Assembly: GCA_026129865.1 (NCBI GenBank)
Contig: JAHCHG010000003.1
Location: forward strand, 62,001 to 126,000
DNA from: Pyrinomonadaceae bacterium
Lineage (GTDB): Bacteria; Acidobacteriota; Blastocatellia; Pyrinomonadales; Pyrinomonadaceae
Length of the DNA stretch: 64,000 nt
Reading direction: 5' to 3'
Shown here: one piece after another, positions 1 through 64,000 of the stretch
How the letters are laid out: the number at the start of each line of letters is the position of its first letter
Numbering within the stretch: position 1 is the first letter of the stretch
The notes under the pieces: generated by a model
The model's input: the letters and a program-made list of their open reading frames with translations, nothing else
What the model was told of the DNA's origin: nothing
Databases searched by the model: none
Position numbers and translations under genes: made by a program

Positions 1-29
1 AATCTGCGGTTCAAGTTTTATAAAGCGCG

Positions 30-1562
30 CTAACGTACCGAGTTCGGGTTTAGTTTCTGCCACTCCGCCCGCAGGAGAAAGCTTCCGTCCGTCACAATTT
101 TATCGCCGACGAACAAACCTTCGAGGACAGGAAGCATTCCGTCCGATTCGATTCCTAAACGAACCGGTTTTAATAAAAACACATTCGGATCTTCCGTTGC
201 GGCGAAGACGATTTGTTGTCCGTTTATGTTCTGCACCGCTTCCTTTGGGATCATCGGAACCGTGTTTTCAGAACCGCCGAGCGTCGCAAACGCTATGTTG
301 ACATACATTCCGATCTTTAATTTTTCGCCCGCGTTCGGCAATTCTATCCTGACCTGAGCGGTGCGCGTATTTTGGTCGAGATTCGGGTCAATATACGAAA
401 CATTTCCACGAAAGATCTCGCCCGGAAATGCGTCGCTTGTAATACTTGCGCCGCTTCCGATTCTCAAATTCGCCAAATCTTTTTCATAAACCTGTCCGAT
501 CACCCAAACGGTTGAAAGATTTGTTACCTTTAATAATTCCGTGTTCGCCATGATCGTTTCCCCGGCGTTGATCTGACGCATGGTAACAGTGCCGGAAACA
601 GGCGAAACAAGCGGTAATTCCGCACTTATCTGACTTGATGAGGTTAAGGAATTCACTCTTTGAAGCGGCAATCCTAAGACCAGCAATCTTTGTTTCATCG
701 AAGCGAGTTCGGCTCGCGCAGATTGAAGTTGTCGAAGCGCTGCATCTTGTTCGGCGCGCCGTGCGGGATTGATGTCGAGGAGTTTCTTAGCGCGTTCCAG
801 GCGATTTTTTGCCTCGATAACCTTCGCTTCGGCGGTTCTGAGATCGGTCGTCGCAATTTCAAACGCTTCACGGCTGACAGCTCCGATTCCGACAAGTTTT
901 TTCATTCGGTCAAATTCGCTTTTATCTTCTGCAAGCTTGGCTTCGGCGATCTTTAATTCCGCCGCAGCATTATCGTTCTCGTTTCGGCTTTCCGAAGCAA
1001 TACCGGTCAATTTCAAGGCGCGATCGTAAGCCTTTTCGGCTTCACTTACCGCAGCGCGTTTTGCCAGATAATCCGATTCCGCGCTCGCCAGTTCGTTGCT
1101 TCTCACGACGGCAATCGTCTGACCGGCGCGGACAAATTGACCGAGCTCGGCATTGACGCGCTGAACAACGCCGCCGACTTGCGAAATGACAGGCGTTTCC
1201 CTGTAATCGTTCGGCTGAACTACGCCGGTCGCACTTGTTTCCTTTGAAACTTTACTCAAACCTTCGCCGACGGTTACGATCTTCAAATTCGCGGCTTCAA
1301 GCTGCGCGTCGGTCAGTTCGATCTTTTGCTCGCCGGAACTAAAAGCATTGCTGGCATCGGTCGGTTCATTAAAAGAAACATCGCGCGGTGCGGGAACAGG
1401 TTTGCCGCCTGAACCTTTGCTGACGTAAAGCCAGATCAATAGACCGGCGATCATTACCAAGATCAAACCGCCGATGATATACGGCAATTTCGTTTTTGCG
1501 GGCGGACGAATCTTTTCGGATTCATCGACTATTTCAGGATTTTCGTAATTTTCTTCGTTCAT
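30..1562 (-). CDS. RND heavy-metal efflux periplasmic adaptor (CzcB/CusB-like)
   Basis: Membrane-fusion protein that would link the inner-membrane RND pump to the outer-membrane factor. The 510 residues begin with a charged N-terminus and one membrane anchor (about residues 28-46). A split lipoyl/barrel-sandwich region (VVQRVNAELGQFVRAGQ) flanks a long helical hairpin rich in Ala/Glu (about 150-290). The second half-lipoyl region (PVSGTVTMRQINAGE) and beta-barrel domains follow. It is the last gene of a minus-strand operon with the pump and the TolC-like protein, although a 368-bp gap of hairpin repeats separates it from the latter. The metal cannot be read from the sequence; Co/Zn/Cd or Cu/Ag are the family options. 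Confidence 0.9.
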   Translation of the reverse strand: MNEENYENPEIVDESEKIRPPAKTKLPYIIGGLILVMIAGLLIWLYVSKGSGGKPVPAPRDVSFNEPTDASNAFSSGEQKIELTDAQLEAANLKIVTVGEGLSKVSKETSATGVVQPNDYRETPVISQVGGVVQRVNAELGQFVRAGQTIAVVRSNELASAESDYLAKRAAVSEAEKAYDRALKLTGIASESRNENDNAAAELKIAEAKLAEDKSEFDRMKKLVGIGAVSREAFEIATTDLRTAEAKVIEAKNRLERAKKLLDINPARRAEQDAALRQLQSARAELASMKQRLLVLGLPLQRVNSLTSSSQISAELPLVSPVSGTVTMRQINAGETIMANTELLKVTNLSTVWVIGQVYEKDLANLRIGSGASITSDAFPGEIFRGNVSYIDPNLDQNTRTAQVRIELPNAGEKLKIGMYVNIAFATLGGSENTVPMIPKEAVQNINGQQIVFAATEDPNVFLLKPVRLGIESDGMLPVLEGLFVGDKIVTDGSFLLRAEWQKLNPNSVR

Positions 1563-1930
1563 TTTGTTATTTTTCGTTCGGGAAAATCAACCGGCTGCTA
1601 ATTCAAAATAATTATTAATTGATAATTGATAATTAACGAGAGTTCGAGTAAAGCCGTCGAAGACGGCATCATATTTATAGCCCATAACGCAGTTATGGGA
1701 ACAGTTTAGATAATTATTTCAAGCGGTTGAACAACCGCGACATACAATTTATGTTATGTCGCCATTTTCAATGGCTTTATCAAATCTTTTCTTTTATTCC
1801 CACAGTTTGCACTGTGGACTATAAATATATCGCCGATTTCATCCGCTAAGTTCTGATTTTTCAACTCAAACAGACTCGTTCTTATCTCGAACTTTATTTA
1901 TCAATATTTAAAAATCTTTTCTGTTAAGAA
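1563..1930. repeat. Intergenic cluster of short perfect hairpins
   Basis: No gene is visible in this 368-bp gap between the TolC-like gene and its adaptor. From about 1650 to 1822 six unrelated palindromes follow one another: GCCGTC-gaa-GACGGC, CCCATAAC-gca-GTTATGGG, GCGGTTG-aa-CAACCGC, GCGACATA with TATGTCGC, GCCATT-ttc-AATGGC and CCACAGT-ttgc-ACTGTGG. Most have 6-8 bp stems and 2-4 base loops. The rest of the gap is AT-rich. Confidence 0.75.
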
Positions 1931-3427
1931 TCACTTTCCCACCTTCAGTTCCGGCGCGGAAATCGCGCTTAAAATCGCTACCCGCGCCAGATACGTTTCA
2001 AGCTGCGCGTCTATAAAATCTTCTTTTATTTCAATAAATCGTCGTTGTTCGGCGATGTAATCGAGCAGATTCTGCTTTCCGAGTTCGTAGATCTGCCGCA
2101 CGACATTTAAGTTAATTTCGGCTTGATTTTCCACACCGACGCGGAAAATTTCCATCGCCCGTGCAGCTCTCTGATATTGAATATAGCTTGCGGCAATTTC
2201 GCGTCGCACGGTTAGTTCGCCAAATTCGAGCCGTCGCACGGCTGCGGCTTTCTCCAAAACGGCGGCTTCGACCGTTCCCTGATTTCTGTCGAAAACAGGA
2301 AGGTTCAATGTCACGCCGACCGAAAGAACATTCATTTCCTCGCGAATCGGGGAAAGATTTCCCAGGTCTTCAAATCCAGTTTGCGGAAACATCTGGACGG
2401 ATCGTTCGAAACCTGCGCTGACCGATGCATCGAGTTTTCCCTGAATTTTCCCCTGTTCGACGCGGGCTGTTGCGAGATTTTCCATTGCACGCGCGGTTTG
2501 CAGATCGGGTCGATTCTGCAATGCCGTCTGCGTCGCAATTTCCTGCGGCGGAAGCGGTTCGAGCAAATTTTCAAAACCGCCGCGCAAGATCAAAGTTTCT
2601 TCGGGCGCGAACCCGACCAAGTTTTTAAGTTCGAGCAGAGAAATTTCGACTTTTCCTTCGCTCGTTTCGCGCATTGCACGAATTCGGTTGAGTTCGACTG
2701 ATTCCATACCTTGTTCGAGCGGGGCGTTTTTGCCTTCTTCGACGCGGGCGACGACCAAATTATAATTCTGCGTCGTTAAGGCAAGAGTTTCTTCGATAAA
2801 TTGAAGTTTCAAGATCAGCGCGATCGTTTCGCCGAATTTTGAACGAACTTCCGCCGCTAACAATCTTTCACGATTCTCCAAATCTTTTCGCCGCACCTCC
2901 GCTTCTTTTTGTGCAACTTCAACTCTTGCACCGCGCCGTCCGAAAAGTTCGAGCGGCAGCGCGCCTTTGACCATAAAACTTCGCGCCGGAGTCGACGGAT
3001 TTTTTGCCGCGCCGACTTCTAGCATCGGATTTGCGCGTAGATTTGCCTGTTTGACAAGCGCTTCCGCCGCTTCGACTTCCTTTCGCACTGCGGCAAGTTC
3101 GTCGTTGTTTTCAAGCGCATAAACTACAAGTTCATCGGCGGTTTTTCCGTTTGATTGATCGAGATATTTATCAACCAACGAAAGGGTTTGAGTGTTTGAA
3201 ATTTTAATTTCTGAAGTTTGTGCGGAAACTTGTTGAATTAAAATGAATAAAAACGCCAACGAAAGAATCGCTAAATTGCCGCTAACTTTAGCTAGTGGCT
3301 GAAGTTGAAAGTTGAAGAAGGCTTTAGCCGAATGACGAACCGTTAAATAGATCCTCAATGCTTTAGCTAACGCCGGCGGCAATTTACAGGAAACGTTTTT
3401 GTTTGTGCTTCTGCTTTCTATGTTCAT
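1931..3427 (-). CDS. TolC/CzcC-like outer-membrane efflux protein
   Basis: Outer-membrane factor of the tripartite metal efflux system. Two OEP repeats with long alpha-helical hairpins are visible (about residues 100-290 and 310-490), as usual for the family. Its ATG overlaps the stop of the czcA-like gene by 4 bp (ATGA), which supports this start and translational coupling. The hydrophobic signal segment ([19 protein letters not shown]) begins only near residue 51. Roughly residues 15-51 are encoded by an inverted-repeat element at 3272-3386, so the N-terminus is longer and more polar than a normal signal peptide. Start and export efficiency are therefore less certain than the family call. 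Confidence 0.88.
3272..3386. repeat. 115-bp inverted-repeat element inside the tolC-like N-terminus
   Basis: The segment is bounded by perfect 10-bp inverted repeats (TAAATTGCCG and its complement) and contains GCTAAAGC-type words. The intergenic element at 59144-59291 has the same ends (AATTGCCG/CGGCAATT) and the same internal words. The reading frame of the outer-membrane protein stays open through the element. Confidence 0.65.
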
Positions 3428-6400
3428 TCGCTTCCTCCATTTCCTGAATTTTCAAGCAAAGCTTCTTTCTTTAATTTTCGCTCGTGAATCCAGTAAAAGA
3501 TCACTGGCGTAACGATCAAAACGTGCAAAAGGCTTGAGATCATTCCGCCTAGAACGGGCGTTGCGAGCGGTTTCATTACTTCCGAACCCGCACTCGAACT
3601 CCACATGATCGGCAAAAGACCGGCGACGATGGTTGAAACGGTCATAACTTTCGGGCGCAATCTTAAAAGTGCGCCTTCGGTGATTGCTTCGAGCAGATCT
3701 TTTCGCGTTAAAATTCCAAGTTCCTTTTTCTTTTTCTCGACCGCTTCTTCCAGATAAATGACCATTACAACGCCCGTCTGCACGGCGGTTCCGAAAAGCG
3801 CGATGAAGCCGACCCAGACCGCGACCGAAAAGTTGTAATCGAGAAACCATAGAAGATAAACTCCGCCGGTCAGCGCAAACGGCACGGCGAGCAAAACGTG
3901 CGCGGCTTCGATCGCGGAATTGTAGGTCAGATAGAGCAAGCCGAAAGTGATGATCAGAACGATTGGAATGACAAGCATCAGACGCTCGCGGGCGCGTTGC
4001 TGGTTTTCAAATTGACCGCTCCAATTGATGTAATAACCCGCCGGAAGCTGAACTTTTTCGACGACCGCTTTGTTTGCTTCTTCGACGAAGCCGACGACAT
4101 CGCGCCCGCGAACATTGAGCAGAACCGTTCCGCGCAAAAGACCATTTTCGCTCTGGATCATTGATGCGCCCGTCGTTGTTCTGATCTCTGCGACCTGCGC
4201 GAGCGGAATTGTTTGTCCGCTTGCCGTTAAGATCGGAAGTTGTCCGATCGCTTCGGGGCTTTCGCGAAATTCCGGCGCGAAGCGAACACGAACCGGAAAA
4301 CGATTTCGTCCTTCGATCGTAACCGAGAGATTTCGTTCGCCGATTCCTGCTTCGATAGAATCCTGAATTGTTCCAACGTCAATTCCGTAACGCGCCGCCG
4401 CCTGACGATTGATGTCAATATCAACATAAGGCGCACCGATGATTTGTTCGGGGTAAACGTCTGCCGCGCCCGGAACTTCTTTGACGATAGCAGCGACCTC
4501 GCGCGAAACTTGTTCGAGTTTTTTTAGATCGTCGCCGAAAATTTTGATTCCGACTTCCGAACGAATTCCCGTCGCAAGCATCTCGATGCGGTTGATGATC
4601 GGCTGCGTCCAGATGTTCGTAACGCCGGGCATTTTCAACTTTGCATCCATTTCTGCGATCAGAGATTGGCGCGTAACTCCCGGTCGCCATTCGCTTTGCG
4701 GTTTCAGATGAATGATCGTTTCATTCATATTGATCGGCGCAGGATCGGTTGAGGTTTCGGCGCGTCCGGCTTTCCCGACCGCCCATTCGACTTCGGGAAA
4801 GGTATTGATAATCTCGTCCTGACGGCTCATTATTTTCAGAGCTTCATCAATCGAAATTGCCGGGTCCGTTACGGGCATGAACATCAGATCGCCTTCATTG
4901 AGCGGCGGCATAAATTCTTTGCCGATGCCCGAACCGAGGAAAACCGCGCCGGAAAATAGAATGACTGCGAGAAGAATTGTCAGTGCGCGATTTTTCAAAG
5001 CCCAATTTAGAGCGGGTTGGTAAAGCCTGTGCAAAAAGCGCATCACGGGATTTGATTGTTCGGAATGAAATTTTCCGCCCAAAAGATATGTGCATAGAAC
5101 CGGAACCAGCGTAACGGCGATAACGGTCGCGCCGATCATCGCAAAAGTTTTCGTAAATGCCAGCGGATGAAAGAGTTTGCCTTCCTGTCCGGTCAGCGAA
5201 AAAACCGGAATAAATGCAAGAATAATGATCGCCATCGAAAAGAAAACGGGTCGCCCGACGAGTTTTGTAGATTCCAAAACAGTCTTCCAGACGAGTTTTC
5301 GATCTTTCGGATCAACGCCGCGTTTTTCCATAAAACGAAATGCGTTTTCCATCACGACGATTCCCGCATCAACCAAAACTCCGATAGCAATCGCAATGCC
5401 GGAAAGCGACATGATATTCGAACTAATTCCCATGTAATGCATGAACAAAAATGAGATCAGCACGGCGAGCGGCAGAGGAATCGTTACGATCAAAATCGAA
5501 CGAAAATGCGCCAGAAATATGATGTGAGCGAGTGTTACGAGAAGAAGTTCTTCAACCAAAGTCCATTTCAGAGTGCTTGTCGCGCGGTTGATGAGCTGCG
5601 TGCGGTCGTAAAACGGCACAACGGAAACGCCTTGAGGCAAGCCGACTTTTAATTCTTCGATCTTCTTTTTGACGGCGTTAATCGTTTCGAGCGTGTTCAC
5701 TCCGTAACGCGCAATGACCACGCCGCCGACGGCTTCTTTGCCGTTTTTATCTAGCGCACCCGTGCGAAATGCGTCGCCGATCTTCACATTTGCAACATTT
5801 TTAACAAAAATCGGCGTTCCGTTTGACTCACCGATGACGATGTTTTCGACATCCGCAGTTGATTCGATCAAACCGATTCCGCGCACGACCGCCCATTCGC
5901 CGGATTGTTCGACGACGTTTCCGCCGACGTTGTTATTCGATCTTTCGACCGCTTCGACAACTTTTGACAGCGGAATATCGAAACCGCGAAGTTTATTCGG
6001 ATCAACATCAACCTGATATTGCTGGACATAACCGCCAACCGAAGCGACTTCCGCCACGCCTGGAACGGAGTTTAATTGATAACGCACAAACCAATCTTGA
6101 AGCGTTCTGAGTTCGCGCAGATTGTGCTGATCGCTTTCGAGCGTGTACCAGAAAATTTGTCCAACGCCCGTCGCATCGGGTCCGAGCGTCGGCGTTACGC
6201 CTTCCGGCATTTGCTTTGTAACCAAATTTAAACGCTCTAAAACCCGCGTCCGAGCCCAATATAGATCAACCGAATCTTCAAAAATGATGTTGATCATCGA
6301 AAAGCTGAACGCCGAACTCGCCCGCACGGTGCGAACGCCGGGAAGTCCCTGCAAATTCGTAACGAGCGGATAAGTTACCTGATCTTCGACTTCCTGCGGC

Positions 6401-6570
6401 GAACGTCCAGCCCAATCGGTGAAAACGATTACCTGATTATCTGAAACGTCCGGAATCGCATCGATCGGCGTATTGACGAGCGCCCAGTAACCCCATGCTG
6501 CAAGTCCGATATACAGCGCGATGATCAAAACACGATTTTTGAGCGACCATTCGATTATTTTGTGAATCAT
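3424..6570 (-). CDS. czcA: CzcA/CusA-family heavy-metal RND efflux pump
   Basis: Proton-driven inner-membrane RND pump of the heavy-metal efflux (HME) subfamily; 1048 residues is the normal length. It opens with the family N-terminus ([20 protein letters not shown]). The HME signature in TM4, [18 protein letters not shown], lies near residue 400 and supplies the charged residues for proton relay. [19 protein letters not shown] segment corresponds to the CusA region whose Met helps bind metal. The four-base overlap with the downstream TolC-like gene and 73 bp to the upstream YtkA-like gene indicate one operon. Cu/Ag versus Co/Zn/Cd specificity is not settled. Confidence 0.93.
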
Positions 6571-6643
6571 AAGTCAGTAATCAGTAGTCAGCAGTTAGTA
6601 GTCAGTATTTTTATCTACTTACTACTAACTACTGACTGCTTCT
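6571..6643. repeat. Heptamer-type short repeats (CAGTAGT/ACTACTG) forming an inverted repeat
   Basis: The 73-bp gap between the FixH-like gene and czcA is almost entirely degenerate copies of a CAGTAGT/CAGTTAGT unit on the left and the complementary ACTACTGACT type on the right. Together they form a hairpin around TATTTTTATC. It resembles the short tandem repeats common in intergenic DNA of some phyla. Confidence 0.6.
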
Positions 6644-7075
6644 TCAATTCGCCGTCAAGGGAAATGTAACTTTGCCTTTTCCGCTTTTGCCTTCATAAGT
6701 GATCTGCGCCTGCCATTCACCGGGCATTTCAATGGTTACCGAGCCTTTAAATTGTCCGGGCGTTCCGGTCGTGGTCAGCGTCGCCGGATCGTTCATTTCC
6801 GCCATCGTACCCATTGCGGGCATCATAAAATTCAGACTCGCCGCGCTGATCTCTGCCGGATTTCCCGAAGCGTCGGTAAATGCGAGCATCAATTCCTGCT
6901 TGCCGTTTTTTAATTTTCCGGTGTCGTTTGAAAGTGTGACGGTCAAATTATCGTCCGTCTTTTTCGTCTGGATCGGCTTCATATCGCCGCCCGGACTGGA
7001 ACTTCCGCACGCGGCGCCCAATGTGGCTAACGTAAAGATCAAGGTAAAGATCAAAATGGTTTTTGTTTTTCGCAT
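6644..7075 (-). CDS. FixH/YtkA-like lipoprotein of the metal efflux operon
   Basis: Small exported protein of 143 residues. A lipoprotein signal is visible (hydrophobic run then LGAACGSSS, lipobox Cys at residue 23). The mature part has the FixH/YtkA beta-sandwich pattern: PAEISAASLNFMMPAMGTMA in the middle and an ending in PGEWQAQITYEGKSGKGKVTF. Methionine-rich MMPAMGTM stretches are common in periplasmic metal-binding or metal-chaperone proteins of this type. It sits directly upstream of the RND pump on the same strand. Periplasmic metal handling is inferred from context. Confidence 0.75.
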   Translation of the reverse strand: MRKTKTILIFTLIFTLATLGAACGSSSPGGDMKPIQTKKTDDNLTVTLSNDTGKLKNGKQELMLAFTDASGNPAEISAASLNFMMPAMGTMAEMNDPATLTTTGTPGQFKGSVTIEMPGEWQAQITYEGKSGKGKVTFPLTAN

Positions 7076-7219
7076 AGATTGCCTCCTAAAATAATGGTTG
7101 AATTGTAAATTGTTGTGAAAGCGTCGTTTATAGACGCACGAGTGCCGAAAGACACAAAAATTCGCCAGATTTCAGACGCACTTCGGCGCTGAAAAAAGAC
7201 GCACTTCGCCCCTTTTAAG

Positions 7220-7609
7220 CTAGATCAAGAGTGATAGATGGCGGATGTATTTGGGTTGAACGGAGTTCAGAGTTGAAACCGATCGGAGAACAGGCTGGCT
7301 GTCGTCTTTTGTCCGGATCGTGAAAATTTGGTCAAAAAGACTGATCGATTCGGAAGGAATTAGATTTGGTGTGAAACTCATCTGCGATGACGAGTTAGAA
7401 CCTGTCGGCGTAGGAGTTGAGCAATTTATTGTCCTGCAGATCGCGACATCATTTGCCTTTGGCTCCTCGCTTTTAGCCGATTTCTTCTTACAGCATTTCA
7501 TCGGGCAAACGCTCGGGTTCATAGACCGATCGGAATACATCGTTCCCGCAGGAACGCTGACGATCAGCGAAACCAGAAAAATCAGCGATGTGAACCAGTT
7601 CTTCATCAA
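7220..7609 (-). CDS. Cys-rich small exported protein at head of efflux operon
   Basis: 129 residues with an N-terminal hydrophobic signal (WFTSLIFLVSLIVSVPAG) followed by a Cys/Met cluster, MNPSVCPMKCCKKK, and another Cys pair, CRTINC. The rest is Ser/Thr-rich and low in complexity, with no domain I can name. It is the first gene of the minus-strand operon, 144 bp upstream of the FixH-like gene. A role as periplasmic metal buffer or sensor would fit the cysteines and the location but is inference. It could also be an unrelated secreted peptide. Confidence 0.55.
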   Translation of the reverse strand: MMKNWFTSLIFLVSLIVSVPAGTMYSDRSMNPSVCPMKCCKKKSAKSEEPKANDVAICRTINCSTPTPTGSNSSSQMSFTPNLIPSESISLFDQIFTIRTKDDSQPVLRSVSTLNSVQPKYIRHLSLLI

Positions 7610-7752
7610 TCACGACTGTAGATCAGTTTTGCAGCGAAAGTCAACAACAGTTGAGCGCCGGAAATGTGCGAAAGTTTGAAAATCAAAGGTCGTATTGAAT
7701 CAGACTCCGTGTAAATGTAAGATTCTTCTAAAGTTCTTAATTATCGAAATAG

Positions 7753-8562
7753 ATGAAATACGGTTTGATCGCAGGAAATGGTTCTTTCCCGTTTTTGGTG
7801 CTTGACGGCGCCAGAAAACATGGTGTGTCTTTGTCGGTCGTTGCGATCAAAGAAGAAACCGACAAGCAGATTGAAGAAGTCGCGGAGAATATGATCTGGG
7901 TCGGCGTAGGTCATCTCGGCAAGATGATCAAGTTTTTTAAGAAGGAAGGCGTTGAAAAGGCGATAATGGCAGGACAGGTAAAGCATGTTCAGATATTCAG
8001 CGGCGCTTTTCCCGATCTTAGAATGGCGAAAATGCTTTGGAATCTTCCAAAACGGAACACCGATTCGCTGATCGGAGGCATTGCAGCCGAACTTGAAAAA
8101 GAAAATATCGAACTAATCGATTCGACCTTTTTTATAAAAGACCGGCTTGCCGGCGAAGGAGTTTTGTCAAAACGGTCGCCTGATAAGACCGAGCGTGCAA
8201 ATATCGAGTACGGTTTGACGGTAGCAAACGAGATAGCACGCCTCGACCTCGGGCAGACGATTGTCGTTCGCGCCAGCGCCTGTGTTGCAATCGAAGCCAT
8301 GGAAGGAACCGACGAAACGATACTTCGTGCGGGCAAACTTGCCAGGGGAAAACTCACCGTTGTTAAAGTTGCCAAGCCCGATCAGGACATGCGTTTCGAC
8401 GTGCCCGTGGTCGGCGTTCCGACGATCGAAAATATGGTTTCTGCCGGTGCCACCTGTCTTTCGGTAACGTCAGGAAAGACTCTTATTTTCGACCGCGAAA
8501 AAATGCTTGCGCTTGCAGATCGAAATAAAATTTCCGTGGTCGGAACTCCCTCCGAAACTTAA
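7753..8562 (+). CDS. lpxI: UDP-2,3-diacylglucosamine diphosphatase LpxI
   Basis: Cleaves UDP-2,3-diacylglucosamine to lipid X and UMP in lipid A synthesis, the role played by LpxH in enterobacteria. The 269 residues match the LpxI family in length and layout. An N-terminal Rossmann-like half starts with YGLIAGNGSFPFL and contains KAIMAGQVKH. The C-terminal catalytic half contains QTIVVRASACVAIEAMEGTD and a KPDQDMRFDVPVVGVPTIE segment with the conserved acidic residues. Its presence implies an outer membrane with lipid A. It stands alone, divergent from the metal operon. Confidence 0.92.
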   Translation: MKYGLIAGNGSFPFLVLDGARKHGVSLSVVAIKEETDKQIEEVAENMIWVGVGHLGKMIKFFKKEGVEKAIMAGQVKHVQIFSGAFPDLRMAKMLWNLPKRNTDSLIGGIAAELEKENIELIDSTFFIKDRLAGEGVLSKRSPDKTERANIEYGLTVANEIARLDLGQTIVVRASACVAIEAMEGTDETILRAGKLARGKLTVVKVAKPDQDMRFDVPVVGVPTIENMVSAGATCLSVTSGKTLIFDREKMLALADRNKISVVGTPSET

Positions 8563-8691
8563 TCTTGCAGATTATCGTAAAACTCTCGCAACCTAATTCC
8601 CGCAGATTGGAGTCATAAAAGCTTGGACTGCTAACGTTTTGATGTCCAACGGCGCGGTTTAGGCGTCAATGAAACTTTTATCGGAGAAATA

Positions 8692-10347
8692 ATGAGAACT
8701 AATTTATTAAGAAAAAACATACTTTCGCTTGCGTTGATCTTTGCAATTCTGCTTCCCGGATTTGCCGTCGCACAAACCGCGACGAAAGCAAACTCGGCGG
8801 CGCGAAAATCGGCGCAAACTATTACGGCGCAGCAGTTAAAGGAATATTTATACTTCGTCGCATCCGACGCAATGGGCGGTCGCGATACGCCTTCGGACGG
8901 ATTGGATATAACAGCTGAATTTATCGCGTTGATGCTGAAACGGTGGGGATTCAAACCGGCGGGCGACAACGGAACGTTCATGCAGACGATGGCGATGACG
9001 TCAAATCAGGTCGATCCGTCGAAAACCGCTCTTGAGATCGGCGGCAGCAAGATGAAATTCGGCTATCATTTCTTTGCACAGCCGACAGCGGGTGCAGTTT
9101 CAAACGCCCAGATGGTTTTCGCGGGAAACGGCTGGTTGATCAAGAAAAAAGACATCGATCCGCTGAAAGATCTGGACGTAAAAGGCAAGATCGTCGTGAT
9201 CCATAGCGAGACCGATTTTCCCGAAGGCGTCACAATGAAAGATTTTCAGGAAGGAAAGCTCGGTCAATTTGGCGTCGATATTCTTTCCCCGCCGATGTAT
9301 GCTGCATCGAAAGGCGCCGCGGGAATAATCGTAATAGCGAACGAAGATGTTGACCGCCGTTGGGATCTTCATAAAGCGGCAGCCGGAAAAGGACGTGCAA
9401 CGGTCGATAAGCTGGTTAACGAAAACAGACGACGCGGACGCAATTTGCCGACCGTTACGATTTCTCGAGAAGCTGCTGAAAAATTGTTCGCAAGCGAAGA
9501 AAAGCCGATGTCCGAGCTCGCGAAAATTCAGCCGTTCGCAATGAAGTCGACTGCAAGTTTGAATGTGGCGACAAATCCGGTTGTCTTGAAAACCCAAAAT
9601 GTAGTTGCGGTGTGGGAAGGGAGCGATCCGGTTCTGAAGAACGAAATGGTCGCGATCGGCGCGCATTATGACCACGTCGGAACAAATCCGCTGGCGAAAG
9701 GCGATGACAAGATCTGGAACGGTGCCGACGATGACGGTTCGGGAACGGTCGCGGTCCTGGCGATCGCTGAGGCTTTGAAAAATGCTTCGAAACGTCCGAA
9801 ACGTTCGATTCTTTTAGTCTGGCATGCCGGCGAAGAGAAAGGTCTGCTCGGCAGCGAATATTTTAATAAATTTCCGACGGTCGATATTAAGAATGTCGTT
9901 GCACAGTTGAACATTGACATGATCGGTCGCAGCCGAAAAACCGACGATCAGGACCCGAGAAATAAAGAACTTTCCGGCGAAAATACCATCTATGTTATCG
10001 GTTCGGAAATGATGAGTTCGAAGCTTGGCGAGGTTACAAAGGCGACGAACGACGCGTTTCTTAAACTGGAATACGATTACCGATATGACGATCCGAAAGA
10101 TCCGAATCGATTCTTTTTTCGTTCAGATCATTTCAATTATGCGCTAAACGGAATTCCGATCGTTTTCTGGTTTGACGGTGTTCATGAGGATTATCATCAA
10201 GCCGGCGATCACCCGGACAAGATCGATTATGAAAAGATGGAAAAGGTAACTCGAACCATTTATCTAACGATGTGGGAGATTGCCGATTTGAAAGTAAAAC
10301 CGGCGGTTGATAAGCAGCTTCCGAAGGAACTTACCGAAAGAAGGTAA
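8692..10347 (+). CDS. Secreted M28-family zinc aminopeptidase with PA domain
   Basis: Exported metallopeptidase of 551 residues. A clear Sec signal peptide ends at GFAVAQTA. A protease-associated insert lies around 140-300 (KGKIVVIHSETDFPEG, AGIIVIANED). The catalytic domain shows the di-zinc ligands in family order: H in IGAHYDHVG, D in GADDDGSGT, EE in HAGEEKGLLGSEY, D in LNIDMIGR, and a final H in DGVHEDYHQAGD. It probably trims peptides in the periplasm or outside the cell. A strong hairpin terminator follows directly, shared with the convergent gene. Confidence 0.92.
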   Translation: MRTNLLRKNILSLALIFAILLPGFAVAQTATKANSAARKSAQTITAQQLKEYLYFVASDAMGGRDTPSDGLDITAEFIALMLKRWGFKPAGDNGTFMQTMAMTSNQVDPSKTALEIGGSKMKFGYHFFAQPTAGAVSNAQMVFAGNGWLIKKKDIDPLKDLDVKGKIVVIHSETDFPEGVTMKDFQEGKLGQFGVDILSPPMYAASKGAAGIIVIANEDVDRRWDLHKAAAGKGRATVDKLVNENRRRGRNLPTVTISREAAEKLFASEEKPMSELAKIQPFAMKSTASLNVATNPVVLKTQNVVAVWEGSDPVLKNEMVAIGAHYDHVGTNPLAKGDDKIWNGADDDGSGTVAVLAIAEALKNASKRPKRSILLVWHAGEEKGLLGSEYFNKFPTVDIKNVVAQLNIDMIGRSRKTDDQDPRNKELSGENTIYVIGSEMMSSKLGEVTKATNDAFLKLEYDYRYDDPKDPNRFFFRSDHFNYALNGIPIVFWFDGVHEDYHQAGDHPDKIDYEKMEKVTRTIYLTMWEIADLKVKPAVDKQLPKELTERR

Positions 10348-10355
10348 ATTAAAAA

Positions 10356-10392
10356 AGCGCGCGGACAGTAAAGATCCGCGCGCTCTTTTTTT
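10356..10392. terminator. Bidirectional intrinsic terminator
   Basis: A 10-bp perfect stem (AGCGCGCGGA / TCCGCGCGCT) with a 9-base loop is followed by a run of T and preceded by a run of A. It lies between the M28 peptidase gene and a convergent minus-strand gene and can serve both. Confidence 0.85.
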
Positions 10393-10403
10393 CGTTTCAG
10401 ATT

Positions 10404-11543
10404 TTAGCCTTTTGCGATCGGGGCAAAATTTCGCTTGTACATAAATTTGAAACGGACTTCGAAATCTTTCAGCAATTGTTCCAGTTGGGTTGTCATCGCC
10501 TTAGCCTTGGCTTTCGATTCCTTGTCATTCAACTTCGAAACTTCGCTCAGTTCGTTCTGCAAATTCGAAATATCGTAATAGATCTGGCTAAAATCTTCGT
10601 CTCGAACCGAGTCGGCTAAAAAGCTCATGACCATATTTCTTCTGGTAACGTCGTGTTTGTCGACGCTCTGGAGAATGTTGTAGGTAAACAATGCCAGCTT
10701 GGGTCGGTTAAGATTGGATAGAATCGCCGAAACTCCGTAATCAACATAAACCGGTTCGGCGGCAAACCAGGATTCCTGCAAATAGGGATAAAGGACGCCC
10801 GAAATTCGAGATTTTTGTGTTGGGGTCAATTGTTTTCCGATTTGCGATGTAAAACGATAGTAATTTTCATTTGACAGGAACTCTTCGACAGGTTCTTCGG
10901 TGTTTTCTTCCGCATATTCCATCGCATAAAAGCTTTCGGAGAGGTCATTTATCGCATCACGGCGGGTTTCGGGTTCTTCAAGAAGTTTCACCATCCATTC
11001 GGTTAAACGCGGAAGCTGATCTTTCCGATCTTTTACGATCGATTCTAGTTCGGCAAGATCATTTTCGTAGATATCAAATTTTCCGCGAACCTGTTTCACG
11101 CCTGACGAATAATCGGTTATATAGTAGCTGCCCGTGTCCTTATCGAGAGTCAGAAAAAACAAATACTGGCTGCCGAGCTTGATCTTGGATATGTCAAAAT
11201 AATCGCCGGAATGATCGTAGTTCATCAAATCTTCCTGATTTACCGGGAAGTAATCGGAACTTCGAAACGAGATCGTTTCCAAAGTGTTCGCGCCTTTCAA
11301 AACGCGCAAAATTCGAAGATTTCGTTCGAGCTCAAGCGTGTAGCCATATTCGTCTTCGTGAGTTTTCGTGCTGACGCCGTCGCTTTCATAATTCGCCAAA
11401 ACGATAACATCACTGTTCATATACAACGATAAAAGGGTTTGCGGAATTTCTTCACAGGCGTTTACATTTCGCGGAGTGAAAATAGCAATAGCCAGAATGA
11501 AAACGATAAAAGCGAAATATTTGGATCGGTTGTTTTGCAGCAT
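10404..11543 (-). CDS. Exported protein of unknown function
   Basis: 379 residues with a Sec signal (YFAFIVFILAIAIFTPRNVNA, trimmed by a few residues at either end). The first half (CEEIPQTLLSLYMNSDVIVLANYES) resembles exported proteins that begin with a Cys and carry a beta-rich domain. The second half is helical and acidic, ending in a Lys-rich coiled coil (KAKAKAMTTQLEQLLKDFE). No catalytic motif is recognised. It converges on the M28 peptidase gene with a shared terminator and stands 218 bp from rsmI. Confidence 0.65.
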   Translation of the reverse strand: MLQNNRSKYFAFIVFILAIAIFTPRNVNACEEIPQTLLSLYMNSDVIVLANYESDGVSTKTHEDEYGYTLELERNLRILRVLKGANTLETISFRSSDYFPVNQEDLMNYDHSGDYFDISKIKLGSQYLFFLTLDKDTGSYYITDYSSGVKQVRGKFDIYENDLAELESIVKDRKDQLPRLTEWMVKLLEEPETRRDAINDLSESFYAMEYAEENTEEPVEEFLSNENYYRFTSQIGKQLTPTQKSRISGVLYPYLQESWFAAEPVYVDYGVSAILSNLNRPKLALFTYNILQSVDKHDVTRRNMVMSFLADSVRDEDFSQIYYDISNLQNELSEVSKLNDKESKAKAKAMTTQLEQLLKDFEVRFKFMYKRNFAPIAKG

Positions 11544-11761
11544 TGAATGACTCCTAAATTATAATTTTGTGAAAATTCACAAAACAAGAACGGAAGCTTC
11601 TGTTAAAAATTGCGTAATTTTTCAATTCGAACTCCAACAAAAGCTCCGTCTTCTCAAGCCAGTAGTTTTTCTACCGTCCCGAGCATATCTTTCAGAAGCA
11701 GATTGAAACAGGGTGTGAGCAACACAGGATTCTGTGGATTCTACTGTTTTGGAAGCGACTT

Positions 11762-12595
11762 TTATTTTTTGTATGAAACCATTTGGCGGTACGCTTCCGA
11801 TTTCGACAAACCGAACTCCTTAGCCGCGATCTTTAGGGCAGATTTGCGGTCTATGTTTTCCGATTCAAGCTCATTGACGCGTTCGGGCAGCGAAAGCGAC
11901 CCTGGTAAAATCTTCGCTCCGGTTGTACTCCGTGCGATAACCAGAACGATCTCACCGCGCAGTTTTTCTTTTGCAAACCTGGCGCTCAATGTTTCAAGAT
12001 CGCCGCGAATGATCTCTTCGTGGATCTTAGTTAATTCTCTGACAACCGCGCATTTACGGTTTCCGAGAATTTCAAAGCAGTCTAGAAGCGATTTCCCGAC
12101 GCGGTGCGGCGCTTCATAAAATAAGATTGTTGCGGGGATGTTGGATATTTCTGCGAGCCGCTTTCTTCGCTCGCCTTTTCTTGACGGAAGAAAGCCGCCG
12201 AAAAAAATAGAATCGGTTGGCAATCCTGATACAACGGCGGCACAGACGAACGCAACTGCGCCGGGAATCGGAATGACGGAAGCACCGATCTCATGAGCTT
12301 TTTCTATGATCCTGAAACTCGGATCGGAGATTCCCGGAGTTCCGGCATCGGAAATTATTGCAACGGATCTTCCGCTTTGGATCAATTTTATCAGTTCTTC
12401 GCTGCGCTGCAGTTCGTTATGTTCGTGATAACTGATCAAACGGTTCTTTATGTTTAGATGTTTAAGTAAAATTCCTGATCGCCGGGTGTCTTCACATGCA
12501 ATAAGGTCGACAGTTCGAAGAATTTCAACCGCGCGATATGTGATGTCGCCGAGGTTCCCGATCGGAGTCGCAACTAAATAAAGTGTTCCGGTCAT
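11762..12595 (-). CDS. rsmI: 16S rRNA 2'-O-ribose C1402 methyltransferase RsmI
   Basis: SAM-dependent enzyme that methylates the ribose of C1402 in 16S rRNA, in the tetrapyrrole-methylase fold. The start is placed at MTGTLYLVATPIGNLGDIT because family members begin there. A frame extension further upstream would run into the terminator hairpin at 12630. Motifs are the N-terminal ATPIGNLGDIT, ACEDTRRSG, ISDAGTPGISDP, FLPSRKGERRKRL, and LTKIHEEIIRG near the C-terminal domain. The resulting 277 residues are normal for the family. A C-terminal KSEAYRQMVSYKK helix completes it. Confidence 0.94.
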   Translation of the reverse strand: MTGTLYLVATPIGNLGDITYRAVEILRTVDLIACEDTRRSGILLKHLNIKNRLISYHEHNELQRSEELIKLIQSGRSVAIISDAGTPGISDPSFRIIEKAHEIGASVIPIPGAVAFVCAAVVSGLPTDSIFFGGFLPSRKGERRKRLAEISNIPATILFYEAPHRVGKSLLDCFEILGNRKCAVVRELTKIHEEIIRGDLETLSARFAKEKLRGEIVLVIARSTTGAKILPGSLSLPERVNELESENIDRKSALKIAAKEFGLSKSEAYRQMVSYKK

Positions 12596-12629
12596 ATTCT
12601 GGAAAATACAACCTTTCGAACCGAAAAAC

Positions 12630-12666
12630 AAAAAGGCTGCCGGATGAAAAGCCGGAGCCTTTTTGT
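12630..12666 (-). terminator. Intrinsic terminator of the Arg/Asp-rich protein gene
   Basis: Stem of AAAAAGGCT.CCGG pairing with CCGG.GCCTTTTT around a short loop. It lies downstream of the minus-strand gene at 12736-13344 and just upstream of rsmI. Confidence 0.7.
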
Positions 12667-12735
12667 TTTTGCCAACGTCGCGATGATATCGCCGCTTAGG
12701 CGCTATCTCAATTAGATGAGCAGATCAGATTAATT

Positions 12736-13344
12736 TTAATAACGGTCATAACGTCTATTGTTGCGACTGTAAAACGCCCGCGAAAGGTCGTCCAGACTTC
12801 GTTCGATCGCGCTCCAGCTATTTGTTACAGCACTTCCAAGTCTAATCCGCGAGATCGCTCTATCCAGCTGAGAACCGAGGTTAAGAACATGCCGCAATTC
12901 GTCAGTGGCGCGGCGCGTATCGCGGCGACCGTCGTAAGCTCGATCGAGCTTTTCGACCGCCTTGCGAAAATCGCGTGCCATGTCATTTAAGCGATCTTCG
13001 CGCCGCGTTCCGTCGGCGCGGCTCCGGTCGAGAGCGCGGTCAAGATTTCGTTCGAAGTTTTTGCTCAAAACCTTGAGATTAATAATCGTGCGCTGAATGT
13101 TTTGATTGTAACGATCGTTATATCGCCGATCGTCATCATTACGGCGGTCATTGCGCCGGTCGTTACGACGGTCGTAACGGTCGTCGTCGCGTTCGTAACG
13201 GTCATCATCGCGCTCATAACGGTCATTTCCCCGGTTTCTCCGGTCATTGTCGCGGTCGCGGCGCTGCGCCGAAGCATCAAAAGGCATCGCAAGCAAAACG
13301 AAAGCAAACGCGAAAGCTGTGAATAGTTTTGTAAAACGGATCAT
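12736..13344 (-). CDS. Exported Arg/Asp-repeat protein
   Basis: 202 residues. A Sec signal peptide (KLFTAFAFAFVLLAMPFDASA) is followed by a highly charged low-complexity tract (about residues 28-82) built from repeats of the DDDRYER / RRNDRRND type. A helical domain (about 85-195) with regular Arg/Leu/Asp heptads follows, and the protein ends in NNRRYDRY. The coding repeats make the opposite strand look open, but that is an artefact. Function is unknown; a periplasmic or surface polyampholyte is all the sequence supports. Confidence 0.7.
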   Translation of the reverse strand: MIRFTKLFTAFAFAFVLLAMPFDASAQRRDRDNDRRNRGNDRYERDDDRYERDDDRYDRRNDRRNDRRNDDDRRYNDRYNQNIQRTIINLKVLSKNFERNLDRALDRSRADGTRREDRLNDMARDFRKAVEKLDRAYDGRRDTRRATDELRHVLNLGSQLDRAISRIRLGSAVTNSWSAIERSLDDLSRAFYSRNNRRYDRY

Positions 13345-13451
13345 AAAAGGTCTCCTCTAATAACTTAAAAGTTGAGCAGTCAAAATTAGTAGGGAAGAAG
13401 CCGCTCTTAGGATAGACGATTGCAATGACCGTGCCATTTAACAAAAATTAA

Positions 13452-13475
13452 GAAAGCCCCGATAATACGGGGCTT
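13452..13475 (-). terminator. Intrinsic terminator after the subtilase gene
   Basis: GAAGCCCCG-tattat-CGGGGCTTTC on the minus strand is followed by TTAATTTTT, about 90 bp past the stop of the S8 peptidase gene. Confidence 0.75.
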
Positions 13476-13564
13476 CAACGCTATGAATATTAAATTGATC
13501 AAACGAAATACGTTCAACTTACTTTTTAGTAGACCATTTCGTCAGATTAGGTTTGTTATGTTTT

Positions 13565-14995
13565 TTAGTTTCCCAATGCCTTTGCTGCATTAATTCGTCC
13601 GCCGCTGACAATTTTTCCATTCAAAGAGTCGAGCGGATCGACGGCAGCAAGAACGCGTTCGCGCAGCTCGGCAACAGTCAGATCGGCTTCGCTTGCAAGA
13701 ATCAGCGCCGCGACACCGGATACATAAGGCGTCGCCATCGAAGTTCCCGAAGCTTCCCGGTATCCATCGTTGAGCCATGTGCTTAAAATATCTTTGCCCG
13801 GAGCAGCGATATGAACAGTTTTAATTCCAAAATTCGAAAATGAAGCAAGCTGATCGTTTCTATCAAGTGCCGCAACGCTGATCACGTTCGGAAGCTTGTA
13901 ATTTGAAGGATAATGGGCGCGGCGGTCGTTGTTCGTACTGTTATTTCCTGCCGCCGCAACAAACAAAATTCCTTCTTCGCCGGCAGCTTTGATCGCGTCT
14001 TCGAGTGCTTTTGAATAAAGCGTCGAACCCCAACTTGCACTGATAATTCGCACATTCACACCGTTTCTTTTACGGTCGACCGCATAATTGATCGCTTCAA
14101 TAGCGTCCTTGGTCGATCCAAATCCGCCGCGACCGATAAATTTCAAAGGCATAATTTCAACTTTCCAGTTGATGCCGGTGATGCCTTCGTCGTTATTTCC
14201 TTCGGCGCCAATTATGCCGGCACAATGCGTTCCATGACCATTGTCATCCATCGGATCGCCGGAGTTCGTTCCATCATAGCCGCGCTCATCGTTGAAGGTT
14301 CCGAGCTCGTCGTCCTCATACTGCGGAACGTTGTCCGGTCGAAGCCACATATTCGACAGCAGATCTCGGTGCGTATAATCGACACCGCTGTCTAAAACCG
14401 CAACGACGACTTTATCGGTTCCGCGAGTTTTCGCCCAGGCTTTTAGCGCCGAAATATGAGCATTTTCCGTACCGCCGTCCTGTCCGACATTGTTCAGAGC
14501 CCACTGATCTTCAAACATCGGATCGTTCGGTATGAACGGATTTTCATCTAATTTTCGAAATTGCGAATCGTCAATTGCGCTTCCGGGAGGATCGTTGAGT
14601 TCGATCTTAAAATTAGGCTCGGCATATTCAACAAGTTCCGAAAGTTCAGCGTATTGATTCGCAACCGTTTCGGCGTCGGCGTTATCCAAGTCATCGATGG
14701 CAACTAATCCCTTTACTATCTCTATCTCGTCTTCGACCCGGTCATTATTTTTAGCAGCGATCCGACGAATTTCGTTCAGACTGACGCCCGGACGGAATCT
14801 TACCATCGCTTCCGGCTCGGATTCTTCCGCCGAACGTTTTACCGCGACGGGTTTGTTTGCGACCTTGACCTTTTCAACCGTTCTGACACGTTCGCTGCGG
14901 TTGAGCTGCCAGGAACGGATCTGCCCGACGACGGCAGCTATTCCAATAATTACCAAAGCGATACCGAGATGCACCCAAAAATTTTTGCGATTCAT
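13565..14995 (-). CDS. Subtilisin-like S8 serine protease with N-terminal anchor and propeptide
   Basis: 476 residues. An N-terminal membrane segment (VHLGIALVIIGIAAVVG) acts as signal or anchor. A fervidolysin-type propeptide follows (about 65-140, starting EAMVRFRPGV and ending EYAEPNFKIEL). The peptidase domain has the full catalytic triad: D202 in AVLDSGVDYTH, H254 in NGHGTHCAG and S419 in SGTSMATPYVSG, with the oxyanion Asn in AAAGNNS. It should be an active exported protease. The 92-residue protein gene lies only 30 bp upstream on the same strand and may be co-transcribed. A terminator follows. Confidence 0.93.
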   Translation of the reverse strand: MNRKNFWVHLGIALVIIGIAAVVGQIRSWQLNRSERVRTVEKVKVANKPVAVKRSAEESEPEAMVRFRPGVSLNEIRRIAAKNNDRVEDEIEIVKGLVAIDDLDNADAETVANQYAELSELVEYAEPNFKIELNDPPGSAIDDSQFRKLDENPFIPNDPMFEDQWALNNVGQDGGTENAHISALKAWAKTRGTDKVVVAVLDSGVDYTHRDLLSNMWLRPDNVPQYEDDELGTFNDERGYDGTNSGDPMDDNGHGTHCAGIIGAEGNNDEGITGINWKVEIMPLKFIGRGGFGSTKDAIEAINYAVDRKRNGVNVRIISASWGSTLYSKALEDAIKAAGEEGILFVAAAGNNSTNNDRRAHYPSNYKLPNVISVAALDRNDQLASFSNFGIKTVHIAAPGKDILSTWLNDGYREASGTSMATPYVSGVAALILASEADLTVAELRERVLAAVDPLDSLNGKIVSGGRINAAKALGN

Positions 14996-15025
14996 AATTA
15001 AAACCTCTAAATCGATCGAAAAGTA

Positions 15026-15304
15026 CTAAACTATCACGTGATTCTTACCGTTATATCCGACAAGTCTTATCTGATATTTATCCGCGCGGTATTCGTAATC
15101 TTTGTTGCCCGCACCGAGCTTTATTTTCCACCCGCTGGCGATCATCTGCGCGGACATTTCACCTTCTGCGGGCGCACCGAGCGACATATCGGGGAATTCG
15201 TGCTCGGAAACCGATCTTTCATCGATCTCATTTTCGGAAATTCCCAGCCTTTTAGCAAGATCTTGCTTTGCTCGCGCAGCGGCGCTTTCTTTGTTTAATG
15301 CCAT
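15026..15304 (-). CDS. Small conserved-looking protein upstream of the subtilase
   Basis: 92 residues, no signal peptide. The N-terminal half looks helical (ESAAARAKQDLAKRLGISEN). The C-terminal half is beta-rich (WKIKLGAGNKDYEYRADKYQIRLVG). That pattern recalls small proteins or domains found near subtilases and peptidase propeptides, but I cannot assign a family. The tight 30-bp spacing to the S8 gene suggests co-expression, perhaps as an inhibitor or chaperone; that is inference. Confidence 0.55.
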   Translation of the reverse strand: MALNKESAAARAKQDLAKRLGISENEIDERSVSEHEFPDMSLGAPAEGEMSAQMIASGWKIKLGAGNKDYEYRADKYQIRLVGYNGKNHVIV

Positions 15305-15381
15305 AATTTTTAGTCGCTATTTCGTCGATGAATGCATTAATTTTCCTATTAATTACGGAATTAGTCAATAAATCTAACGTT

Positions 15382-15918
15382 TCATGCGACTCTAAATAGC
15401 TTTTTACGTTGATACATCTGAGATAGTTCAACGATCGCGGGAATGATGAAGATCGCACACGCGGCTCCGAGTATGGCACCGGTTACGAATCGGGACAAAA
15501 ACGTGTTTTGCCAGATGTCGAGCATTCCAAGCAGCCAATCGACACCGATCGGAACAAGCGACAAAAACAGCCAAACTCTCGGGAAAGGCTCGATCTCCTC
15601 AATATTCCGGATAAGCGGATAGATTAAAAATCCGACAATCAATCCAAAATAAACCCCGAAGCACCGCACGCAAACTGCAAAATGATGACCAAGAACTTCG
15701 AACGAACGTTCCGGAATTTGGTGACAGAGAAAGCCGAAAAAATAAAATATCGAATTCGCTGCTGAGTTCGCGCCGGCAGATGCGAGCAACGGCGGCGCGA
15801 TTATAACTAAATTCCAGATCGAAACGGCAGCCAGACCCATTCCCCAAGCCTTAAACGCACGCGAGCGAAATTCGTTATCTGAAAACTGCGGGACGTAATT
15901 TTCGATAAGTTCGGGCAT
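15382..15918 (-). CDS. DUF2085 integral membrane protein
   Basis: 178 residues with about four membrane segments. The DUF2085 hallmark is present: FLCHQIPERSFEVLGHHFAV followed by CVRCFGVYFGL, giving a C-H-Q and C-x-x-C pattern that could bind a metal or cofactor. The family is of unknown function and common in Acidobacteria and Chloroflexi. A Lys/Arg tail (MYQRKKLF) closes it. It is read leftward, 78 bp from the small protein gene. Confidence 0.8.
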   Translation of the reverse strand: MPELIENYVPQFSDNEFRSRAFKAWGMGLAAVSIWNLVIIAPPLLASAGANSAANSIFYFFGFLCHQIPERSFEVLGHHFAVCVRCFGVYFGLIVGFLIYPLIRNIEEIEPFPRVWLFLSLVPIGVDWLLGMLDIWQNTFLSRFVTGAILGAACAIFIIPAIVELSQMYQRKKLFRVA

Positions 15919-15977
15919 TTTCGAAATTATACCTTTTGACGATCTCCTGCCGCAAAAAGATCTGTCTTATTAAACAG

Positions 15978-16020
15978 GAGATGACCGGGTTCATAAAACA
16001 AACGCCGGTCATCTCGGTTT
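15978..16020. terminator. Hairpin terminator after the radical SAM gene
   Basis: An 11-bp perfect stem (GAGATGACCGG / CCGGTCATCTC) with a 16-base loop lies just past the stop of the minus-strand radical SAM gene. The best T-run is on the plus strand; the minus-strand tail (CTGTTTAAT) is weaker. Confidence 0.6.
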
Positions 16021-16039
16021 TTTTGCGACCGGCTATGTA

Positions 16040-17833
16040 CTAGTGAACCGCGACCGCTGCCGGACGACTTTCCGGCATAACGAAATCTTCGGGCAGATCG
16101 CCATTGTCGGCACGTAAATACTGCAATTGTTTTGGCTTCAAAGTCGCAATTAACTCTTTGCGGCTCAATACCTCGATCGGTTTGCCGGTATATATTTTGC
16201 CCATTTTTTCGAGGCGTTTTTCTGACAAAACACCCGAAAACATCAAAAGCGGATAAGTAAAATTCGGTCCATTCAATTTACGCAATTTATAAAGCCACAT
16301 TCCGATCGAACCGACGCGCCACGCGGTTGGTCCCCACCAGCTATATTGTCCGGGACGCAGATTCATCTTCCAGCATTTCATCATCAGCTGCCATTGCATT
16401 TCCGAAAGCTGTTTTGTTTGCGTAACGCCTTTTTCCATTTCCATTCGCGTGTCGTGAAGCGGCGTGAAAATCGAAGGAATTAAGAATGCAAACAGTCCGC
16501 GGCGTTCCATTTCATAAACTAAATCGAGCGTCGCCATAATGTCTTCGTCGGTTTCGTCCGGGTTGCCGACGATCAAGGTCATTGCCGGAAACCAGTTGTT
16601 CTCGTTCAAAACGCGCAAACCTTCCAGAACAACGCTTTGCCAATGGTCAATAGCGAACGGAATGCCTTTCGTGGGCATAACCTTTTTCGCCATTTTTATC
16701 GAACCCGTTTCCAGACCGATCAGCGGTGCGAGTGCCTTCTTTTCGGGATGCGTACTCAAATAAGGAAAATGGATCGGACTTTTTGGCAGTAGAATATCGG
16801 AAAGTTGTTTGATCATGATCGGATCAACGACCGCCGGAGCGATCGTCGAATGACTCAAAACGTGCTGCTCAACTCCCGGCGTATCAACGATATCTTTGTA
16901 TAGATCAACCAACGCTTCGCGGTTCGGAAAATAAAAAGGCGTGTCCGTGTGAACCTGTCCCCAAATGAACATATCTTCGGTCGCCAGCGAAATTTGTTTG
17001 TTTCCTTCGCGGACATTTGCACGAACCGCGTTCATAATTTTGTCTTTCGGCAGATCGATTTGCGGATTCAGATCGGGAACGCAAAATTTGCAGCGTCGTC
17101 CGCAGCCGGTCGTCATTTCGACAACGCCAAAGGTTGTGCGTGTATCGGGAAACATTATCGAATCGCGATCGGTCGGATGTTTGACCACAATTTCTTTCGG
17201 CAAATCTTCGCCCCGAATCGCTTTTGCAAAAAGATCGAGCGTGTCGTTCGATTCGCTTCTGCCGTCAACGATGCAGTCAATACCGAGTTCTTCATACATA
17301 TCGGTTTGAATGATCTGCCAGCCGCCCGAACCGCCGACGATTACTTTGAAATTTTCGCGGTGCGGATTTGACTTTATTTGAGCAAAAAGTTCGCGCGAAT
17401 AATGCGAATTGATCGGCATTTTCGACGAACCGAAGATCGAAGTATAAACTCCGGCAGCGAATGTTACGCCGAGCGGATTATGCGTTGAAACGCCGATGAC
17501 GCGCGTGTTTGGTCCGACGAATTTCTCTAAGTCTTCGGGAAAGCAGCAAACAATGTCATCTTTGCTGTACTGACGTTGAAGCGATTTTTCGACCAGACGA
17601 ACTCCGGCGGGCATATATTTCGCCGAACCGTCTTCGTATCGCTCTACTTTCCGCCAATCGGGATATTTGCGATTCAAAATGCCTTCGAGCCAAACGGGAA
17701 GCGAAGCCATTGCCATTTGAATAAAATATCCGGCGTGATCGATCGCTTCGGTCAATGGAGCGGTCAATACGATCAGTTTACCGCCGTCCGCCGGCACCGC
17801 TGCCGGTTTAATGTTTTCATTGGATAAACTCAC
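16040..17833 (-). CDS. Cobalamin-type (class B-like) radical SAM enzyme
   Basis: 597 residues. The N-terminal ~230 form a B12-binding-like alpha/beta domain (VIGVSTHNPLGV, VIVGGSGGWQ, DCIVDGRSE), although a classical DxHxxG cobalamin His motif is not evident. The radical SAM core follows, with the cluster motif CGRRCKFC and a GLETGS segment. A family-specific C-terminal domain (about 430-580) begins near FTPLHDTRMEME. It stands alone between a hairpin terminator and glpX. Enzymes of this architecture act on lipids, hopanoids or pigments. A bacterial membrane-spanning or ether lipid synthase is one option but is not shown here. Confidence 0.75.
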   Translation of the reverse strand: MSLSNENIKPAAVPADGGKLIVLTAPLTEAIDHAGYFIQMAMASLPVWLEGILNRKYPDWRKVERYEDGSAKYMPAGVRLVEKSLQRQYSKDDIVCCFPEDLEKFVGPNTRVIGVSTHNPLGVTFAAGVYTSIFGSSKMPINSHYSRELFAQIKSNPHRENFKVIVGGSGGWQIIQTDMYEELGIDCIVDGRSESNDTLDLFAKAIRGEDLPKEIVVKHPTDRDSIMFPDTRTTFGVVEMTTGCGRRCKFCVPDLNPQIDLPKDKIMNAVRANVREGNKQISLATEDMFIWGQVHTDTPFYFPNREALVDLYKDIVDTPGVEQHVLSHSTIAPAVVDPIMIKQLSDILLPKSPIHFPYLSTHPEKKALAPLIGLETGSIKMAKKVMPTKGIPFAIDHWQSVVLEGLRVLNENNWFPAMTLIVGNPDETDEDIMATLDLVYEMERRGLFAFLIPSIFTPLHDTRMEMEKGVTQTKQLSEMQWQLMMKCWKMNLRPGQYSWWGPTAWRVGSIGMWLYKLRKLNGPNFTYPLLMFSGVLSEKRLEKMGKIYTGKPIEVLSRKELIATLKPKQLQYLRADNGDLPEDFVMPESRPAAVAVH

Positions 17834-18042
17834 TCTCGATAACTCCTTTTTTGGTTTTAAGATACGAACTTTCCATGCGGACCGCTTTTTCCTTAATTGA
17901 TCTCGAAAGACAACCGGTTTTCAGCAGTATTTACATTCGTTTTGGACGAATAATTGTAACAGCAATTCGTGCGATAACAAACAGTTTGACCGAATCAACG
18001 CGATTCAAACTGCTTAAAACAGCTATTTAGTCGACTAAGTCG

Positions 18043-18081
18043 AAAAAAAATCCCACCGACGAGAATTTTCGATCGGCGGGA
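18043..18081 (-). terminator. Intrinsic terminator of glpX
   Basis: Minus strand: TCCCGCCGAT pairs with GTCGGTGGGA and is followed by eight T. It lies 27 bp beyond the glpX stop. Confidence 0.85.
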
Positions 18082-18107
18082 CTCGGCATTCTGTAACAGC
18101 GTAAGCC

Positions 18108-19151
18108 CTAAAATCTTATAACCGCGTCCGGTCCGCCTTCTACATGAACGGTATCGACGAAACGAATACTCTTTGAATCCGACGTCATAACGACGGAATG
18201 AGTTCGTTTTCCCGCGCCGAAAAACCTGACACCGCGAAGCAGCGCGCCGTCCGTAACGCCGGTCGCCGAAAATATGATCTTTTTACCCGGCGCGAGGTCA
18301 TCCGTGTCATAGATTTTCTCAGGGTCGGTAATTCCCATGTCTTCAAGCCGTTTTTTAACTTCTTCCGCCGGCGGGACTTTCGTGCGGTCAACACCCAGCC
18401 GTTCCGGATCGAAAACAAGTTTAGCCTGGATCTCGCCGTTCAAACATTTCATTGCAGCAGCCGTAATTACGCCTTCGGGCGCACCGCCGATGCCCATCAA
18501 TGCGTGAATATTCGTGCCCGCAACAGCCGCTGAAATACCGGCAGAAAGGTCACCGTCGGAGATCAGCCGAATTCGCGCTCCGGCTGATCGAACATCATCG
18601 ATCAGCTGTTTATGCCGCGGTCGGTCAAGCGTAATTACCGTCAGATCATCAATATCGCGCCCCAAACGCCGCGCGATATTTTTTAAATTGTCTTTAACCG
18701 GCGCGTCGATATCTACGGCGCCGCGGCACGATGGACCGACGACTATCTTGTCCATGTAAATATCCGGCGCGTTTAAAAGCCCGCCGCGTTCTGCAGCCGC
18801 CAAAACAGCGATCGCGTTGTTTGCGCCTAGCGCGCAGAGATTTGTACCTTCGAGCGGGTCGACGGCGATATCGATCTCCGGAAATTCGTCCCGCGCATCG
18901 TCCGCATAATCACCGCCGCCGAGTTCTTCTCCGATATAAAGCATCGGCGCTTCGTCGCGTTCGCCTTCGCCGATGACTATGCGCCCGCGCATCGGTACGG
19001 AATCCATCACCTGTCGCATTGCTTCTACCGCAACGTGATCGGAATGTTTCCGGTCGCCCTGTCCCATTGTCCTCGCGGCTTCGATCGCCGCCGCTTCGGT
19101 TACGCGCAAAAAGTCCAACGCCAGCTCTCTTTCAGATTTAAGGTTTTTCAT
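18108..19151 (-). CDS. glpX: Class II fructose-1,6-bisphosphatase GlpX
   Basis: Dephosphorylates fructose-1,6-bisphosphate in gluconeogenesis and the pentose phosphate route. The 347 residues carry the family motifs in order: [37 protein letters not shown] with metal-ligand acids, [12 protein letters not shown], and [10 protein letters not shown], with [14 protein letters not shown] in the second half. These are the residues that bind metal and phosphate in this lithium-sensitive family. It is monocistronic, with its own terminator. The neighbouring 274-bp gap to the radical SAM gene shows nothing else. Confidence 0.94.
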
Positions 19152-19302
19152 CTTGTTTTCCTAATTTGGATGTCGATTAATATATTTGTTATTTGTCCCG
19201 TCATTCTAACACTTGACTAGTCTGCTTTGACAAGTAACCCTTCTGCATATTACGTTTTTATTTTATTTCGAACCGTATTTATTATCAGGAGAATTTTTAG
19301 AA

Positions 19303-19599
19303 ATGACCTATATCGTGACGGAACCGTGCGTTGACTGTAAATATACCGACTGCGCGGCGGTTTGCCCGGTGGAAGCATTCCACGAAACCCCAGACCGATT
19401 ACTAATTAATCCCGACGTTTGCATCGACTGCGATGCATGTATTCCGGAATGTCCGGTCGAAGCGATCTTTTCCGATATGTCCGTGCCGGAGGAATATATG
19501 GATTGGATCGAAAAAAATGCCGAAGCGGAAAATTTCCCTATCATCAGCACAAAAGTTCCGGCATTATATGGTGAAGGCTGTTCAGGTCCGCCGGAATAA
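19303..19599 (+). CDS. FdxA-type 2[Fe-S] ferredoxin
   Basis: 98-residue low-potential electron carrier. The first cluster motif is CVDCKYTDCAAVCPVEAF, the arrangement of 7Fe/8Fe FdxA proteins, and the second is CIDCDACIPECPVEAI. The longer acidic C-terminal helix (VPEEYMDWIEKNAEAENF) is typical of FdxA. GGAG-like bases (CAGGAGAATTTTTAGAA) stand about 9 nt before the ATG. A terminator follows. Partner enzymes are not encoded beside it. Confidence 0.92.
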   Translation: MTYIVTEPCVDCKYTDCAAVCPVEAFHETPDRLLINPDVCIDCDACIPECPVEAIFSDMSVPEEYMDWIEKNAEAENFPIISTKVPALYGEGCSGPPE

Positions 19600-19623
19600 A
19601 ATTAAGAACCTTGAAATCGTTTA

Positions 19624-19656
19624 GAGGCGGTCTTTGACCGCTTCTTTTTTTTGTAG
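19624..19656 (+). terminator. Intrinsic terminator of the ferredoxin gene
   Basis: GCGGTC-ttt-GACCGC followed by TTCTTTTTTTT, 27 bp after the stop codon. Confidence 0.85.
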
Positions 19657-19703
19657 TGAACCGGAAGTAATTCTGAATCAATGTTTGCTCCGTAGGAGCC
19701 GAT

Positions 19704-19859
19704 GTTAATAGCCACGCGATTTATCGCGTGGGCTGATTTGATAGAAGTTTTCAGTCCCGTAGGGACGACAGCTTCTTTCGTCCCTACGGGACTTCGACAA
19801 AATTTCACATATTCCACGCGATAAATCGCGTGGCTATTAACGAAATATCCCTACGGGAC
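19704..19859. repeat. Nested inverted-repeat element with two hairpin types
   Basis: The outer arms are a perfect 28-bp inverted repeat (GTTAATAGCCACGCGA... at 19704-19731 and its complement at 19814-19841). Each arm itself folds as CCACGCGA-ttta-TCGCGTGG. Between them lies GTCCCGTAGGGAC (19754) and its complement (19779-19792), and another GTCCC-type palindrome ends the element near 19859. No ORF is supported in the 19600-19900 gap. Confidence 0.8.
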
Positions 19860-19900
19860 AGATACTTTAAAAGCGTTATTTTTAGTTCATTACCCTCTTA

Positions 19901-22195
19901 TTAATTCCATCTCAAACCAATCCTTCCATTTATCGGCGAACTAACGGAGCGAATCGGTGTTTTGCCGATTGAATAACGCGAATTGAAAATATTTTCCACT
20001 CCGACGAAAAATTGTAAGTTTTTATAAAAACTTTTCGCGGCAAAAGCATCGAGCTGAAAAAACGGTTCAAGCCGAAACTGATTCAAATCGTCATCAAATT
20101 GTGCTGATGAAGCGCGACCTTGAAGCGAAAATGTCCAGCCTTTTCGGTTTGCGTAAAGCGTCTGAAACGTAAATTGATGTTTCGACACGAGCGGAACGCG
20201 CAAGCCTTCTAGATCTTCATTCGCCGGAAATTCCAGAATACGCGAATCGCTTAATAAATATCCGACCGAAAAATTAAAATCGCGCCATCTTTTCTCCGCT
20301 TCGATCTCAACGCCGCTTGCGCGAGTTTTGCCGATGTTTTGTCGCTGACGCGTAATTAAATTCGGTGTAATAGAAAGCGTTACATTCGCGATCGGATCTG
20401 AAATTTCCGTGTAGAAAAAATTTCCGCGCAAGTAAAAATCTTTGAAATTAAAACTCACGCCCGTTTCAAAATTTCCGGCTTTTTCAGCGTGAAGATTTTC
20501 GTTCGGATTTGTGACAACATTTCCGACGCGAAAGCCGCGATAAAGTTCGTTCAACGTCGGCGCACGAAAACTTTTTGAAGCGAGAAAATGAAACGATAAA
20601 TTTTCCGTTGCCTGAAACAAAATCGAACCTTGCGGACTGAATGCGCTTTCGTTTCGGTCGGGAAAATCGGTCGTATTGATAAGGTTTGTCGAAAGCGAAC
20701 GAGTTGAACTTAACGCTCTGAAATTTTTCCAATAATCAAATCGAACGCTTCCCGTTAAAATAATTTTTGAATTTATCCGCGCAAAATCCTGCAAAAATAT
20801 ACTGAAAGTTCTTTCGCGTCCGCCCGCGCCCGTTTGCGAAGTTGCGCGGTTGTTAAAAAATCCCGTTTCATCGCTCGCGCCGCGAACTTCTTTGGCTTCA
20901 ACGCCGAAAACGAAAGTTTGATTTTCTTTAAAGACGGTCGAAAATTGCGTCGAAAAACCAAAAGTCTGCGCCGGAACTCTCTGAAAACGCACGAGATTTT
21001 CGTTGTTTCGATCATCGCTGACGGCGGAAAAAGTCTGATCAAAAACTTGCGTTCCGCTAAACACGCGAAACGCTAATTTTGGATTTTGGATTTTGGATTT
21101 TAGATTATTGAATAAGAACTCACCTCCTAGCACGAAATGGCGAATATGCGTTCGATTGTTTTGCAAATTTGTTCCATTTGAACGCGCTTCGCCGAAATAT
21201 GAAGTTTTGAAAAAAACGGTTGTCGTTTCGTTAAAATCTCTGGCAATTCGCGCCGAAAGATTTGAATTACGCGAACCGGCAAAATCGTCAGCCAAACCGC
21301 GAGCAGATCTTTCAATAGGAATATAACCGCGCGTCTGAAAATTTGCGGCGACAAAATCCGCGCTCCAATCATTTAATTTGAAACCGAAAAATGTCGAAGC
21401 AGAAGAAGTTCTCTGCGAACCTCCGAAGATTTCTGCTGAAAAAACGTATTTTTCCTGAACTCTTCGCGGAATAATATTAACCGTTCCGCTCAAAGAATTG
21501 TTGCCGTAAAGACTCGACGCGCCGCCGCGCAGGACTTCGATTCTTTCGACCGCAATCGGCGAAATTCTGCTCCACTGCGTCCAACCGCCGAACGCATCGT
21601 TGAGCGGCACTTCATCAAACAAAACGAGCGAACGCCCCGCGCCGCTTGCGCCGACACCGCGCAGGGAAACGCCCTGCGTCGTCGGATTTGCATTGCGGCT
21701 TCCCGAACGCCGAAAGAGCGAAAACCCCGGAACCTGCCGCAAAACATCATCAATCGTCGGCGCGGCGGAAGATTTAATTTCTTCCTGCGAAAGCGAAACA
21801 ACGCTCGCCGCCGTTTCGCCTATCCTGGATTCGGTTCGATTTGCAGTTACGACAACTTCTTCGGTCAAAGGCGGCGGAAACAAGCGGAAAACTATCCCTT
21901 GTTCAAAATGTTGCACGTTGTTAAAAGTTTGTCGTATTATAGAAAAGCCTTCTGCTTCAATTTCAAGCAGAAATCCGCCATCGATATTTAATTCACAGGC
22001 ATATTCGCCGGTATTTTCCCTTTGACATACTCCAACAGAATTCCGTTCGATGGAACTTATCTCAATTTTTGCGTTATCAACGGGGAAATTTTTGGAATCC
22101 GAAACCTTAAATCTAATAATGAGCTTTTCATTAGCCTGCGGAAACGCATAAACCGAAAGGAAGCCAAATACTAAAACGATAATTAAAGGTTTCAT
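19901..22195 (-). CDS. TonB-dependent outer-membrane receptor
   Basis: 764 residues: signal peptide (LIIVLVFGFLSVYAFPQA), a carboxypeptidase-regulatory-like beta domain (about 28-105), a TonB-box-like EEVVVTANR, a plug domain (DDVLRQVPGF, GVSLRGVGASGAGRSLVLFD, ERIEVLRGGASSLYGNNSLS) and a C-terminal beta-barrel. The plug layout is like siderophore and vitamin B12 receptors. The ligand is unknown. A heptanucleotide repeat (ATTTTGG, 21076-21103) lies inside the barrel-coding part and encodes the low-complexity SKIQNPKLA stretch. It is divergent from wecB. Confidence 0.9.
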   Translation of the reverse strand: MKPLIIVLVFGFLSVYAFPQANEKLIIRFKVSDSKNFPVDNAKIEISSIERNSVGVCQRENTGEYACELNIDGGFLLEIEAEGFSIIRQTFNNVQHFEQGIVFRLFPPPLTEEVVVTANRTESRIGETAASVVSLSQEEIKSSAAPTIDDVLRQVPGFSLFRRSGSRNANPTTQGVSLRGVGASGAGRSLVLFDEVPLNDAFGGWTQWSRISPIAVERIEVLRGGASSLYGNNSLSGTVNIIPRRVQEKYVFSAEIFGGSQRTSSASTFFGFKLNDWSADFVAANFQTRGYIPIERSARGLADDFAGSRNSNLSARIARDFNETTTVFFKTSYFGEARSNGTNLQNNRTHIRHFVLGGEFLFNNLKSKIQNPKLAFRVFSGTQVFDQTFSAVSDDRNNENLVRFQRVPAQTFGFSTQFSTVFKENQTFVFGVEAKEVRGASDETGFFNNRATSQTGAGGRERTFSIFLQDFARINSKIILTGSVRFDYWKNFRALSSTRSLSTNLINTTDFPDRNESAFSPQGSILFQATENLSFHFLASKSFRAPTLNELYRGFRVGNVVTNPNENLHAEKAGNFETGVSFNFKDFYLRGNFFYTEISDPIANVTLSITPNLITRQRQNIGKTRASGVEIEAEKRWRDFNFSVGYLLSDSRILEFPANEDLEGLRVPLVSKHQFTFQTLYANRKGWTFSLQGRASSAQFDDDLNQFRLEPFFQLDAFAAKSFYKNLQFFVGVENIFNSRYSIGKTPIRSVSSPINGRIGLRWN
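21076..21103. repeat. ATTTTGG heptanucleotide tandem repeat in coding sequence
   Basis: Three exact copies of ATTTTGG and one ATTTTAG variant in tandem inside the TonB receptor gene. Seven is not a multiple of three, so gain or loss of one unit would shift the frame. Confidence 0.85.
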
Positions 22196-22266
22196 TGCCG
22201 CAAAAAATTGAGATTTTTGTCTATTGACACTTTACTATTCAAACCCGATCGCGGGAAAAGCGTTTT

Positions 22267-23466
22267 ATGGATTTTATGACCAGGACAAACGATGCCGATC
22301 TGAAGGAGCATTTGAATCGTTCGACCGGTTTCGGTGATTCGTCGGATAGTCCGAAAGTTTTGGTGCTTTTCGGCACGCGCCCGGAAGCGATAAAACTCGC
22401 ACCGGTCATTGCCGCATTAAAACGTTCTCCCGATTTTCGATCGGTCGTCGTTTCATCGAGCCAGCATACGGATCTGCTGAAACCCTTTCTTCGAATTTTT
22501 GACATAAATGTTGACCACGACCTGAAAGTGATGTCTCAGGATCAAACGCCGAATCAGGTTTCGGCTAAGATCTTGAATTTGCTCGACCCGATTCTGGAGA
22601 TCGAAAAGCCGGATGTAATATTGGTTCAGGGCGACACGACGACCGCATTTACCGGCGCATTTGCGGCATTTAACAGAAAAATTGCTGTCGGACATGTCGA
22701 AGCCGGACTTCGCTCCGGCAATCCGCTCAGCCCGTTTCCGGAAGAAATGAACCGCCGTTTGATCTCACAGCTGGCAGCTTTTAATTTCGCTGCGACGGAA
22801 AGTAATCGTGAGAACCTTCTGCGCGAATCGGGCGATTTTGATAATATTTACGTCGTCGGGAACACGGTTGTCGACGCGCTGCATTTTATACTGGAATCGT
22901 CGGAAACGGGCGAAGATCTCGGCAAACTGCTGAGTAAAACAGAAGGGATGAAAAGGATTCTGTTGACGACGCACAGGCGAGAGAGCTTTGGCGAAGTGAT
23001 GGGCAAAAATCTTTCCCATCTGCGCAAGTTTGTTGAAACGCACGACGATGTTTGCCTCTTTTTTCCGGTTCATCCGAATCCGAACGTTCGCGAAGCAACG
23101 TATCAAAAATTGAACGGTTCCGACCGCATATTTCTTTTGGATCCGATGGATTACGCGGATTTTGTCGCTTTGATGAAAGAGTCTTGGCTGATCGTTTCCG
23201 ATTCCGGCGGCGTGCAGGAAGAGGCGCCGAGCCTCGGCAAGCCGTTGCTTGTTTTACGTGAAAACACCGAACGCCCCGAAGCGATCGCGTCGGGCGTTGC
23301 TAAACTAATTGGCTCAAATGCCGATCTTTTCGAGATTTTAGAAGAAAATTATCGCGATGAAAGCTGGATACGTTCAGTTCGCGAGATCGAAAACCCGTTC
23401 GGCGACGGCGCAAGCGCAAAACGGATACTTACCGTCCTTAAGGAGAAAATTCGAATTTCGGCATAG
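22267..23466 (+). CDS. wecB: UDP-N-acetylglucosamine 2-epimerase (non-hydrolysing)
   Basis: Interconverts UDP-GlcNAc and UDP-ManNAc, supplying ManNAc-type sugars for surface polysaccharide. The 399 residues carry the family motifs: VLFGTRPEAIKLAPVI at the N-terminus, VQGDTTTAFTGA, GHVEAGLRSG, FPEEMNRRLIS, LLTTHRRESFGE, and SDSGGVQEEAPSLGKPLLVL with NTERPEAI. It is first of a plus-strand cluster, with the fused deacetylase-glycosyltransferase 16 bp downstream. The ATG at 22267 gives a slightly long N-terminus; one at 22276 is possible. Confidence 0.94.
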   Translation: MDFMTRTNDADLKEHLNRSTGFGDSSDSPKVLVLFGTRPEAIKLAPVIAALKRSPDFRSVVVSSSQHTDLLKPFLRIFDINVDHDLKVMSQDQTPNQVSAKILNLLDPILEIEKPDVILVQGDTTTAFTGAFAAFNRKIAVGHVEAGLRSGNPLSPFPEEMNRRLISQLAAFNFAATESNRENLLRESGDFDNIYVVGNTVVDALHFILESSETGEDLGKLLSKTEGMKRILLTTHRRESFGEVMGKNLSHLRKFVETHDDVCLFFPVHPNPNVREATYQKLNGSDRIFLLDPMDYADFVALMKESWLIVSDSGGVQEEAPSLGKPLLVLRENTERPEAIASGVAKLIGSNADLFEILEENYRDESWIRSVREIENPFGDGASAKRILTVLKEKIRISA

Positions 23467-23481
23467 GTCGAGCGAGAGATC

Positions 23482-25197
23482 ATGGCTTCTGAACCCGTAA
23501 AAAACAGACATCTGCTGACCGTTCTTGTCGAAGACTATTTTCACGTCGGAGCGTTCGAAAAGCTGATCCGCGAGCAAAATTGGGACAGATTCGAGCCGCG
23601 CTATGAACAGAATACGTGCAAAGCGCTCGATCTGCTCGATGAATACGATCAAAAAGCGACTTTTTTTGTACTTGGCTGGATCGCGGAACAGAATCCAAAA
23701 TTGATCAAAGAGATCGTTTCGCGCGGGCACGAGGTCGCCTCGCGCGGCTATTATCACCGGTCGCTGCGCCAGCTGACGCCGGATGAGTTTCGCGAAGATC
23801 TGCGCAAAACCAACCGCGCACTCGAAGATGCCGCGGGTCAGAAAATAATCGGTTACCGCGCCGCCGAAAAGCTCAATTTTGAACGCGATTCGTGGGTTTT
23901 AGATGTTTTGTCGGAAGAGGGATTGGCTTACGATGCGTCGTTTATGCCGGTCAAAGGCGATTTGAAAGTAAAACGTTTTGCGCACCAGCATCATTCGGAC
24001 GGTCGCGCGATCTGGGAATTTCCGTATTCGACACGAAATCTCGGGCTCGGGCTTTTACCGATCTCGGGCGGAAATTATCTTCGACAGTTTCCATACACAT
24101 TGATGCGCCGCGCCGTTCGCGATTGGTCGGAGCGATACGATCAGCCGTTCGTATTTTACTTTCACGTTTGGGAACTCGATCCCGAACAGCCGCGAATATC
24201 GGCAGCATCGAGTTATAACCAGATCCGTCATTATCGAAAGCTCGATAAAATGGAATGGATAGTCCGCGAAAATCTCGAGTTATACGATTTTTGCGACATT
24301 GCCGAGCATCTCGGGCTTCGCGAATCGCTTGAGGTCGACATCAAAACAGCTGCTCCGGCGGCGGAAAAGATCAAGGCAGTTACGCCGGTCGCGGACTCAT
24401 CGCCGAAAACCGAAATTTCCGTCGTCATTCCATGCTATAACGAGGTCGACAGCCTTGATTATCTTTCTAACACACTGCGCAGCGTAGAAGAAAAGCTTAA
24501 TCAGAAAGGTTACGCTCCGACATTTATTTTTATCGACGATAAAAGCACGGATGACACTTTTAACAAGCTTCATTCACTTTTTGGCGAGATTCCGAATGTC
24601 AGAATTTTGCAGCACGAGGTGAACAAAGGCGTTGCGGGCGGGATTTTGACGGGAATAAACGCGGCGACGACCGAGATCGTTTGTTCGATGGATTGCGACT
24701 GCACCTACGATCCGCATCAGCTTGTAAAAATGGTCCCGATGCTGACCGATGGCGTCGATATGGTTACGGCTTCGCAATATCATCGAAAAGGCGAGGTCAG
24801 AAATGTTCCGGCGTGGCGTCTTGTTTTTTCAAAGGGTGCGTCGGTATGTTACCGGCGAGTTTTGAAAACAAAGCTTGCAACGTACACAAGCTGCTTTCGC
24901 GTTTACCGGCGGAGTGCGATGATAGATCTAAACGTAGAAGACGGCGGATTTTTGGGCGTTACGGAAATGCTCGGTCGGCTTGATCTAAAAGGCGGTACGA
25001 TTGTTGAATGCCCTGCGGTTCTTGAAACCAGACTTTTTGGCGCATCGAAAATGAATACGCTGCGGACCACATTTGATCATTTGGGACTTCTTTACCGGTT
25101 ATCGAAGGAGCGTTTGTTTTCGAATAAAAGCGTCAATTCCGCTGCGTCGTCGGCTAAGATGGTTGAGCAGTCACCGGATCAAATGATCGATAAATAA
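23482..25197 (+). CDS. Fused PEP-CTERM-type polysaccharide deacetylase and GT2 glycosyltransferase
   Basis: 571 residues in two domains. Residues 1-285 are a NodB-fold deacetylase of the exosortase-associated subgroup: VEDYFHVGAFE, QKATFFVLGWIAEQNP, SRGHEVASRGYYHRS, IIGYRAAEKLNF and FYFHVWELDPEQPRI, a DUF3473-like end. After a Lys/Ala/Pro linker, residues 310-545 are a GT-A family 2 transferase: ISVVIPCYNEVDSLD, FIFIDDKSTDDTF, CSMDCDCTYDP. The two are usually separate proteins in these loci. The linked order suggests sequential sugar addition and deacetylation on a lipid-linked glycan; that is inference. It belongs to the wecB cluster. Confidence 0.85.
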   Translation: MASEPVKNRHLLTVLVEDYFHVGAFEKLIREQNWDRFEPRYEQNTCKALDLLDEYDQKATFFVLGWIAEQNPKLIKEIVSRGHEVASRGYYHRSLRQLTPDEFREDLRKTNRALEDAAGQKIIGYRAAEKLNFERDSWVLDVLSEEGLAYDASFMPVKGDLKVKRFAHQHHSDGRAIWEFPYSTRNLGLGLLPISGGNYLRQFPYTLMRRAVRDWSERYDQPFVFYFHVWELDPEQPRISAASSYNQIRHYRKLDKMEWIVRENLELYDFCDIAEHLGLRESLEVDIKTAAPAAEKIKAVTPVADSSPKTEISVVIPCYNEVDSLDYLSNTLRSVEEKLNQKGYAPTFIFIDDKSTDDTFNKLHSLFGEIPNVRILQHEVNKGVAGGILTGINAATTEIVCSMDCDCTYDPHQLVKMVPMLTDGVDMVTASQYHRKGEVRNVPAWRLVFSKGASVCYRRVLKTKLATYTSCFRVYRRSAMIDLNVEDGGFLGVTEMLGRLDLKGGTIVECPAVLETRLFGASKMNTLRTTFDHLGLLYRLSKERLFSNKSVNSAASSAKMVEQSPDQMIDK

Positions 25198-25249
25198 TTG
25201 TCATCCCGAACGAACTCACGCATTTTTGTCTTACCAAAAAAATTTAACA

Positions 25250-26677
25250 ATGAAAGAAGCTTTAAATAGTTCCGCAAAGAAGGTCGCTATCGTCGGAAGC
25301 GGTTTTCTCGGGTTAACGCTCGCTCTGCGTCTTTCGCAGAAAGGTCATAACGTAACGGTTTATGAATCGTCGCCGGAGATCGGCGGTCTGGCGAGCGTTT
25401 GGAAGATCGGTGACATCACGTGGGATCGTCATTACCACGTTGTGCTGCTGTCGGATCATTACACCCGCAAAATTATCGAAGAAGTCGGGTTAAAAGACGA
25501 ATTTGAATGGGTTGAAACGAAAACCGGATTTTATACGGACGGCGAACTGGTTTCGATGTCGAATACTTTCGAATTCTTAACTTTCAAGCCGCTCGATCTG
25601 ATCAGTAAATTCCGGCTTGGAGCGACGATCTTTTACGCTTCGAAAGTCAAAAACTGGCGAAAGCTCGAAAAAGTAACCGTCGAACAATGGTTAACTAAGC
25701 TTTCGGGAAAGAAGACTTTCGATAAAATGTGGCGACCGCTGCTCAAGGCGAAACTCGGCGAAGCTTATCAGGAAACGTGCGCTGCTTTTATCTGGGCGAC
25801 GATCCAGAGAATGTACGCGGCGCGAAATTCCGGATTGAAAAAGGAAATGTTCGGCTACGTCCGCGGCGGCTACGCAAGCGTTTTGCGCCGTTTTGCGGAG
25901 GTTTTGGAAGAAAAAGGGGTTGAGATCCGGCTCAATTCGCGCGTTGCTAAGATCGAGAGTTTGAAAGATGGACGTGTTCGGGTTTTTAATTCCGAGAGCG
26001 CAGGCAAATCTTTGCCCGAAAAGCAATTCGCCGTCGAACAGATCGGAAGCGCAAAAAGCTTCCGGAAACAGCCGGTCGAAACTTCCGCGGCGCCTGAGTC
26101 AAATGACAGCTCGGAAACATTCGATAAAGTCATCCTTACTTGTCCGTCAAACATAGCCGCGAAAATTCTTCCTCAATTAAGCGATGACGAAAAGAAACGG
26201 CTTGCGAAGATCCGTTATCTCGGCATTGTTTGCGCGTCCGTTCTAACGAAAAAACCGATCTCGCATTATTACGTTACTAATATTACGGACGAAACTCCGT
26301 TTACAGGAGTTATCGAGCTTTCGGCGCTGGTCGATAAAAAGGAATTCGGCGGAAATTCGCTTATTTATCTGCCGAAGTATGTTGCGCCGGATCACGAGAT
26401 CTTCGATATGTCGGACGAACAGATCGAAGAACATTTTCTAAGTTCGCTTGAGAAAATGTATTCGCATTTCGATCGAAATGACGTTTTGGAATTTAAGATC
26501 TCGCGCGTAAGACAGGTTTTTCCGCTTCTAACGATAGATTATTCAAAAGGTGTTCCCGATACTGAAACTTCGATTGAAAATGTATTTATCGTAAATTCCT
26601 CGCAGATCGTAAACGGAACTTTGAATATTAACGAAACAGTGCAGCTTGCGGAAAAGTTTCCAATGGAATTGATCTGA
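25250..26677 (+). CDS. FAD-dependent amine-oxidase/UDP-galactopyranose-mutase-like oxidoreductase
   Basis: 475 residues from the ATG at 25250; a TTG 24 bp upstream is the only alternative. The N-terminal dinucleotide motif VAIVGSGFLGLTLALRLSQ with a GHNVTVYE tail, then IGGLASVWKIGD, are the FAD-binding signatures of the protoporphyrinogen oxidase/amine oxidase/UGM fold. A central substrate-cap region and a C-terminal FAD-closing segment (ENVFIVNSSQIVNGTLNINE) follow. It lies between two carbohydrate deacetylases, so a nucleotide-sugar or lipid-linked sugar substrate is plausible, but no family-specific residue decides it. Confidence 0.8.
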   Translation: MKEALNSSAKKVAIVGSGFLGLTLALRLSQKGHNVTVYESSPEIGGLASVWKIGDITWDRHYHVVLLSDHYTRKIIEEVGLKDEFEWVETKTGFYTDGELVSMSNTFEFLTFKPLDLISKFRLGATIFYASKVKNWRKLEKVTVEQWLTKLSGKKTFDKMWRPLLKAKLGEAYQETCAAFIWATIQRMYAARNSGLKKEMFGYVRGGYASVLRRFAEVLEEKGVEIRLNSRVAKIESLKDGRVRVFNSESAGKSLPEKQFAVEQIGSAKSFRKQPVETSAAPESNDSSETFDKVILTCPSNIAAKILPQLSDDEKKRLAKIRYLGIVCASVLTKKPISHYYVTNITDETPFTGVIELSALVDKKEFGGNSLIYLPKYVAPDHEIFDMSDEQIEEHFLSSLEKMYSHFDRNDVLEFKISRVRQVFPLLTIDYSKGVPDTETSIENVFIVNSSQIVNGTLNINETVQLAEKFPMELI

Positions 26678-26712
26678 GATTTCATCTGACGAATCGCAGC
26701 AAGTTTTTGAAT

Positions 26713-27690
26713 ATGAAACCGACAGCAAGTCTATCTTTAGACCTCGACAACAAATGGTGCTACATGAAAACGCACGGCGATGCGGGATGGGAAACTTTTC
26801 CTTCGTATCTCGATATCGCGGTGCCGCGCGCTCTCGATTTTTTTAAAACTCACGATCTGAACATTACTTTTTTCATAGTCGGACAAGACGCTGCGCTTGA
26901 TATAAACCGCGAGGCGATCGCGCAGATCCCGAGCGCCGGGCATGAGGTCGCCAACCATTCGTTTCGTCATGAACCGTTTCTGCATCTCTATTCGCGGGAG
27001 GAATTAACCGAAGAGCTCGCAAAAACGGAAGAAGCGATCGAGAAAACAACGGGACATATGCCGAAAGGATTTCGCGGTCCGGGATTTTCGCTTTCGCCTA
27101 CGGTTCTGGAGGTTTTGGCAGAGCGCGGTTACGAATATGACTGTTCGACCTTTCCGACTTACATAGCGCCGCTGGCGCGCGCGTATTATTTGATGAAATC
27201 GCCGCGGATGTCCGCCGGGGAACGCGAAAAATTGAAAAAACTTTACGGCAATTTTTCAGACGGATTTCAATCGCTAAAGCCGTATAAATGGCAGGTTGGC
27301 GAAAGGGAATTGATCGAAATTCCGGTAACGACGATGCCGCTTTTTAAAACGCCGATCCACGCGACGTATGTCATATATCTTTCGTCGTTTTCGAACCTAG
27401 CTGCGCGGGCATATTGGAAAACTGCGGTCAAAATGTGCAAATTAACCGGCACGCAGCCCAGTCTTTTGCTGCATCCGCTCGATTTTCTTTCCGGCGGGGA
27501 CGTTCCCGAACTTAAATTTTTTCCGGGAATGAACATTCCGCTCGAAGAAAAGCTTGAATTCGTCAGCGGTGTGATCGAAACCCTGAAGAAAGATTTCGAT
27601 ATCGTGAATATGCGCCAACATGCTGAATCGGTTGCAAACAGCGGACTTCGAAAACTGAACGTCGAGCCGAGTGCGGCATTTCAAAATTAG
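26713..27690 (+). CDS. Polysaccharide deacetylase (NodB fold)
   Basis: 325 residues from the ATG at 26713. The NodB-like motifs are visible: SLDLDNKWCYMKTHG in place of the usual DDG start, NITFFIVGQDA, AGHEVANHSFRHEPF (metal-ligand H-x-x-x-H), FRGPGFSLS, and LLHPLDFLSGG near the end. It is shorter than the fused deacetylase upstream and not fused. It probably removes acetyl groups from the polysaccharide made by this cluster. The ATG starts 36 bp after the oxidoreductase stop. Confidence 0.85.
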   Translation: MKPTASLSLDLDNKWCYMKTHGDAGWETFPSYLDIAVPRALDFFKTHDLNITFFIVGQDAALDINREAIAQIPSAGHEVANHSFRHEPFLHLYSREELTEELAKTEEAIEKTTGHMPKGFRGPGFSLSPTVLEVLAERGYEYDCSTFPTYIAPLARAYYLMKSPRMSAGEREKLKKLYGNFSDGFQSLKPYKWQVGERELIEIPVTTMPLFKTPIHATYVIYLSSFSNLAARAYWKTAVKMCKLTGTQPSLLLHPLDFLSGGDVPELKFFPGMNIPLEEKLEFVSGVIETLKKDFDIVNMRQHAESVANSGLRKLNVEPSAAFQN

Positions 27691-27735
27691 GCTCCTTACA
27701 TAAACTCGAAATAGAAATTCTTAGATTTTTGACCG

Positions 27736-29250
27736 ATGTCCAAAAATATTGAGCAAAAATTGGTCTGGCTTTTGATGGCGATGCACGCTGCGCTTGCCTT
27801 GCCGATGGCGTATTTCATAAACATCTGGGCGGACGAAGCGTCGACGATGTACACGACCAAGAACGGTCTGCTTTACGCGCTCGAACGGACTCTTCCTGAC
27901 GAAAAACAGGCGCCGCTTTATTTCTGGTTGATGAGCGTTTGGCGATATGCCGATCATTCGCTTTTTTTTGCGCGAAGTTTTTCAATTATTTGCTCGCTTG
28001 CCGCGATCTGGTTTTTCTTCGTTCTTGCGAAAAGGTTTTGGAGCGGCAAGGTTTCGCTCGCGTTAACGGCGTTTTTCGCGCTTCATCCTTTTCTTTTCTG
28101 GGCGAGTAACGAAGCACGCGGCTATGCGATGGCGATTCTTTTAACGGTTCTGCTGCTTTCGTTCTTTCGTGCCGCGTATTGGAATGAAGATCAAACATCT
28201 TCGAAACGCGACCGTCTGATCTATGGTGTCATCGCCGTCGTCGCGCTGTATTCCAATTATTATCTCGGCTTTTTTCTCGTCGGCGGATTTGCCGCTTTGC
28301 TCGGGCTGCGGCGGTTTCGCGACGCTAAAAATTATTTTCTGGACATGATAGTCGCCGGTGTATTTTTTCTGCCGATGCTTTTTGTCATAAAACAGCAGTT
28401 TGACGTTAGAACAAGCGATTACGTGCCGGAAACGTATTTAATAGAAGGTTTAAAGGCGCTTTGGAACCACGTTTTGACGTTCGTTTTTCCGACCGAGATC
28501 TATTCGTCTCCCGAACAGCCCTTTATCTCTGTTATCAGAGTTTGGATCGCCCGAATTCTGCTAGTCCTTCTCGCAGTTTTTCTAGCTGCTAAAAGAAAAT
28601 TATTAGATGAGAAACTTCTCGGGTTCGGGCTGATAACCGGCGTTATCCTGCTGTTTTTCATCGGTCTCTACATAAAGACCGGAACGCTGCATTTACAGAT
28701 CCGCCATGCCGCAGTCTTTTTTGTTCCGTTGATCTTAACGATCTTTTCCGCCGTTTGGGCGGTGCGACCGAAAGAAGGCAAAAGCAGGGTGATCTATTTT
28801 TCATCGATCGCAATTCTTCTTGCCGTTTTTTACGCTTACGCTATTCCGAATATTCATCCAAATTTCACAAAACGCGGCGATTGGGCTCGAATTGCAGAAT
28901 TTATCGAACAAAATGAATCCGAAGATCAGCCGCTAATGGTGTTCGTAAATTACGAAACGATCGCGCTTGATTTTTATTACGACGGAAAAAACAAATTTTA
29001 CCCCGGAGATAAGATATTCGATTGGAATCTGGAAGCGAAACCGGGATCGCCGGACACTTATCGAAAGCAGATCGAATATATGATTGCGAGTCTCCCCGCC
29101 GACCACAATGAGTTTTGGCTGATCACGCAGGAAGATTGCCAGACGAGCGAAAACTGCCAGCCTTTGGAAAATTTTGTTAAGACGAATTACACTGTTGTCC
29201 TCGAGAAAGATTTTTATTTAGAGCGCGTGAGGCTCTTGAGGAAAAAATGA
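27736..29250 (+). CDS. GT39-like membrane glycosyltransferase (ArnT/PMT type)
   Basis: 504 residues with about 11 membrane segments and a soluble C-terminal domain. The first periplasmic loop contains the acidic pair NIWADEASTMYTTKNGL expected at the catalytic site of GT-C enzymes. DEKQAPLYFWLMSVWR follows, as in dolichyl/undecaprenyl-phosphate-sugar users. It would transfer a sugar from a polyprenyl carrier in the periplasm. It is the end of the polysaccharide cluster. Its stop overlaps the start of the zinc-ribbon gene (ATGA). Confidence 0.85.
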   Translation: MSKNIEQKLVWLLMAMHAALALPMAYFINIWADEASTMYTTKNGLLYALERTLPDEKQAPLYFWLMSVWRYADHSLFFARSFSIICSLAAIWFFFVLAKRFWSGKVSLALTAFFALHPFLFWASNEARGYAMAILLTVLLLSFFRAAYWNEDQTSSKRDRLIYGVIAVVALYSNYYLGFFLVGGFAALLGLRRFRDAKNYFLDMIVAGVFFLPMLFVIKQQFDVRTSDYVPETYLIEGLKALWNHVLTFVFPTEIYSSPEQPFISVIRVWIARILLVLLAVFLAAKRKLLDEKLLGFGLITGVILLFFIGLYIKTGTLHLQIRHAAVFFVPLILTIFSAVWAVRPKEGKSRVIYFSSIAILLAVFYAYAIPNIHPNFTKRGDWARIAEFIEQNESEDQPLMVFVNYETIALDFYYDGKNKFYPGDKIFDWNLEAKPGSPDTYRKQIEYMIASLPADHNEFWLITQEDCQTSENCQPLENFVKTNYTVVLEKDFYLERVRLLRKK

Positions 29251-29456
29251 TTGAAACGGAAAAACTAAAGCTGCCGGAAAAACCGCCGATGCGATGCGTC
29301 GAATGCGACCGTGTGATGGAGCATTACAACATTTGGCTTTCTCCCGCGAACGAAGAAAGGATCGTTTGCTGGGAATGCCAGATGCGCGAAGAAAAGAATT
29401 TTTTCACCAAACGGGATTTCAGCCGACGTTCGCGACGCGGCGTTATTCCGCGGTAG
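29247..29456 (+). CDS. Small double-CxxC zinc-ribbon-like protein
   Basis: 69 residues with MRCVECDRVMEHYN and IVCWECQMREE, two CxxC pairs 25 residues apart that probably bind one zinc. A basic tail (FSRRSRRGVIPR) follows. The start overlaps the GT39 stop by four bases, so translation is probably coupled. No function can be assigned. Confidence 0.7.
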   Translation: MIETEKLKLPEKPPMRCVECDRVMEHYNIWLSPANEERIVCWECQMREEKNFFTKRDFSRRSRRGVIPR

Positions 29457-29468
29457 GAATTAGCGGTA

Positions 29469-29575
29469 AGATTTTTTTCCGAATAAGGGAGAAGTGAAAA
29501 GGTGTAAGTGATAGGTTTTAGAACTTAAAACTTCTCCCTTTTCACTTATTCCGAAGAAAAAGATCTCTCAGCTTA
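29469..29575. repeat. Imperfect inverted repeat between the zinc-ribbon gene and def
   Basis: GAATAAGGGAGAAGTGAAAAGG on the left is answered by CTTCTCCCTTTTCACTTATTC on the right, flanked by runs related as AGATTTTTTTC / GAAAAAGATCT. The copies are imperfect. It may act as a terminator for the upstream cluster. Confidence 0.45.
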
Positions 29576-29602
29576 TTCAATCGACAAATTTTTTTGCAGT
29601 CT

Positions 29603-30094
29603 ATGGCAATCAGAAAGATCAGCGAATATCCCGAAGAAGTGTTGGGAAAGGTCGGTAAGCCGGTCGAAAAATTTGACGAAGAGCTAGCCGCGCTCTGCGA
29701 AGACATGTTTGAAACAATGTACGATGCCGAAGGCGTCGGCTTGGCGGCGCCGCAGATCGGTCTCAATCTTCGGTTGTTCGTAATGGATTGCGAGGGAATT
29801 AAGCTCATCGCCGCAAACCCTGAGATCATCGAAACTTCCGGCGAACAATCCGGGCAGGAAGGCTGCCTTTCCGTCGGCAAAGTTCCTGCCGTTGTCGTTC
29901 GTCCGATGAAGGCAAAACTCAAAGCCCAAAACGAAAAAGGCGAATGGTTCGAACGCGAAGCCGAAGGATACGCCGCCCGCGCCTTTCTCCACGAAACCGA
30001 CCACTGCGACGGAACACTTTTTATAGATCATTTGCCGAAAATGCGGCGCGAAATGTTGATAAAGAAGTTTAAGAAAGAAAAGAATTGGAAATAA
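29603..30094 (+). CDS. def: Peptide deformylase
   Basis: Removes the formyl group from nascent N-terminal methionine. From the ATG at 29603 the protein has 163 residues. The three deformylase motifs are complete: GVGLAAPQIG (44-53), EGCLS with ligand C88, and HETDH with ligands H130 and H134 and catalytic E131. A TTG nine bases upstream is an alternative start. It is the last core gene before the integron and is convergent with intI, 11 bp apart. Confidence 0.95.
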   Translation: MAIRKISEYPEEVLGKVGKPVEKFDEELAALCEDMFETMYDAEGVGLAAPQIGLNLRLFVMDCEGIKLIAANPEIIETSGEQSGQEGCLSVGKVPAVVVRPMKAKLKAQNEKGEWFEREAEGYAARAFLHETDHCDGTLFIDHLPKMRREMLIKKFKKEKNWK

Positions 30095-30105
30095 TCTTCG
30101 GAAGA

Positions 30106-31062
30106 TCAAGCGGTATCCGCCGGACTTCGCACGCCTAAGCGATGCTGATTGAGAACATGCGTGTAGATCATTGTCGTGGTCAGTTCTTTATGCCCCAAAA
30201 GTTCCTGAATGGTGCGAATATCGTAACCGTCCTGCAAAAGATGTGTTGCGAAAGAATGCCGAAGCGTGTGCGGACTTGCGGTTTTGTTGATTCGGCTTTT
30301 TCGCATAATTTCCTTGAACGGTTTCTGCAGACTCGCGGGCGAAACGTGATGTCTTCCTGTTTTTCCAGTGCGCGGATCTTTGCTCAAACTTTTTGACGGA
30401 AAGACGTATTGCCAGCAAAATTCGCTTTCGGCGTTTGGGTATTTTCTCGCCAGTGCAAAAGGCATTTCCACTCTTCCTAATCCGAGCCGCAAATCTTTTT
30501 CGTGCAGTTTTTTGACAGTTTCGAGTTGTTTTTGGAGCGGTTCGATAAGCTTTGTCGGCAAAACCGTAAATCTGTCATTGCCGCCTTTGCCGTCTCTTAC
30601 GGTAATTTGCCGATAACCGAAGTCCAAATCCTTGACTCTCAACCGCAAGGCTTCCATCAAACGCAAACCCGAACCGTAAAGCAAGTTGGCAATAATCCAA
30701 TTCGTGCCTTTTAATTCTCCTAAAACCGATTTTACTTCTTCTTTTGTTAATACGACCGGAACGCGGCTCGACTTTTTAGCCGGCGTAAATTTATCGAGCC
30801 AGGGAATTTCGACTGATAACACCTCACGGTAGAGAAACAGCAGTGCCGCTAATGCCTGATTTTGCGTCGAAGCCGAAACGGTCTTTTCGACCGCCAAATG
30901 CGATAGAAACGCTTCGATTTCAGCCGCGCCCATTTCTGCCGGATGCCGCACATTGTGAAAAAAGATATACTGCCGAATCCAATAAATATAGCGTTTCTCA
31001 GTTTCATAGCTATAATGCCGAACCCGCATCACGCTCCGCACATTATCAAGCAGCTTTGACAT
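30106..31062 (-). CDS. intI: Integron integrase IntI
   Basis: Tyrosine recombinase of 318 residues that inserts and excises gene cassettes between attI and attC. A core-binding domain (LLDNVRSVMRVRHYSYETEK start, about 1-85) precedes the catalytic domain. Catalytic residues are R134 in GSGLRLMEAL, K159 in DGKGGNDR, H265 and R268 in SPHTLRHS, H291 in LLGH and Y300 in MIYTH. The IntI-specific insert is present at about 195-222 (ALARKYPN...CWQYVFPS), which separates integron integrases from XerC/D. It is read away from the array, as in other integrons. All catalytic residues are intact. Confidence 0.95.
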   Translation of the reverse strand: MSKLLDNVRSVMRVRHYSYETEKRYIYWIRQYIFFHNVRHPAEMGAAEIEAFLSHLAVEKTVSASTQNQALAALLFLYREVLSVEIPWLDKFTPAKKSSRVPVVLTKEEVKSVLGELKGTNWIIANLLYGSGLRLMEALRLRVKDLDFGYRQITVRDGKGGNDRFTVLPTKLIEPLQKQLETVKKLHEKDLRLGLGRVEMPFALARKYPNAESEFCWQYVFPSKSLSKDPRTGKTGRHHVSPASLQKPFKEIMRKSRINKTASPHTLRHSFATHLLQDGYDIRTIQELLGHKELTTTMIYTHVLNQHRLGVRSPADTA

Positions 31063-31115
31063 TGCTTTCTCCCAATCGGCGTAAAAATTTACACGGAGTT
31101 AACTTTTTGATCTTC

Positions 31116-31144
31116 AAAATAAAATGAGAATCGCATAAAGTCAA
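31116..31144 (-). promoter_or_regulatory. Putative intI promoter
   Basis: On the minus strand TTGACT is followed after 17 bp by TATTTT, 54 bp before the intI ATG. No clear LexA-type palindrome overlaps it. Confidence 0.5.
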
Positions 31145-31150
31145 ATTTTG

Positions 31151-31180
31151 TTGACTTTGCATCTAAATTTGAAATATAAA
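31151..31180 (+). promoter_or_regulatory. Putative cassette promoter (Pc)
   Basis: TTGACT, 18-bp spacer, TATAAA, pointing into the cassette array about 42 bp before the first recombination point. It is back to back with the intI promoter, which is the usual integron arrangement. Confidence 0.5.
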
Positions 31181-31184
31181 AAAT

Positions 31185-31230
31185 GTCGGTATAAGAAAAT
31201 TACAATTCGGTTCAATATAAAGTTCGGCGT
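31185..31230 (+). other. attI recombination point
   Basis: The crossover G at 31222 begins GTTCGGCGT. Its exact reverse complement, ACGCCGAAC, forms the R'' box of attC1 (31441-31449). That nine-base match identifies the 5' end of the first cassette and so the attI junction. The extent of attI to the left cannot be fixed by eye. Confidence 0.75.
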
Positions 31231-31237
31231 TTCTCGG

Positions 31238-31423
31238 TTAATTGAAACGTATAGTGTTAATTTGCGGCTCAGGCTTCGCCGCACAATCTTTACAAAGAAA
31301 AATTGACTTCGGGAAAGAAAGCCACGGCGAATAAAGAGGAATTTCTTTAGCTTCCCGTTTCTTCATTTGTTTTGCAGGAATCGGTTTTCCGCAATCAGCG
31401 CAATCCTTTTGTGTGTATGACAT
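31238..31423 (-). CDS. Small four-Cys zinc-binding protein, reversed in cassette 1
   Basis: 61 residues with CADCGKPIPAKQ and FLCKDCAAKP: two CxxC pairs 34 residues apart in a zinc-ribbon-like protein. It lies inside the first cassette but is read against the array, so the cassette promoter cannot drive it. A TA-, RNA- or DNA-binding role is not shown. The cassette limits are GTTCGGCGT at 31222 and attC1. Confidence 0.6.
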   Translation of the reverse strand: MSYTQKDCADCGKPIPAKQMKKREAKEIPLYSPWLSFPKSIFLCKDCAAKPEPQINTIRFN

Positions 31424-31442
31424 ATTTTTCTAATCACGACAC

Positions 31443-31527
31443 GCCGAACAAATCAATGGACGTGAGGCTTACAAGCTCCCTTGTCAAGGTTCTCGCAGCC
31501 TCGCCCACGTCATCTCGGTCGTTGTGC
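31443..31527 (+). other. attC1
   Basis: R'' GCCGAAC, then AACAAATCAATGGACGTGAG, right arm CCCACGTCATCTCGGTC and R' GTTGTGC. At 85 bp it is shorter than the other complete copies and its central loop differs. Confidence 0.85.
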
Positions 31528-31544
31528 GCTTTCTTTAAAACCTT

Positions 31545-32471
31545 ATGAAATCTATATCTGAACTAGAACACGAAATTCGTGATTTTATTAACAGTCCGCG
31601 AAAACGCTCTGATTTAATCAAAGATTCTGCTGAGTGGTTTAAACTTTGCAGTTCTTTGGATGTAATCGGAGACACAGAACAAGCATTCGACTCATATTTG
31701 AAGATTGATGAGCCAGAATCGGATGGTGAAAAATACTTGAATATTTACGGTGTTCTTCAAGCACTATTTATCCAACAAGACGCAGTTACACATTTATCCG
31801 AAGCATTAGGATTACCATATACAGTTGACCCTTTAATTACCCAAATTCGTGAAATTCGGAACGATAGTTCTGGACACCCAACTAAACGAGGTAAAGGCAG
31901 AGCATTTAATCACATTTCCCGAATCTCTATGGAGCGACATAGCTTTAAGTTGATGACAACTTACCCGAACGCAGACCCTAAATTTACAGATGTTGACGTA
32001 CCAAAGTTAATCGAATCTCAAAGAAGCATTCTGCAAAGCACTCTTTCAAACGTAATTGACAACTTGAGAGAAGAAGAAATGGAACATCGTGAAAAACACC
32101 GAAACAAAAAGTTAGTTGATACATTCACTTCTACAGGCTATTACTGCGAGAAAATTGCGGAAGCCCTTGGTGGAGGTCTGCCGCCTGAATTTGGCGCATC
32201 TCTTCTGAAATCAATGATTGATAATATTGAAGAATTTAAGTCTGAACTTAGAAACAGAGGAGTTCTTGAGGCATATGAAGACTCAGTAGGTTATTATTCA
32301 AACCTTTTGGAATATCCGTTGAATGAGTTGCATAATTATTTCACTAATTCGTCTGAAACAAAACTGAATGAAAAGGACGCAGAAATTTTCTTATCCTTTA
32401 TTCGTAAAAATATGGATGTAATGGCTCAAATAGCCAACGAACTTGATGAAGAATATGAAGCCGATGTGTAA
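31545..32471 (+). CDS. Cassette 2: HEPN-motif protein
   Basis: 308 residues, mostly helical, no signal peptide. REIRNDSSGHPTK contains R105-x5-H111, the R-x4-6-H signature of HEPN ribonucleases, in the expected context of a helix starting with an acidic/Arg turn and followed by N-D. The rest matches no family I recognise. Acidic coiled-coil helices continue to the end (DEEYEADV). The gene is visibly AT-richer than the core genes, as expected for imported cassettes. HEPN proteins are often toxins or abortive-infection effectors; no antitoxin gene shares the cassette. Confidence 0.65.
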   Translation: MKSISELEHEIRDFINSPRKRSDLIKDSAEWFKLCSSLDVIGDTEQAFDSYLKIDEPESDGEKYLNIYGVLQALFIQQDAVTHLSEALGLPYTVDPLITQIREIRNDSSGHPTKRGKGRAFNHISRISMERHSFKLMTTYPNADPKFTDVDVPKLIESQRSILQSTLSNVIDNLREEEMEHREKHRNKKLVDTFTSTGYYCEKIAEALGGGLPPEFGASLLKSMIDNIEEFKSELRNRGVLEAYEDSVGYYSNLLEYPLNELHNYFTNSSETKLNEKDAEIFLSFIRKNMDVMAQIANELDEEYEADV

Positions 32472-32499
32472 AAGAAATGTTATTCCTATTTCACGACGC

Positions 32500-32613
32500 G
32501 CACAACAAATCAATGGACGTGAGGGCGAAAAAGCGACTTTCTTATCAACATTTTTCGTTTAACTCAGAATTGCGTGGTAGCGGTTTCGCCCCACGTCATC
32601 TCAATCGTTATGT
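32500..32613 (+). other. attC2
   Basis: R'' GCACAAC; extended to GCGCACAAC it is the exact complement of the first nine bases of cassette 2 (GTTGTGCGC). Arms AACAAATCAATGGACGTGAG and CCCACGTCATCTCAATC; R' GTTATGT. Confidence 0.92.
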
Positions 32614-32655
32614 TGCTTCGCGTTGTCAGAAGCAGTCGGATGATGAGCAAGTTTT

Positions 32656-33120
32656 ATGCGCCGTAAAGTCATTCAAGATTTTGCTAACGTCTTTTGCCAG
32701 CGTATTCTTCTTTTGCCCGAAGCCTATGACTTGGCTTCTTTTGTTCATTACGGCTCTGGAACTTACGAGCTAGATATTTTAAGCGGCGAATGTCGTTTCA
32801 ACGGCAATCCGATTCCAAAGTTGCGAACGTGCGACTCTTTCAAAGATTGGTTGTTAGCACAACTTGAAAAACATCACATTCTGCGTGAAGCTATCGAAGC
32901 CGCAAATTTGAAAATTGATGTTGAGTTTTCTCTGATTGATGCGGGACAATCTTATGGACACGAATTTGCTTCGGCTCATTTTTCCTTTTCTTGCCGCAGC
33001 GAATTAAGAACTGATGAGAAGATTTACACATCAAGCGCAACAGGCGAAAAAACTTGGGAAATTGGTTATTATTACAATCTTCTCTATGGAAGCGTGTTGA
33101 AGTTGGCGGCAAGTCTTTGA
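32656..33120 (+). CDS. Cassette 3: hypothetical protein
   Basis: 154 residues, no signal peptide or membrane segment. Mixed alpha/beta composition, with a Cys-containing start (VFCQRILLLPEAYDLASF) and a Tyr-rich end (EIGYYYNLLYGSVLKLA). The ATG at 32656 lies 43 bp after the attC2 core site. I recognise no family. It lies fully inside a cassette whose closing attC is reduced to a 32-bp remnant. Confidence 0.6.
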   Translation: MRRKVIQDFANVFCQRILLLPEAYDLASFVHYGSGTYELDILSGECRFNGNPIPKLRTCDSFKDWLLAQLEKHHILREAIEAANLKIDVEFSLIDAGQSYGHEFASAHFSFSCRSELRTDEKIYTSSATGEKTWEIGYYYNLLYGSVLKLAASL

Positions 33121-33152
33121 AAATAACGGGCGACATATCTCAACCGTTCGAC
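33121..33152 (+). other. attC3, truncated remnant
   Basis: Only ATAAC (the complement of the GTTAT that opens cassette 3), a GACATATCTCAACC right arm and R' GTTCGAC remain. About 80 bp of the usual site are missing. Confidence 0.6.
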
Positions 33153-33190
33153 AGGCTTTCTTTACGCGAACGGCGGCGCAAATGTTATAG

Positions 33191-33646
33191 ATGTTTCGTT
33201 TATTTTTACTATTATTGATTTTCGGTTTCGGCATCTTGCCTGTAATGGCGCAAGATTCTGATGACGAAGATTGCCCGAAACAAATTGAGTATGTGAACCG
33301 AAACCAAGTTGACCCGCCGACAATTTCGTTGCGCGGCGTTGAAGGTCAAGCCGTTGACGCACAAGGCGAGGCTATCCCAAATATTTGCGTTGCGCTGTTC
33401 ACAGAAAAAGAACACCGTTTTGTTGCTCAAGTTGTCGCTGACGAAAACGGATATTTTCGCTTTGGCAAAATCCCGAAAGGACGCTACCGAGTTGTAGCGC
33501 GAGTTGATTACGATTACTTTTGTCCTGTCAACGTCCGCATTCGTCGCGTGAGTTTTCCGCGTGGCGGTTTTTTCCGAAGGACGCACTTGGTTTTACATAT
33601 GCGTTCGGCTGGCATTGACGATTGCAGTTATGGCGACACAAAGTAA
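33191..33646 (+). CDS. Cassette 4: secreted protein with a carboxypeptidase-regulatory-like domain
   Basis: 151 residues. Signal peptide LFLLLLIFGFGILPVMAQ, then a prealbumin-like beta domain: GVEGQAVDAQGEAIPNICVA, a central DENGYFRFGKIPKGRYRVVA and a Cys-containing end (SAGIDDCSYGD). Such domains are common in exported proteins and bind nothing in particular by themselves. It is the only gene of its cassette, bounded by GTTCGACAG at 33146 and its complement at 33672-33680. Confidence 0.7.
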   Translation: MFRLFLLLLIFGFGILPVMAQDSDDEDCPKQIEYVNRNQVDPPTISLRGVEGQAVDAQGEAIPNICVALFTEKEHRFVAQVVADENGYFRFGKIPKGRYRVVARVDYDYFCPVNVRIRRVSFPRGGFFRRTHLVLHMRSAGIDDCSYGDTK

Positions 33647-33671
33647 CGAAAGCGTATTGAAAAATAACGTG

Positions 33672-33787
33672 CTGTCGAACAAACCAATGGACGTGAGGCG
33701 GAAACAGCGACTTTGTTATCAGCGTTCTCCGTTAAATTTTAGCGGGTCTTCTGGCGGTTTCCGCCCACGTCATCTCAATCGTTGGGC
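33672..33787 (+). other. attC4
   Basis: CTGTCGAAC is the exact complement of the opening GTTCGACAG of cassette 4. The left arm is AACAAACCAATGGACGTGAG; R' GTTGGGC. Confidence 0.92.
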
Positions 33788-33812
33788 GTATAACGCACGT
33801 TGCTGAAAATAA

Positions 33813-34259
33813 ATGACGGAAATAGCTGAAACCTTCAAACAATCGCAAAAGTCATCTTTTTTTGAAGGCTTTTGGTTTTTAGTCGTGTTTGGGCTTAGCG
33901 CATCAATTTTTCTGGAGTTTATTTACCTACCGTTCGCGTGGCTTTTAGCTGGCTTGCTTGCAACTTGTGTTAGCTACTTTACTCTGTCTAAACCGAGAGT
34001 CGCATTTATAAAGTATTTTGCTGTAATTCAAACAGTATTGTTAGTTACATTGACGGTAGTTTTCTTCATTCCGCGACAACTTCGAGAAATTATACCAAAG
34101 TTTTGGGCTTATGCTTTTCCCTTGTTTTTAGTCTCGAATGTTTGTTATTTTGTGCCGCCACTTGACGGGAGCAAACGCGGAGCTTGGTGGAAGTGGTTTT
34201 TGGGTAGTTTTGTTTTTGCAGGATTATTCGGCTGGATAATGAGCTATTTGGCAAAGTGA
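33813..34259 (+). CDS. Cassette 5: four-helix membrane protein
   Basis: 148 residues with four clear membrane segments: FWFLVVFGLSASIFLEFIYL, AWLLAGLLATCVSYF, FAVIQTVLLVTLTVVFFI and FLGSFVFAGLFGWIMSYL. One soluble loop contains KRGAWWKW. There is no recognised family. As the sole gene of a cassette it may be a membrane-acting effector or immunity protein; this is not demonstrable here. Confidence 0.65.
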   Translation: MTEIAETFKQSQKSSFFEGFWFLVVFGLSASIFLEFIYLPFAWLLAGLLATCVSYFTLSKPRVAFIKYFAVIQTVLLVTLTVVFFIPRQLREIIPKFWAYAFPLFLVSNVCYFVPPLDGSKRGAWWKWFLGSFVFAGLFGWIMSYLAK

Positions 34260-34292
34260 GTTTTTATACGGAGTTTCGTGGTGGCAACATAC

Positions 34293-34406
34293 GCCCAACA
34301 AATCAATGGGCGTGAGGGCGAAACAGCGACTTTCTTATCAACGGCTTTTCTTTAACTCGGAGTTGCGCGTAGGCGGTTTCGCCCCACGTCATCTCAATCG
34401 TTGCGA
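34293..34406 (+). other. attC5
   Basis: ATACGCCCAAC (34289-34299) is the exact 11-base complement of GTTGGGCGTAT opening cassette 5. R' is GTTGCGA. Confidence 0.93.
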
Positions 34407-34419
34407 AAAGCATTAAAAC

Positions 34420-34686
34420 ATGAGCGTAAAAAATTTGAAGAAGCAATCGGAAACAGATTGGGCGAGAATTGACCGAATGACGGACGAGGACATTGACACT
34501 TCCGACAGTCCGCCGTTAGACGACGATTTTTTTGCTAGAGCTGAATGGCGGATGCCCGAAAAAAACAGAGCAGTTACATTGAGCGTAGATTCGGAAGTTT
34601 TGAAATGGTTTGAAGGACAAGGCGCGGACTTTCAGCAGCGCGTCAACGCGGCGTTAAAAATTTACGCCGAAGCACATCAAGAATAA
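34420..34686 (+). CDS. Cassette 6: BrnA-family antitoxin (orphan)
   Basis: 88 residues. The C-terminal half, VTLSVDSEVLKWFEGQGADF followed by QQRVNAALKIYAE, is the BrnA/DUF4415 DNA-binding ribbon-helix-helix pattern that autorepresses brnTA operons. The N-terminus has the acidic DEDIDTSDSPPLDDDFF lead typical of these antitoxins. No BrnT-like toxin is in the same cassette; the one BrnT lies 7.4 kb away in cassette 13 with a different partner. It could be an anti-addiction antitoxin or a leftover. Confidence 0.7.
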   Translation: MSVKNLKKQSETDWARIDRMTDEDIDTSDSPPLDDDFFARAEWRMPEKNRAVTLSVDSEVLKWFEGQGADFQQRVNAALKIYAEAHQE

Positions 34687-34705
34687 CGTCGTAAGAAAAC
34701 ACGCC

Positions 34706-34818
34706 ATCGAACAAATCAATGGACGTGAGGGCGAAACAGCGACTTTGTTATCAGCGTCTTTGGTGAACTCGGAGTTGCGCGGTGGCGGTTTCCGCCCACG
34801 TCATCTCAATCGTTCGAC
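34706..34818 (+). other. attC6
   Basis: Full-length site with the usual arms and R' GTTCGAC. Its R'' region (GCCATCGAAC) is not complementary to the start of cassette 6 (GTTGCGAAAAGC), unlike most sites in the array. Confidence 0.88.
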
Positions 34819-34892
34819 ATCTGCTCTTTGAAAGCGAATGGCTCAAAAATTAAAGAGTTGAAAATCCAGCCCGCAATTTGTAACATTTACCA

Positions 34893-35258
34893 ATGCGACT
34901 GCCAAACGGAGAAAATGCCATTGTAGACATTCGCAAACTGACTAAATACTGCTTGGACATTGATAATCCGCGAGGCAGCCACAAGGCTAGCGTTTTTGCA
35001 GCGGCTTTAGGAATAACGGTTGAAAACGCCGCAGAGTTGCGCGAAAAATTGCTTGAAATTGCAAAAACGACCGAAACGGCGGTTTTAGGAGAACCCGACA
35101 TTTACGGACAGCGTTACACCGTAGATTTCGAGTTGACGACAAATATCGGAAGTGCGCCCGTCAGATGCGGTTGGATTATCTTGCACAGTGAAAGCATTCC
35201 GCGACTGACGACCTGTTTTGTATTGAAAAGGAGGCAAAATGCAAAAGAAACAAATTGA
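34893..35258 (+). CDS. Cassette 7: DUF6883-type protein
   Basis: 121 residues with the DUF6883 pattern: VDIRKLTKYCLDIDNPRGSH, KASVFAAALGITVENAAELR, then YGQRYTVDFELTT, and GWIILHSESIPRLTTCFVL at the end. DUF6883 has been seen as a toxin-like domain in polymorphic and small bicistronic loci. Its 3' end overlaps the next gene by 20 bases, so the two are translated together. No signal peptide. Confidence 0.75.
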   Translation: MRLPNGENAIVDIRKLTKYCLDIDNPRGSHKASVFAAALGITVENAAELREKLLEIAKTTETAVLGEPDIYGQRYTVDFELTTNIGSAPVRCGWIILHSESIPRLTTCFVLKRRQNAKETN

Positions 35259-35469
35259 TTTGCTGGATACGGTAGCATTGCTTGAAGATTTGCCGCAAAG
35301 AGGCTTGGAGCGCGGCGAAGTCGGAACTGTGGTTGAAGTTCTCGCACCGGAAGTTTATGAGGTCGAGTTTAGCGACGACGAAGGACAAACGTATGCACAG
35401 TTTGCATTGAGAAGCGAGCAAATAGTTGCGCTTCACAATCAAGGTGAAGGATTAAAATTAGCGGCGTGA
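35239..35469 (+). CDS. Cassette 7: DUF4926-type protein
   Basis: 76 residues. LLDTVALLEDLPQRGLERGE, then VGTVVEVLAPEVYEVEF and a SDDEG turn, is the DUF4926 pattern. This acidic beta protein is frequently encoded next to DUF6883. The start overlaps the DUF6883 gene and is preceded by AAGGAGGCAAA, an excellent ribosome-binding site. It probably acts as the partner (immunity or antitoxin) of the upstream protein; this is inference from the overlap and pairing. Confidence 0.72.
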   Translation: MQKKQIDLLDTVALLEDLPQRGLERGEVGTVVEVLAPEVYEVEFSDDEGQTYAQFALRSEQIVALHNQGEGLKLAA

Positions 35470-35483
35470 AACGTGAAACCGAT

Positions 35484-35597
35484 GTCGAACAAATCAATCG
35501 ACGTGAAGGCGAAACAGCGACTTTGTTATTCGGCTTGTCCGTTTTTCCTGACCTTGCGTGGCGGCGGTTTCGCCCCACGTCATCTCAAACGTTATGC
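35484..35597 (+). other. attC7
   Basis: GATGTCGAAC (35481-35490) is the exact ten-base complement of GTTCGACATC opening cassette 7. R' GTTATGC. Confidence 0.93.
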
Positions 35598-35628
35598 ACT
35601 TTCTTCTAAAATAGCGGTTGCAAAGATT

Positions 35629-36261
35629 ATGAAATTAAATTTTGCCCTTTGCTTTTGTTTATTTGTCGTTTCTTCGTGCGGCGGCAATATTGAACTTGAG
35701 CATAAAAGTAGCGCACAAATCCCAAACGCACCTGTCGCTCAAAATAACCTTGAGCGGACGGCGGCAAAGTTGACGGAACTGCACGCCGCTAAAAACTGTC
35801 GAGAATTTGTAAATGCTTTTCCTGACAATTTTCAAGATTTTAATCTGTTGTATGGATATGATGACGAAAAAGGCGCACGACTGCTGTATTCAAAACCTGA
35901 ACACATAAATTACTTTTTTGATTGTACAGAAGTTTCTGACCTTGAAAAGCTGAAAAAGTCTATCGAAATCGGAGTAAATGGTAAGTGGGACGCAGACTTA
36001 ATCGGAATGTTTCAAGATTCGACTTTCATTCTGGTAAAAAATCATTCTAAAGAGGCAAAAGAAATTTTAGACAATTTGCCTGATGAAAAAGCCGCTTCGT
36101 TTTGGTATTTTTTGTTTGACAGTCCGCATCCGAACGATAAGCAAAACGTGAGAAATTTTGAGTTAATGAAATTTACACTTGGTAAAGACAGCAAACAATC
36201 GAGACTCTTAGCAGAACAATTTCAAAAACTGAGAGATTCGGACGACGGACACGGGCGTTGA
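35629..36261 (+). CDS. Cassette 8: predicted lipoprotein
   Basis: 210 residues from the ATG at 35629; the open frame upstream runs back into attC7 and is not used. MKLNFALCFCLFVVSSCGGN is a lipoprotein signal with lipobox Cys at residue 17. The mature protein is mainly helical and acidic and shows no family I recognise. A Cys pair (AKNCREF, FFDCTEV) could form a disulphide in the periplasm. Closing R'' GCATAAC complements the opening GTTATGC. Confidence 0.65.
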   Translation: MKLNFALCFCLFVVSSCGGNIELEHKSSAQIPNAPVAQNNLERTAAKLTELHAAKNCREFVNAFPDNFQDFNLLYGYDDEKGARLLYSKPEHINYFFDCTEVSDLEKLKKSIEIGVNGKWDADLIGMFQDSTFILVKNHSKEAKEILDNLPDEKAASFWYFLFDSPHPNDKQNVRNFELMKFTLGKDSKQSRLLAEQFQKLRDSDDGHGR

Positions 36262-36291
36262 TTCTGCGAAGAACTTTAAGAATAAACGAGG

Positions 36292-36392
36292 GCATAACAA
36301 ATCAGCGATGAAAGAAGCAGTCAAGCGTAGAGCGGTATTTAGCCGCGGGTGATGTTTGCTGCGGCGGGTTAGTTTATGAACGCCGGATGGCG
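36292..36392 (+). repeat. 97-bp direct repeat, copy A
   Basis: Repeat body 36296-36392, from AACAAATCAGCGATGAAAGA to CGCCGGATGGCG, preceded by GCATAAC, which matches the opening of cassette 8. The first ten bases equal those of attC sites but the rest is unrelated and lacks attC arm complementarity. It differs from copy B (39199-39295) at two positions only. It contains GCGG-tatttag-CCGC and CGCC-ggat-GGCG hairpins. Confidence 0.85.
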
Positions 36393-36438
36393 CTTGCGTC
36401 GTTTTAAATCAATTTAGCAGGTCAGCTCATTTATACCA

Positions 36439-36648
36439 ATGGCGCGAAAACTGACCATCAGAGAAATCCATGCAGAAACCGGCGCCGCGATAGTGACATT
36501 GTCGCGATGGTGCCGAATAGGTAAATTTCCAAATGGTGAAAAGGTTGTGTCGCCGGCTTGTGAGTTTTGGCTTAAACCGGAAAAGGATTTCACAAACGTG
36601 CGTGACGAGTTGGCAGACCTAAAACGCGGGCGACCTAAAGCCGATTAA
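36439..36648 (+). CDS. AlpA-like small helix-turn-helix protein
   Basis: 69 residues. MARKLTIREIHAETGAAIVT followed by LSRWCRIGKFPNGEK has the spacing of AlpA/excisionase-type winged helix proteins, with a basic tail (KRGRPKAD). It ends with a 4-bp overlap onto the stop of the convergent minus-strand gene. Its location in the module between the two 97-bp repeats suggests a mobile-element regulator; that is inference. Confidence 0.55.
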   Translation: MARKLTIREIHAETGAAIVTLSRWCRIGKFPNGEKVVSPACEFWLKPEKDFTNVRDELADLKRGRPKAD

Positions 36649-37139
36649 CGTTTTGTCTTTTTATTCTCAATGACCTTAGCCCGTGAATTCGAAAATCCTG
36701 CGCAAAATTCGGTGAGTTGATCCACTTGGTTAAGTGCCCGTGCATGAACATCATATTGGGAACTGCCGTAAATTAAGACATCTAGAGTATCGCTCAAGCG
36801 ACTAAACAGCCTGTGAAGTTCATTGGCGCGTGAAAGCAGATCGGGGGCATAGATTCTAGTTAAGGTTTTGATTTTGGGAATAGAATGTTCGCTTTCTCTA
36901 TAAAGGTCGCTGATATGTCGTTTGCCCACAATTTCTCTGATGGCAGTATTGATACTAGTCTCGACACCCAGCGAAAGGCGGTCTAAATATTCAATAAGTT
37001 CTTCTAACTTTTGAACGTCGTTTTTCAGCCGCTCATTCTTATGGTTGAATCCGAGCTCGAGTCTACGTGATAGAAACGTAAGTGCGGCTCCGGCAGCCAA
37101 ACCGCCGATAGTAATCAAAAAGGTCTGCCACTGTCCCAT
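36645..37139 (-). CDS. Membrane-anchored helical protein
   Basis: 164 residues. One N-terminal membrane segment (TFLITIGGLAAGAALTFL) precedes a cytoplasmic region rich in charged helices, probably coiled coil (NERLKNDVQKLEELIEYLDR), and a basic end (ENKKTKR). Function unknown. Together with the two small genes upstream it forms a tight minus-strand group (6 bp to the next gene). Confidence 0.55.
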   Translation of the reverse strand: MGQWQTFLITIGGLAAGAALTFLSRRLELGFNHKNERLKNDVQKLEELIEYLDRLSLGVETSINTAIREIVGKRHISDLYRESEHSIPKIKTLTRIYAPDLLSRANELHRLFSRLSDTLDVLIYGSSQYDVHARALNQVDQLTEFCAGFSNSRAKVIENKKTKR

Positions 37140-37145
37140 GGTCGT

Positions 37146-37340
37146 TTAAAATTCCGGATCAATTCTCCGGTGAATGTCCGCAGCGTGTGGATCGGTGAGT
37201 TCGATCACATCGGATTCAGCGCCGCGGAGAGCTTTCTTAATTCTTCGTCGAGTTTTTTCGTCAGCGTCCGGAAAGCACCGATCGGTTTCCTTTAAAATCA
37301 TTTCTCTTATTTCTAACCTGACTTCCTTACTGAGTGCCAT
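37146..37340 (-). CDS. Small hypothetical protein
   Basis: 64 residues, helical and charged (EVRLEIREMILKETDRCF; TRRRIKKALRGAE). A strong ribosome-binding site (AGGAGGAATAA) precedes the ATG. Six bases separate it from the membrane-anchored gene downstream on the minus strand. No family is recognised. Confidence 0.55.
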   Translation of the reverse strand: MALSKEVRLEIREMILKETDRCFPDADEKTRRRIKKALRGAESDVIELTDPHAADIHRRIDPEF

Positions 37341-37400
37341 TTATTCCTCCTGATATTTATAATTGCGGAGCCCGGATCAACCTGGGCTCCGCTGAACAAA

Positions 37401-37559
37401 CTACCGCTTCTTACCTTTCGGTTTATTCGGAGCCTGAGTTAGAGCCGAGCCGGCGACGGATTTAACCTTTGCCGGAGTCTTGGGGTTTGACAGCAGTTTT
37501 GACGCTATCTTTGCGATGCGAGGCGACGTCGTCTCGCGGTTGGAAGGCTTCTTTGCCAT
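37401..37559 (-). CDS. Small basic Ala/Lys/Ser-rich protein
   Basis: 52 residues: MAKKPSNRETTSPRIAKIAS, a short middle (KLLSNPKTP, AKVKSVAGSALTQ) and a basic end (APNKPKGKKR). Small proteins of this MAKKxxxETTSxxIA...SALTQ type occur in many bacteria near mobile genes and have no assigned role. It is first of the minus-strand group of three. Confidence 0.55.
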   Translation of the reverse strand: MAKKPSNRETTSPRIAKIASKLLSNPKTPAKVKSVAGSALTQAPNKPKGKKR

Positions 37560-37600
37560 TTGGTTTTTATCCTTGCCCGTGTGCCGGGCGTCTAGAACCT

Positions 37601-37669
37601 GTTGACAAGAGCCGCGAAAATGGTCTACTTTAAACGCAAGTTGACTGTTTCAGCTAGCAACTTGTCAAC
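37601..37669. repeat. Paired inverted repeats (GTTGACAAG / CTTGTCAAC) upstream of the minus-strand group
   Basis: GTTGACAAG at 37601-37609 and its exact complement at 37661-37669, with CAAGTTGAC between them at 37638. It could be an operator of the minus-strand genes or a remnant of an element end. Confidence 0.45.
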
Positions 37670-37679
37670 GCCATTAACT

Positions 37680-37717
37680 AAGCGTCTTGTCCACTAAACA
37701 AGACGCTTTTTATTTTC
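37680..37717 (+). terminator. Intrinsic terminator
   Basis: AAGCGTCTTGT pairs perfectly with ACAAGACGCTT around a 7-base loop, followed by TTTTATTTT. No plus-strand gene ends just upstream. The rest of 37718-37852 shows nothing else. Confidence 0.75.
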
Positions 37718-37852
37718 CTTCAAAAATTTCTAAACGTCAATATTTATAACGGTTTCACCTACATATGTTGTATGTGGAAAACTGCTTAATACTTCATGTA
37801 GTAGTTGAGCGGAGTTGTGAAACTGTCGATGGTCGGACCGCTTAAAACGTGC

Positions 37853-38305
37853 TTAAATTTCGACTGAACTGTGGAAAAAAAATAATTTAAATTTCATAAA
37901 TAGTGAGGGTTTCTGCAGTTTTCTCCGTTTTGTGCGGCGCCCGGTTGTGATCGGTCCCAAACGAAGCGGATCGAATATCGGCGAAGCTTGGCTTTTTCCT
38001 GCATGGAAACAAGTAGAAATCCACCGGCTCCCCGAGCGGGTGTCCGTATAGTTCGGCGGCGGTCTGGAACAGTTCGCGCGGCGCGGCAGCGTTTCCGGCA
38101 AAAACACCTCGTGCGTCAGACCGCCGCGCAAAAGATCGGCGAGCTTGCGCGCGTCGCGCTTATCGTATTTGCGCGGATCTCTGGCGATCCGGGCTAGAGA
38201 TTTCGGATGCGAAACAACAACGCGTTTGACCAGAGGTTTGATGACGCCGCACACCCAGCCGGCAAGCTCCGAGGCTTCGGTATGAACGAAAAGTTCGCCG
38301 TCAAA
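37853..38305 (-). pseudogene. IS110-family transposase, 5' fragment
   Basis: The frame encodes RVVVSHPKSLARIARDPRKY followed by DKRDARKLADLLRGGLTHEV, the DEDD-domain core of IS110 transposases, including the DxxDARKLA motif. Upstream in frame without a start, FDGELFVHTEASELAGWVCG continues the N-terminal domain. After LPETLPRR the sequence loses IS110 similarity, and the C-terminal Tnp20 domain is absent. It is a degenerate remnant, not a working insertion sequence. Confidence 0.7.
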
Positions 38306-38463
38306 ACCGGAAATGGAAACTGGTTGGAAATGTCGTTAAAGTTATAACCTCTGACAATTACGATGAGGAATTTACGGCAACAATAAAAGCCAATCGAATG
38401 AGCGGAAAATGGTTTGGAGGGATGAACAAGCGAGAAACTAAATTTCGAGCTGTGAAACAGTGA
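38306..38463 (+). pseudogene. 3' fragment of a small gene next to the IS110 remnant
   Basis: An open frame without a start enters from the IS110 side and ends at TGA: KWKLVGNVVKVITSDNYDEE then FTATIKANRMSGKWFGGMNK and a basic end (RETKFRAVKQ). It resembles the C-terminus of a beta-rich lipocalin-like protein, but too little is left to name it. It probably lost its 5' end when the element inserted. Confidence 0.5.
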
Positions 38464-38520
38464 TTTTATGATGAGCCTTCTGTCGGAATCTCGGCTACAA
38501 TGAATTGTGTGAGGTAAAAG

Positions 38521-38763
38521 ATGAAAGCATACAAGACTTATTCGACTGTTTCAGACACAAAACAAGTTATTTTGTCGAATGTTCCTTTTCGCGTTGGAGA
38601 GAAGGTTGAAATTGTCGTTCTAACCACAGAAAATGGAGAACGTGCCGCGCGCGTTCGCAAATTGAGAAATCTGTTCAAGGAAACACAGTCTTTGCCGCAA
38701 ATTCAAACTCTGAGCGAGGACGACATTTTGCGCGAAGTTGAGGCATACCGAAACGGCAAATGA
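38521..38763 (+). CDS. Antitoxin candidate of the PIN toxin pair
   Basis: 80 residues. The N-terminal part (KAYKTYSTVSDTKQVILSNV) has a beta-strand pattern like that of AbrB-related or Phd-like small antitoxins. The C-terminal half is helical and charged (RVRKLRNLFKETQSLPQIQT). The stop overlaps the toxin start by four bases (ATGA). A DNA-binding role is likely for such partners but no firm motif is seen. Confidence 0.65.
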   Translation: MKAYKTYSTVSDTKQVILSNVPFRVGEKVEIVVLTTENGERAARVRKLRNLFKETQSLPQIQTLSEDDILREVEAYRNGK

Positions 38764-39176
38764 TAAAAACGGTCATTGATACAGGAATTACCGTTTCCGC
38801 CGCTTTTCGAGACCGAATGCCGGAAGAAGTTATTTTGTTTATCGTCGAGCAGGAAGATTTTGAGTGGGTTATTTCGCCTGCAATACTCGAAGAATACACG
38901 GAAGTTTTGGCGCGTAAGAAATTCAACTTGCCGCCGGAATTTCTTCAAAAGTGGAGTGAGATATTCGAGCAATGCACGACAACGATTGAACCGGAGATTG
39001 AAATTGATTTTCTGCGAGACAAAAAAGACGCTAAGTTTCTTGAGTGCGCGTTGGCGGCAGAAGCCGATTATTTGATTACGGGCGATAAGGATTTTGAAGA
39101 AGCGCAAAAATTGGTAAAGACTACGATTATCTCAGTTTCTCAATTCAAGGAACTCGTAATGGAGAAGTGGAGTTGA
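38760..39176 (+). CDS. PIN-domain ribonuclease toxin
   Basis: 138 residues. MIKTVIDTGITVSAAFRDRM carries the first PIN acid (D7), ILEEYTEVLARKKF the second acidic helix, and FLRDKKDAKFLECALAAEA then DYLITGDKDF the remaining acids, as in COG1569 nucleases. The usual DTN at the first position is DTG here. It would cleave RNA and be held by the overlapping upstream protein. The pair lies just before repeat copy B. Confidence 0.8.
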   Translation: MIKTVIDTGITVSAAFRDRMPEEVILFIVEQEDFEWVISPAILEEYTEVLARKKFNLPPEFLQKWSEIFEQCTTTIEPEIEIDFLRDKKDAKFLECALAAEADYLITGDKDFEEAQKLVKTTIISVSQFKELVMEKWS

Positions 39177-39191
39177 GTGTAGGCTTAAGAC

Positions 39192-39295
39192 CGCGCCGAA
39201 CAAATCAGCTATGAAAGAAGCGGTCAAGCGTAGAGCGGTATTTAGCCGCGGGTGATGTTTGCTGCGGCGGGTTAGTTTATGAACGCCGGATGGCG
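39192..39295 (+). repeat. 97-bp direct repeat, copy B
   Basis: Repeat body 39199-39295, preceded by GCGCCGAAC. It is identical to copy A except at two positions and starts with the same AACAAATCAG. It follows the PIN pair, as an attC would follow a cassette gene, but the body lacks attC-like complementary arms. Confidence 0.85.
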
Positions 39296-39483
39296 TTTGG
39301 GGTTGATTGACAAAGAATTTGGAAAACAATCGATTTTGCCGATGATGCCTTTGTTTTCAGAAGACCTTGTTCATTGATCGAACTTGTTTTTGTGTTCCAG
39401 TCAGCTATTTGAGACTTCGGCTGTAATGTAAAAGCCGGTCTATGGTCGTATCGGGCAGACGGCTTAAAAAAGCGTCGGCGGCG
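39296..39483. other. Gene-free stretch between repeat B and attC8
   Basis: 188 bp with no supportable ORF. GGCAGACGGC and ATGTAAAAGCCGGTC are the only GC-rich spots. It may be the body of an ORF-less cassette. Confidence 0.4.
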
Positions 39484-39572
39484 GTCTAACCAATGGACGA
39501 AACTCGTTTATTAATAAACGGTTTATGATTTAAGTTTCGAAACCTGCCACGAAATATCCAATATCGGTCGAC
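39484..39572 (+). other. attC8, degenerate
   Basis: GTCTAACCAATGGACG aligns with the left arm of attC9, and TTTATTAATAAACGGTTTATG with its centre. GCCACGAAATATCCAATATC and GGTCGAC stand where the right arm and GTT core should be. The core GTT has become GGT, so it is probably inactive. Confidence 0.6.
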
Positions 39573-39781
39573 GAGACAGACCGAATTCTCAAAACCCTTT
39601 CAACGAAAAAAGCTCGCTGACCGAGTCCATCATCCCTTAAAAAAATAGCTTGAACCCAAATCCAAGCCGACATAAAATGAATTCTGCATAACAGATAACC
39701 TCCTTTGATTTAAGAAGATCATTCAAGGAGTTTGATTGCAAAAAAACAAAACAGATGAAACCCGACAAAAACCCGGCTTTC
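39573..39781. other. ORF-less cassette body
   Basis: About 210 bp between attC8 and attC9 with no supportable coding region. Near its end GATGAAACCCG pairs with CCCGGCTTTCATC around a short loop, the right arm of which enters the R'' of attC9. The cassette may carry a regulatory RNA or terminator, or have lost its gene. Confidence 0.4.
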
Positions 39782-39889
39782 ATCTAACTAATGGACGCGA
39801 GGCGGAAACAGCGACTTTGTTATTAACAAGTTTTATGATCTCGGAGTTGCGCGGTGGCGGTTGCGCCCGCGTCATCTCAACCGTTAGCC
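39782..39889 (+). other. attC9
   Basis: R'' ATCTAAC, arms TAATGGACGCGAGGCGGAAA and GCCCGCGTCATCTCAACC, R' GTTAGCC. A GCGCC variant replaces CGCCCC in the right arm. Confidence 0.9.
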
Positions 39890-39925
39890 GCTTCGTGGTA
39901 AAACCGACAATGACTCTTTAACAAA

Positions 39926-40426
39926 ATGGATAATGCAAACTTAAATGATTTGATACTTAATTCTGACGACAGGCAATTTTGGCTCAAGCCTTGGGGAAAT
40001 CCTGACCGCGCGCCAGATGAGGAAGAACAATTTTTCACTTCGTCCAAGCTGACCATCGGCTTTTCTAAACAGCCAAACGCTGTCGAAATCGGAGATATTC
40101 TTATTGTGCATCGCATTAAGATTTCAAAGATAATGCTTGTTGCCGAAGTTATTTCTTCGGTGCATCACGCAACAGACGAGAAGAAAAAGAAAAATCCTTT
40201 GCTTAATCGTTGGGCGTGGAGTGTTGAGGCTAAAAATCTAACGCCCGAATACGGAGCGCAGTGGTTTGAACATTCGTTGAAAACATTTGCTTTGGCGAAC
40301 GAGTATAACAAGAACTCGCCCGACAAAGTTAAACTTGGAAGTATCCAGTTTGGAAATGACAAGTTGCGAATTCCAGAAGAATTTGGCAAGTTTGTCATCA
40401 AAGAAATACAACGTCTTGAAGAATAA
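39926..40426 (+). CDS. Cassette 10: EVE/PUA-like protein
   Basis: 166 residues. RQFWLKPWGNPDRAPDEEEQ at the start and VEIGDILIVHRIKISKIMLV (a GD-L-hydrophobic run then AEV) match the beta-barrel of EVE/YTH-related modified-base-binding domains. Helical residues follow. Such proteins bind modified DNA or RNA and often accompany restriction genes, but the cassette has no restriction gene. The EVE call is probable rather than certain. The opening GTTAGCCGC and closing GCGGCTGAC correspond at eight of nine bases. Confidence 0.55.
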   Translation: MDNANLNDLILNSDDRQFWLKPWGNPDRAPDEEEQFFTSSKLTIGFSKQPNAVEIGDILIVHRIKISKIMLVAEVISSVHHATDEKKKKNPLLNRWAWSVEAKNLTPEYGAQWFEHSLKTFALANEYNKNSPDKVKLGSIQFGNDKLRIPEEFGKFVIKEIQRLEE

Positions 40427-40432
40427 AAACGC

Positions 40433-40546
40433 GGCTGACAAGTTATTGGACGTGAGGGCGAAACAGCGGCTTTCTTATCAATGGAATTTGGTAAACTCGT
40501 AGTTGCGCGGTGGCGGCTTCGCCCCCCGTCATCTCAATCGTCAGCC
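40433..40546 (+). other. attC10
   Basis: R'' GGCTGAC and R' GTCAGCC, mutually complementary. Both have GTC/GAC in place of the usual GTT/AAC. The arms are TTATTGGACGTGAGGGCGAA and CCCCCCGTCATCTCAATC. Confidence 0.85.
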
Positions 40547-40573
40547 GCTTCTCTTAATTCGAGGGTTGAAATT

Positions 40574-40834
40574 ATGAACTCGAAGATTTTTATAGTAATT
40601 TTTCTGGCTGGTTTTACTTGTTTTGTTGTAATCAACATTCACAGTTTCAGCCAAGTCGTTGATCCGATGTGCAGTTTTCCAAATGAGTTTGGCTTCCCTT
40701 TTACTTTAGGAAATTACGGCGGTTTTGTAACCACAACGAATATTCTTTGGGGCGGTTTGGTCGCAAACTTAGTTGTCGCGCTTTGCTCTAGCTTGATTCT
40801 AGCGTTGGCAATCGTGAAAATTCGTCAGCTTTAA
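40574..40834 (+). CDS. Cassette 11: small membrane protein
   Basis: 86 residues from the ATG at 40574. Two membrane segments (IFIVIFLAGFTCFVVI and WGGLVANLVVALCSSLILAL) flank a loop with one Cys (DPMCSFPNEFGF). No family is recognised. The open frame upstream of the ATG is attC10 and is not coding. Confidence 0.55.
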   Translation: MNSKIFIVIFLAGFTCFVVINIHSFSQVVDPMCSFPNEFGFPFTLGNYGGFVTTTNILWGGLVANLVVALCSSLILALAIVKIRQL

Positions 40835-40843
40835 ATGAGACTT

Positions 40844-40985
40844 CCTTAACTAATAACATATCTCAAATTGAGCACTGCAAAATCTTTTGCAAGTTTTGAA
40901 TTACAACCTTAGAATTAAGAACATTACACGATTCACTAATCTTGCGCGTACTCGGTTTCCCCCCACGGCATCTCAGTGGTTCAGC
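40844..40985 (+). other. attC11, degenerate
   Basis: Only the right arm (CCCCACGGCATCTCAGTG) and R' GTTCAGC are well kept. The left side (CTTAACTAATAACATATCTC) is strongly altered and does not complement the opening of cassette 11. Confidence 0.6.
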
Positions 40986-41061
40986 GTTTTCCTTTGACAA
41001 CAAACGAGTTTATAAATAGCGTTAAAAAGGAGTTTTTCTTGCGGACTCCAGTTAAAAAATT

Positions 41062-41664
41062 ATGAACAGAAAAATACAAAACACTTTCTTCTCAATGTTG
41101 CTGATTTTCTTCTTGGCAACACTCTCTCAAGCACAACAAGTAAATTCATCGTCCGAACAAACAATTTCACCGGCAAAGACAATTCTTATCAAAGAATATT
41201 TTGAAGTTACGGGCGGGCGCGAATCTATCAACAAAAGTCTTGATGCGGTTTTTGCCAATCTTAATAGCACTTTGCCGATGATTATTGCTGCAAACATCGA
41301 GGAAGATATTAATTTGACCGCCGCACAAAAAGCAGACCTGCAAAAAAGTATGCCCGAAACGATAGCGCGTATGGGCAAAAAGCTTCAGGACGGGTTAAAT
41401 CAAGAACTTGATTTCGCAAAGGTCGTCGAAGAAGTAAATTATCCTTTGCTTGACAAATTCTTTACTGAAGCCGAGTTGAATGATTTAATCGCGTTTTATA
41501 AATCCCCGACAGGACAAAAGGCGATTTCGCTCCAGCCACAAATTTACACCGAAGCGACAACGAGATTGAATGCGATTTTGATTCCGGTAATGCAAAAGGC
41601 TATGAAAAAGGCTGCCGAAGACGAAATCGCGGAAAGAGTCAACAAGACAAAGCAAGGTAAATAA
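41062..41664 (+). CDS. Cassette 12: exported DUF2059 protein
   Basis: 200 residues. Signal peptide (FFSMLLIFFLATLSQAQ), then the helical DUF2059 domain: ILIKEYFEVTGG, and LDKFFTEAELNDLIAFYKSP followed by TGQKAISLQPQIY. DUF2059 proteins are exported and of unknown function. It is the only gene of its cassette. Confidence 0.8.
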   Translation: MNRKIQNTFFSMLLIFFLATLSQAQQVNSSSEQTISPAKTILIKEYFEVTGGRESINKSLDAVFANLNSTLPMIIAANIEEDINLTAAQKADLQKSMPETIARMGKKLQDGLNQELDFAKVVEEVNYPLLDKFFTEAELNDLIAFYKSPTGQKAISLQPQIYTEATTRLNAILIPVMQKAMKKAAEDEIAERVNKTKQGK

Positions 41665-41671
41665 ACGTCGC

Positions 41672-41784
41672 GTCGAACAGCTCAATGGACGTGAGGGTGA
41701 AACAGCGGCTTTCTTATCAAACTTGCGTGGGAAATTCAGCTTGCGTTACGACTGTTTCGCCCCAAGTCATCTCAATCGTTCGGC
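41672..41784 (+). other. attC12
   Basis: R'' GTCGAAC, left arm AACAGCTCAATGGACGTGAG, right arm CCCAAGTCATCTCAATC, R' GTTCGGC. Confidence 0.9.
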
Positions 41785-41843
41785 TTCTGAGCTTTAATTT
41801 GAAATAATTGGAAGACTAAGCCGAAAGCCGCTATATTTTCGTT

Positions 41844-42116
41844 GTGCGGTTTGATTGGGACAAAAATGAAGCGGCGAGCAATCTCGCTAAACACCAAGTT
41901 TCGTTTGAGGAAGCCGCGACAGTTTTCGGCGACCCGCTTTCAGATACGTTTGATGATCCGGATCACTCCGCAGAGGAACGGCGTTTTTTAATTATTGGAC
42001 ATTCTGAAAACGGCAGACTATTGTTTGTGTCTCACACGGACGATTGCGAAACCGTCCGAATAATCAGCGCGAGAGAACCGACGCACGGCGAGCGAGACTC
42101 GTATGAACAAGGATAA
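41844..42116 (+). CDS. brnT: Cassette 13: BrnT-family ribonuclease toxin
   Basis: 90 residues from a GTG start. MRFDWDKNEAASNLAKHQVS, FEEAATVFGDPLSDTF, DDPDHSAEERRFLIIGHSEN and SAREPTHGERDSYE cover the whole BrnT toxin, which cleaves RNA in a RelE-like fold. The next gene overlaps its end by 14 bases in another frame, the usual toxin-antitoxin layout. Confidence 0.88.
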   Translation: MRFDWDKNEAASNLAKHQVSFEEAATVFGDPLSDTFDDPDHSAEERRFLIIGHSENGRLLFVSHTDDCETVRIISAREPTHGERDSYEQG

Positions 42117-42333
42117 AACTGAAAATTTGAAAGACGAAATGCGTCCCGAATATGATTTGTCAAAACTGACCGGTAGAGTTCGCGGCAAATATGTCGAACG
42201 TTACCAGGCGGGAACAAATCTTGTGCTTTTGGAGTCAGATGTGCGGGAAGCGTTTCCAGACGCAGAAGCCGTTAATGAAGCGCTGCGAATGCTAATGAAA
42301 GTTGCTAATCGTCAAATTCAAAAACAGGCATGA
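42103..42333 (+). CDS. Cassette 13: antitoxin candidate paired with BrnT
   Basis: 76 residues: DEMRPEYDLSKLTGRVRGKY, VERYQAGTNLVLLESDVREA and FPDAEAVNEALRMLM. The C-terminal helix-turn pattern with NEALR is shared by small antitoxins of several RelE/HigB-like toxins and differs from the BrnA pattern in cassette 6. The overlap with brnT supports a toxin-antitoxin pair. Confidence 0.75.
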   Translation: MNKDKTENLKDEMRPEYDLSKLTGRVRGKYVERYQAGTNLVLLESDVREAFPDAEAVNEALRMLMKVANRQIQKQA

Positions 42334-42345
42334 TTGCAACGGAAT

Positions 42346-42458
42346 GCCGAATAAATCAGTGAATGTAAAGGCGAAACAGCGGCTTCTTGATCACGTTCTT
42401 TGCTAACATCTGGCTTGCGGGTATTCGGATTCGCCCCACGTCACCGCAATCTTTAGAC
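42346..42458 (+). other. attC13
   Basis: R'' GCCGAAT (complement ATTCGGC) corresponds at six of seven bases to GTTCGGC opening cassette 13. The R' is TTTAGAC instead of GTTAGAC. Arms GAATGTAAAGGCGAAACAGC and CCCCACGTCACCGCAATC. Confidence 0.85.
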
Positions 42459-42496
42459 GGAATATATTTAAATCTGACCTTTTCATATTAAAAATC

Positions 42497-43156
42497 ATGA
42501 AGATCTTATTTTCTGTCTTCGCTATTTTCCTCTTCTTTAACGGTTTGAGCGCACAATCGAAAACGATTAGTTCGGACGAGTATGAGCGAGTATTTCATTA
42601 TGCAGTTTCTGAAACTAACGGGGACTTTCCTTTTGTTTTTGAGGTAATTACTGATTTTATTGAGAACGGCAAAACAGTTCGCACAGTGACGGAGGTAAAC
42701 GAGCGCGAGTCTCAGGAACGTGAGCGAATCAAAATAACTGATTTTGCCAACGGACGTGAAACGACTAAATATCAGGTTAGAGTCGGATTCGGCAATGTTT
42801 TTTGCAGCGATGATGGAGTGTCTTGGGCATCTACGCAGTATGAGTGTTCGGGTCCAGAGATGATTTATCGCAGCAGAGAGCCTGAAAGTACCGAATACAG
42901 TGTTACTGAAAAAACTGTCGAAGGTATAAAAGTTAAAATTTATCGGGAGTACTTACTATTTGCGCCGTTAGAAGGACAAAAGAAAAAAGAGTTTCATGAG
43001 AAAATTTCAACCATTGATTCTCGCGGATTCTTTATAACCATTGAAGGCACTGAAGGATCGCTCGATCCCAAAACTGTAACACTTAAAAGAAGACAAACTT
43101 GGACAAAAGCAAAGTTAAAGCCGGTTGTAGCACCGATAACTAAGGCTGCGAACTGA
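42497..43156 (+). CDS. Cassette 14: exported protein of unknown function
   Basis: 219 residues. Signal peptide (LFSVFAIFLFFNGLSAQS), then a beta-rich mature part with one possible disulphide pair (VFCSDDG, YECSGPE) and many Glu/Thr strands (TEYSVTEKTVEGIKVKIYRE). It is the last gene of the array. No family is recognised. Confidence 0.6.
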   Translation: MKILFSVFAIFLFFNGLSAQSKTISSDEYERVFHYAVSETNGDFPFVFEVITDFIENGKTVRTVTEVNERESQERERIKITDFANGRETTKYQVRVGFGNVFCSDDGVSWASTQYECSGPEMIYRSREPESTEYSVTEKTVEGIKVKIYREYLLFAPLEGQKKKEFHEKISTIDSRGFFITIEGTEGSLDPKTVTLKRRQTWTKAKLKPVVAPITKAAN

Positions 43157-43168
43157 TAATTGCGGCGC

Positions 43169-43282
43169 ATCTAACAGATCATTTGACGTAAAGTCTCCGC
43201 AGCGACTTTCTTATCAGAATCGTTTATTTAGTTCGGATGTGCGTAGGTTCGGCTTCTTAGAACATTATTCTAATCGTTCAGC
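43169..43282 (+). other. attC14, last site of the array
   Basis: R'' ATCTAAC complements the opening TTTAGAC of cassette 14 closely. The right arm is more diverged (AACATTATTCTAATC). R' GTTCAGC overlaps the stop codon of the MFS gene, marking the end of the array on the chromosome. Confidence 0.8.
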
Positions 43283-44507
43283 TTTTTGCTTTTGATTTGA
43301 CGCTCAACAGCAAAATCGCCGCTAAAATTGAAATTCCCGAACTCACCAAAAACGCTGTTTCCGCTCCGAATTTTGTCCATAATGCCCCGAAGATGAGCGA
43401 GGCGGGAAATACTGTGATTCCAAAGGCTAAATTATAAAATCCGAAAGCCGTTCCGCGTTTTTCGGATTCGACAAGATCTGCAACAAGCGCTTTTTCAACG
43501 CCTTCCGTTAAACCGAAATATGCGCCGTAGATGAAAAACAGCGTCCATATCTGCCACAACTCGCTGACGAAAGCGAATCCGACATAAACAAGTGCGTAGA
43601 GGATCCAACAACCTGCGAAGATCATTTTCTTTCGCCCGACGCGATCCGAAAGATCGCCGCCGATCAGCGAAAAAACGACTTTGCTGATATGCAGAAAAAC
43701 CCATAAAAGCGGGAGAATATATTCCGCCACGCCGGCTTGGGTCGCGCGGAGAAGTAAAAAAGCGTCGGTCGAATTCGACAGAGTAAAAAGCGCAATAACG
43801 ATCAGAAATCTCTTAAAATTTCCGTCAAATTCTTTTAATGAAAGCTTGATCGGCGTAACGTTTTCAGCATCGGCGGGTTCGTGCTTTTGTTCTTTTACGA
43901 GAAATGCAATGACGAAGACGCTCAGAATTGCCGGAATCGCGGCGATCAGAAAGATGCGGCTGTAATCGTTCGCCGTCGGTTCCGAAGGATTTTCCGACCA
44001 GAGATAAAGCAGCGCAAAGGCGATGAGCGGACCGATGACCGCGCCGAAATGATCTGCGGCACGGTGAAATCCGAACGCGAGCCCGCGGCGCTGCGGTTCG
44101 ATCGAATCGGCTATCAGCGCATCACGCGGAGCACCGCGAATGCCTTTTCCAGTCCGGTCGGTAACACGAAGTACCAGAACCTGCTGCCAGGTCGAAACAA
44201 AGGCGAGCAGAGGACGCATCAAACTCGAAAGCGAATAACCTGCGAAAACAAGCAGTTTTCGCTTTTCAAATCGATCGCTCAAATATCCGGAAAATAATTT
44301 TAGAAGGGAAGAAACGGTTTCGGCGAAACCTTCGATCAACCCGATCGCAAACGGCGTTGCGCCGAGCGTGATGGCGAGAAAAGCCGGAAGGATCGGATAG
44401 ATTATCTCGCTAGACGTATCGTTTAATAAACTTACAAGGCTGAGCGCGAGGACGTTGCCAGAGAGGTTTTTATAGCGGGAAAAGTAAGATTTTATCTTGC
44501 CGGGCAT
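43278..44507 (-). CDS. MFS transporter
   Basis: 409 residues with 12 membrane segments. The cytoplasmic loop 2-3 has GYLSDRFEKRKLL and loop 8-9 GGDLSDRVGRKKMIF, both the MFS motif A. RVTDRTGKGIRGAPRDALIA lies between TM3 and TM4. The substrate is unknown; the layout is like drug and sugar exporters of the AraJ/Bmr type. Its stop codon (TGA at 43278) sits in the R' core of attC14. Confidence 0.88.
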   Translation of the reverse strand: MPGKIKSYFSRYKNLSGNVLALSLVSLLNDTSSEIIYPILPAFLAITLGATPFAIGLIEGFAETVSSLLKLFSGYLSDRFEKRKLLVFAGYSLSSLMRPLLAFVSTWQQVLVLRVTDRTGKGIRGAPRDALIADSIEPQRRGLAFGFHRAADHFGAVIGPLIAFALLYLWSENPSEPTANDYSRIFLIAAIPAILSVFVIAFLVKEQKHEPADAENVTPIKLSLKEFDGNFKRFLIVIALFTLSNSTDAFLLLRATQAGVAEYILPLLWVFLHISKVVFSLIGGDLSDRVGRKKMIFAGCWILYALVYVGFAFVSELWQIWTLFFIYGAYFGLTEGVEKALVADLVESEKRGTAFGFYNLAFGITVFPASLIFGALWTKFGAETAFLVSSGISILAAILLLSVKSKAKS

Positions 44508-44513
44508 TTAGTT

Positions 44514-44723
44514 TCAGCGCGTCTTTTTCGACGCCGGAGCTTTTGCAGGCGCGCCGCTGCCGCCGAATGCCCAGAAAGCCAGTCCGCCAGCGAGCCCGAT
44601 GAACAAGATCAAAAAAACGATAACAGCGCGCACCGCCATTTTTACGGCTTTTTTCAGCAGCTTAAAAACGACGAATGCGGCGATCGCCATTACGACGAAA
44701 AATAAAATTCCGGCGATAATCAT
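44514..44723 (-). CDS. Small membrane protein
   Basis: 69 residues. Two membrane segments (IIAGILFFVVMAIAAFVVF and AVIVFLILFIGLAGGLAF) are joined by a basic loop. A Ser/Ala/Lys tail follows. It sits 6 bp upstream of the MFS gene and 3 bp downstream of yacG, so the three are likely co-transcribed. Function unknown. Confidence 0.6.
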   Translation of the reverse strand: MIIAGILFFVVMAIAAFVVFKLLKKAVKMAVRAVIVFLILFIGLAGGLAFWAFGGSGAPAKAPASKKTR

Positions 44724-44726
44724 AAT

Positions 44727-44936
44727 TTATTCAACGCTTTCGCGTTTTTCCGACTCTTTAATGATCTCTTCCAACTCTTCATCCGACAAATTCGCCGATT
44801 GCGCCGGCAAACGGTAATTTCCGTCCGCCCATTCGCCAAAATCGATCAGCTTGCAGCGTTCCGAACAAAACGGACGAAACTCATTTCCTGAGTATTCAGT
44901 CTCTTTTCTACATCTTGGACATTTAACTTTCGGCAT
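44727..44936 (-). CDS. yacG: DNA gyrase inhibitor YacG
   Basis: 69 residues. A single zinc site is visible: CPRCRKETEY at the start and FCSERCKLIDFGEWADGNYR further on (C-x2-C ... C-x3-C), the YacG pattern. The acidic helical tail (SDEELEEIIKESEKRES) binds GyrB in characterised members. It is upstream of the membrane protein and MFS genes. Confidence 0.85.
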   Translation of the reverse strand: MPKVKCPRCRKETEYSGNEFRPFCSERCKLIDFGEWADGNYRLPAQSANLSDEELEEIIKESEKRESVE

Positions 44937-45100
44937 GGTTTACGAAATATAGCAAAATTAGATCGAATAGAAAAACGGTTGACCACCCAAGGTTTAAGGT
45001 GCAATGATACAAAGCTGTAACGGTTGCCGGCATCAAATGCGAACATTGGGAGAATAACGTTCGTAAAATAGTCGGGAAAAACAAGCAGAGGTTATAAAAG

Positions 45101-46210
45101 ATGTCAGATTATAAAAAACGGTTTGAAGAATGGCAGCGCGAGGCGAAAGAACGTTTTGACGATTTTGATAAACAGATCGGTTTGAAAGAAAAGATCGCCG
45201 AAAGCGCCAAGGTTGTCAGCGATACGGCTCAAAAAGGAGCGGAAACAATCCGCGGCGGCGCGGAAAAGATCAAGAAGGAAGCCGAAAAATCGGCTGTAGG
45301 TAAACAAGCCGTAAAAGTTGCGGGAGAAACGATCAAAACCGCCGAAAAAGTTGCCGGCGAAACGGTAAAGACCGCGGGTGAAACTGCCAAAAAAGCCTGG
45401 AAAGCCAGCGAACCGATGCGCGACGCCGCGGACGATGCGGGTGAAAAAGCCGGCGATGTGTTTGAAAACGCCGCGAAAAACACCGGCGAGGTTTTGAAAA
45501 CGGTTGGCGAAAAAGCTTCTGAAGTATTCAGTTACGCAGGCGAAAAGGCGAGCGAGGCTTTTGTCGACGCGCGCGAATCGGTCGGCGCAACAGCAGATAG
45601 AGTTTCGAAGGCATTCAATCTAGGTGCCAGCTGGACACGGACGATCAATTCAACGGTTAAAGCTCTTCAAAATACTGCCGGATGGATCGCGGAAAAACCG
45701 CTGCAGGCGGCGACAACGGGCGCATCGCTCGCAGTCGGAGCCGGACTCGGCGTTGTTTTCACAGGCGTTAGCTCGCACTGGTTTTTCAGCTCGTTCATTC
45801 CGACATCAACCGTTAAGCGGATCAGTGAAGAATTTAATAATTATCTTAAAAAACAGGAAGATCTGATAACGAAAGGCGAATTGACCAAAGCCGAAGCGGA
45901 AAGGGTCCAATTTGAACGCGAGATCGTTAAATATGTCGGCGCGCCGCTTTTGGGAGCATTTTCATTTGCCAGCGGCGCAGTTTTGATGACGAATATTTTT
46001 AATCCGAAAACAGTTACGGGCGCTCCGGTTAGCTGGTTTTTACTGGGAAACCCGGTTCTTGAAGGCGCCTGGTACTTCGGCAACGGATTGTTTTGCTTTA
46101 AGACGGGTTATGATTTTTTCATGATCTCGCTTGAAGACGATCAGGAAGTGCAGAAGATCGTGAAAGAACTGAAAGGACTTTTGCCTGCGGCGGAGCCTGC
46201 CTCGGTTTAA
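45101..46210 (+). CDS. Amphipathic-repeat membrane protein (LEA/apolipoprotein-like N-terminus)
   Basis: 369 residues. Residues 1-180 are Ala/Lys/Glu/Thr-rich imperfect 11-residue repeats (AESAKVVSDTAQKGAETIRG, AGETIKTAEKVAGETVKTAG) typical of LEA-type or apolipoprotein-like amphipathic helices. Residues 200-330 have two to three membrane segments (GASLAVGAGLGVVFTG, GAFSFASGAVLM). No enzyme motif is seen. It is a stand-alone gene with a terminator; membrane protection or scaffolding is speculation. Confidence 0.6.
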   Translation: MSDYKKRFEEWQREAKERFDDFDKQIGLKEKIAESAKVVSDTAQKGAETIRGGAEKIKKEAEKSAVGKQAVKVAGETIKTAEKVAGETVKTAGETAKKAWKASEPMRDAADDAGEKAGDVFENAAKNTGEVLKTVGEKASEVFSYAGEKASEAFVDARESVGATADRVSKAFNLGASWTRTINSTVKALQNTAGWIAEKPLQAATTGASLAVGAGLGVVFTGVSSHWFFSSFIPTSTVKRISEEFNNYLKKQEDLITKGELTKAEAERVQFEREIVKYVGAPLLGAFSFASGAVLMTNIFNPKTVTGAPVSWFLLGNPVLEGAWYFGNGLFCFKTGYDFFMISLEDDQEVQKIVKELKGLLPAAEPASV

Positions 46211-46247
46211 GAATATAAAGTTGCAGCAAACATGTGATCGAAAGTTA

Positions 46248-46284
46248 GAAAGCGGTGATGGGAAGCTGTCGCCGCTTTCTTTTT
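46248..46284 (+). terminator. Intrinsic terminator after the amphipathic-repeat gene
   Basis: GAAAGCGG and CCGCTTTC pair around a 16-base loop, followed by TTTTTG. The further 500 bp to 46805 contain no gene I can support. Confidence 0.75.
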
Positions 46285-46805
46285 GTCGTTGTTTCAGTCT
46301 AGTTCGATCTTCCCGGTCGTTTTTCCTTACATTTTATCTTTTTGCGATCGGGGAAATGACGAAAGTAAAGCTTTCAAACCATCTTTTGGTTTAATGAGCC
46401 GGTCCGAACCGGTGCCGGTTCATCGTTTACCTCAGACCAAAAATCAATAGCCCACGTTTTGTAACGTATTGCGAGTAATCGTCATAAATAAATGATCGCA
46501 TAAAATTGGTCTTTTTCAGCGACGGTTACATTTGCCGGATCGCCGTCGAAAGATATTATATTCCGAAAATTGTTGAGCCTGTCTTGCCGACCAAAAACCC
46601 TATACGCGGCATAATGCTGAATTAATTCACTTTACCAATCAACTAAAGCAAAAAAGGTCTTGGAACGTCGGGTTAGAATATGGTAAAAGGATAGACGAAA
46701 CATTAGGTTTGCGTCAGATTACTTACAATTTATTTCTCGTTAAACTTTGCTTCAAATATGCAAAACGGCAAATTCTAATTTGGAACGACTCATACAAGGT
46801 TTTCT

Positions 46806-48614
46806 ATGTTCCGTTTATTCTCAAATCCTTTCGCCGCTGCGGTCGTAAGCTTTTTAGCTGCAGTAATTCTAACGGTGCTTGTCAGGAAATTTGCGGTATC
46901 TCGCGGCTATGTCGCGGCACCGAAATCCGACAGATGGCATAAACGACCGACCGCCATGCTCGGCGGGGTGTCGATCTATCTGACCACGCTGTTGATGTTT
47001 TTCATTTTCGTGGAAACCACAATGGCGTCGATGGTCATTCTTGCGGGCAGTTCGTTTTTATTTCTTGTCGGCATTCTGGACGATTTTCTCCAGATCAAAC
47101 CTTATCAAAAACTGATCGGTCAATTGATCGGCGTTTCGATCGTCGTCGGGTTCGGACTATCGCTTCCGTGGACCGAATCGGACATTCTAAACATCCTGAT
47201 CACGGCGTTTTGGCTGATCGGCATAACGAATGCTATCAACCTGCTCGACAATATGGACGGGCTTGCCGCCGGAATTTCTGCGATCGCTGCATTCGTTTTG
47301 GCGCTCGGGTTTGCCGCCAGCGGTCAGCCGAACGAAGTAGTACTGGTTTCCGTCTTTGTCGGTGCGCTGCTCGGTTTTCTGGTCTTCAACTTCAATCCTG
47401 CGTCGATATTTATGGGCGACGGCGGTTCTATGTTCGTCGGATTTTTTCTTGCGAGCACGGTGCTTTTAAACGACGTCGCGGGACGTTCGCGAAGCGTTAT
47501 TTCGATTCTGGCGGTTCCCGCGCTTATCTTGTTCGTCCCGATCTTCGACACGACCTTTGTAACAATTCTCAGAAAACTCTGGGGCAGAAAAGCGTCGCAG
47601 GGCGGGCGCGATCACACATCGCACCGTCTTGTTGCATTGGGGCTTTCGGAACGCGCGGCGGTATTAATGCTTTACGGATTCGCGCTCTTGGCTGGATTGT
47701 TATCGCTGCTGGTGCGCGAACTTGAAACTGTGCAGAGTCTTGCGCTGATCGGGCTTTTCACCGTTGTTCTTACCCTGATCGGCGTTTATCTGGCAAAGGT
47801 TAAGGTGTATAAGGAACAGGAAGCCGATCTCGCGCTCGAGAATAAAGCGGTTTTTGGATTTCTCGTAAATCTTTCGCACAAACGCCGGGTTTTTGAAGTT
47901 ATCTTAGATGCGTTTTTGATCTCGCTTGCTTACTACGGCGCTTATTTTATGATCTTCGGTCCTTTTGAAAACAGTGAAAACTGGGCGCTGTTCGTAAAAT
48001 CTTTGCCGATCCTTATTGTCATAAAATTATTTACATTTTTGGCTGTCGGCGTTTACCGCGGCATTTGGCGATATACGAGTTTAAGTGATTTTCTGACGTT
48101 TTCTAAGGGAGTTGTAATCAGTTCGGTCTTTGGCGCGCTGGCAATTCTTTTGATCTATCGTTTTCAGGGATTTTCACGCGCGGTCTTTATTCTTGATGCG
48201 TTGCTGCTTATTCTCGCGCTCGGGCTTAGCCGTGTTGCGTTTCGATTGTTCCGCAAGATCCTGCCAAATCCGACCAACGGCGAACAACGCAAGATCCTGA
48301 TATACGGAGCCGGCGACGGCGGTGAAATGATCCTCCGTGAGTTAAAGAATAATCCCGATTGGAACCTTAAGCCGATCGGATTTGTCGATGACGACCCGCT
48401 AAAAAAAGACAAAGTCATTCATGGACTGAAAGTTTTCGGCGGAAACGGTTCGCTGAAAAAGATCTGCCTGGAAAATGATGTCGAAGAGATCCTGCTTTCT
48501 TTTAGAAACGTCGAACCGCACCGGTTGACAGAGGTAAAAGATATTTGCGCAAGCGCAGATGTTTCCCTTAAACGCGCTTTGATCAAGATCGAGCCGTTCG
48601 ACTTTGCATCCTAA
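46806..48614 (+). CDS. WecA/MraY-like sugar-phosphate transferase fused to a FlaA1-type membrane-Rossmann region
   Basis: 602 residues. Residues 1-340 are a WecA-family undecaprenyl-phosphate N-acetylhexosamine-1-phosphate transferase: RKFAVSRGYVAAPKSDRWHK, GILDDFLQIKPYQKLIGQL, NAINLLDNMDGLAAGISAIA, MGDGGSMFVGFFLA. Residues 350-602 are four membrane segments and a Rossmann domain (KILIYGAGDGGEMILREL, IGFVDDD) like the N-terminal half of CapD/FlaA1 proteins, without the catalytic epimerase domain. It probably starts a polysaccharide on its lipid carrier; the added half may bind nucleotide sugar. Next are a TPR protein and the O-antigen ligase. Confidence 0.87.
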   Translation: MFRLFSNPFAAAVVSFLAAVILTVLVRKFAVSRGYVAAPKSDRWHKRPTAMLGGVSIYLTTLLMFFIFVETTMASMVILAGSSFLFLVGILDDFLQIKPYQKLIGQLIGVSIVVGFGLSLPWTESDILNILITAFWLIGITNAINLLDNMDGLAAGISAIAAFVLALGFAASGQPNEVVLVSVFVGALLGFLVFNFNPASIFMGDGGSMFVGFFLASTVLLNDVAGRSRSVISILAVPALILFVPIFDTTFVTILRKLWGRKASQGGRDHTSHRLVALGLSERAAVLMLYGFALLAGLLSLLVRELETVQSLALIGLFTVVLTLIGVYLAKVKVYKEQEADLALENKAVFGFLVNLSHKRRVFEVILDAFLISLAYYGAYFMIFGPFENSENWALFVKSLPILIVIKLFTFLAVGVYRGIWRYTSLSDFLTFSKGVVISSVFGALAILLIYRFQGFSRAVFILDALLLILALGLSRVAFRLFRKILPNPTNGEQRKILIYGAGDGGEMILRELKNNPDWNLKPIGFVDDDPLKKDKVIHGLKVFGGNGSLKKICLENDVEEILLSFRNVEPHRLTEVKDICASADVSLKRALIKIEPFDFAS

Positions 48615-48664
48615 GCGCGTTAGTCGAGCTTTCAAAATTCACCAATAGATAATATCTTTTTCTA

Positions 48665-49960
48665 ATGCCGCGAAAATCAATTCCGATCGATTCAATCTAC
48701 GGAAGGGCGATCCTGGCGGGGTTAACGGTGCTGGTCGCCGTTTTTTCTGTGATCGCCGCAAAATGGTCTTTCGCAAATTCGATCTCAACGCAGGCGGAGC
48801 ATATCGAAGTCGCGGAACTCGCGATTGAAATGGCACCGGACGATCCGCAGGCGCATTACGCGCTCGCGGTTTTGACGGAAAGAACCTTTCTTCCGCAGGA
48901 ATTAGAACGTTCACTTTCTGAATTTAAAAAAGCTGCGATGCTTTCGCCGCACGATTTCCGGCTTTGGATCGCGCTCGGTAAAGCATTTGAACGCGCCGGT
49001 GATGACGAAAACGCCGCGCTTTCATTTAAAAACGCGAAACGGCTTGCGCCGAACTATGCTCAAGTAGCGTGGATCTACGGAAATTTTCTAGTTCGAACCG
49101 GCGACACGGAAAATGCGTTTGCCGAGATTCGCCGCGCAGCCGAGGCTGACAGGCAATATCTTCGTCCGGCAGTTGCGACGGCGTTTCAGATATTAGGCGG
49201 CGATCTTGCACAGATTCGAAAATTGTTCGGCGATTCTATGGATCTAAACGCGATGCTCGCAGCTTCGCTTGGCGGCAGCAAAAAGTTTGACGAAGCGCTG
49301 GAAATATGGAATTCGCTACCCGAATCGGACCGCCGAACAAAATACTCTGACGAAGGCGCCGCGCTGTACCGCCAGTTGATAGATGCGAAACACTTTCGCG
49401 AAGCACTGAAGATCAACAATCAGACCGCAAAAAACGACAACCTAAAATTCGAAGCCCAAACGATTTACAACGGCGGATTTGAAGCCGACCTGACGCTTTC
49501 GGGCGCACCGCTTTTCGATTGGAATTTGGCTGGCGGTTTGCAGCCGCAGGTTCTTTTCGACGCGGGTCAAAAGCGCGAAGGCTCGCGTTCAATCGTATTT
49601 CTTTTTAATTCAATAGACGGCAGAGATTTTCGCGGGCTTTCTCAAACTATCGTCGTTTCGCCGGGCAGTTCTTATCGGCTGGGTTTCAGCTATCGTTCCC
49701 AGTTCAAATCCGCAGCCACATTTACATGGCAGATCGTCGATCCCGCAGGAGAACTCTTGGGTGAATCCGAACCGATCGATGCGGAATCCGAATGGGAAGA
49801 TCGAACAGTTAATTTTACCGTGCCTGATCAAACCGAAGCCGTCACGATTCGGCTTGCCCGTGCGAAATGTCCGGACGGAATTTGCCCGATCAATGGGCGT
49901 GTTTGGTTCGATAATTTCGAACTATCGCAGGCAAATTCCGGAACTCTGAACGAAAAATGA
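48665..49960 (+). CDS. Membrane-anchored TPR protein with C-terminal beta-sandwich domain
   Basis: 431 residues. An N-terminal membrane segment (AILAGLTVLVAVFSVIAAKW) precedes TPR units (about 40-280): ALAVLTERTFLPQELERSLS and WIALGKAFERAGDDENAALS, repeating. Then a carbohydrate-binding-like beta-sandwich (about 295-430, YNGGFEADLTLSGAPLFDWN, SYRLGFSYRSQFKSAATFTW). The stop overlaps the ligase start by four bases. It fits a co-factor for polysaccharide ligation or export. Confidence 0.75.
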   Translation: MPRKSIPIDSIYGRAILAGLTVLVAVFSVIAAKWSFANSISTQAEHIEVAELAIEMAPDDPQAHYALAVLTERTFLPQELERSLSEFKKAAMLSPHDFRLWIALGKAFERAGDDENAALSFKNAKRLAPNYAQVAWIYGNFLVRTGDTENAFAEIRRAAEADRQYLRPAVATAFQILGGDLAQIRKLFGDSMDLNAMLAASLGGSKKFDEALEIWNSLPESDRRTKYSDEGAALYRQLIDAKHFREALKINNQTAKNDNLKFEAQTIYNGGFEADLTLSGAPLFDWNLAGGLQPQVLFDAGQKREGSRSIVFLFNSIDGRDFRGLSQTIVVSPGSSYRLGFSYRSQFKSAATFTWQIVDPAGELLGESEPIDAESEWEDRTVNFTVPDQTEAVTIRLARAKCPDGICPINGRVWFDNFELSQANSGTLNEK

Positions 49961-51351
49961 GCGGAAAACACGCAAAAACCGAAGCGTCAGTCTTGACGAC
50001 GAGCCTTATGTTCGCCGTTCTTTGCGGTCTTTTGGTATTTACGACCCTAATTTTTGGTGCCGTCGATTCGTGGGCGCTCGGAATTGTTCTGCCTGTTCTA
50101 TCGATCGTGTTTATTTTATGGAGTTTCGGAGCGTTTCGCAGCGGGAATTTTGAATTCAGCACGAATTTGCTTCAGCTTCCGATAGCTGCGCTGATCATCA
50201 TCGGACTCATTCAGCTGCTTCCGCTCGGCAATTCCGGCGCGGAAGCTTTCGCAGACGCAAGTTCTTCGCTCTCGCTGGCGCCATATTCGACCCGGCTTGC
50301 CGTTCTGCAGCTCGCTGCGTATCTGATGTTTTTTGCCGCAGCGCTTTTTATACTTAACAACGAAGCGCGAGTTCGAAAGATCGTTTATCTGATCGTCATT
50401 TTTGGAACACTGATGGCGTTTTTCGGAATCTTGCAGCGGCTCGCAAGCGCGGACGATATGATCTACGGACTCCGCAATTCGTTTCAGGCAAATCCGTTTG
50501 GACCGTTCGTAAATTCGCATCATTTTGCCGCATTCATGGAATTGACGATCGCAATTCCGCTGGCGCTGCTTTTCGGAAAGGCTATCAAAAAAAACCGCCG
50601 TGCGCTTGCGGCGATCGCGGTTGTCGTCATGGGAATGGCGATAATCTTTACGACCTCGCGCGGCGGATTTTTGTCGCTGCTGGCGATCATCGGCTTTATC
50701 ATTGTCGCAAATATTCTCGATCGAAAGCGGAGCGAGGCGCATTCCGATGAGGGAAATCAGGCGTTTCGCAGAAATTCGGCGCTCGTCGGGAGCGGACTTG
50801 CGTTAATTCTTATAATTCTCGGGATCGTTCTTTATCTGACAAACGATTCGACCGTCGACCGCGTTGTCACAATGGACAAAGGCGGCGCGGACATAAGCAA
50901 CGGTCGGACGCATTTCTGGTCGATCGCATTGCAGATCTTTGCCGATAATCCTGTGATCGGAACGGGACTTGACTCGTACGGCATGGCTTTTCCGCTTTAC
51001 GACACGTGGAACGGCGGTTTTCGGCTCGAGCGCGCGCATAATGATTACCTTCAGATTCTCTCTGACGCGGGAATTCTCGGGTTTCTCTGTGTTGCGGGTT
51101 TTATTTTTCTGCTCTTTCGAAAAGGACTTGAAACGATCAGCCGAGCGGAAGATCGATTTTTGCGGCATACGGCGATCGGCGCGCTGGCGGGCTGTCTCGG
51201 CGTTTTGATTCACAGCTTTTTTGATTTTCCGCTGCGGACGCCTTCAAATATGTACTTTTTCCTGACGCTGGCGGTGATAGCAACGACATCTTTCGCGGCT
51301 GGCGATCGTAAAAGGCTTAAAATCCGTAAAAAGATCCACGTGTCGTCTTAG
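49957..51351 (+). CDS. O-antigen ligase family protein
   Basis: 464 residues with about 12 membrane segments. The large periplasmic loop (about 290-370) contains DKGGADISNGRTHFWSIALQ and the HNDYLQILSDAG motif with the family's catalytic-type His, plus GTGLDSYGMAFP. These are the Wzy_C/WaaL features that ligate or polymerise glycans on lipid carriers. It completes the wecA-like/TPR/ligase group. Confidence 0.87.
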   Translation: MSGKHAKTEASVLTTSLMFAVLCGLLVFTTLIFGAVDSWALGIVLPVLSIVFILWSFGAFRSGNFEFSTNLLQLPIAALIIIGLIQLLPLGNSGAEAFADASSSLSLAPYSTRLAVLQLAAYLMFFAAALFILNNEARVRKIVYLIVIFGTLMAFFGILQRLASADDMIYGLRNSFQANPFGPFVNSHHFAAFMELTIAIPLALLFGKAIKKNRRALAAIAVVVMGMAIIFTTSRGGFLSLLAIIGFIIVANILDRKRSEAHSDEGNQAFRRNSALVGSGLALILIILGIVLYLTNDSTVDRVVTMDKGGADISNGRTHFWSIALQIFADNPVIGTGLDSYGMAFPLYDTWNGGFRLERAHNDYLQILSDAGILGFLCVAGFIFLLFRKGLETISRAEDRFLRHTAIGALAGCLGVLIHSFFDFPLRTPSNMYFFLTLAVIATTSFAAGDRKRLKIRKKIHVSS

Positions 51352-51365
51352 CAAAAGCTTCGCGC

Positions 51366-52073
51366 TCAATTCTTTCCATAATTCTTGGGATAAATCCGAT
51401 GGACGTAGCCGTCTTCAAATTCCAGAGTCATGATCAATTTATTCGACCGTTCGGGATTGGGTCGAACTCCCTTTAAAATTCCGCCTAAAATAACGTCCGC
51501 CTCGTTATGTTTTTTAACGTCGAGCTTTACGCGGCGCATTTCAACATACTCGGAAAACAGGATCGAAGTTCCTTCGGAATTGGTCGCAGAAATATGCAGA
51601 TAACCCGAATTTTCGGCTGAATCGCAAACGAAATTTATCGCACCTTCACAGTCTCCTAAAACCTTTCTAACGGGGAAAACAAATTCCTTTCCGATGTAAG
51701 CCTGCGAGGCTGCCTTGAGCCGTGCGCGCGCGATCTCTTCCTGGTCGCGGTCGTTCGAAAACGAATAAGCGACAACCTTGCCGGCGAGCGAATATAGATA
51801 AATGTAACGCAGGCGCGCAAGTTTCAGATCTTTTGTTTCGGCACCGAGCTTTTGAATGTATTGTTCCGCAAGGATAGAAGTTTTGGTCCAATCTTGCTGC
51901 TTTAAAGCTGACTCCAGTTCGCTCCATTCTTCCGAAGAAATATCATTGGATTTGTTGGAAGTTCCGGTAATATTCGGAACATTTTCATCCAAAACGAGTT
52001 TACCGGTCTGCGCAAATACAGCGGGGACAAATAGCAAAATGATCACAAACAACTTCAGAGATCTATCGAACAT
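51366..52073 (-). CDS. Exported protein of unknown function
   Basis: 235 residues. Signal peptide (LFVIILLFVPAVFAQT), a helical part (about 40-140, ESALKQQDWTKTSILAEQYI and LARLRYIYLYSLAGKVVAYS) and a beta-rich half with a Cys pair (GDCEGAINFVCDSAE). Its start overlaps the end of the large TPR gene by 11 bases, so the two are co-translated on the minus strand. No family is recognised. Confidence 0.65.
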   Translation of the reverse strand: MFDRSLKLFVIILLFVPAVFAQTGKLVLDENVPNITGTSNKSNDISSEEWSELESALKQQDWTKTSILAEQYIQKLGAETKDLKLARLRYIYLYSLAGKVVAYSFSNDRDQEEIARARLKAASQAYIGKEFVFPVRKVLGDCEGAINFVCDSAENSGYLHISATNSEGTSILFSEYVEMRRVKLDVKKHNEADVILGGILKGVRPNPERSNKLIMTLEFEDGYVHRIYPKNYGKN

Positions 52074-54735
52074 TTACTTTGACCTCCTTTTTTCCGCAAG
52101 GCGATTCAAAAGTCACAACAAAATCACCGGTTTTGGTGCTTATCGATCTGAAAACGTAAAATTTTCGCTCTGTCAAAACTCCAATTCCGGATTGTAACTC
52201 GACGGTCACGTCGTCGGGACTGTTTGAAACGGCGGTTATTTGACCGCCGTTACTGCCTTCGAGACTTACAAATGTCCCGAGACTGCCGCCGTCATTTACG
52301 ATCGATACATTTTCCTGTTCGATCTTTAGCGAACAGGCGGGAAGTTCCGGCTGGTTTGATGTGACGAGCCGCGGGCGCGAATTAATAGTTGCCGCTGACG
52401 TTTCAGGAGATTTCACTGCCGGATCGACCGGCTTTTTCTGTGAAGATGGAACATTAATGATGATCGGATCAAAGATCGAATCCACCGCCTTTTTCGGTTC
52501 GACCGCGGGCGATTCCGGAGTCTTTTCCGGTTCTGCCGGCTGGATCTTCTGCGTAGCGGGATCCGTTTCGGTTTCCACCGCCGTTTTCTGAATTGCCGGA
52601 ACATTTTCAGGGATCGAAGTTTGAACTGCTTCCGGTTTCGTTTCCGGGATCGTTATCGCGGGTTCAACAATTGCAGGCGGTTCGGAGATCGCAGGTTTTA
52701 CTACCGTCGTTTCGGAACTTGGATCATTGATCTTTGCAGGAGAAATTCCAGATCCCCTACCGGCAGGCGGTTCGTCATTAACCTTCATTGACGCAAAGGT
52801 TGTCTTGGCACCTATCAAACGGTCTAATCCTTCCGTCGTTCCGTTTAACTTAAGATAAACATTTTCTATTACGAGCCGTTTTCCAACGTCCGGCGCGGAT
52901 CTGTCATATGCCGCCAGATATTCCGCCAATGCTTCTTTCGGTTTTCCTTCCGCTTCGAGCGCTTCGCCGAGATGCCATTTTGCCGAACGCCAGAATGAAC
53001 TATCCGCAGGCAGCGTCCGAACCGCGCGGCGAAAACGAAGCGACGCCGCTTCCGGTTTTTCCTGCTGCAAAAGCGACCAACCGGCGAGCTCGTCGATCTT
53101 ACCTGTCAAAATTTCCGCCAATGTTGCGCGCGGAACTGCCGGAACGATGAGCATTTCGTTTCGCAATGCAGCGATCGTCCGCTGTTGATAAAGTTCGTCT
53201 CCGATAACCGCCGCTTCCGGATTTGCGACGTTTAGAGCCGAATCGACCTTGCCGGAAACGCTTTCTGCGTATTCAAACGCTTTCGCGGGCGCTTTTCTTT
53301 CCTCGAGCAGGCGTTTTGCGGCAAAGATCGTCCGGTGAATTTTCATTGCGTCGTCGCCCCGGACAAATTCGTCCGAAGCACCGGAAATTTCGCTTTCGGA
53401 ATCGGAGCGTTCGATCGTATATGAAAATCTTAAAAGCGATTTCAATCTTTTTTCCAACGTCGAATCGATCGCAGATTCGGGCTCAAAAATACTTGCTTTC
53501 CGTTCTCCTGCCAAAACTTCGCTGAACGATCTGCCGCTTCGAATAACACGTCCGCCCAGGCGAACAGCGATCTCGTCGCCTTCGATAGAAAAGGTTCGCA
53601 ACAGTTCGTCCGAAGCCTCGCGGTAGAGTCCCGAAGCCAATCTCGCTTCTGCCAGAGCGTAACGAAGCGTTGGAAAATCACCATATTGACGCGCCGCCAA
53701 GAGCGTCTTTTCGGCTTCGATAGGTTTCCGTTTCAGCATCAATCCTTTCGCCAGAGCAATATGCGCCCAAGTGTAACGCGGTTCAATTGCGATCGCTTTT
53801 TCAGCCATTTCGATCGCGAGGTCTGCCTGCGCATTCGCAGCGTACCAGTAAGCGGCACCGACGAGAAGAAAGAAATTGTCCGGATTCTTCGCGATCGCCG
53901 AATTTAATTCGGTTTCAGCCTCAGCCGTTCGACCGGCATTAAACAAAGACATCACCAAGCCCGTTCGTGCAGATGTGTCTTCCGGATCTTTTTGAAGGAT
54001 CTCGCGAAACAGAATAACCGCCTCATCGGCTTTACCGTTTGCACGTTTCATTTCGGCGAGGCTGCGCTTTGAAACGATCGAATCCGGGTTAAGTTTTAAC
54101 GCCTGTTCGTAAGCTGCAAGTGATTCGTCTAGTTCAAAATTCATGCGCGCCGCCAAACCCAGTGTTTGAAACGCCGCGGCGGAATTCGGGTCGATCTCTA
54201 CCGCCGTTTTCGCCAGTCTTTTCGCTTCCGAGCCGTATTCTATTCCAATGTAAAACGCGGCTAACCCGAGCATTTGCGAAACATTTCCTTCGATCTTTTC
54301 TTCGATCAATTTTGCGGTTTCAATTGCGGCGTCGGGTTGATTTCGATAATAGAGATTGGTCGGAAACTGGATGACGATCTCGGCAAATAGCTTGTCGGAG
54401 ATCGGCTTAGGAGCTTCGATGACGGCGATCTTGAACAGATCGATGCCCGCCTGGATCTCGCTCAGCCGAAGTTTCTGATCGCCGAGTGCGGCGCGCGTAC
54501 TGACCAGCAATTCCTGCGCTGCGACTTTTCTGGAAGATTTAGGATATGTCTCTACGAACTTTTTTAGCGCAGCGATCCTATCGGTCAAACTGGTTTCGGC
54601 TCGCGCGTTCCGAAATGCCTGATCCTCACTGATCGTGCCGATCGGAACATTCGCCGGCGGGTTTTTGGTCGGAGATTGGGCAAGGATGTGAAGCCCGAAT
54701 AGCAGAATTAAACTGCAAATGAAGAAATATTTCAT
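52063..54735 (-). CDS. Large exported TPR protein with Pro/Glu-rich linker
   Basis: 890 residues. Signal peptide (IICSL... LLFGLHILAQ region) then many TPR units (about 60-420; e.g. AAAFQTLGLAARMNFELDES, LAAYEQALKLNPDS, AVILFREILQKDPEDTS). A middle helical domain follows. About 640-780 is a low-complexity Pro/Glu/Lys/Val linker (PEKTPESPAVEPKK and similar). A short beta-rich C-terminal domain ends the protein (KEVKVNVR). It probably works in the periplasm as a scaffold. The 11-bp overlap with the downstream gene indicates an operon. Confidence 0.8.
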   Translation of the reverse strand: MKYFFICSLILLFGLHILAQSPTKNPPANVPIGTISEDQAFRNARAETSLTDRIAALKKFVETYPKSSRKVAAQELLVSTRAALGDQKLRLSEIQAGIDLFKIAVIEAPKPISDKLFAEIVIQFPTNLYYRNQPDAAIETAKLIEEKIEGNVSQMLGLAAFYIGIEYGSEAKRLAKTAVEIDPNSAAAFQTLGLAARMNFELDESLAAYEQALKLNPDSIVSKRSLAEMKRANGKADEAVILFREILQKDPEDTSARTGLVMSLFNAGRTAEAETELNSAIAKNPDNFFLLVGAAYWYAANAQADLAIEMAEKAIAIEPRYTWAHIALAKGLMLKRKPIEAEKTLLAARQYGDFPTLRYALAEARLASGLYREASDELLRTFSIEGDEIAVRLGGRVIRSGRSFSEVLAGERKASIFEPESAIDSTLEKRLKSLLRFSYTIERSDSESEISGASDEFVRGDDAMKIHRTIFAAKRLLEERKAPAKAFEYAESVSGKVDSALNVANPEAAVIGDELYQQRTIAALRNEMLIVPAVPRATLAEILTGKIDELAGWSLLQQEKPEAASLRFRRAVRTLPADSSFWRSAKWHLGEALEAEGKPKEALAEYLAAYDRSAPDVGKRLVIENVYLKLNGTTEGLDRLIGAKTTFASMKVNDEPPAGRGSGISPAKINDPSSETTVVKPAISEPPAIVEPAITIPETKPEAVQTSIPENVPAIQKTAVETETDPATQKIQPAEPEKTPESPAVEPKKAVDSIFDPIIINVPSSQKKPVDPAVKSPETSAATINSRPRLVTSNQPELPACSLKIEQENVSIVNDGGSLGTFVSLEGSNGGQITAVSNSPDDVTVELQSGIGVLTERKFYVFRSISTKTGDFVVTFESPCGKKEVKVNVR

Positions 54736-54843
54736 AAGAACTCTTGTGCTAAACGTCGAAAACAGTTAGCGTTTATCGCAAAATAATCAAAATAATAGCA
54801 CGAAATTGCAAAAAGCCGTTCCCGGCTCTATGCTAAAAATCCT

Positions 54844-55365
54844 ATGCTTCTGACCGACGAGATCTGGCAGCAAAACCTTTCCGAAGCCCTCGACCACGCC
54901 AGGATCTCGGGGCGCGCGGATCTTGCCGACTTTCTTTCGCTAAAGGCAGCCAACGACGCGATCCGCGAGCAAAGCATCAAATGGCTGTTCGATTCCGTGC
55001 TTGAGATCGTTTTTGCCTTTAATAATCACGGCGCTCGTATCACGATCGAACAGCGCGAAAATCATAAATTCGTAACCGGAAAGTCAAAACTCACCGGTTC
55101 GCAGCTGAAACTCAAACAAGGTGTGAGATGTCTGTCGCTGGAAGCAGGTTGGACGCGCAATCCCGGCGACGGTTTTATGCGCGGCGGCGCGCTTGCTTTT
55201 GCGCGAATAAATCATTTCGGCATCGCCGCCGGAGCCGAGGAGCTTCTTCTGCTGAAATTTGAAGGCGTACCGCAATGGTTTTTTGTCGAAGACGAAAGGC
55301 GAAGAGCTTCTTTCGAAATTAGAAGACTGCGAAGGCATTTCGAACTTCTTTTAGATCATAAGTAG
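54844..55365 (+). CDS. Hypothetical cytoplasmic protein
   Basis: 173 residues, no signal or membrane segment. The N-terminus is helical and acidic (WQQNLSEALDHARISGRADL), and the C-terminal half mixes strands and basic helices (RRRASFEIRRLRRHFELLLD). No family is recognised. It is divergent from the large TPR gene, with 108 bp of AT-rich DNA between. Confidence 0.6.
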   Translation: MLLTDEIWQQNLSEALDHARISGRADLADFLSLKAANDAIREQSIKWLFDSVLEIVFAFNNHGARITIEQRENHKFVTGKSKLTGSQLKLKQGVRCLSLEAGWTRNPGDGFMRGGALAFARINHFGIAAGAEELLLLKFEGVPQWFFVEDERRRASFEIRRLRRHFELLLDHK

Positions 55366-55472
55366 CTGTCAGACAGACAGCGTTGAAAAGCGCGTGTTTA
55401 TTTTATCAGGCAGGTGAGTTAGAATTGAGAAAATTTAATACGTAATAGTAATTGGACGGGAGATATTTAAAA

Positions 55473-56204
55473 GTGAAGTCAGAACTTGAAAAACTAATTG
55501 AATTGCAAATAACAGATACCAATATCAGAAAGCTTAAAAAGGCAATCGACACCGCAGAAGAAAGGCGTGCTGAAATCGAACAAGAGTTTGAACAGCACGC
55601 TTTTTCCATTCGGGAGCTGCAAAATAAACGCGATTCCGCGCGTGAAAAACGTGCCGAGCTTGAAAAGCAGATTATCACAAATAAAACGTATATCGACCGC
55701 GCGAATCGAAATCTTCAGGGCGCACAGGATCAAAAACAGTACGAAACTGCGATGCGCGAGCTGGACTCGCTTCAGAAACAGGTGACAAAGCTTGAGAACG
55801 AGGTTTTGGAGAAAATGACCGAGATCGAGGACGTGGAAAAAATTCTGGAGGAACGATCGGAAGAGGTCGATTCGCTTGAAATAAACCGCGACACGGCGCT
55901 GAAAGCATTTGACGAAAAAGTGGCGCAAGACCGGAAAGAATTTGCCGAAGAAACTAAGAAACGCGAAGAGGTTTTTGCAACGCTGCCGGCGAATATGGCT
56001 GGCGTTTACAACCGTCTTGCCCAGAGAAGCCGCGACGGAATCGCTGTTGCGGAAGTTGTAAACGGTTCGTGCAGCGCTTGTTTTATGACTCTTCGCCCGC
56101 AAATGCAGGTGGAGCTGAAAACGAGCGGTGAAATTGTAACCTGTGAAAGCTGTGCGCGAATTCTATATCTGCAGCCGAAATCCGAGGAAGCGTCGGCGGT
56201 TTGA
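55473..56204 (+). CDS. Zinc-ribbon coiled-coil protein (COG1579/CdsZ-like)
   Basis: 243 residues from the GTG at 55473, chosen because GGGAGA lies about nine bases before it; a TTG 21 bases earlier is possible. Residues 1-170 form a long antiparallel coiled coil (ELEKLIELQITDTNIRKLKK; KQVTKLENEVLEKMTEIEDV). The C-terminus has a C4 zinc ribbon: GSCSACFMTLRPQM and VTCESCARILY. The family is linked to ribosome or secretion-related roles in other bacteria, but a function here is unproven. Confidence 0.8.
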   Translation: MKSELEKLIELQITDTNIRKLKKAIDTAEERRAEIEQEFEQHAFSIRELQNKRDSAREKRAELEKQIITNKTYIDRANRNLQGAQDQKQYETAMRELDSLQKQVTKLENEVLEKMTEIEDVEKILEERSEEVDSLEINRDTALKAFDEKVAQDRKEFAEETKKREEVFATLPANMAGVYNRLAQRSRDGIAVAEVVNGSCSACFMTLRPQMQVELKTSGEIVTCESCARILYLQPKSEEASAV

Positions 56205-56334
56205 TTTGTAAATTAAATAGAGTGGTTAGCCGAAGAAAATTTCGATCTGCGGGTAATTTTGTAACCTTAACGTCGAAATGATTCTTTAACGACAATGATC
56301 GCGCTGTATTCGGTTGCGGTCAGTTGGCGGTCGT

Positions 56335-58110
56335 CTATTTGCTCCATTCGTCCGAGATCTTCACATCGACATTCACGGGAACGCGTTTGATGTATTCTTT
56401 TCCTGCGTCGCACATTGCATCTTCCAAAAATTTCGCGGTCTGCTCGGCTTCCGCGGTATCGGCTTCGACGATTATTTCGTCGTGAATAATGTTCACAAGC
56501 TTTGCCGAAGTTCCGGAGATCTTGTCGTGAAGCAGGCGCAAAGCGCGTTTCAGAATATCTGCCGACGTTCCCTGAATCGGGAAATTCTTACCGTTTCTCT
56601 GCGCACCGCCTTTTGCGGCACGGTCGGTTTCGTCAAATCTAAACTTAACCAATCTTCCGCTCGCTGTTCGTGCTGTCCGGTCAATAACTGATTTTCGCGC
56701 CGCGTCGCGCAGCCATGCGTCGAGCCCGCGATAGGTCGTGAAATAGCGGCGCATCATGTTCTCCGCTTCCGGTTCGGTCAAACCGGTCATCATTGCAAAT
56801 TTTGACGCGCCGATGCCGTAAACAACGCCAAAATTCAAACGTTTGGCAAACGAACGCTGATCTGCCGAAACATCTTTCGGATCGATGTTAAAAACTCGCG
56901 CGGCGGTCGATGTATGAAAATCTTCGCCCGTGATAAATGCATTTATAAAATTTTGATCTTCCGAAAAATCCGCCAAAATTCGAAGTTCGACCTGTGAATA
57001 ATCGGCAACTATCAGCTTTTTGCCGTCGGGCGCACGAAAACAGCGGCGATATTCTACCTCATGCGGAATTTGCTGAACATTCGGTTTTGAGCAGCTGAAT
57101 CTTCCTGTCGGCGCTCCGATCTGGCGAAAATCGGCGTGAATTCTGCCCGTTTCCGGACGGATAAACTCCAGAATATTTTCGCCGAAACTTGTCAATGATT
57201 TTGCCACACCGCGATATTCCAGAAGCTTAGCAACAACGGGATATTGTTCCGCGAGCGGTTGAAGCTGCCAGGCACGCGTCGATTCCGGCATAGGAACGCC
57301 GAGATTTTTCAGCGCTTCGGAAACCTGAGTCTGTGAATTTAAATTGATCTCGGCAACGCCGAAAAGCGATGCCTGAGCTACACCGGCAGACAGCATTTTC
57401 TGCAGATCCAAACCAATGACTTTCTGCTGCTTTTCTACCTTATCAAGCTGTTCACGCCATCTGTCCGCATCGAGGAAAAAGCCGTTCAGCTCCATCGCCG
57501 CGATCGGCATTACGCAGTCAAACTCGAGTTTTGCGACCTGTATCAATTCATCCTGACGCAGCCGTTCGACGATCTTTTCGCGCAGCGGAACCATCGTCGC
57601 TGCATCTTTTGCCGCATATTCGATCTGCGAATGTGAAAGTTCGTCCGCGGACCAATCGCTGACCTGCTGCGATTTATCCATTTCAATTCCTAGAAAAAAT
57701 TCTGAAACCGCCGCAAGATTATGTCTTCGATCTTGATCGCCGGCGGCGATCAGCTGGCTTGCGAGCATCGTGTCGAAAATTCCGTTTAGATCGACGCCGA
57801 GATGATGCCGCGTCCATTTTGCATCAAATTTTGCATTATGTGCGATCTTTATCGGGCGCGGCGCGGACAGAAGATCGCGCAAAGGTTTGAGCTCGGGCAG
57901 CGTACTCAGATCGCCGCGCTCCATAAACGGTTTCAGGTCGATAACCTTGGTGTCCTTGCCGTTGCTCAGCTGGACCAGACGAATGTACCCGTCAAACGGA
58001 TCGAGCGCGGTCGTTTCCGTATCGAAACCCAAATACTCTTCGCTTTCGAGCTGTGCACAGGCTTTTTCGAGCGACGCCGCGTCGTTAATGAGCTGAAAAT
58101 AAACTTCCAT
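56335..58110 (-). CDS. Family A DNA polymerase with 3'-5' exonuclease, no 5' nuclease domain
   Basis: 591 residues. The exonuclease domain (about 1-180) has the DEDDy acids: FDTETTALDPFDG, HNAKFDAKWTRHH and IEYAAKDAATM. The polymerase domain has motif A VADYSQVELRILADFSEDQN, motif B QRSFAKRLNFGVVYGIG, and motif C NIIHDEIIVEAD. The 5' nuclease domain of normal PolA (about 300 residues) is absent, so this is a short Klenow-like polymerase for repair or gap filling. All catalytic residues look intact. It lies alone between the zinc-ribbon gene and a small acidic gene. Confidence 0.92.
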   Translation of the reverse strand: MEVYFQLINDAASLEKACAQLESEEYLGFDTETTALDPFDGYIRLVQLSNGKDTKVIDLKPFMERGDLSTLPELKPLRDLLSAPRPIKIAHNAKFDAKWTRHHLGVDLNGIFDTMLASQLIAAGDQDRRHNLAAVSEFFLGIEMDKSQQVSDWSADELSHSQIEYAAKDAATMVPLREKIVERLRQDELIQVAKLEFDCVMPIAAMELNGFFLDADRWREQLDKVEKQQKVIGLDLQKMLSAGVAQASLFGVAEINLNSQTQVSEALKNLGVPMPESTRAWQLQPLAEQYPVVAKLLEYRGVAKSLTSFGENILEFIRPETGRIHADFRQIGAPTGRFSCSKPNVQQIPHEVEYRRCFRAPDGKKLIVADYSQVELRILADFSEDQNFINAFITGEDFHTSTAARVFNIDPKDVSADQRSFAKRLNFGVVYGIGASKFAMMTGLTEPEAENMMRRYFTTYRGLDAWLRDAARKSVIDRTARTASGRLVKFRFDETDRAAKGGAQRNGKNFPIQGTSADILKRALRLLHDKISGTSAKLVNIIHDEIIVEADTAEAEQTAKFLEDAMCDAGKEYIKRVPVNVDVKISDEWSK

Positions 58111-58125
58111 TGATAAATTTGAATG

Positions 58126-58329
58126 CTATTCTTCTTCGTCTTCGAGCGCTTCTGCGGATTCATGACGAATTTCGCCGACTCCCGCGTTAAATTTTCCTTC
58201 CGCGGTCGCGCCCGGATCGCCGGTCAGCATTCCGCCGATTATTTCGAGATCGCCGAGAATCTCTTGACCGATACCCTTTAGATTTTCTTCTGACATCGTT
58301 TCGTCGTCTAGTTCTTTGTTGTTTGGCAT
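58126..58329 (-). CDS. Small acidic protein upstream of the polymerase
   Basis: 67 residues from the ATG at 58329, which has AAAGGAG about 11 bases before it; the open frame further upstream is not needed. DEEE end, and GKFNAGVGEIRHESAEALED resembles small stress proteins of the CsbD type only loosely. It is 15 bp from the polymerase gene and probably co-transcribed. No function assigned. Confidence 0.5.
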   Translation of the reverse strand: MPNNKELDDETMSEENLKGIGQEILGDLEIIGGMLTGDPGATAEGKFNAGVGEIRHESAEALEDEEE

Positions 58330-58476
58330 TTGATTAAAACTCCTTTGTAACGCATAAATCGAAGGAAATAATTTGTTTTTAAGATGTTTGAGACGGTCTG
58401 ATTTTAACATAAACGGACAAGCAAAACCTCGAGCGCGTTTGTGATAAATTTGTTTTCTACTAAGATCGTTTACTAG

Positions 58477-58998
58477 ATGAAGAAATTGATTATTTTATTT
58501 TTGATCGCGTTGTTTGCCGCCTCCGCGGCAGCGCAGGAGAAATGCGATTTGGCGTTAAACAGCGCACCCGCGCTCTTTAAATTGAAACTTGGAATGAACG
58601 CAGCCGAGGCAAAACATGCGGTTGACGGAAAACTAAAGATCAAGAATAAAGCTGAAGGAACGTTCTTTCAAAATTATATAAAAAAATCTCCACCGAAAAA
58701 TCTGGACGGAATTCGGGCGATCTATCTGAGGTTTTTTGACTCTAAACTTTATCAGATAGAGATTTTTTACGAACCGGAGAGGAACAGGATAAGTTTGGAA
58801 GATTTTCTTCGACAATTTTCCGCCGAAAAGGAACTGCCGTTTGAGTCTTGGAAGGTTGATTACGGAATTGCCCGGCTGGATTGCGACGGTTTCTTTATCG
58901 AAGCCGATAATTATCTAAATCCGCGTGTTCAGCTGACCGACGAAGTTCTTTCTGCGAGGTTTGAAGAATCTCAAAAAGATGAAAAAAAGAAGAAATAG
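58477..58998 (+). CDS. Exported protein of unknown function
   Basis: 173 residues. Signal peptide (LIILFLIALFAASAAAQ), then FKLKLGMNAAEAKHAV, and the motif RAIYLRFFDSKLYQIEIFYE in an alpha/beta domain with a Cys pair (KCDLAL, RLDCDGF). Such exported small proteins with a KLGM...A repeat are common in this group but unnamed. Basic Lys-rich tail. Confidence 0.65.
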   Translation: MKKLIILFLIALFAASAAAQEKCDLALNSAPALFKLKLGMNAAEAKHAVDGKLKIKNKAEGTFFQNYIKKSPPKNLDGIRAIYLRFFDSKLYQIEIFYEPERNRISLEDFLRQFSAEKELPFESWKVDYGIARLDCDGFFIEADNYLNPRVQLTDEVLSARFEESQKDEKKKK

Positions 58999-59078
58999 AA
59001 CGCGGATAAACACGGATGAAGCGGATTATCACAGATCAAATTTATCAAAAAGATCGGCAGGGCTAAAAATGTAAAACC

Positions 59079-59151
59079 TTATGAATTGCCGCTTTACGAA
59101 TTAGCGCCTTATGAATTGCCGTTTTAAGAATTAGCGCCTAATGAATTGCCG
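59079..59151. repeat. Tandem 30-bp repeat, 2.4 copies
   Basis: TTATGAATTGCCGCTTTACG AATTAGCGCC units at 59079-59108 and 59109-59138 plus the start of a third. It runs into the inverted-repeat element that follows. No ORF is supported between 58999 and 59352. Confidence 0.75.
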
Positions 59152-59291
59152 TCAGCTTTAGCTGACGGAAAAGTTAATCATTCAATCGGCTTTAGCCAAA
59201 TATAAAAAAATATCAATCATCCGATTAGCTTCAGCTAAAGCATTAAGAAACCGGCTTTTATCAGATTTTCGGCTAAAGCACGACGGCAATT
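59144..59291. repeat. 148-bp inverted-repeat element with GCTAAAGC words
   Basis: Bounded by AATTGCCG and CGGCAATT. Inside are CCGTCAGC-ttta-GCTGACGG, CGGCTTTAGCC, AGCTAAAGCATTAAG and CGGCTAAAGC. The same ends and words occur in the element inside the tolC-like gene. Confidence 0.7.
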
Positions 59292-59352
59292 GATAAAAAC
59301 CCGACAGAATTAACTTTTTAGCACCCAAAAAAACCAGATCCTGTTATTTGAC

Positions 59353-60540
59353 TTATCCTTCCAGCGGAACGATCCGCAAAATTCTATCGTCTGTCTTTGC
59401 CGCGTCGCCGCGACCGTCGCGGTTTGAGGTGGAAAAATATATAAAACCTTCGGGAGATTCGGCGACTTCTCTGATACGTCCGTATTCTTTTTTCAAGAGA
59501 AATTCCTGCGCGGTGATCTTTCTGCCGTCAATGACGAGCCGGACAATCGCCTCGCCTTTTAACGCGCCGAAAAAGAAATTTCCTTTGAAAGCCGGAAAAG
59601 CGTCGCCTTTGTAAAACATTGCGCTCGCGGGCGCGACCGCCGGAGAATATTCGACGAGCGGCGTTTCCATTCCTTCTTTTGTCATCAAGTGGCTGATCTT
59701 GTCCCAACCGTAATTTTTGCCGCGTTCGACGACATTGACCTCATCGCCGCCCGAACGCTTTTTGAACCACGAAACGCCGTCGATCAAACTCGGTCCGTGT
59801 TCGGTTTGAAACATCAGATTCGTTTCCGGCTGCCACGCAATGCCTTGCGCGTTTCTGTGTCCGTATGTCCAGATTTCGCCCCGCGCATTTTTTTGTCCGA
59901 CAAACGGATTGTCTTCGGGAATCGTGCCGTCATCATTGAGGCGCAGAGTTTTTCCGTTTATCGAATTCAAATCCTGCGCGAGTTTTTGCTTTGTCGCGTC
60001 GCCGGTCGTGATGTAGAGTTTTTTATCAACGGGACCGAAACTCAAGCGAGTTCCGGCGTGATATTTGGCGGCGGAAATTCCTTCGATGATCGTTTTCGGT
60101 TCGATTAGACTTTCGCCCGTTTCCTTGTAACGCACGACACGCACAAATTTGTCGCCGCCCATTTCATAAACGTAAGCAAAATAAAGTAAACGATTTTCCG
60201 CGAAATCGGGATGCAGAGTCATTCCCATCAAACCCGTTTCGCTGGAGAGTTCAACATCGGAAACGACAAAAAGCGGTTTTTCGCGCAGCTTTCCATCTTC
60301 TATCACGCGAATTCTTCCCGGACGTTCGGTGAAAAATATCCGTTTGTCGGGCGCGAAAACGATCGACCAAACAACTTCCAGATTTTCCGCGACCGTTTCG
60401 ACCTTAAATTTCGGCGTTTCCTTCGGCGGCGATAACTTATCGTCGCTGCCCGAATCCGTAAACGGCGCGTTCGCACAGGCGATGTTGAAAAGTAAAAAGA
60501 TCAAGAGAAGACTTTTTGTGAAAATATGCTTTGGCTTCAT
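59353..60540 (-). CDS. PQQ-dependent sugar dehydrogenase-like lipoprotein
   Basis: 395 residues from the ATG at 60540. The frame continues upstream but the signal peptide KHIFTKSLLLIFLLFNIACA, with a lipobox Cys, decides the start. A six-bladed propeller of the soluble aldose dehydrogenase (GSDH/Asd) type: NLEVVWSIVFAPDKRIFFTE, LMGMTLHPDFAENRLLYFAY, YGHRNAQGIAWQPE, and TEHGPS. It oxidises aldoses with PQQ in characterised relatives, acting in the periplasm. It stands between an inverted-repeat gap and the serine hydrolase on the same strand. Confidence 0.85.
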   Translation of the reverse strand: MKPKHIFTKSLLLIFLLFNIACANAPFTDSGSDDKLSPPKETPKFKVETVAENLEVVWSIVFAPDKRIFFTERPGRIRVIEDGKLREKPLFVVSDVELSSETGLMGMTLHPDFAENRLLYFAYVYEMGGDKFVRVVRYKETGESLIEPKTIIEGISAAKYHAGTRLSFGPVDKKLYITTGDATKQKLAQDLNSINGKTLRLNDDGTIPEDNPFVGQKNARGEIWTYGHRNAQGIAWQPETNLMFQTEHGPSLIDGVSWFKKRSGGDEVNVVERGKNYGWDKISHLMTKEGMETPLVEYSPAVAPASAMFYKGDAFPAFKGNFFFGALKGEAIVRLVIDGRKITAQEFLLKKEYGRIREVAESPEGFIYFSTSNRDGRGDAAKTDDRILRIVPLEG

Positions 60541-60581
60541 TTTGTAAATAGTTGAATCTTTTGACTTAAAACCGATAAATT

Positions 60582-60683
60582 TATCCACAGATGAACACAG
60601 ATACTTTGATTTTGATATCAAATGTCTTCGATTGAGTTTTTAATTCTTGAAAATCTGCGTGAATCCGTGTTCATCTGTGGATA
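60582..60683. repeat. Inverted repeat TATCCACAGATGAACAC / GTGTTCATCTGTGGATA
   Basis: Perfect 17/16-base arms around a 70-base loop, between the sugar dehydrogenase and the serine hydrolase gene. Another repeat with the related word CACGGATGAAGCGGATTATC is at 59010-59040. Confidence 0.75.
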
Positions 60684-60691
60684 ATTGATTC

Positions 60692-61939
60692 TTAATTACT
60701 TGATGCCGCGCCTTCTTCGAGCGATGCAATAACTTTCCCTAAGAATTCGTCAATTTTATTGTTTTCGATCCAACGCGCAACGACAACAAGGTCGTTTTTG
60801 CGGTCAATATAGACGATATTTGTGCCGTTTCCCAGAAACGCAAGTGTGCCTTCAGGTGCGCTTGGGTAAAGTTTTTTGTTTGTGTTGAGAAAGAAATTCA
60901 TAAAACCGTAAGTCGGTTCGCCCGCACTCGGAGTTTCGGCGCGTTTTAAGAATTCCGTTGAAATTATCTGTTTATCGTTCCATTTCCCGTTTCGTTCGAC
61001 CAGCAAACCGAAACGCGCCATATCACGCGCGTTGATAAACATTCCGCCGCCCCAATGTCCGCCGCCGCTGACCGACTGCATAATTTGTCCGTCAATCAAA
61101 ACGTAAGAATTTTCGTAACCGAACCAACGCCAGGTCGCGGACGCGCCGATCTCGTCCATCAAGTTTTCCTTCAAAACCTGCGGCAGAGGTTTGCGCCAAA
61201 TATTCAAAGCGCAAAGCGCGAGCAAATTTACGCGCGTGTCGTTATATTCGTAAACCGTTTCGGGTTCATTTCGCTTGCGATTCAGCCAATTGTTCGCGTC
61301 GCGGTCGGGTCTGTCCGCCCAATCGGGTTTTCCCCACAAAGTTCCTTCCCAATCGCTCGACTGCGTAAGCAGATCGTTCCAACGGATCTTTTTATTGTGT
61401 TCGGTGTCAAATAATTCTAAAAATTTCGATTTGCCGAATCTTTCCGCGTCATCGAATCTTTCCAAAGAATTATAAACCGAGATCGGAGCCATTTCTTTGT
61501 AAACAGGCGCGTTCAAATCTCTGATCAATTTTCGGTCAAACGCCAAACCGACAACGGTTGAAAGAAAACTTTTTGTAACCGAATGCGTCATATCAACGCG
61601 AAACACCTCGCCCCATTCGGCGACGATGTAGCCGTTTTTAATGATGATTCCGGTCATCTCGCCGCGCGTTTTCGTCGGTCCGATGATCTCGCCGAAAGGC
61701 TCGCGTCCGAAACTTTGCAATTGCGAAAGTTCTTGGTCGCGCGGTGCTTTCGCTTCATTTGCAATGGCAAAATCAATTGCTTCCTTTAATTTTGCCGCGT
61801 CAATCTTCAGATTTTGCGGATTTTTTGTTTCCCAATTTTCCGCGCTTGGAAAATACGCGCCTTGAGCGAAAACCGAAATGCTGAAAACAAATACAAAAAT
61901 TATCTGCGCCGAAAGTTTTGTCATCTTTTTAGTCTTCAT
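60692..61939 (-). CDS. Serine hydrolase (class C beta-lactamase/DD-peptidase fold)
   Basis: 415 residues. Signal peptide (QIIFVFVFSISVFAQ). The SxxK motif is SVTKSFLSTVVG, with the nucleophile Ser and general-base Lys. YEYNDTRVN is the YxN motif. SGGGHWGGGMFINARDMARF fits the third region. Such enzymes act as esterases, peptidases or rarely beta-lactamases; resistance cannot be claimed. Its last bases lie 70 bp from the sugar dehydrogenase gene. Confidence 0.85.
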   Translation of the reverse strand: MKTKKMTKLSAQIIFVFVFSISVFAQGAYFPSAENWETKNPQNLKIDAAKLKEAIDFAIANEAKAPRDQELSQLQSFGREPFGEIIGPTKTRGEMTGIIIKNGYIVAEWGEVFRVDMTHSVTKSFLSTVVGLAFDRKLIRDLNAPVYKEMAPISVYNSLERFDDAERFGKSKFLELFDTEHNKKIRWNDLLTQSSDWEGTLWGKPDWADRPDRDANNWLNRKRNEPETVYEYNDTRVNLLALCALNIWRKPLPQVLKENLMDEIGASATWRWFGYENSYVLIDGQIMQSVSGGGHWGGGMFINARDMARFGLLVERNGKWNDKQIISTEFLKRAETPSAGEPTYGFMNFFLNTNKKLYPSAPEGTLAFLGNGTNIVYIDRKNDLVVVARWIENNKIDEFLGKVIASLEEGAASSN

Positions 61940-62132
61940 CGGTTAAAATTTCCTGCACGCGCCCGACTTGTCCGTCGGTTAAACGCACCTTTATTCCGTG
62001 CGGGTGATTTTGCGAATTGGTCAATAAATCTTTGACTGTCCCGACTGTTCGTTTTCCGGTTCGTTGATCCTGTTTTAAGACAATTGCGACACGAATTCCA
62101 GGACGTATATTTTTGCGTTCTTTTCCGTTCAT
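61929..62132 (-). CDS. YwbE-like small basic protein
   Basis: 67 residues: IRPGIRVAIVLKQDQRTGKR followed by TVGTVKDLLTNSQNHPHGIK and VRLTDGQVGRVQEIL, the YwbE/DUF2196 pattern (a KOW-like beta barrel). The last 11 bases overlap the start of the serine hydrolase gene, so translation is coupled. Function unknown. Confidence 0.8.
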   Translation of the reverse strand: MNGKERKNIRPGIRVAIVLKQDQRTGKRTVGTVKDLLTNSQNHPHGIKVRLTDGQVGRVQEILTDED

Positions 62133-62160
62133 AAATTATTACAATTAACCAAAGAATTAG

Positions 62161-62250
62161 ACGCAGATCTCCACGGATTAAGCAGATTTACGCGGATTTA
62201 TTATCAAAAATAATCCGCGCAAATCCGCTTTATCTGCGTTTGTCCGCGTC
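62161..62250. repeat. Inverted repeat of CGCAGAT/CGGATT type
   Basis: ACGCAGAT ... GCAGATTTACGCGGATTTAT on the left and ATAATCCGCGCAAATCCGC ... ATCTGCGT on the right, with a TATCAAAA loop. It separates recF from the ywbE-like gene and belongs to the same style of repeat as 60582-60683. Confidence 0.75.
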
Positions 62251-62273
62251 CAATTTCCGGTTTTTTTCTTAAA

Positions 62274-63398
62274 TTAAATTTCAAAATTAGAAACTGTCTC
62301 CGCTCTTAATGCTTCGCCGTTTTTTACATTGATGATTTCCGCGCCCGCGCCGAATCGTTGGACAAAGGATTCTTTAGAAGTTGTTACAAACGTTTGCGTT
62401 TTGTCGCTGAGGAATTCCAGCAAGCGTCCGATTCTCTTGTAATCGAGTTCCGCATCAATGTCATCTAGCAGAAAAAGCGGATATTCGTTGTGCTGCGAAA
62501 AATAAGCCGAAAGCGTCGAAAGCTGCAAAATAAGCAAAGCGCTTCTTTGCTGACCGGACGAGCCGAACTTCCGCAGATCGCGCCCGTCAAACGAAATTTC
62601 AAGATCGTCCCGATGCGGTCCTATGAGCGAATATCCGGCGCTGAGTTCCGCCTGCACACGGATCTTCAATCGTTCTTCGAGCAATTCCGCATAATTATTA
62701 AGATCGCCTTTTCCTTCAAGCGAAGAAAGATAGCGGATGGAAACGACTTCTTTCTCAAACAGCTGTTTTTCCAGATCTTCGTTCAATCGTTCGACATATC
62801 GAACGCGCGCTTTGTGAATCTTCGCTGCGTTTTGAATCAGCTGTTCATTCCACGGTTCAAGCCGTTTCGCCGTTTCTTCGAGCGAAAGTTCATCTTTGTG
62901 AGCCTTTTGCAGAAGCGCGTTTTTTTGGCGAAGCGTCCGGTTAAAATCTGAAAGCGTTTGAATAAACGCAGGAAATATCGCAACAATTCCGCCATCGAGA
63001 AACTTTCGCCGAGCGTCCGGCGAACCGCGAACGATCGAAAGTTCGTCGGAATTAAAAAGCAAAGCATGCAGCTGCCCGAGAAATCGCTGAACAGTTTCGC
63101 GTTTGTCGTTTACCGTTAAAATTTTCGTATTTCCCTCGATCGCGACCTGAACGGATCGCGAGATCCCGGCGCTTTGCCGAACTATTCCGCGAACAATGGC
63201 GAGAGTTTCGCCGAAATTTACAGCCTCGGTCAATCGAGCTGTTTTGAAGGATTTTGTCGTCGCAAGAAGATAGATGGCTTCGAGCCAATTCGTTTTTCCG
63301 TGTCCGTTATCGCCTGCAATGATGTTCAGTCCGGCGGCGCAAGTTATTTTACCGCTTAAATTGCGGAAATTTGTCGCCTCAAGCGTTTCCAGGATCAT
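62274..63398 (-). CDS. recF: DNA replication and repair protein RecF
   Basis: 374 residues. It loads RecA at gaps together with RecO and RecR. The SMC-like ATPase is complete: Walker A GDNGHGKTNWLEAIYLLAT, the signature GSSGQQRSALLILQ, and Walker B PLFLLDDIDAELD. The N-terminus MILETLEATNFRNLSG is the RecF start. The family length is 360-380. No dnaA/dnaN gene is in the window, so the replication-origin cluster cannot be claimed. Confidence 0.94.
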   Translation of the reverse strand: MILETLEATNFRNLSGKITCAAGLNIIAGDNGHGKTNWLEAIYLLATTKSFKTARLTEAVNFGETLAIVRGIVRQSAGISRSVQVAIEGNTKILTVNDKRETVQRFLGQLHALLFNSDELSIVRGSPDARRKFLDGGIVAIFPAFIQTLSDFNRTLRQKNALLQKAHKDELSLEETAKRLEPWNEQLIQNAAKIHKARVRYVERLNEDLEKQLFEKEVVSIRYLSSLEGKGDLNNYAELLEERLKIRVQAELSAGYSLIGPHRDDLEISFDGRDLRKFGSSGQQRSALLILQLSTLSAYFSQHNEYPLFLLDDIDAELDYKRIGRLLEFLSDKTQTFVTTSKESFVQRFGAGAEIINVKNGEALRAETVSNFEI

Positions 63399-63532
63399 GT
63401 TTGCATTTTAGCACAACGCGGCGCTGAAACTTTTCATCGAAAACTGGAAATTGATGCCTTATGAAGGTTTTCTTTAAACGTGCTGTTCACGCACATTTCT
63501 TAATAAAATCAATAAATTGCAGGAAAGAATAA

Positions 63533-64000
63533 ATGAAACTCCCAATAAGTTTACTTCTAACTCTGGTTTGTTCTTTTGCGTTGTTTGCGCAGAACGGAAA
63601 AACCGCCGCCGAAGATTTCGCAGCCGTTGACATTGCCGGGCAAACCGTAAAGCTTAGCGACCTTAAAGGCAAAGTTGTCGTTTTGACATTTTGGTCAACG
63701 AAATGCGTCATTTGCCACAGCGAGATCCCTAAGCTGAACGCGCTTGCGAAGGCAAACTCGGACAAAAATGTCGTTTTTCTCGGGATCACAATGAACGGCG
63801 AAAATCTGCTAAAGCCTTATTTGAAGGAAAATCCGTTTAACTTCAGGATCTTGCCGAACTCGTTCGGGATCGTTCTAAAATACGCTGACAAAGACGGCAA
63901 CGGAAATATCGCGATGGGTTTTCCCGCGCATTTTCTGGTCGATCAAAACGGCAACATAGAACTCAAAACCAGCGGTTTTGACAAGACGGAAAAGCTCGGT
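63533..64000 (+). CDS. TlpA-like thioredoxin-fold protein, N-terminal part
   Basis: The gene runs off the window end (156 codons seen). Signal peptide (LPISLLLTLVCSFALFAQ), then AEDFAAVDIAGQTVKLSDLK and KVVVLTFWSTKCVICHSEIP with the CVIC redox motif. FPAHFLVDQNGNIELK shows the cis-Pro region. It fits an exported thiol oxidoreductase that reduces cytochrome or other periplasmic disulphides. A frame read leftward at 63487-63789 is a shadow. Confidence 0.88.
   Translation, partial: MKLPISLLLTLVCSFALFAQNGKTAAEDFAAVDIAGQTVKLSDLKGKVVVLTFWSTKCVICHSEIPKLNALAKANSDKNVVFLGITMNGENLLKPYLKENPFNFRILPNSFGIVLKYADKDGNGNIAMGFPAHFLVDQNGNIELKTSGFDKTEKLG

Follow-up and report, generated by a model that had tools for sequence, protein, structure and literature searches.

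An internally deleted palindromic element read in frame within the signal-peptide region of a TolC-like protein, and an HUH/Y1 transposase linked to its family

The tolC locus and its palindromic insert

The window analysed here, a stretch of 64,000 nucleotides, carries on its minus strand a metal-efflux RND operon encoding a cusA-like pump, a TolC/OEP protein and an HlyD/CusB-type protein. The features of this locus and of a second site in the window are as follows:

3424..6570, minus strand, CusA/CzcA-family heavy-metal RND pump, the upstream gene (TIGR00914 1161 bits, cut-off 701; PF00873)
1931..3427, minus strand, TolC/OEP-family outer-membrane efflux protein of 498 aa, reading frame open throughout (PF02321 OEP match)
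30..1562, minus strand, HlyD/CusB-type membrane fusion protein in the operon of tolC (PF16576)
3425..3442, minus strand, Shine-Dalgarno GGAGG and tolC ATG start, with an ATGA overlap with the cusA stop
3236..3271, minus strand, hydrophobic signal core, tolC residues 53–64 (hydropathy maximum), directly after the element
3272..3386, no strand, internally deleted copy of a presumably mobile palindromic element whose family measures ~190 bp (inverted repeat, family alignment, covariance-model match C15:65270-65388)
3272..3294, no strand, left terminal inverted repeat TAAATTGCCGCTAACTTTAGCTA (inverted-repeat search)
3364..3386, no strand, right terminal inverted repeat TAGCTAACGCCGGCGGCAATTTA (inverted-repeat search)
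3320..3329, no strand, inner palindrome GGCTTTAGCC, conserved across the family (word counts and family alignment)
3360..3370, no strand, remnant of the central palindrome GCTTTAGCTAA, beyond which this copy lacks the element's right half (family alignment)
59144..59291, no strand, second family copy, intergenic, with an internal deletion of its own (pattern, alignment, covariance model)
59081..59143, no strand, element end repeated in tandem in ~30-bp units (TTATGAATTGCCG...), directly next to the second copy

The sequence-only reading of this DNA had described a 115-bp inverted-repeat element at 3272–3386, lying between the charged start and the hydrophobic core of the TolC-like protein and leaving the frame open, so that about 37 extra residues precede the signal; each of these points was borne out. 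The two arms are 83% complementary across a 69-nt spacer, and the element, whose ends read TAAATTGCC/GGCAATTTA across tolC, folds with a z-score of −3.2 (0 of 200 shuffles fold as well). The words AATTGCCG and GCTTTAGC are each commoner in the window than in any of 100 shuffles, and a search of the window at the level of Rfam gathering scores yielded no match. An inverted repeat that arose by chance in AT-rich coding sequence would find an argument in the modest complementarity of the arms and in nothing else, and we give it practically no weight: ends and inner words are common to at least a dozen other loci, the covariance model reaches an E-value of 4.9e-12 at the focal site (the focal copy was part of its training set), and the existence of a dispersed family refutes the idea. 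Further inverted repeats lie at 60581–60684 (TTATCCACAGATGAACACAGAT) and 6583–6640 (AGTAGTCAGCAGTTAGTAGTCAGTA) of the window.

According to the family alignment the focal copy retains ~100 bp on the left side of a full element and the terminus on the right, while its right half is gone. It is probably not a recent arrival, as the best long alignment with another copy reaches 75% across 106 bp. The element is read in frame from the third base of tolC codon 14 to codon 52 (residues 15–52). The length of 115 bp cannot be divided by three, but the conserved core AATTGCC...GGCAATT (3274–3384) spans 111 bp and thus exactly 37 codons; a net insertion of 111 bp is therefore probable. The 37–38 residues encoded by the element include six K/R and no D/E. 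The likely cleavage site of TolC is VSA/Q, after the hydrophobic core.

The start of tolC at ATG 3427 is well supported by the GGAGG sequence and the ATGA overlap with the cusA stop. A mis-called start, with translation beginning downstream and the element forming a 5′ untranslated region, would be in line with a warning in a survey of intragenic REPs that N-terminal cases are often misannotations (PMC3733652). However, the in-frame TTG codons 16 and 24 are still inside the element and have no Shine-Dalgarno sequence, and a start at TTG codon 57 would fall within the hydrophobic core and provide no charged n-region. We therefore judge a downstream start to be very unlikely.

A dispersed family of palindromic elements

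Family copies were located by pattern, alignment and covariance-model searches. The suggested mapping of copies across the genome placed the focal element in a dispersed family with about 14–16 members in its own 4.4-Mb assembly (about 14 clear copies and two that are short or doubtful), and the intergenic element at 59144–59291, said to share ends and inner words with the focal one, is indeed a second copy. Of 80 genomes from the bacterial family, 37 gave matches to the element family; several are Pyrinomonadaceae (Acidobacteriota) according to the named homologue records. The full element is ~190 bp long; its ends form hairpins (TTTATVAATTGCC ... GGCAATTBATAAA), and GCTTTAGC palindromes lie further in. 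Its parts follow in the order TTTATVAATTGCC with hairpin NNNAGCTTTAGCTNNN, GGCTTTAGCC, GCTTTAGCTAAAGC at the centre, GGCTAAAGCC and finally the opposite end as a mirror image. Alignment and consensus fold show a pair of hairpins in inverted orientation, with stem positions that vary on both sides from copy to copy. The foot of the element is TVAATTGCC (85 aligned copies). TA dinucleotides flanking the copies cannot be told from the repeat ends, and there is no clear target-site duplication.

Tandem units of the element end were found at two places, namely at 59081–59143 of the window and, as 16-bp CGGCAATTCATAAAAT units, beside a transposase gene (G000:C10 ~700–810); they look as if ends had been copied repeatedly. 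Several copies (L067, L069, L078, L082) are enclosed by the arms of a different inverted repeat, for example CAATAGTTCGGACA ... TGTCCGAACTATTG, which points to nested insertion or to hairpin loops as preferred targets. At L070 (G000:C5:21078) an ORF enters an element copy and ends there (QLMNCRLL*), the element thus giving a short C-terminal tail. A different palindromic element (CCACGCGATTTATCGCGTGG and TCAGTCCCGTAGGGA) is present at 19704–19862 of the window and has a 95% copy at C4:12112; CCACGCG words like those of this element flank another Y1 transposase at C7:32199.

Of the 94 copies with a resolved position, 61 sit between tandem genes. Three copies of the own genome (L071 at G000:C1:43327, L076 at C16:98231 and L077 at C1:50785) are located between a sensor kinase and a response regulator in paralogous two-component operons, which leaves room for an intercistronic role. 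At these three loci and at L087 (G059) the copy adjoins the start of a LuxR-type response regulator.

Reading frames of the family copies

We examined 110 copies in all six frames; these were drawn mostly from the best-scoring matches and lean to full length, so that short in-gene copies may be under-counted. Closed in every frame were 105 copies, five had any fully open frame, and among the 110 only the focal copy lies inside a genuine gene. An adaptation of the family to coding, as in the RPEs, was rejected on the basis of the 105 closed copies. When the focal 115-mer was shuffled, the coding frame was open ~12% of the time, so that by itself an open frame argues only weakly for coding. Among 28 simulated deletion derivatives, six had at least one frame open. 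Together these rates characterize the open frame as an ordinary accident after internal deletion; it has presumably been kept by selection for TolC.

Comparison with tolC orthologues

The comparison with orthologues had been set beforehand as the refuting test of the sequence-only reading. The element is absent from the N-terminus in all of the about 30 orthologue loci compared (best 56% identical to the focal TolC), and none shares the focal N-terminal sequence. A scan of the named genomes with the TolC protein found no relative. The length from start to cleavage site, read by eye from the translations, is mostly 24–34 residues in the orthologues versus 70 in the focal TolC, and removal of the 111-bp core in silico from the focal gene yields an in-frame signal peptide of 33 residues. 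This comparison supports an insertion into the signal n-region.

The exceptions with long N-termini, from two other lineages, contain repeats of other kinds. In G029 and G052 (genus g3) TolC N-termini of ~57–112 residues contain another repeat family (89 matches in G029), and the long N-terminus in G079 contains a third (66 matches). L027 (1108–1440), L031 and L048 are the TolC orthologues of other lineages in which such unrelated repeats precede the signal core in frame.

In G037, the genome with the closest orthologue, a 194-bp intercistronic copy of the focal family ends ~30 bp before the tolC ATG. This arrangement, together with unrelated palindromes at the cusA–tolC junction of other relatives, would fit a shift of the start codon: the focal element would have been an intercistronic palindrome in which a deletion opened a frame, whereupon the tolC start moved upstream across the element to the ATG overlapping the cusA stop. 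However, the 14 residues before the element resemble the start of the orthologues (MNYEAQ...) and, joined to the hydrophobic core, give the ordinary 33-residue signal peptide, and the G037 copy differs in its terminal stem (TCCAA type). A start-codon shift thus keeps an outside chance.

Palindromes occur at the cusA–tolC junction in 8 of 29 loci and at the downstream junction of tolC in 4 of 29, which is not clearly different. The cusA–tolC junction as a special palindrome hotspot was unconvincing (p 0.025 against coding windows, 8 versus 4 of 29 against the downstream junction). The junction palindromes are also relevant to a regulatory role, in which an RNA hairpin between cusA and tolC would, in the manner of intercistronic REPs, tune mRNA stability or how strongly tolC is translated compared with cusA, and would be kept for this reason. 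The strong fold of the focal element, the three copies between sensor kinases and response regulators and the prevalence of positions between tandem genes speak in its favor. Against it stand the count at the downstream junction, which is not clearly different, and the state of the focal copy, a degenerate one within mRNA that is translated; we regard a regulatory hairpin as improbable at this site.

An HUH/Y1 transposase linked to the repeats

The own genome contains 13 Y1_Tnp matches. One of them, a tnpA-like Y1 gene at G000:C10:264-704, bears full elements on both flanks. The flanks of the other five best Y1 genes have palindromes mostly different from the focal family. As a side observation, five other HUH/Y1 transposases of this genome (L053, L054, L056, L057, L058), most of them with Y---Q--HH, are bordered by distinct palindromes of their own, which amounts to several repeat–enzyme pairs in parallel in one genome. 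Within the bacterial family, 12 homologues share at least 55% identity with the enzyme; the covariance model has matches in the surrounding locus for nine of them, and two weak matches were obtained among 23 more distant Y1 genes.

A set of 80 homologues from named genomes comprised 55 from Bacteroidota, 21 mostly from Acidobacteriota and 4 others. The words GCTTTAGC or GCTAAAGC occur within 400 bp of the gene in 78 of these 80, with 2.9 expected from first-order shuffles. Their density is 4.16 per kb within 400 bp versus 0.12 per kb at 600–1000 bp, a difference of 35 times. In Runella the hairpin ends lie ~16–18 bp upstream and 37–46 bp downstream of the transposase gene, and judging from these positions the mini-element may have arisen by deletion from an element that carries the transposase.

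The residues H53, H55 (HuH), Y113, Q117, H120 and H121 are invariant in seven homologues, and the motif Y---Q--HH is found in 79 of the 80. The C10 enzyme missed the cut-off of REP_Tyr_transpos (33.2 bits, cut-off 80) and passed that of IS200 (73, cut-off 55). An HUH/Y1 transposase with Y---Q--HH (subclass 1.2) is the likely mobiliser of the element.

Proposed origin and fate of the insert

Taken together, the insert is quite probably an internally deleted copy of a non-autonomous palindromic element of ~190 bp, presumably spread by an HUH/Y1 transposase, that inserted into the signal n-region of tolC and persists there as a neutral passenger cleaved off with the signal peptide. The single-strand-specific transposase (C10:264-704) would recognize terminal hairpins preceded by AATTGCC and spread the elements, and one copy would have entered tolC at codon 14. 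A copy without its right half, with a 37-codon core and one open frame, would be translatable and would extend the n-region by 37–38 residues with positive charge. The extended signal peptide should still be recognized by Sec and cut at VSA/Q, which would leave mature TolC unchanged. The insert is thus most likely a tolerated, neutral passenger removed with the signal peptide. That it sits in a stretch expected to be cleaved away would simply explain how a hairpin-forming repeat is tolerated inside a working gene.

More generally, subclass 1.2 HUH/Y1 enzymes may represent a distinct system spanning several phyla with a repeat code of its own (AATTGCC foot and GCTTTAGC hairpin), and signal n-regions a recurring neutral entry point to coding, the latter because this N-terminal stretch contains mutually unrelated repeats in three tolC lineages; this generalization could equally prove right or wrong. 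With a conserved repeat linked to HUH transposases of a poorly understood group, substrate and function become testable in culturable hosts such as Runella and Flavobacterium. In-frame REP and RPE insertions are already described in earlier publications (PMC3733652, PMC10969869). Neither the repeat–enzyme pairing and its distribution across phyla nor the signal-peptide location and its parallel cases were found in the open-access literature searched, from which the pairing appears undescribed so far; among the matches listed in this literature for the repeat words, all were unrelated by title.

Comparison with known systems

The family resembles MITEs in its size range (70–300 bp), terminal inverted repeats and lack of coding capacity. 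In contrast to MITEs, it terminates in hairpins that are associated with a Y1 enzyme. No target-site duplication can be clearly discerned. Rickettsia palindromic elements share with the focal copy a palindrome of ~110–150 bp that is read in frame while the protein gene stays open. However, RPEs enter genes often (nearly half), with a conserved peptide, and some carry a CGTC tag (PMC10969869), whereas here one of 110 copies, in a sample biased to full length, lies in a gene and most are closed in every frame.

REPIN/BIME–RAYT systems (Nunvar 2010, PMC2817692; Bertels & Rainey 2011, PMC3116915) are alike in that two inverted hairpin ends form a short mobile palindrome, copies are scattered, for the most part in intergenic positions, the HUH/Y1 gene is single-copy and flanked by repeats, and several repeat–enzyme pairs occur within one genome. 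The present elements have AATTGCC instead of the GTAG/GTRG foot (85 aligned copies) and, unlike REPINs, extend over ~190 bp with inner palindromes. The C10 enzyme also differs from class-2 RAYTs (Y---NP) in its Y---Q--HH motif and its low REP_Tyr_transpos score.

TIRtrons with their TIRYT enzymes, as far as described in the relevant parts of Di Nocera 2013 (PMC3733652), likewise consist of a Y1 gene flanked by genome-repeated inverted repeats unrelated to GTAG; their TIRs form a moderately abundant genomic family, and they were reported in Acidobacteria. The families reported in these parts are other sequences, with no AATTGCC/GCTTTAGC family among them. The closest enzymatic counterpart is TnpA_Y1 subclass 1.2, described from Bacteroidetes and Cyanobacteria with Y---Q--HH and low copy number (Quentin 2018, PMC6006769). 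The enzymes studied here share HuH, Y---Q--HH and low copy number, and their homologues are mostly from Bacteroidota, plus Acidobacteriota. However, while subclass 1.2 was described as generally without terminal secondary structures (PMC6006769), conserved GCTTTAGC/GCTAAAGC hairpin words flank nearly all homologues in our set.

Follow-up and report, generated by a model that had tools for sequence, protein, structure and literature searches.

A candidate HEPN-fold ribonuclease family carried as a single-gene integron cassette

Results

The 64,000-nucleotide stretch of Pyrinomonadaceae DNA analysed here, which we call the window, contains an integron with at least six attC sites of 87–114 nt each behind its integrase gene, intI. 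One cassette of this array holds a single gene, which encodes a 308-aa protein with HEPN-like features. The features discussed below are these:

30106-31062, minus strand: integron integrase gene intI (TIGR02249, 460 bits; cut-off 265)
31443-31529, plus strand: attC upstream of the HEPN-like gene cassette, 87 nt
31522-32607, plus strand: integron cassette, bounded by the G/TT points of two attC sites, with the 7-mers GTTGTGC and GCACAAC
31545-32471, plus strand: HEPN-like cassette gene, 308 aa, with an N-terminal HEPN-like domain and a C-terminal helical bundle
31626-32099, plus strand: predicted HEPN-like core, residues 28-185 (AlphaFold2, pLDDT 93.0 and 91.2)
31857-31877, plus strand: motif R105-N-D-S-S-G-H111
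32106-32468, plus strand: predicted C-terminal helical bundle, residues 188-308, absent from short family members
32500-32613, plus strand: attC of the HEPN-like gene cassette, 114 nt, bottom-strand hairpin z -3.4
33674-33787, plus strand: attC of a later cassette
34293-34406, plus strand: attC of a later cassette
34706-34818, plus strand: attC of a later cassette
35484-35597, plus strand: attC of a later cassette

A first-pass annotation had described the gene as the only one in its cassette, and every element of that description holds. The 308-aa reading frame lies exactly at 31545-32471 on the plus strand, intI and six attC repeats are present, and the 7-mers at the cassette boundaries are reverse complements. 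Specifically, the GTTGTGC at the 5' end (31521) is the exact reverse complement of the GCACAAC at the 3' end (32500), as expected for both ends of one circular cassette. The cassette contains no second open reading frame (ORF) of at least 50 aa on either strand, and so no protein partner of that size, such as an MNT antitoxin, beside the HEPN-like gene. The DNA just upstream of the gene shows no sigma-70-like promoter, and in the region such promoters are no more numerous than in shuffles.

The array extends well past this cassette. Bottom-strand folds of the six attC sites have z values of -1.1 to -3.4, and more attC pieces lie near 40520, 41676-41780 and 42432, against 0 such matches in 100 shuffles. 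The neighbours of the HEPN-like cassette are toxin-antitoxin-like and unrecognised cassettes; no recognised defence gene was seen adjoining it in the window array, and its part of the array holds no R-M genes. Several other genes here merit mention in their own right. A BrnA-antitoxin-like gene (PF14384) occupies 34420-34686, with no BrnT seen beside it, and further on an ORF at 41844-42116, BrnT-like by eye, is overlapped by a small ORF (42103-42333) that, also by eye, resembles a second BrnA. Overlapping DUF6883 and DUF4926 genes at 34893-35469 form a two-gene cassette, perhaps encoding a pair of toxin-immunity type. The stretch from intI to the first attC contains a 61-aa reverse-strand ORF (31238-31423) whose match to a dksA/traR-type zinc finger is weak and under the cut-off. 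Elsewhere in the genome, contig C18 carries attC-like 3' ends of the window type near 19219, 163151, 163957 and 165998, and cassettes may therefore also be present away from the window array.

Library searches bear out the earlier statement that the protein matches no recognised family. Pfam, PADLOC, NCBIfam and PHROGs gave nothing convincing for the 308-aa protein, and the first three gave nothing convincing for 25 members of the family alignment. Among the Pfam matches listed for those members (the best 25 of 30 families) there was no HEPN model; PADLOC models returned 0 families for the window protein, and their best stray match (E 0.011) fell in one of the 25 members. We rejected the Pfam matches TcaA_2nd (E 0.0033), Htt_N-HEAT and DUF1798, which lie below curated cut-offs where these are present, and phrog_36524 of PHROGs (E 0.021); all of them touch helical stretches. 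PDB sequence searches with single members and with profiles returned no HEPN entry. For 3JRT, the PDB entry of the integron-cassette HEPN protein Vpc_cass2, two family profiles gave no sequence match at E <= 10, and 3JRT is not among the best 50 structure matches listed. Searches of the open-licence literature, by topic in listings and by protein accession, found nothing about this family.

What first pointed to HEPN was an R105-x5-H111 motif within RNDSSGH, and this motif is present as claimed (31857-31877). Strings of this kind arise readily, and the protein has three Rx4-6H strings, starting at R105, R126 and R175. Shuffled versions of the protein carry 1.19 on average, and 17% of them have one with N, D or H after the arginine. 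Because 72% of shuffles carry at least one Rx4-6H string, the motif alone is not evidence. Read in a single sequence it would be no more than chance, and it is conservation across the family that serves as the evidence.

That conservation is strong. In an alignment of 36 family proteins from many phyla, R105 is kept in 36/36 and H111 in 35/36, with the spacing x5, and the polar position after the arginine, residue 106, is N in 34/36 and H in 2/36. The D79 position is D in 34/36 members, with one E and one Q; D43 and Q78 (36/36 each) and G110 and P112 (33/36 each) are conserved as well. Neither of the remaining Rx4-6H strings is conserved (H132 in 2/36, R175 in 8/36). The alignment leaves out L064 (E 9.4e-4, lying opposite a glutamate-synthase-like ORF), the contig-end fragment L033, and L001, L002, L003, L032 and L035-L057, which repeat genes already counted; the near-identical L004 and L018 were both retained. 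Only L009 (5902-6879), a member from the window's own taxonomic family, departs at H111, where it has a tyrosine. With Y at the putative catalytic histidine position, L009 is a candidate for a natural inactive form. By eye, its gene lies near a transposase-like gene.

The predicted structure arranges the conserved residues as in HEPN proteins. The full-length AlphaFold2 model, from 25 aligned members, has a pLDDT of 93.0 and a pTM of 0.83, and a model of the N-terminal domain only has 91.2 and 0.86. Core helices are predicted at 28-53, 60-87, 96-108 and 152-185, with strands within 113-151 that make a beta-hairpin after the motif. R105 is placed close to where the third core helix ends, H111 three residues past that helix in a loop, and the conserved acidic D79 in the second core helix (60-87). 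As set out in PMC3710099, HEPN proteins have an Rx4-6H motif with a polar N, D or H after the arginine, situated at the end of helix 3 or in the loop to helix 4, and the second helix of HEPN RNases often bears a conserved acidic residue. In motif, polar residue, acidic residue and order of helices the model agrees with this description. The mere closeness of R105 and H111 in the predicted fold has little discriminating power, since the two are six residues apart at a helix end.

Comparison of the model with known HEPN structures is suggestive. Against PDB chains, the N-terminal domain matched the HEPN toxins 8xdj (Z 6.6, rmsd 3.7, 113 aligned, rank 5), 8yuf (Z 6.5, rmsd 3.6, 111 aligned, rank 7) and 8xeh (Z 6.3, rmsd 3.5, 108 aligned, rank 9), all three alignments lying inside residues 31-173 of the model, as well as the endoribonuclease RnlA (6y2r; Z 5.2, rmsd 3.6, 102 aligned, rank 13). 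Unrelated helical chains scored level with the HEPN toxins in the same comparison, the top row reaching Z 7.5, so the agreement with known HEPN proteins is weak. Foldseek gave no match at E <= 0.001 for either the full-length or the N-domain model. Full-length fold matches to designed bundles, GPCR fusions and the like are dominated by the C-terminal bundle, and we set them aside as a common arrangement rather than kinship.

Profile comparison points the same way. Against HepT-like sequences the family scored 22.1, a value that 0/100 column shuffles reached (maximum 21.0), with the RN of the family aligned on the RN of HepT; in absolute terms this match is weak (HH probability 6%, E 0.006 for one comparison). 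Two other candidate parent families were tried in the N-domain comparison and not kept, DUF4145 (score 17.0, reversed control 13.2) and AbiU2 (14.5, reversed control 12.7). The method is low-powered, since even the known families HepT, DUF4145 and AbiU2 go undetected when compared with one another. Nor did it support a second, degenerate HEPN domain in the C-terminal half, where the N-versus-C profile score of 12.2 compares with a mean of 11.2 and a maximum of 15.7 in 50 shuffles. The first-pass interpretation is partly borne out. The conserved motif and the predicted helix layout support an HEPN ribonuclease, and the structural and profile matches agree but weakly; in the fold comparison that the annotation had proposed, the helix layout fits, and HEPN toxins score no better than unrelated helical proteins.

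Members of the family are rare and unevenly spread. Scanning genome contigs from 84,980 species with a profile found 25 loci, plasmid records gave three more, and whole-genome searches added a further set. Members span Acidobacteriota, Chloroflexota, Thermodesulfobacteriota, Verrucomicrobiota, Planctomycetota, Pseudomonadota, Balneolota, Fibrobacterota, Patescibacteria and others. Close to home the family occurs in 2/60 relatives and 4/297 genomes of the phylum, the window genome included in both counts. The phylum of the Alteromonas relative gave 7 matches in 398 genomes, one of which was rejected to leave six, two of them already known; that of the Magasanikbacteria relative gave 1/286, the centre genome itself. 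The phage collection and the viral contigs searched yielded no homologue.

The family tree unites members across phyla, for example Pelobacter (Thermodesulfobacteriota) with Alteromonas profundi at support 100/99; contamination of MAGs could account for single cross-phylum cases, but hardly for the whole pattern. An integron integrase above cut-off is present in 13/30 family-carrying genomes or records and in 0/14 controls, which were not taxon-matched. Exact cassette boundary pairs occur in 3/28 loci (the window, L014 and L015). A separate automatic attC test on 28 loci was too strict and had no background rate, and serves as a hint only. Members L022, L029, L030, L031, L005, L061 and L063 are short, stopping after the HEPN part at ~180-200 aa. 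Because several members end there, the C-terminal bundle is an accessory part. One short member, the 179-aa protein of L061 (1450-1989), lies by eye between hisB-like and hisH/hisA-like genes, an odd site for a toxin-like gene.

The settings of relatives include cassettes, type I R-M operons and the vicinity of other defence genes. In two Fibrobacter MAGs (L023 and L026) the family gene is followed, within one operon, by HsdS- and HsdM-like genes; in L026 an HsdR-like gene lies two genes upstream, and in L023 the contig ends within the upstream gene. The L026 operon also encodes two uncharacterised proteins (5008-5964 and 8183-8944) that are conserved between the two Fibrobacter MAGs and have no Pfam match. 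Elsewhere, a type III restriction-like helicase (REase_III) and a Shedu-like (SduA-like) gene precede the family gene (L028), and nearby genes include an EcoRI-type methylase (L027), AbiLi/AbiLii (L013), SIR2-HerA (L016), two TIR proteins (L014) and an annotated SIR2 protein (L004). Defence neighbours thus occur in 8/28 loci, as picked by eye and without a background rate. Two further neighbours were scanned and gave no match. An XRE-type HTH regulator gene overlaps the start codon of the family gene in L025. When neighbours were compared all against all, the only shared families came from near-identical or closely related loci, or were common genes.

Discussion

We propose that this cassette carries a member of an unnamed family of HEPN-fold ribonucleases that most likely acts as a phage-triggered abortive-infection effector, a reading to which we assign a probability of about 0.58. 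Abortive-infection defence is made plausible by the neighbours of relatives and by precedent. The analysis establishes the cassette, the conserved motif, the predicted domain layout, the patchy distribution over phyla and the defence genes next to some relatives; from there we infer ribonuclease activity, dimerisation, the role of the C-terminal bundle, the trigger and the phage target. Residues ~28-185 would be the catalytic HEPN domain of a metal-independent endoribonuclease, which most likely dimerises and so joins two R105/H111 sites in one cleft. The C-terminal bundle (188-308) probably keeps this domain silent and probably senses the trigger, for which something made by the phage, or damage that it causes, is most likely. 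Once activated, the enzyme would cut cellular RNA and growth would stop, leaving the phage unable to multiply. A more elaborate version, to which we give a fairly low probability, makes the family a widely transferred, hitherto unnamed immune system of one protein whose small size lets it move as a one-gene cassette. The bundle would both restrain the HEPN RNase and directly recognise a phage component, relatives in R-M operons would form a second line behind restriction, and relatives of ~180-200 aa would use separate sensors.

The protein could instead be a helical bundle with no relation to HEPN, its R-x5-H kept for some other reason; Foldseek gave no significant match, HEPN rows tied with unrelated helical proteins, and the best 25 of 30 Pfam families for the 25 members include no HEPN model. 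Yet the motif, its polar N, the acidic residue of the second helix and the order of the helices, taken together, fit the HEPN rules, and the best profile match sets RN on RN; by our estimate this is the least probable account. We also regard as improbable, if slightly less so, an HEPN-fold domain that binds RNA or protein without cutting and keeps its motif for binding. Non-catalytic HEPN domains are described in PMC3710099, and one member has Y in place of H111. However, the same source holds HEPN domains likely to be non-catalytic when they lack the conserved charged and polar residues, and here both motif residues persist in 35/36 members over great distances.

Two other accounts accept the ribonuclease and differ in what it is for. 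The gene could be the toxin half of a toxin-antitoxin pair, its antitoxin encoded elsewhere, an RNA, or a small unseen peptide. HepT-type HEPN toxins act with an antitoxin (PMC7641770), the XRE-type HTH gene of L025 overlaps the start of the family gene, and the window array contains a BrnA-like antitoxin gene. But no ORF of at least 50 aa shares the cassette, and the neighbour analysis turned up no shared families except common genes and those from near-identical or closely related loci; we think a pair unlikely. The closest rival to abortive infection, with a small but real chance of being correct, is that the RNase induces dormancy under general stress, not phage attack, lowering translation and aiding survival. 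This was proposed in 2013 for the integron family of PDB 3JRT (PMC3710099, section 14), and the same RNase features would serve it. Phage defence nevertheless fits better with the settings of relatives, which include type I R-M operons and neighbouring SIR2-HerA, AbiL, TIR and Shedu-like genes.

Integron cassette genes mostly have no assigned function, but integrons are now known to carry anti-phage cassettes. According to a recent review (PMC12409362), at least 16 of 179 Vibrio cholerae cassettes have anti-phage activity, as do 9 of 57 tested V. parahaemolyticus cassettes. The window gene is a directly testable candidate defence cassette outside Vibrio, in which R105 and H111 are the two residues to mutate. 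As for HEPN proteins in integron cassettes, these were already described in 2013 (PMC3710099; Vpc_cass2, PDB 3JRT, PMC3548836). Because the window family is absent from the four libraries searched and gives no 3JRT sequence match, it is most likely a new family of that known kind. The alignment could be adopted by defence-gene libraries, since none of the four used here holds the family.

Among known HEPN systems, those linked to restriction offer one parallel. PrrC-PrrI and other R-M-linked HEPN proteins (PMC3710099, section 10) recall the family genes set amid hsdR-, hsdS- and hsdM-like genes in two Fibrobacter MAGs; no ABC ATPase domain was found in this family, and no R-M genes share the window copy's part of the array. 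Csx1 is described, in the same source, as having a beta-hairpin directly after Rx4-6H, and strands are predicted at that place here too; the window protein gives no Csx1/CARF family match in Pfam or PADLOC, and no CRISPR link was seen. HepT (HEPN/MNT, PF01934; 8xdj, 8yuf, 8xeh) supplies the closest known-HEPN structures among the matches listed (Z 6.3-6.6) and the best profile match of the three HEPN families tried, whereas the window protein has neither a Pfam match nor a partner ORF in its cassette and carries extra strands after the motif as well as the C-terminal bundle.

Two further precedents are single-gene systems. Vpc_cass2 (PDB 3JRT) is an HEPN-type four-helix protein from a single-gene integron cassette and a homodimer in the crystal (PMC3548836, PMC3710099), and the window protein likewise appears to be HEPN-type in a single-gene integron cassette. 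The quoted residue numbers Arg103 and His109 would give the spacing R-x5-H for Vpc_cass2 as well. The two differ in their additions: 3JRT is described as having two helical extensions between helices 3 and 4, whereas the window protein is predicted to have strands after the motif and a C-terminal bundle. Tha, from Staphylococcus aureus prophages, is a 301-aa single-protein HEPN system with the motif R265NSIMH270; production of a phage tail protein turns it into a non-specific RNase, and its anti-phage action has been shown experimentally (PMC11087260). The window protein resembles it in being a single protein of ~300 aa with an HEPN-like domain and an R-N-x-H type motif, but the HEPN domain of Tha is C-terminal (184-296) with R-x4-H, and the HEPN-like domain of the window protein is N-terminal with R-x5-H. 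Tha is the nearest tested precedent for the function proposed here.
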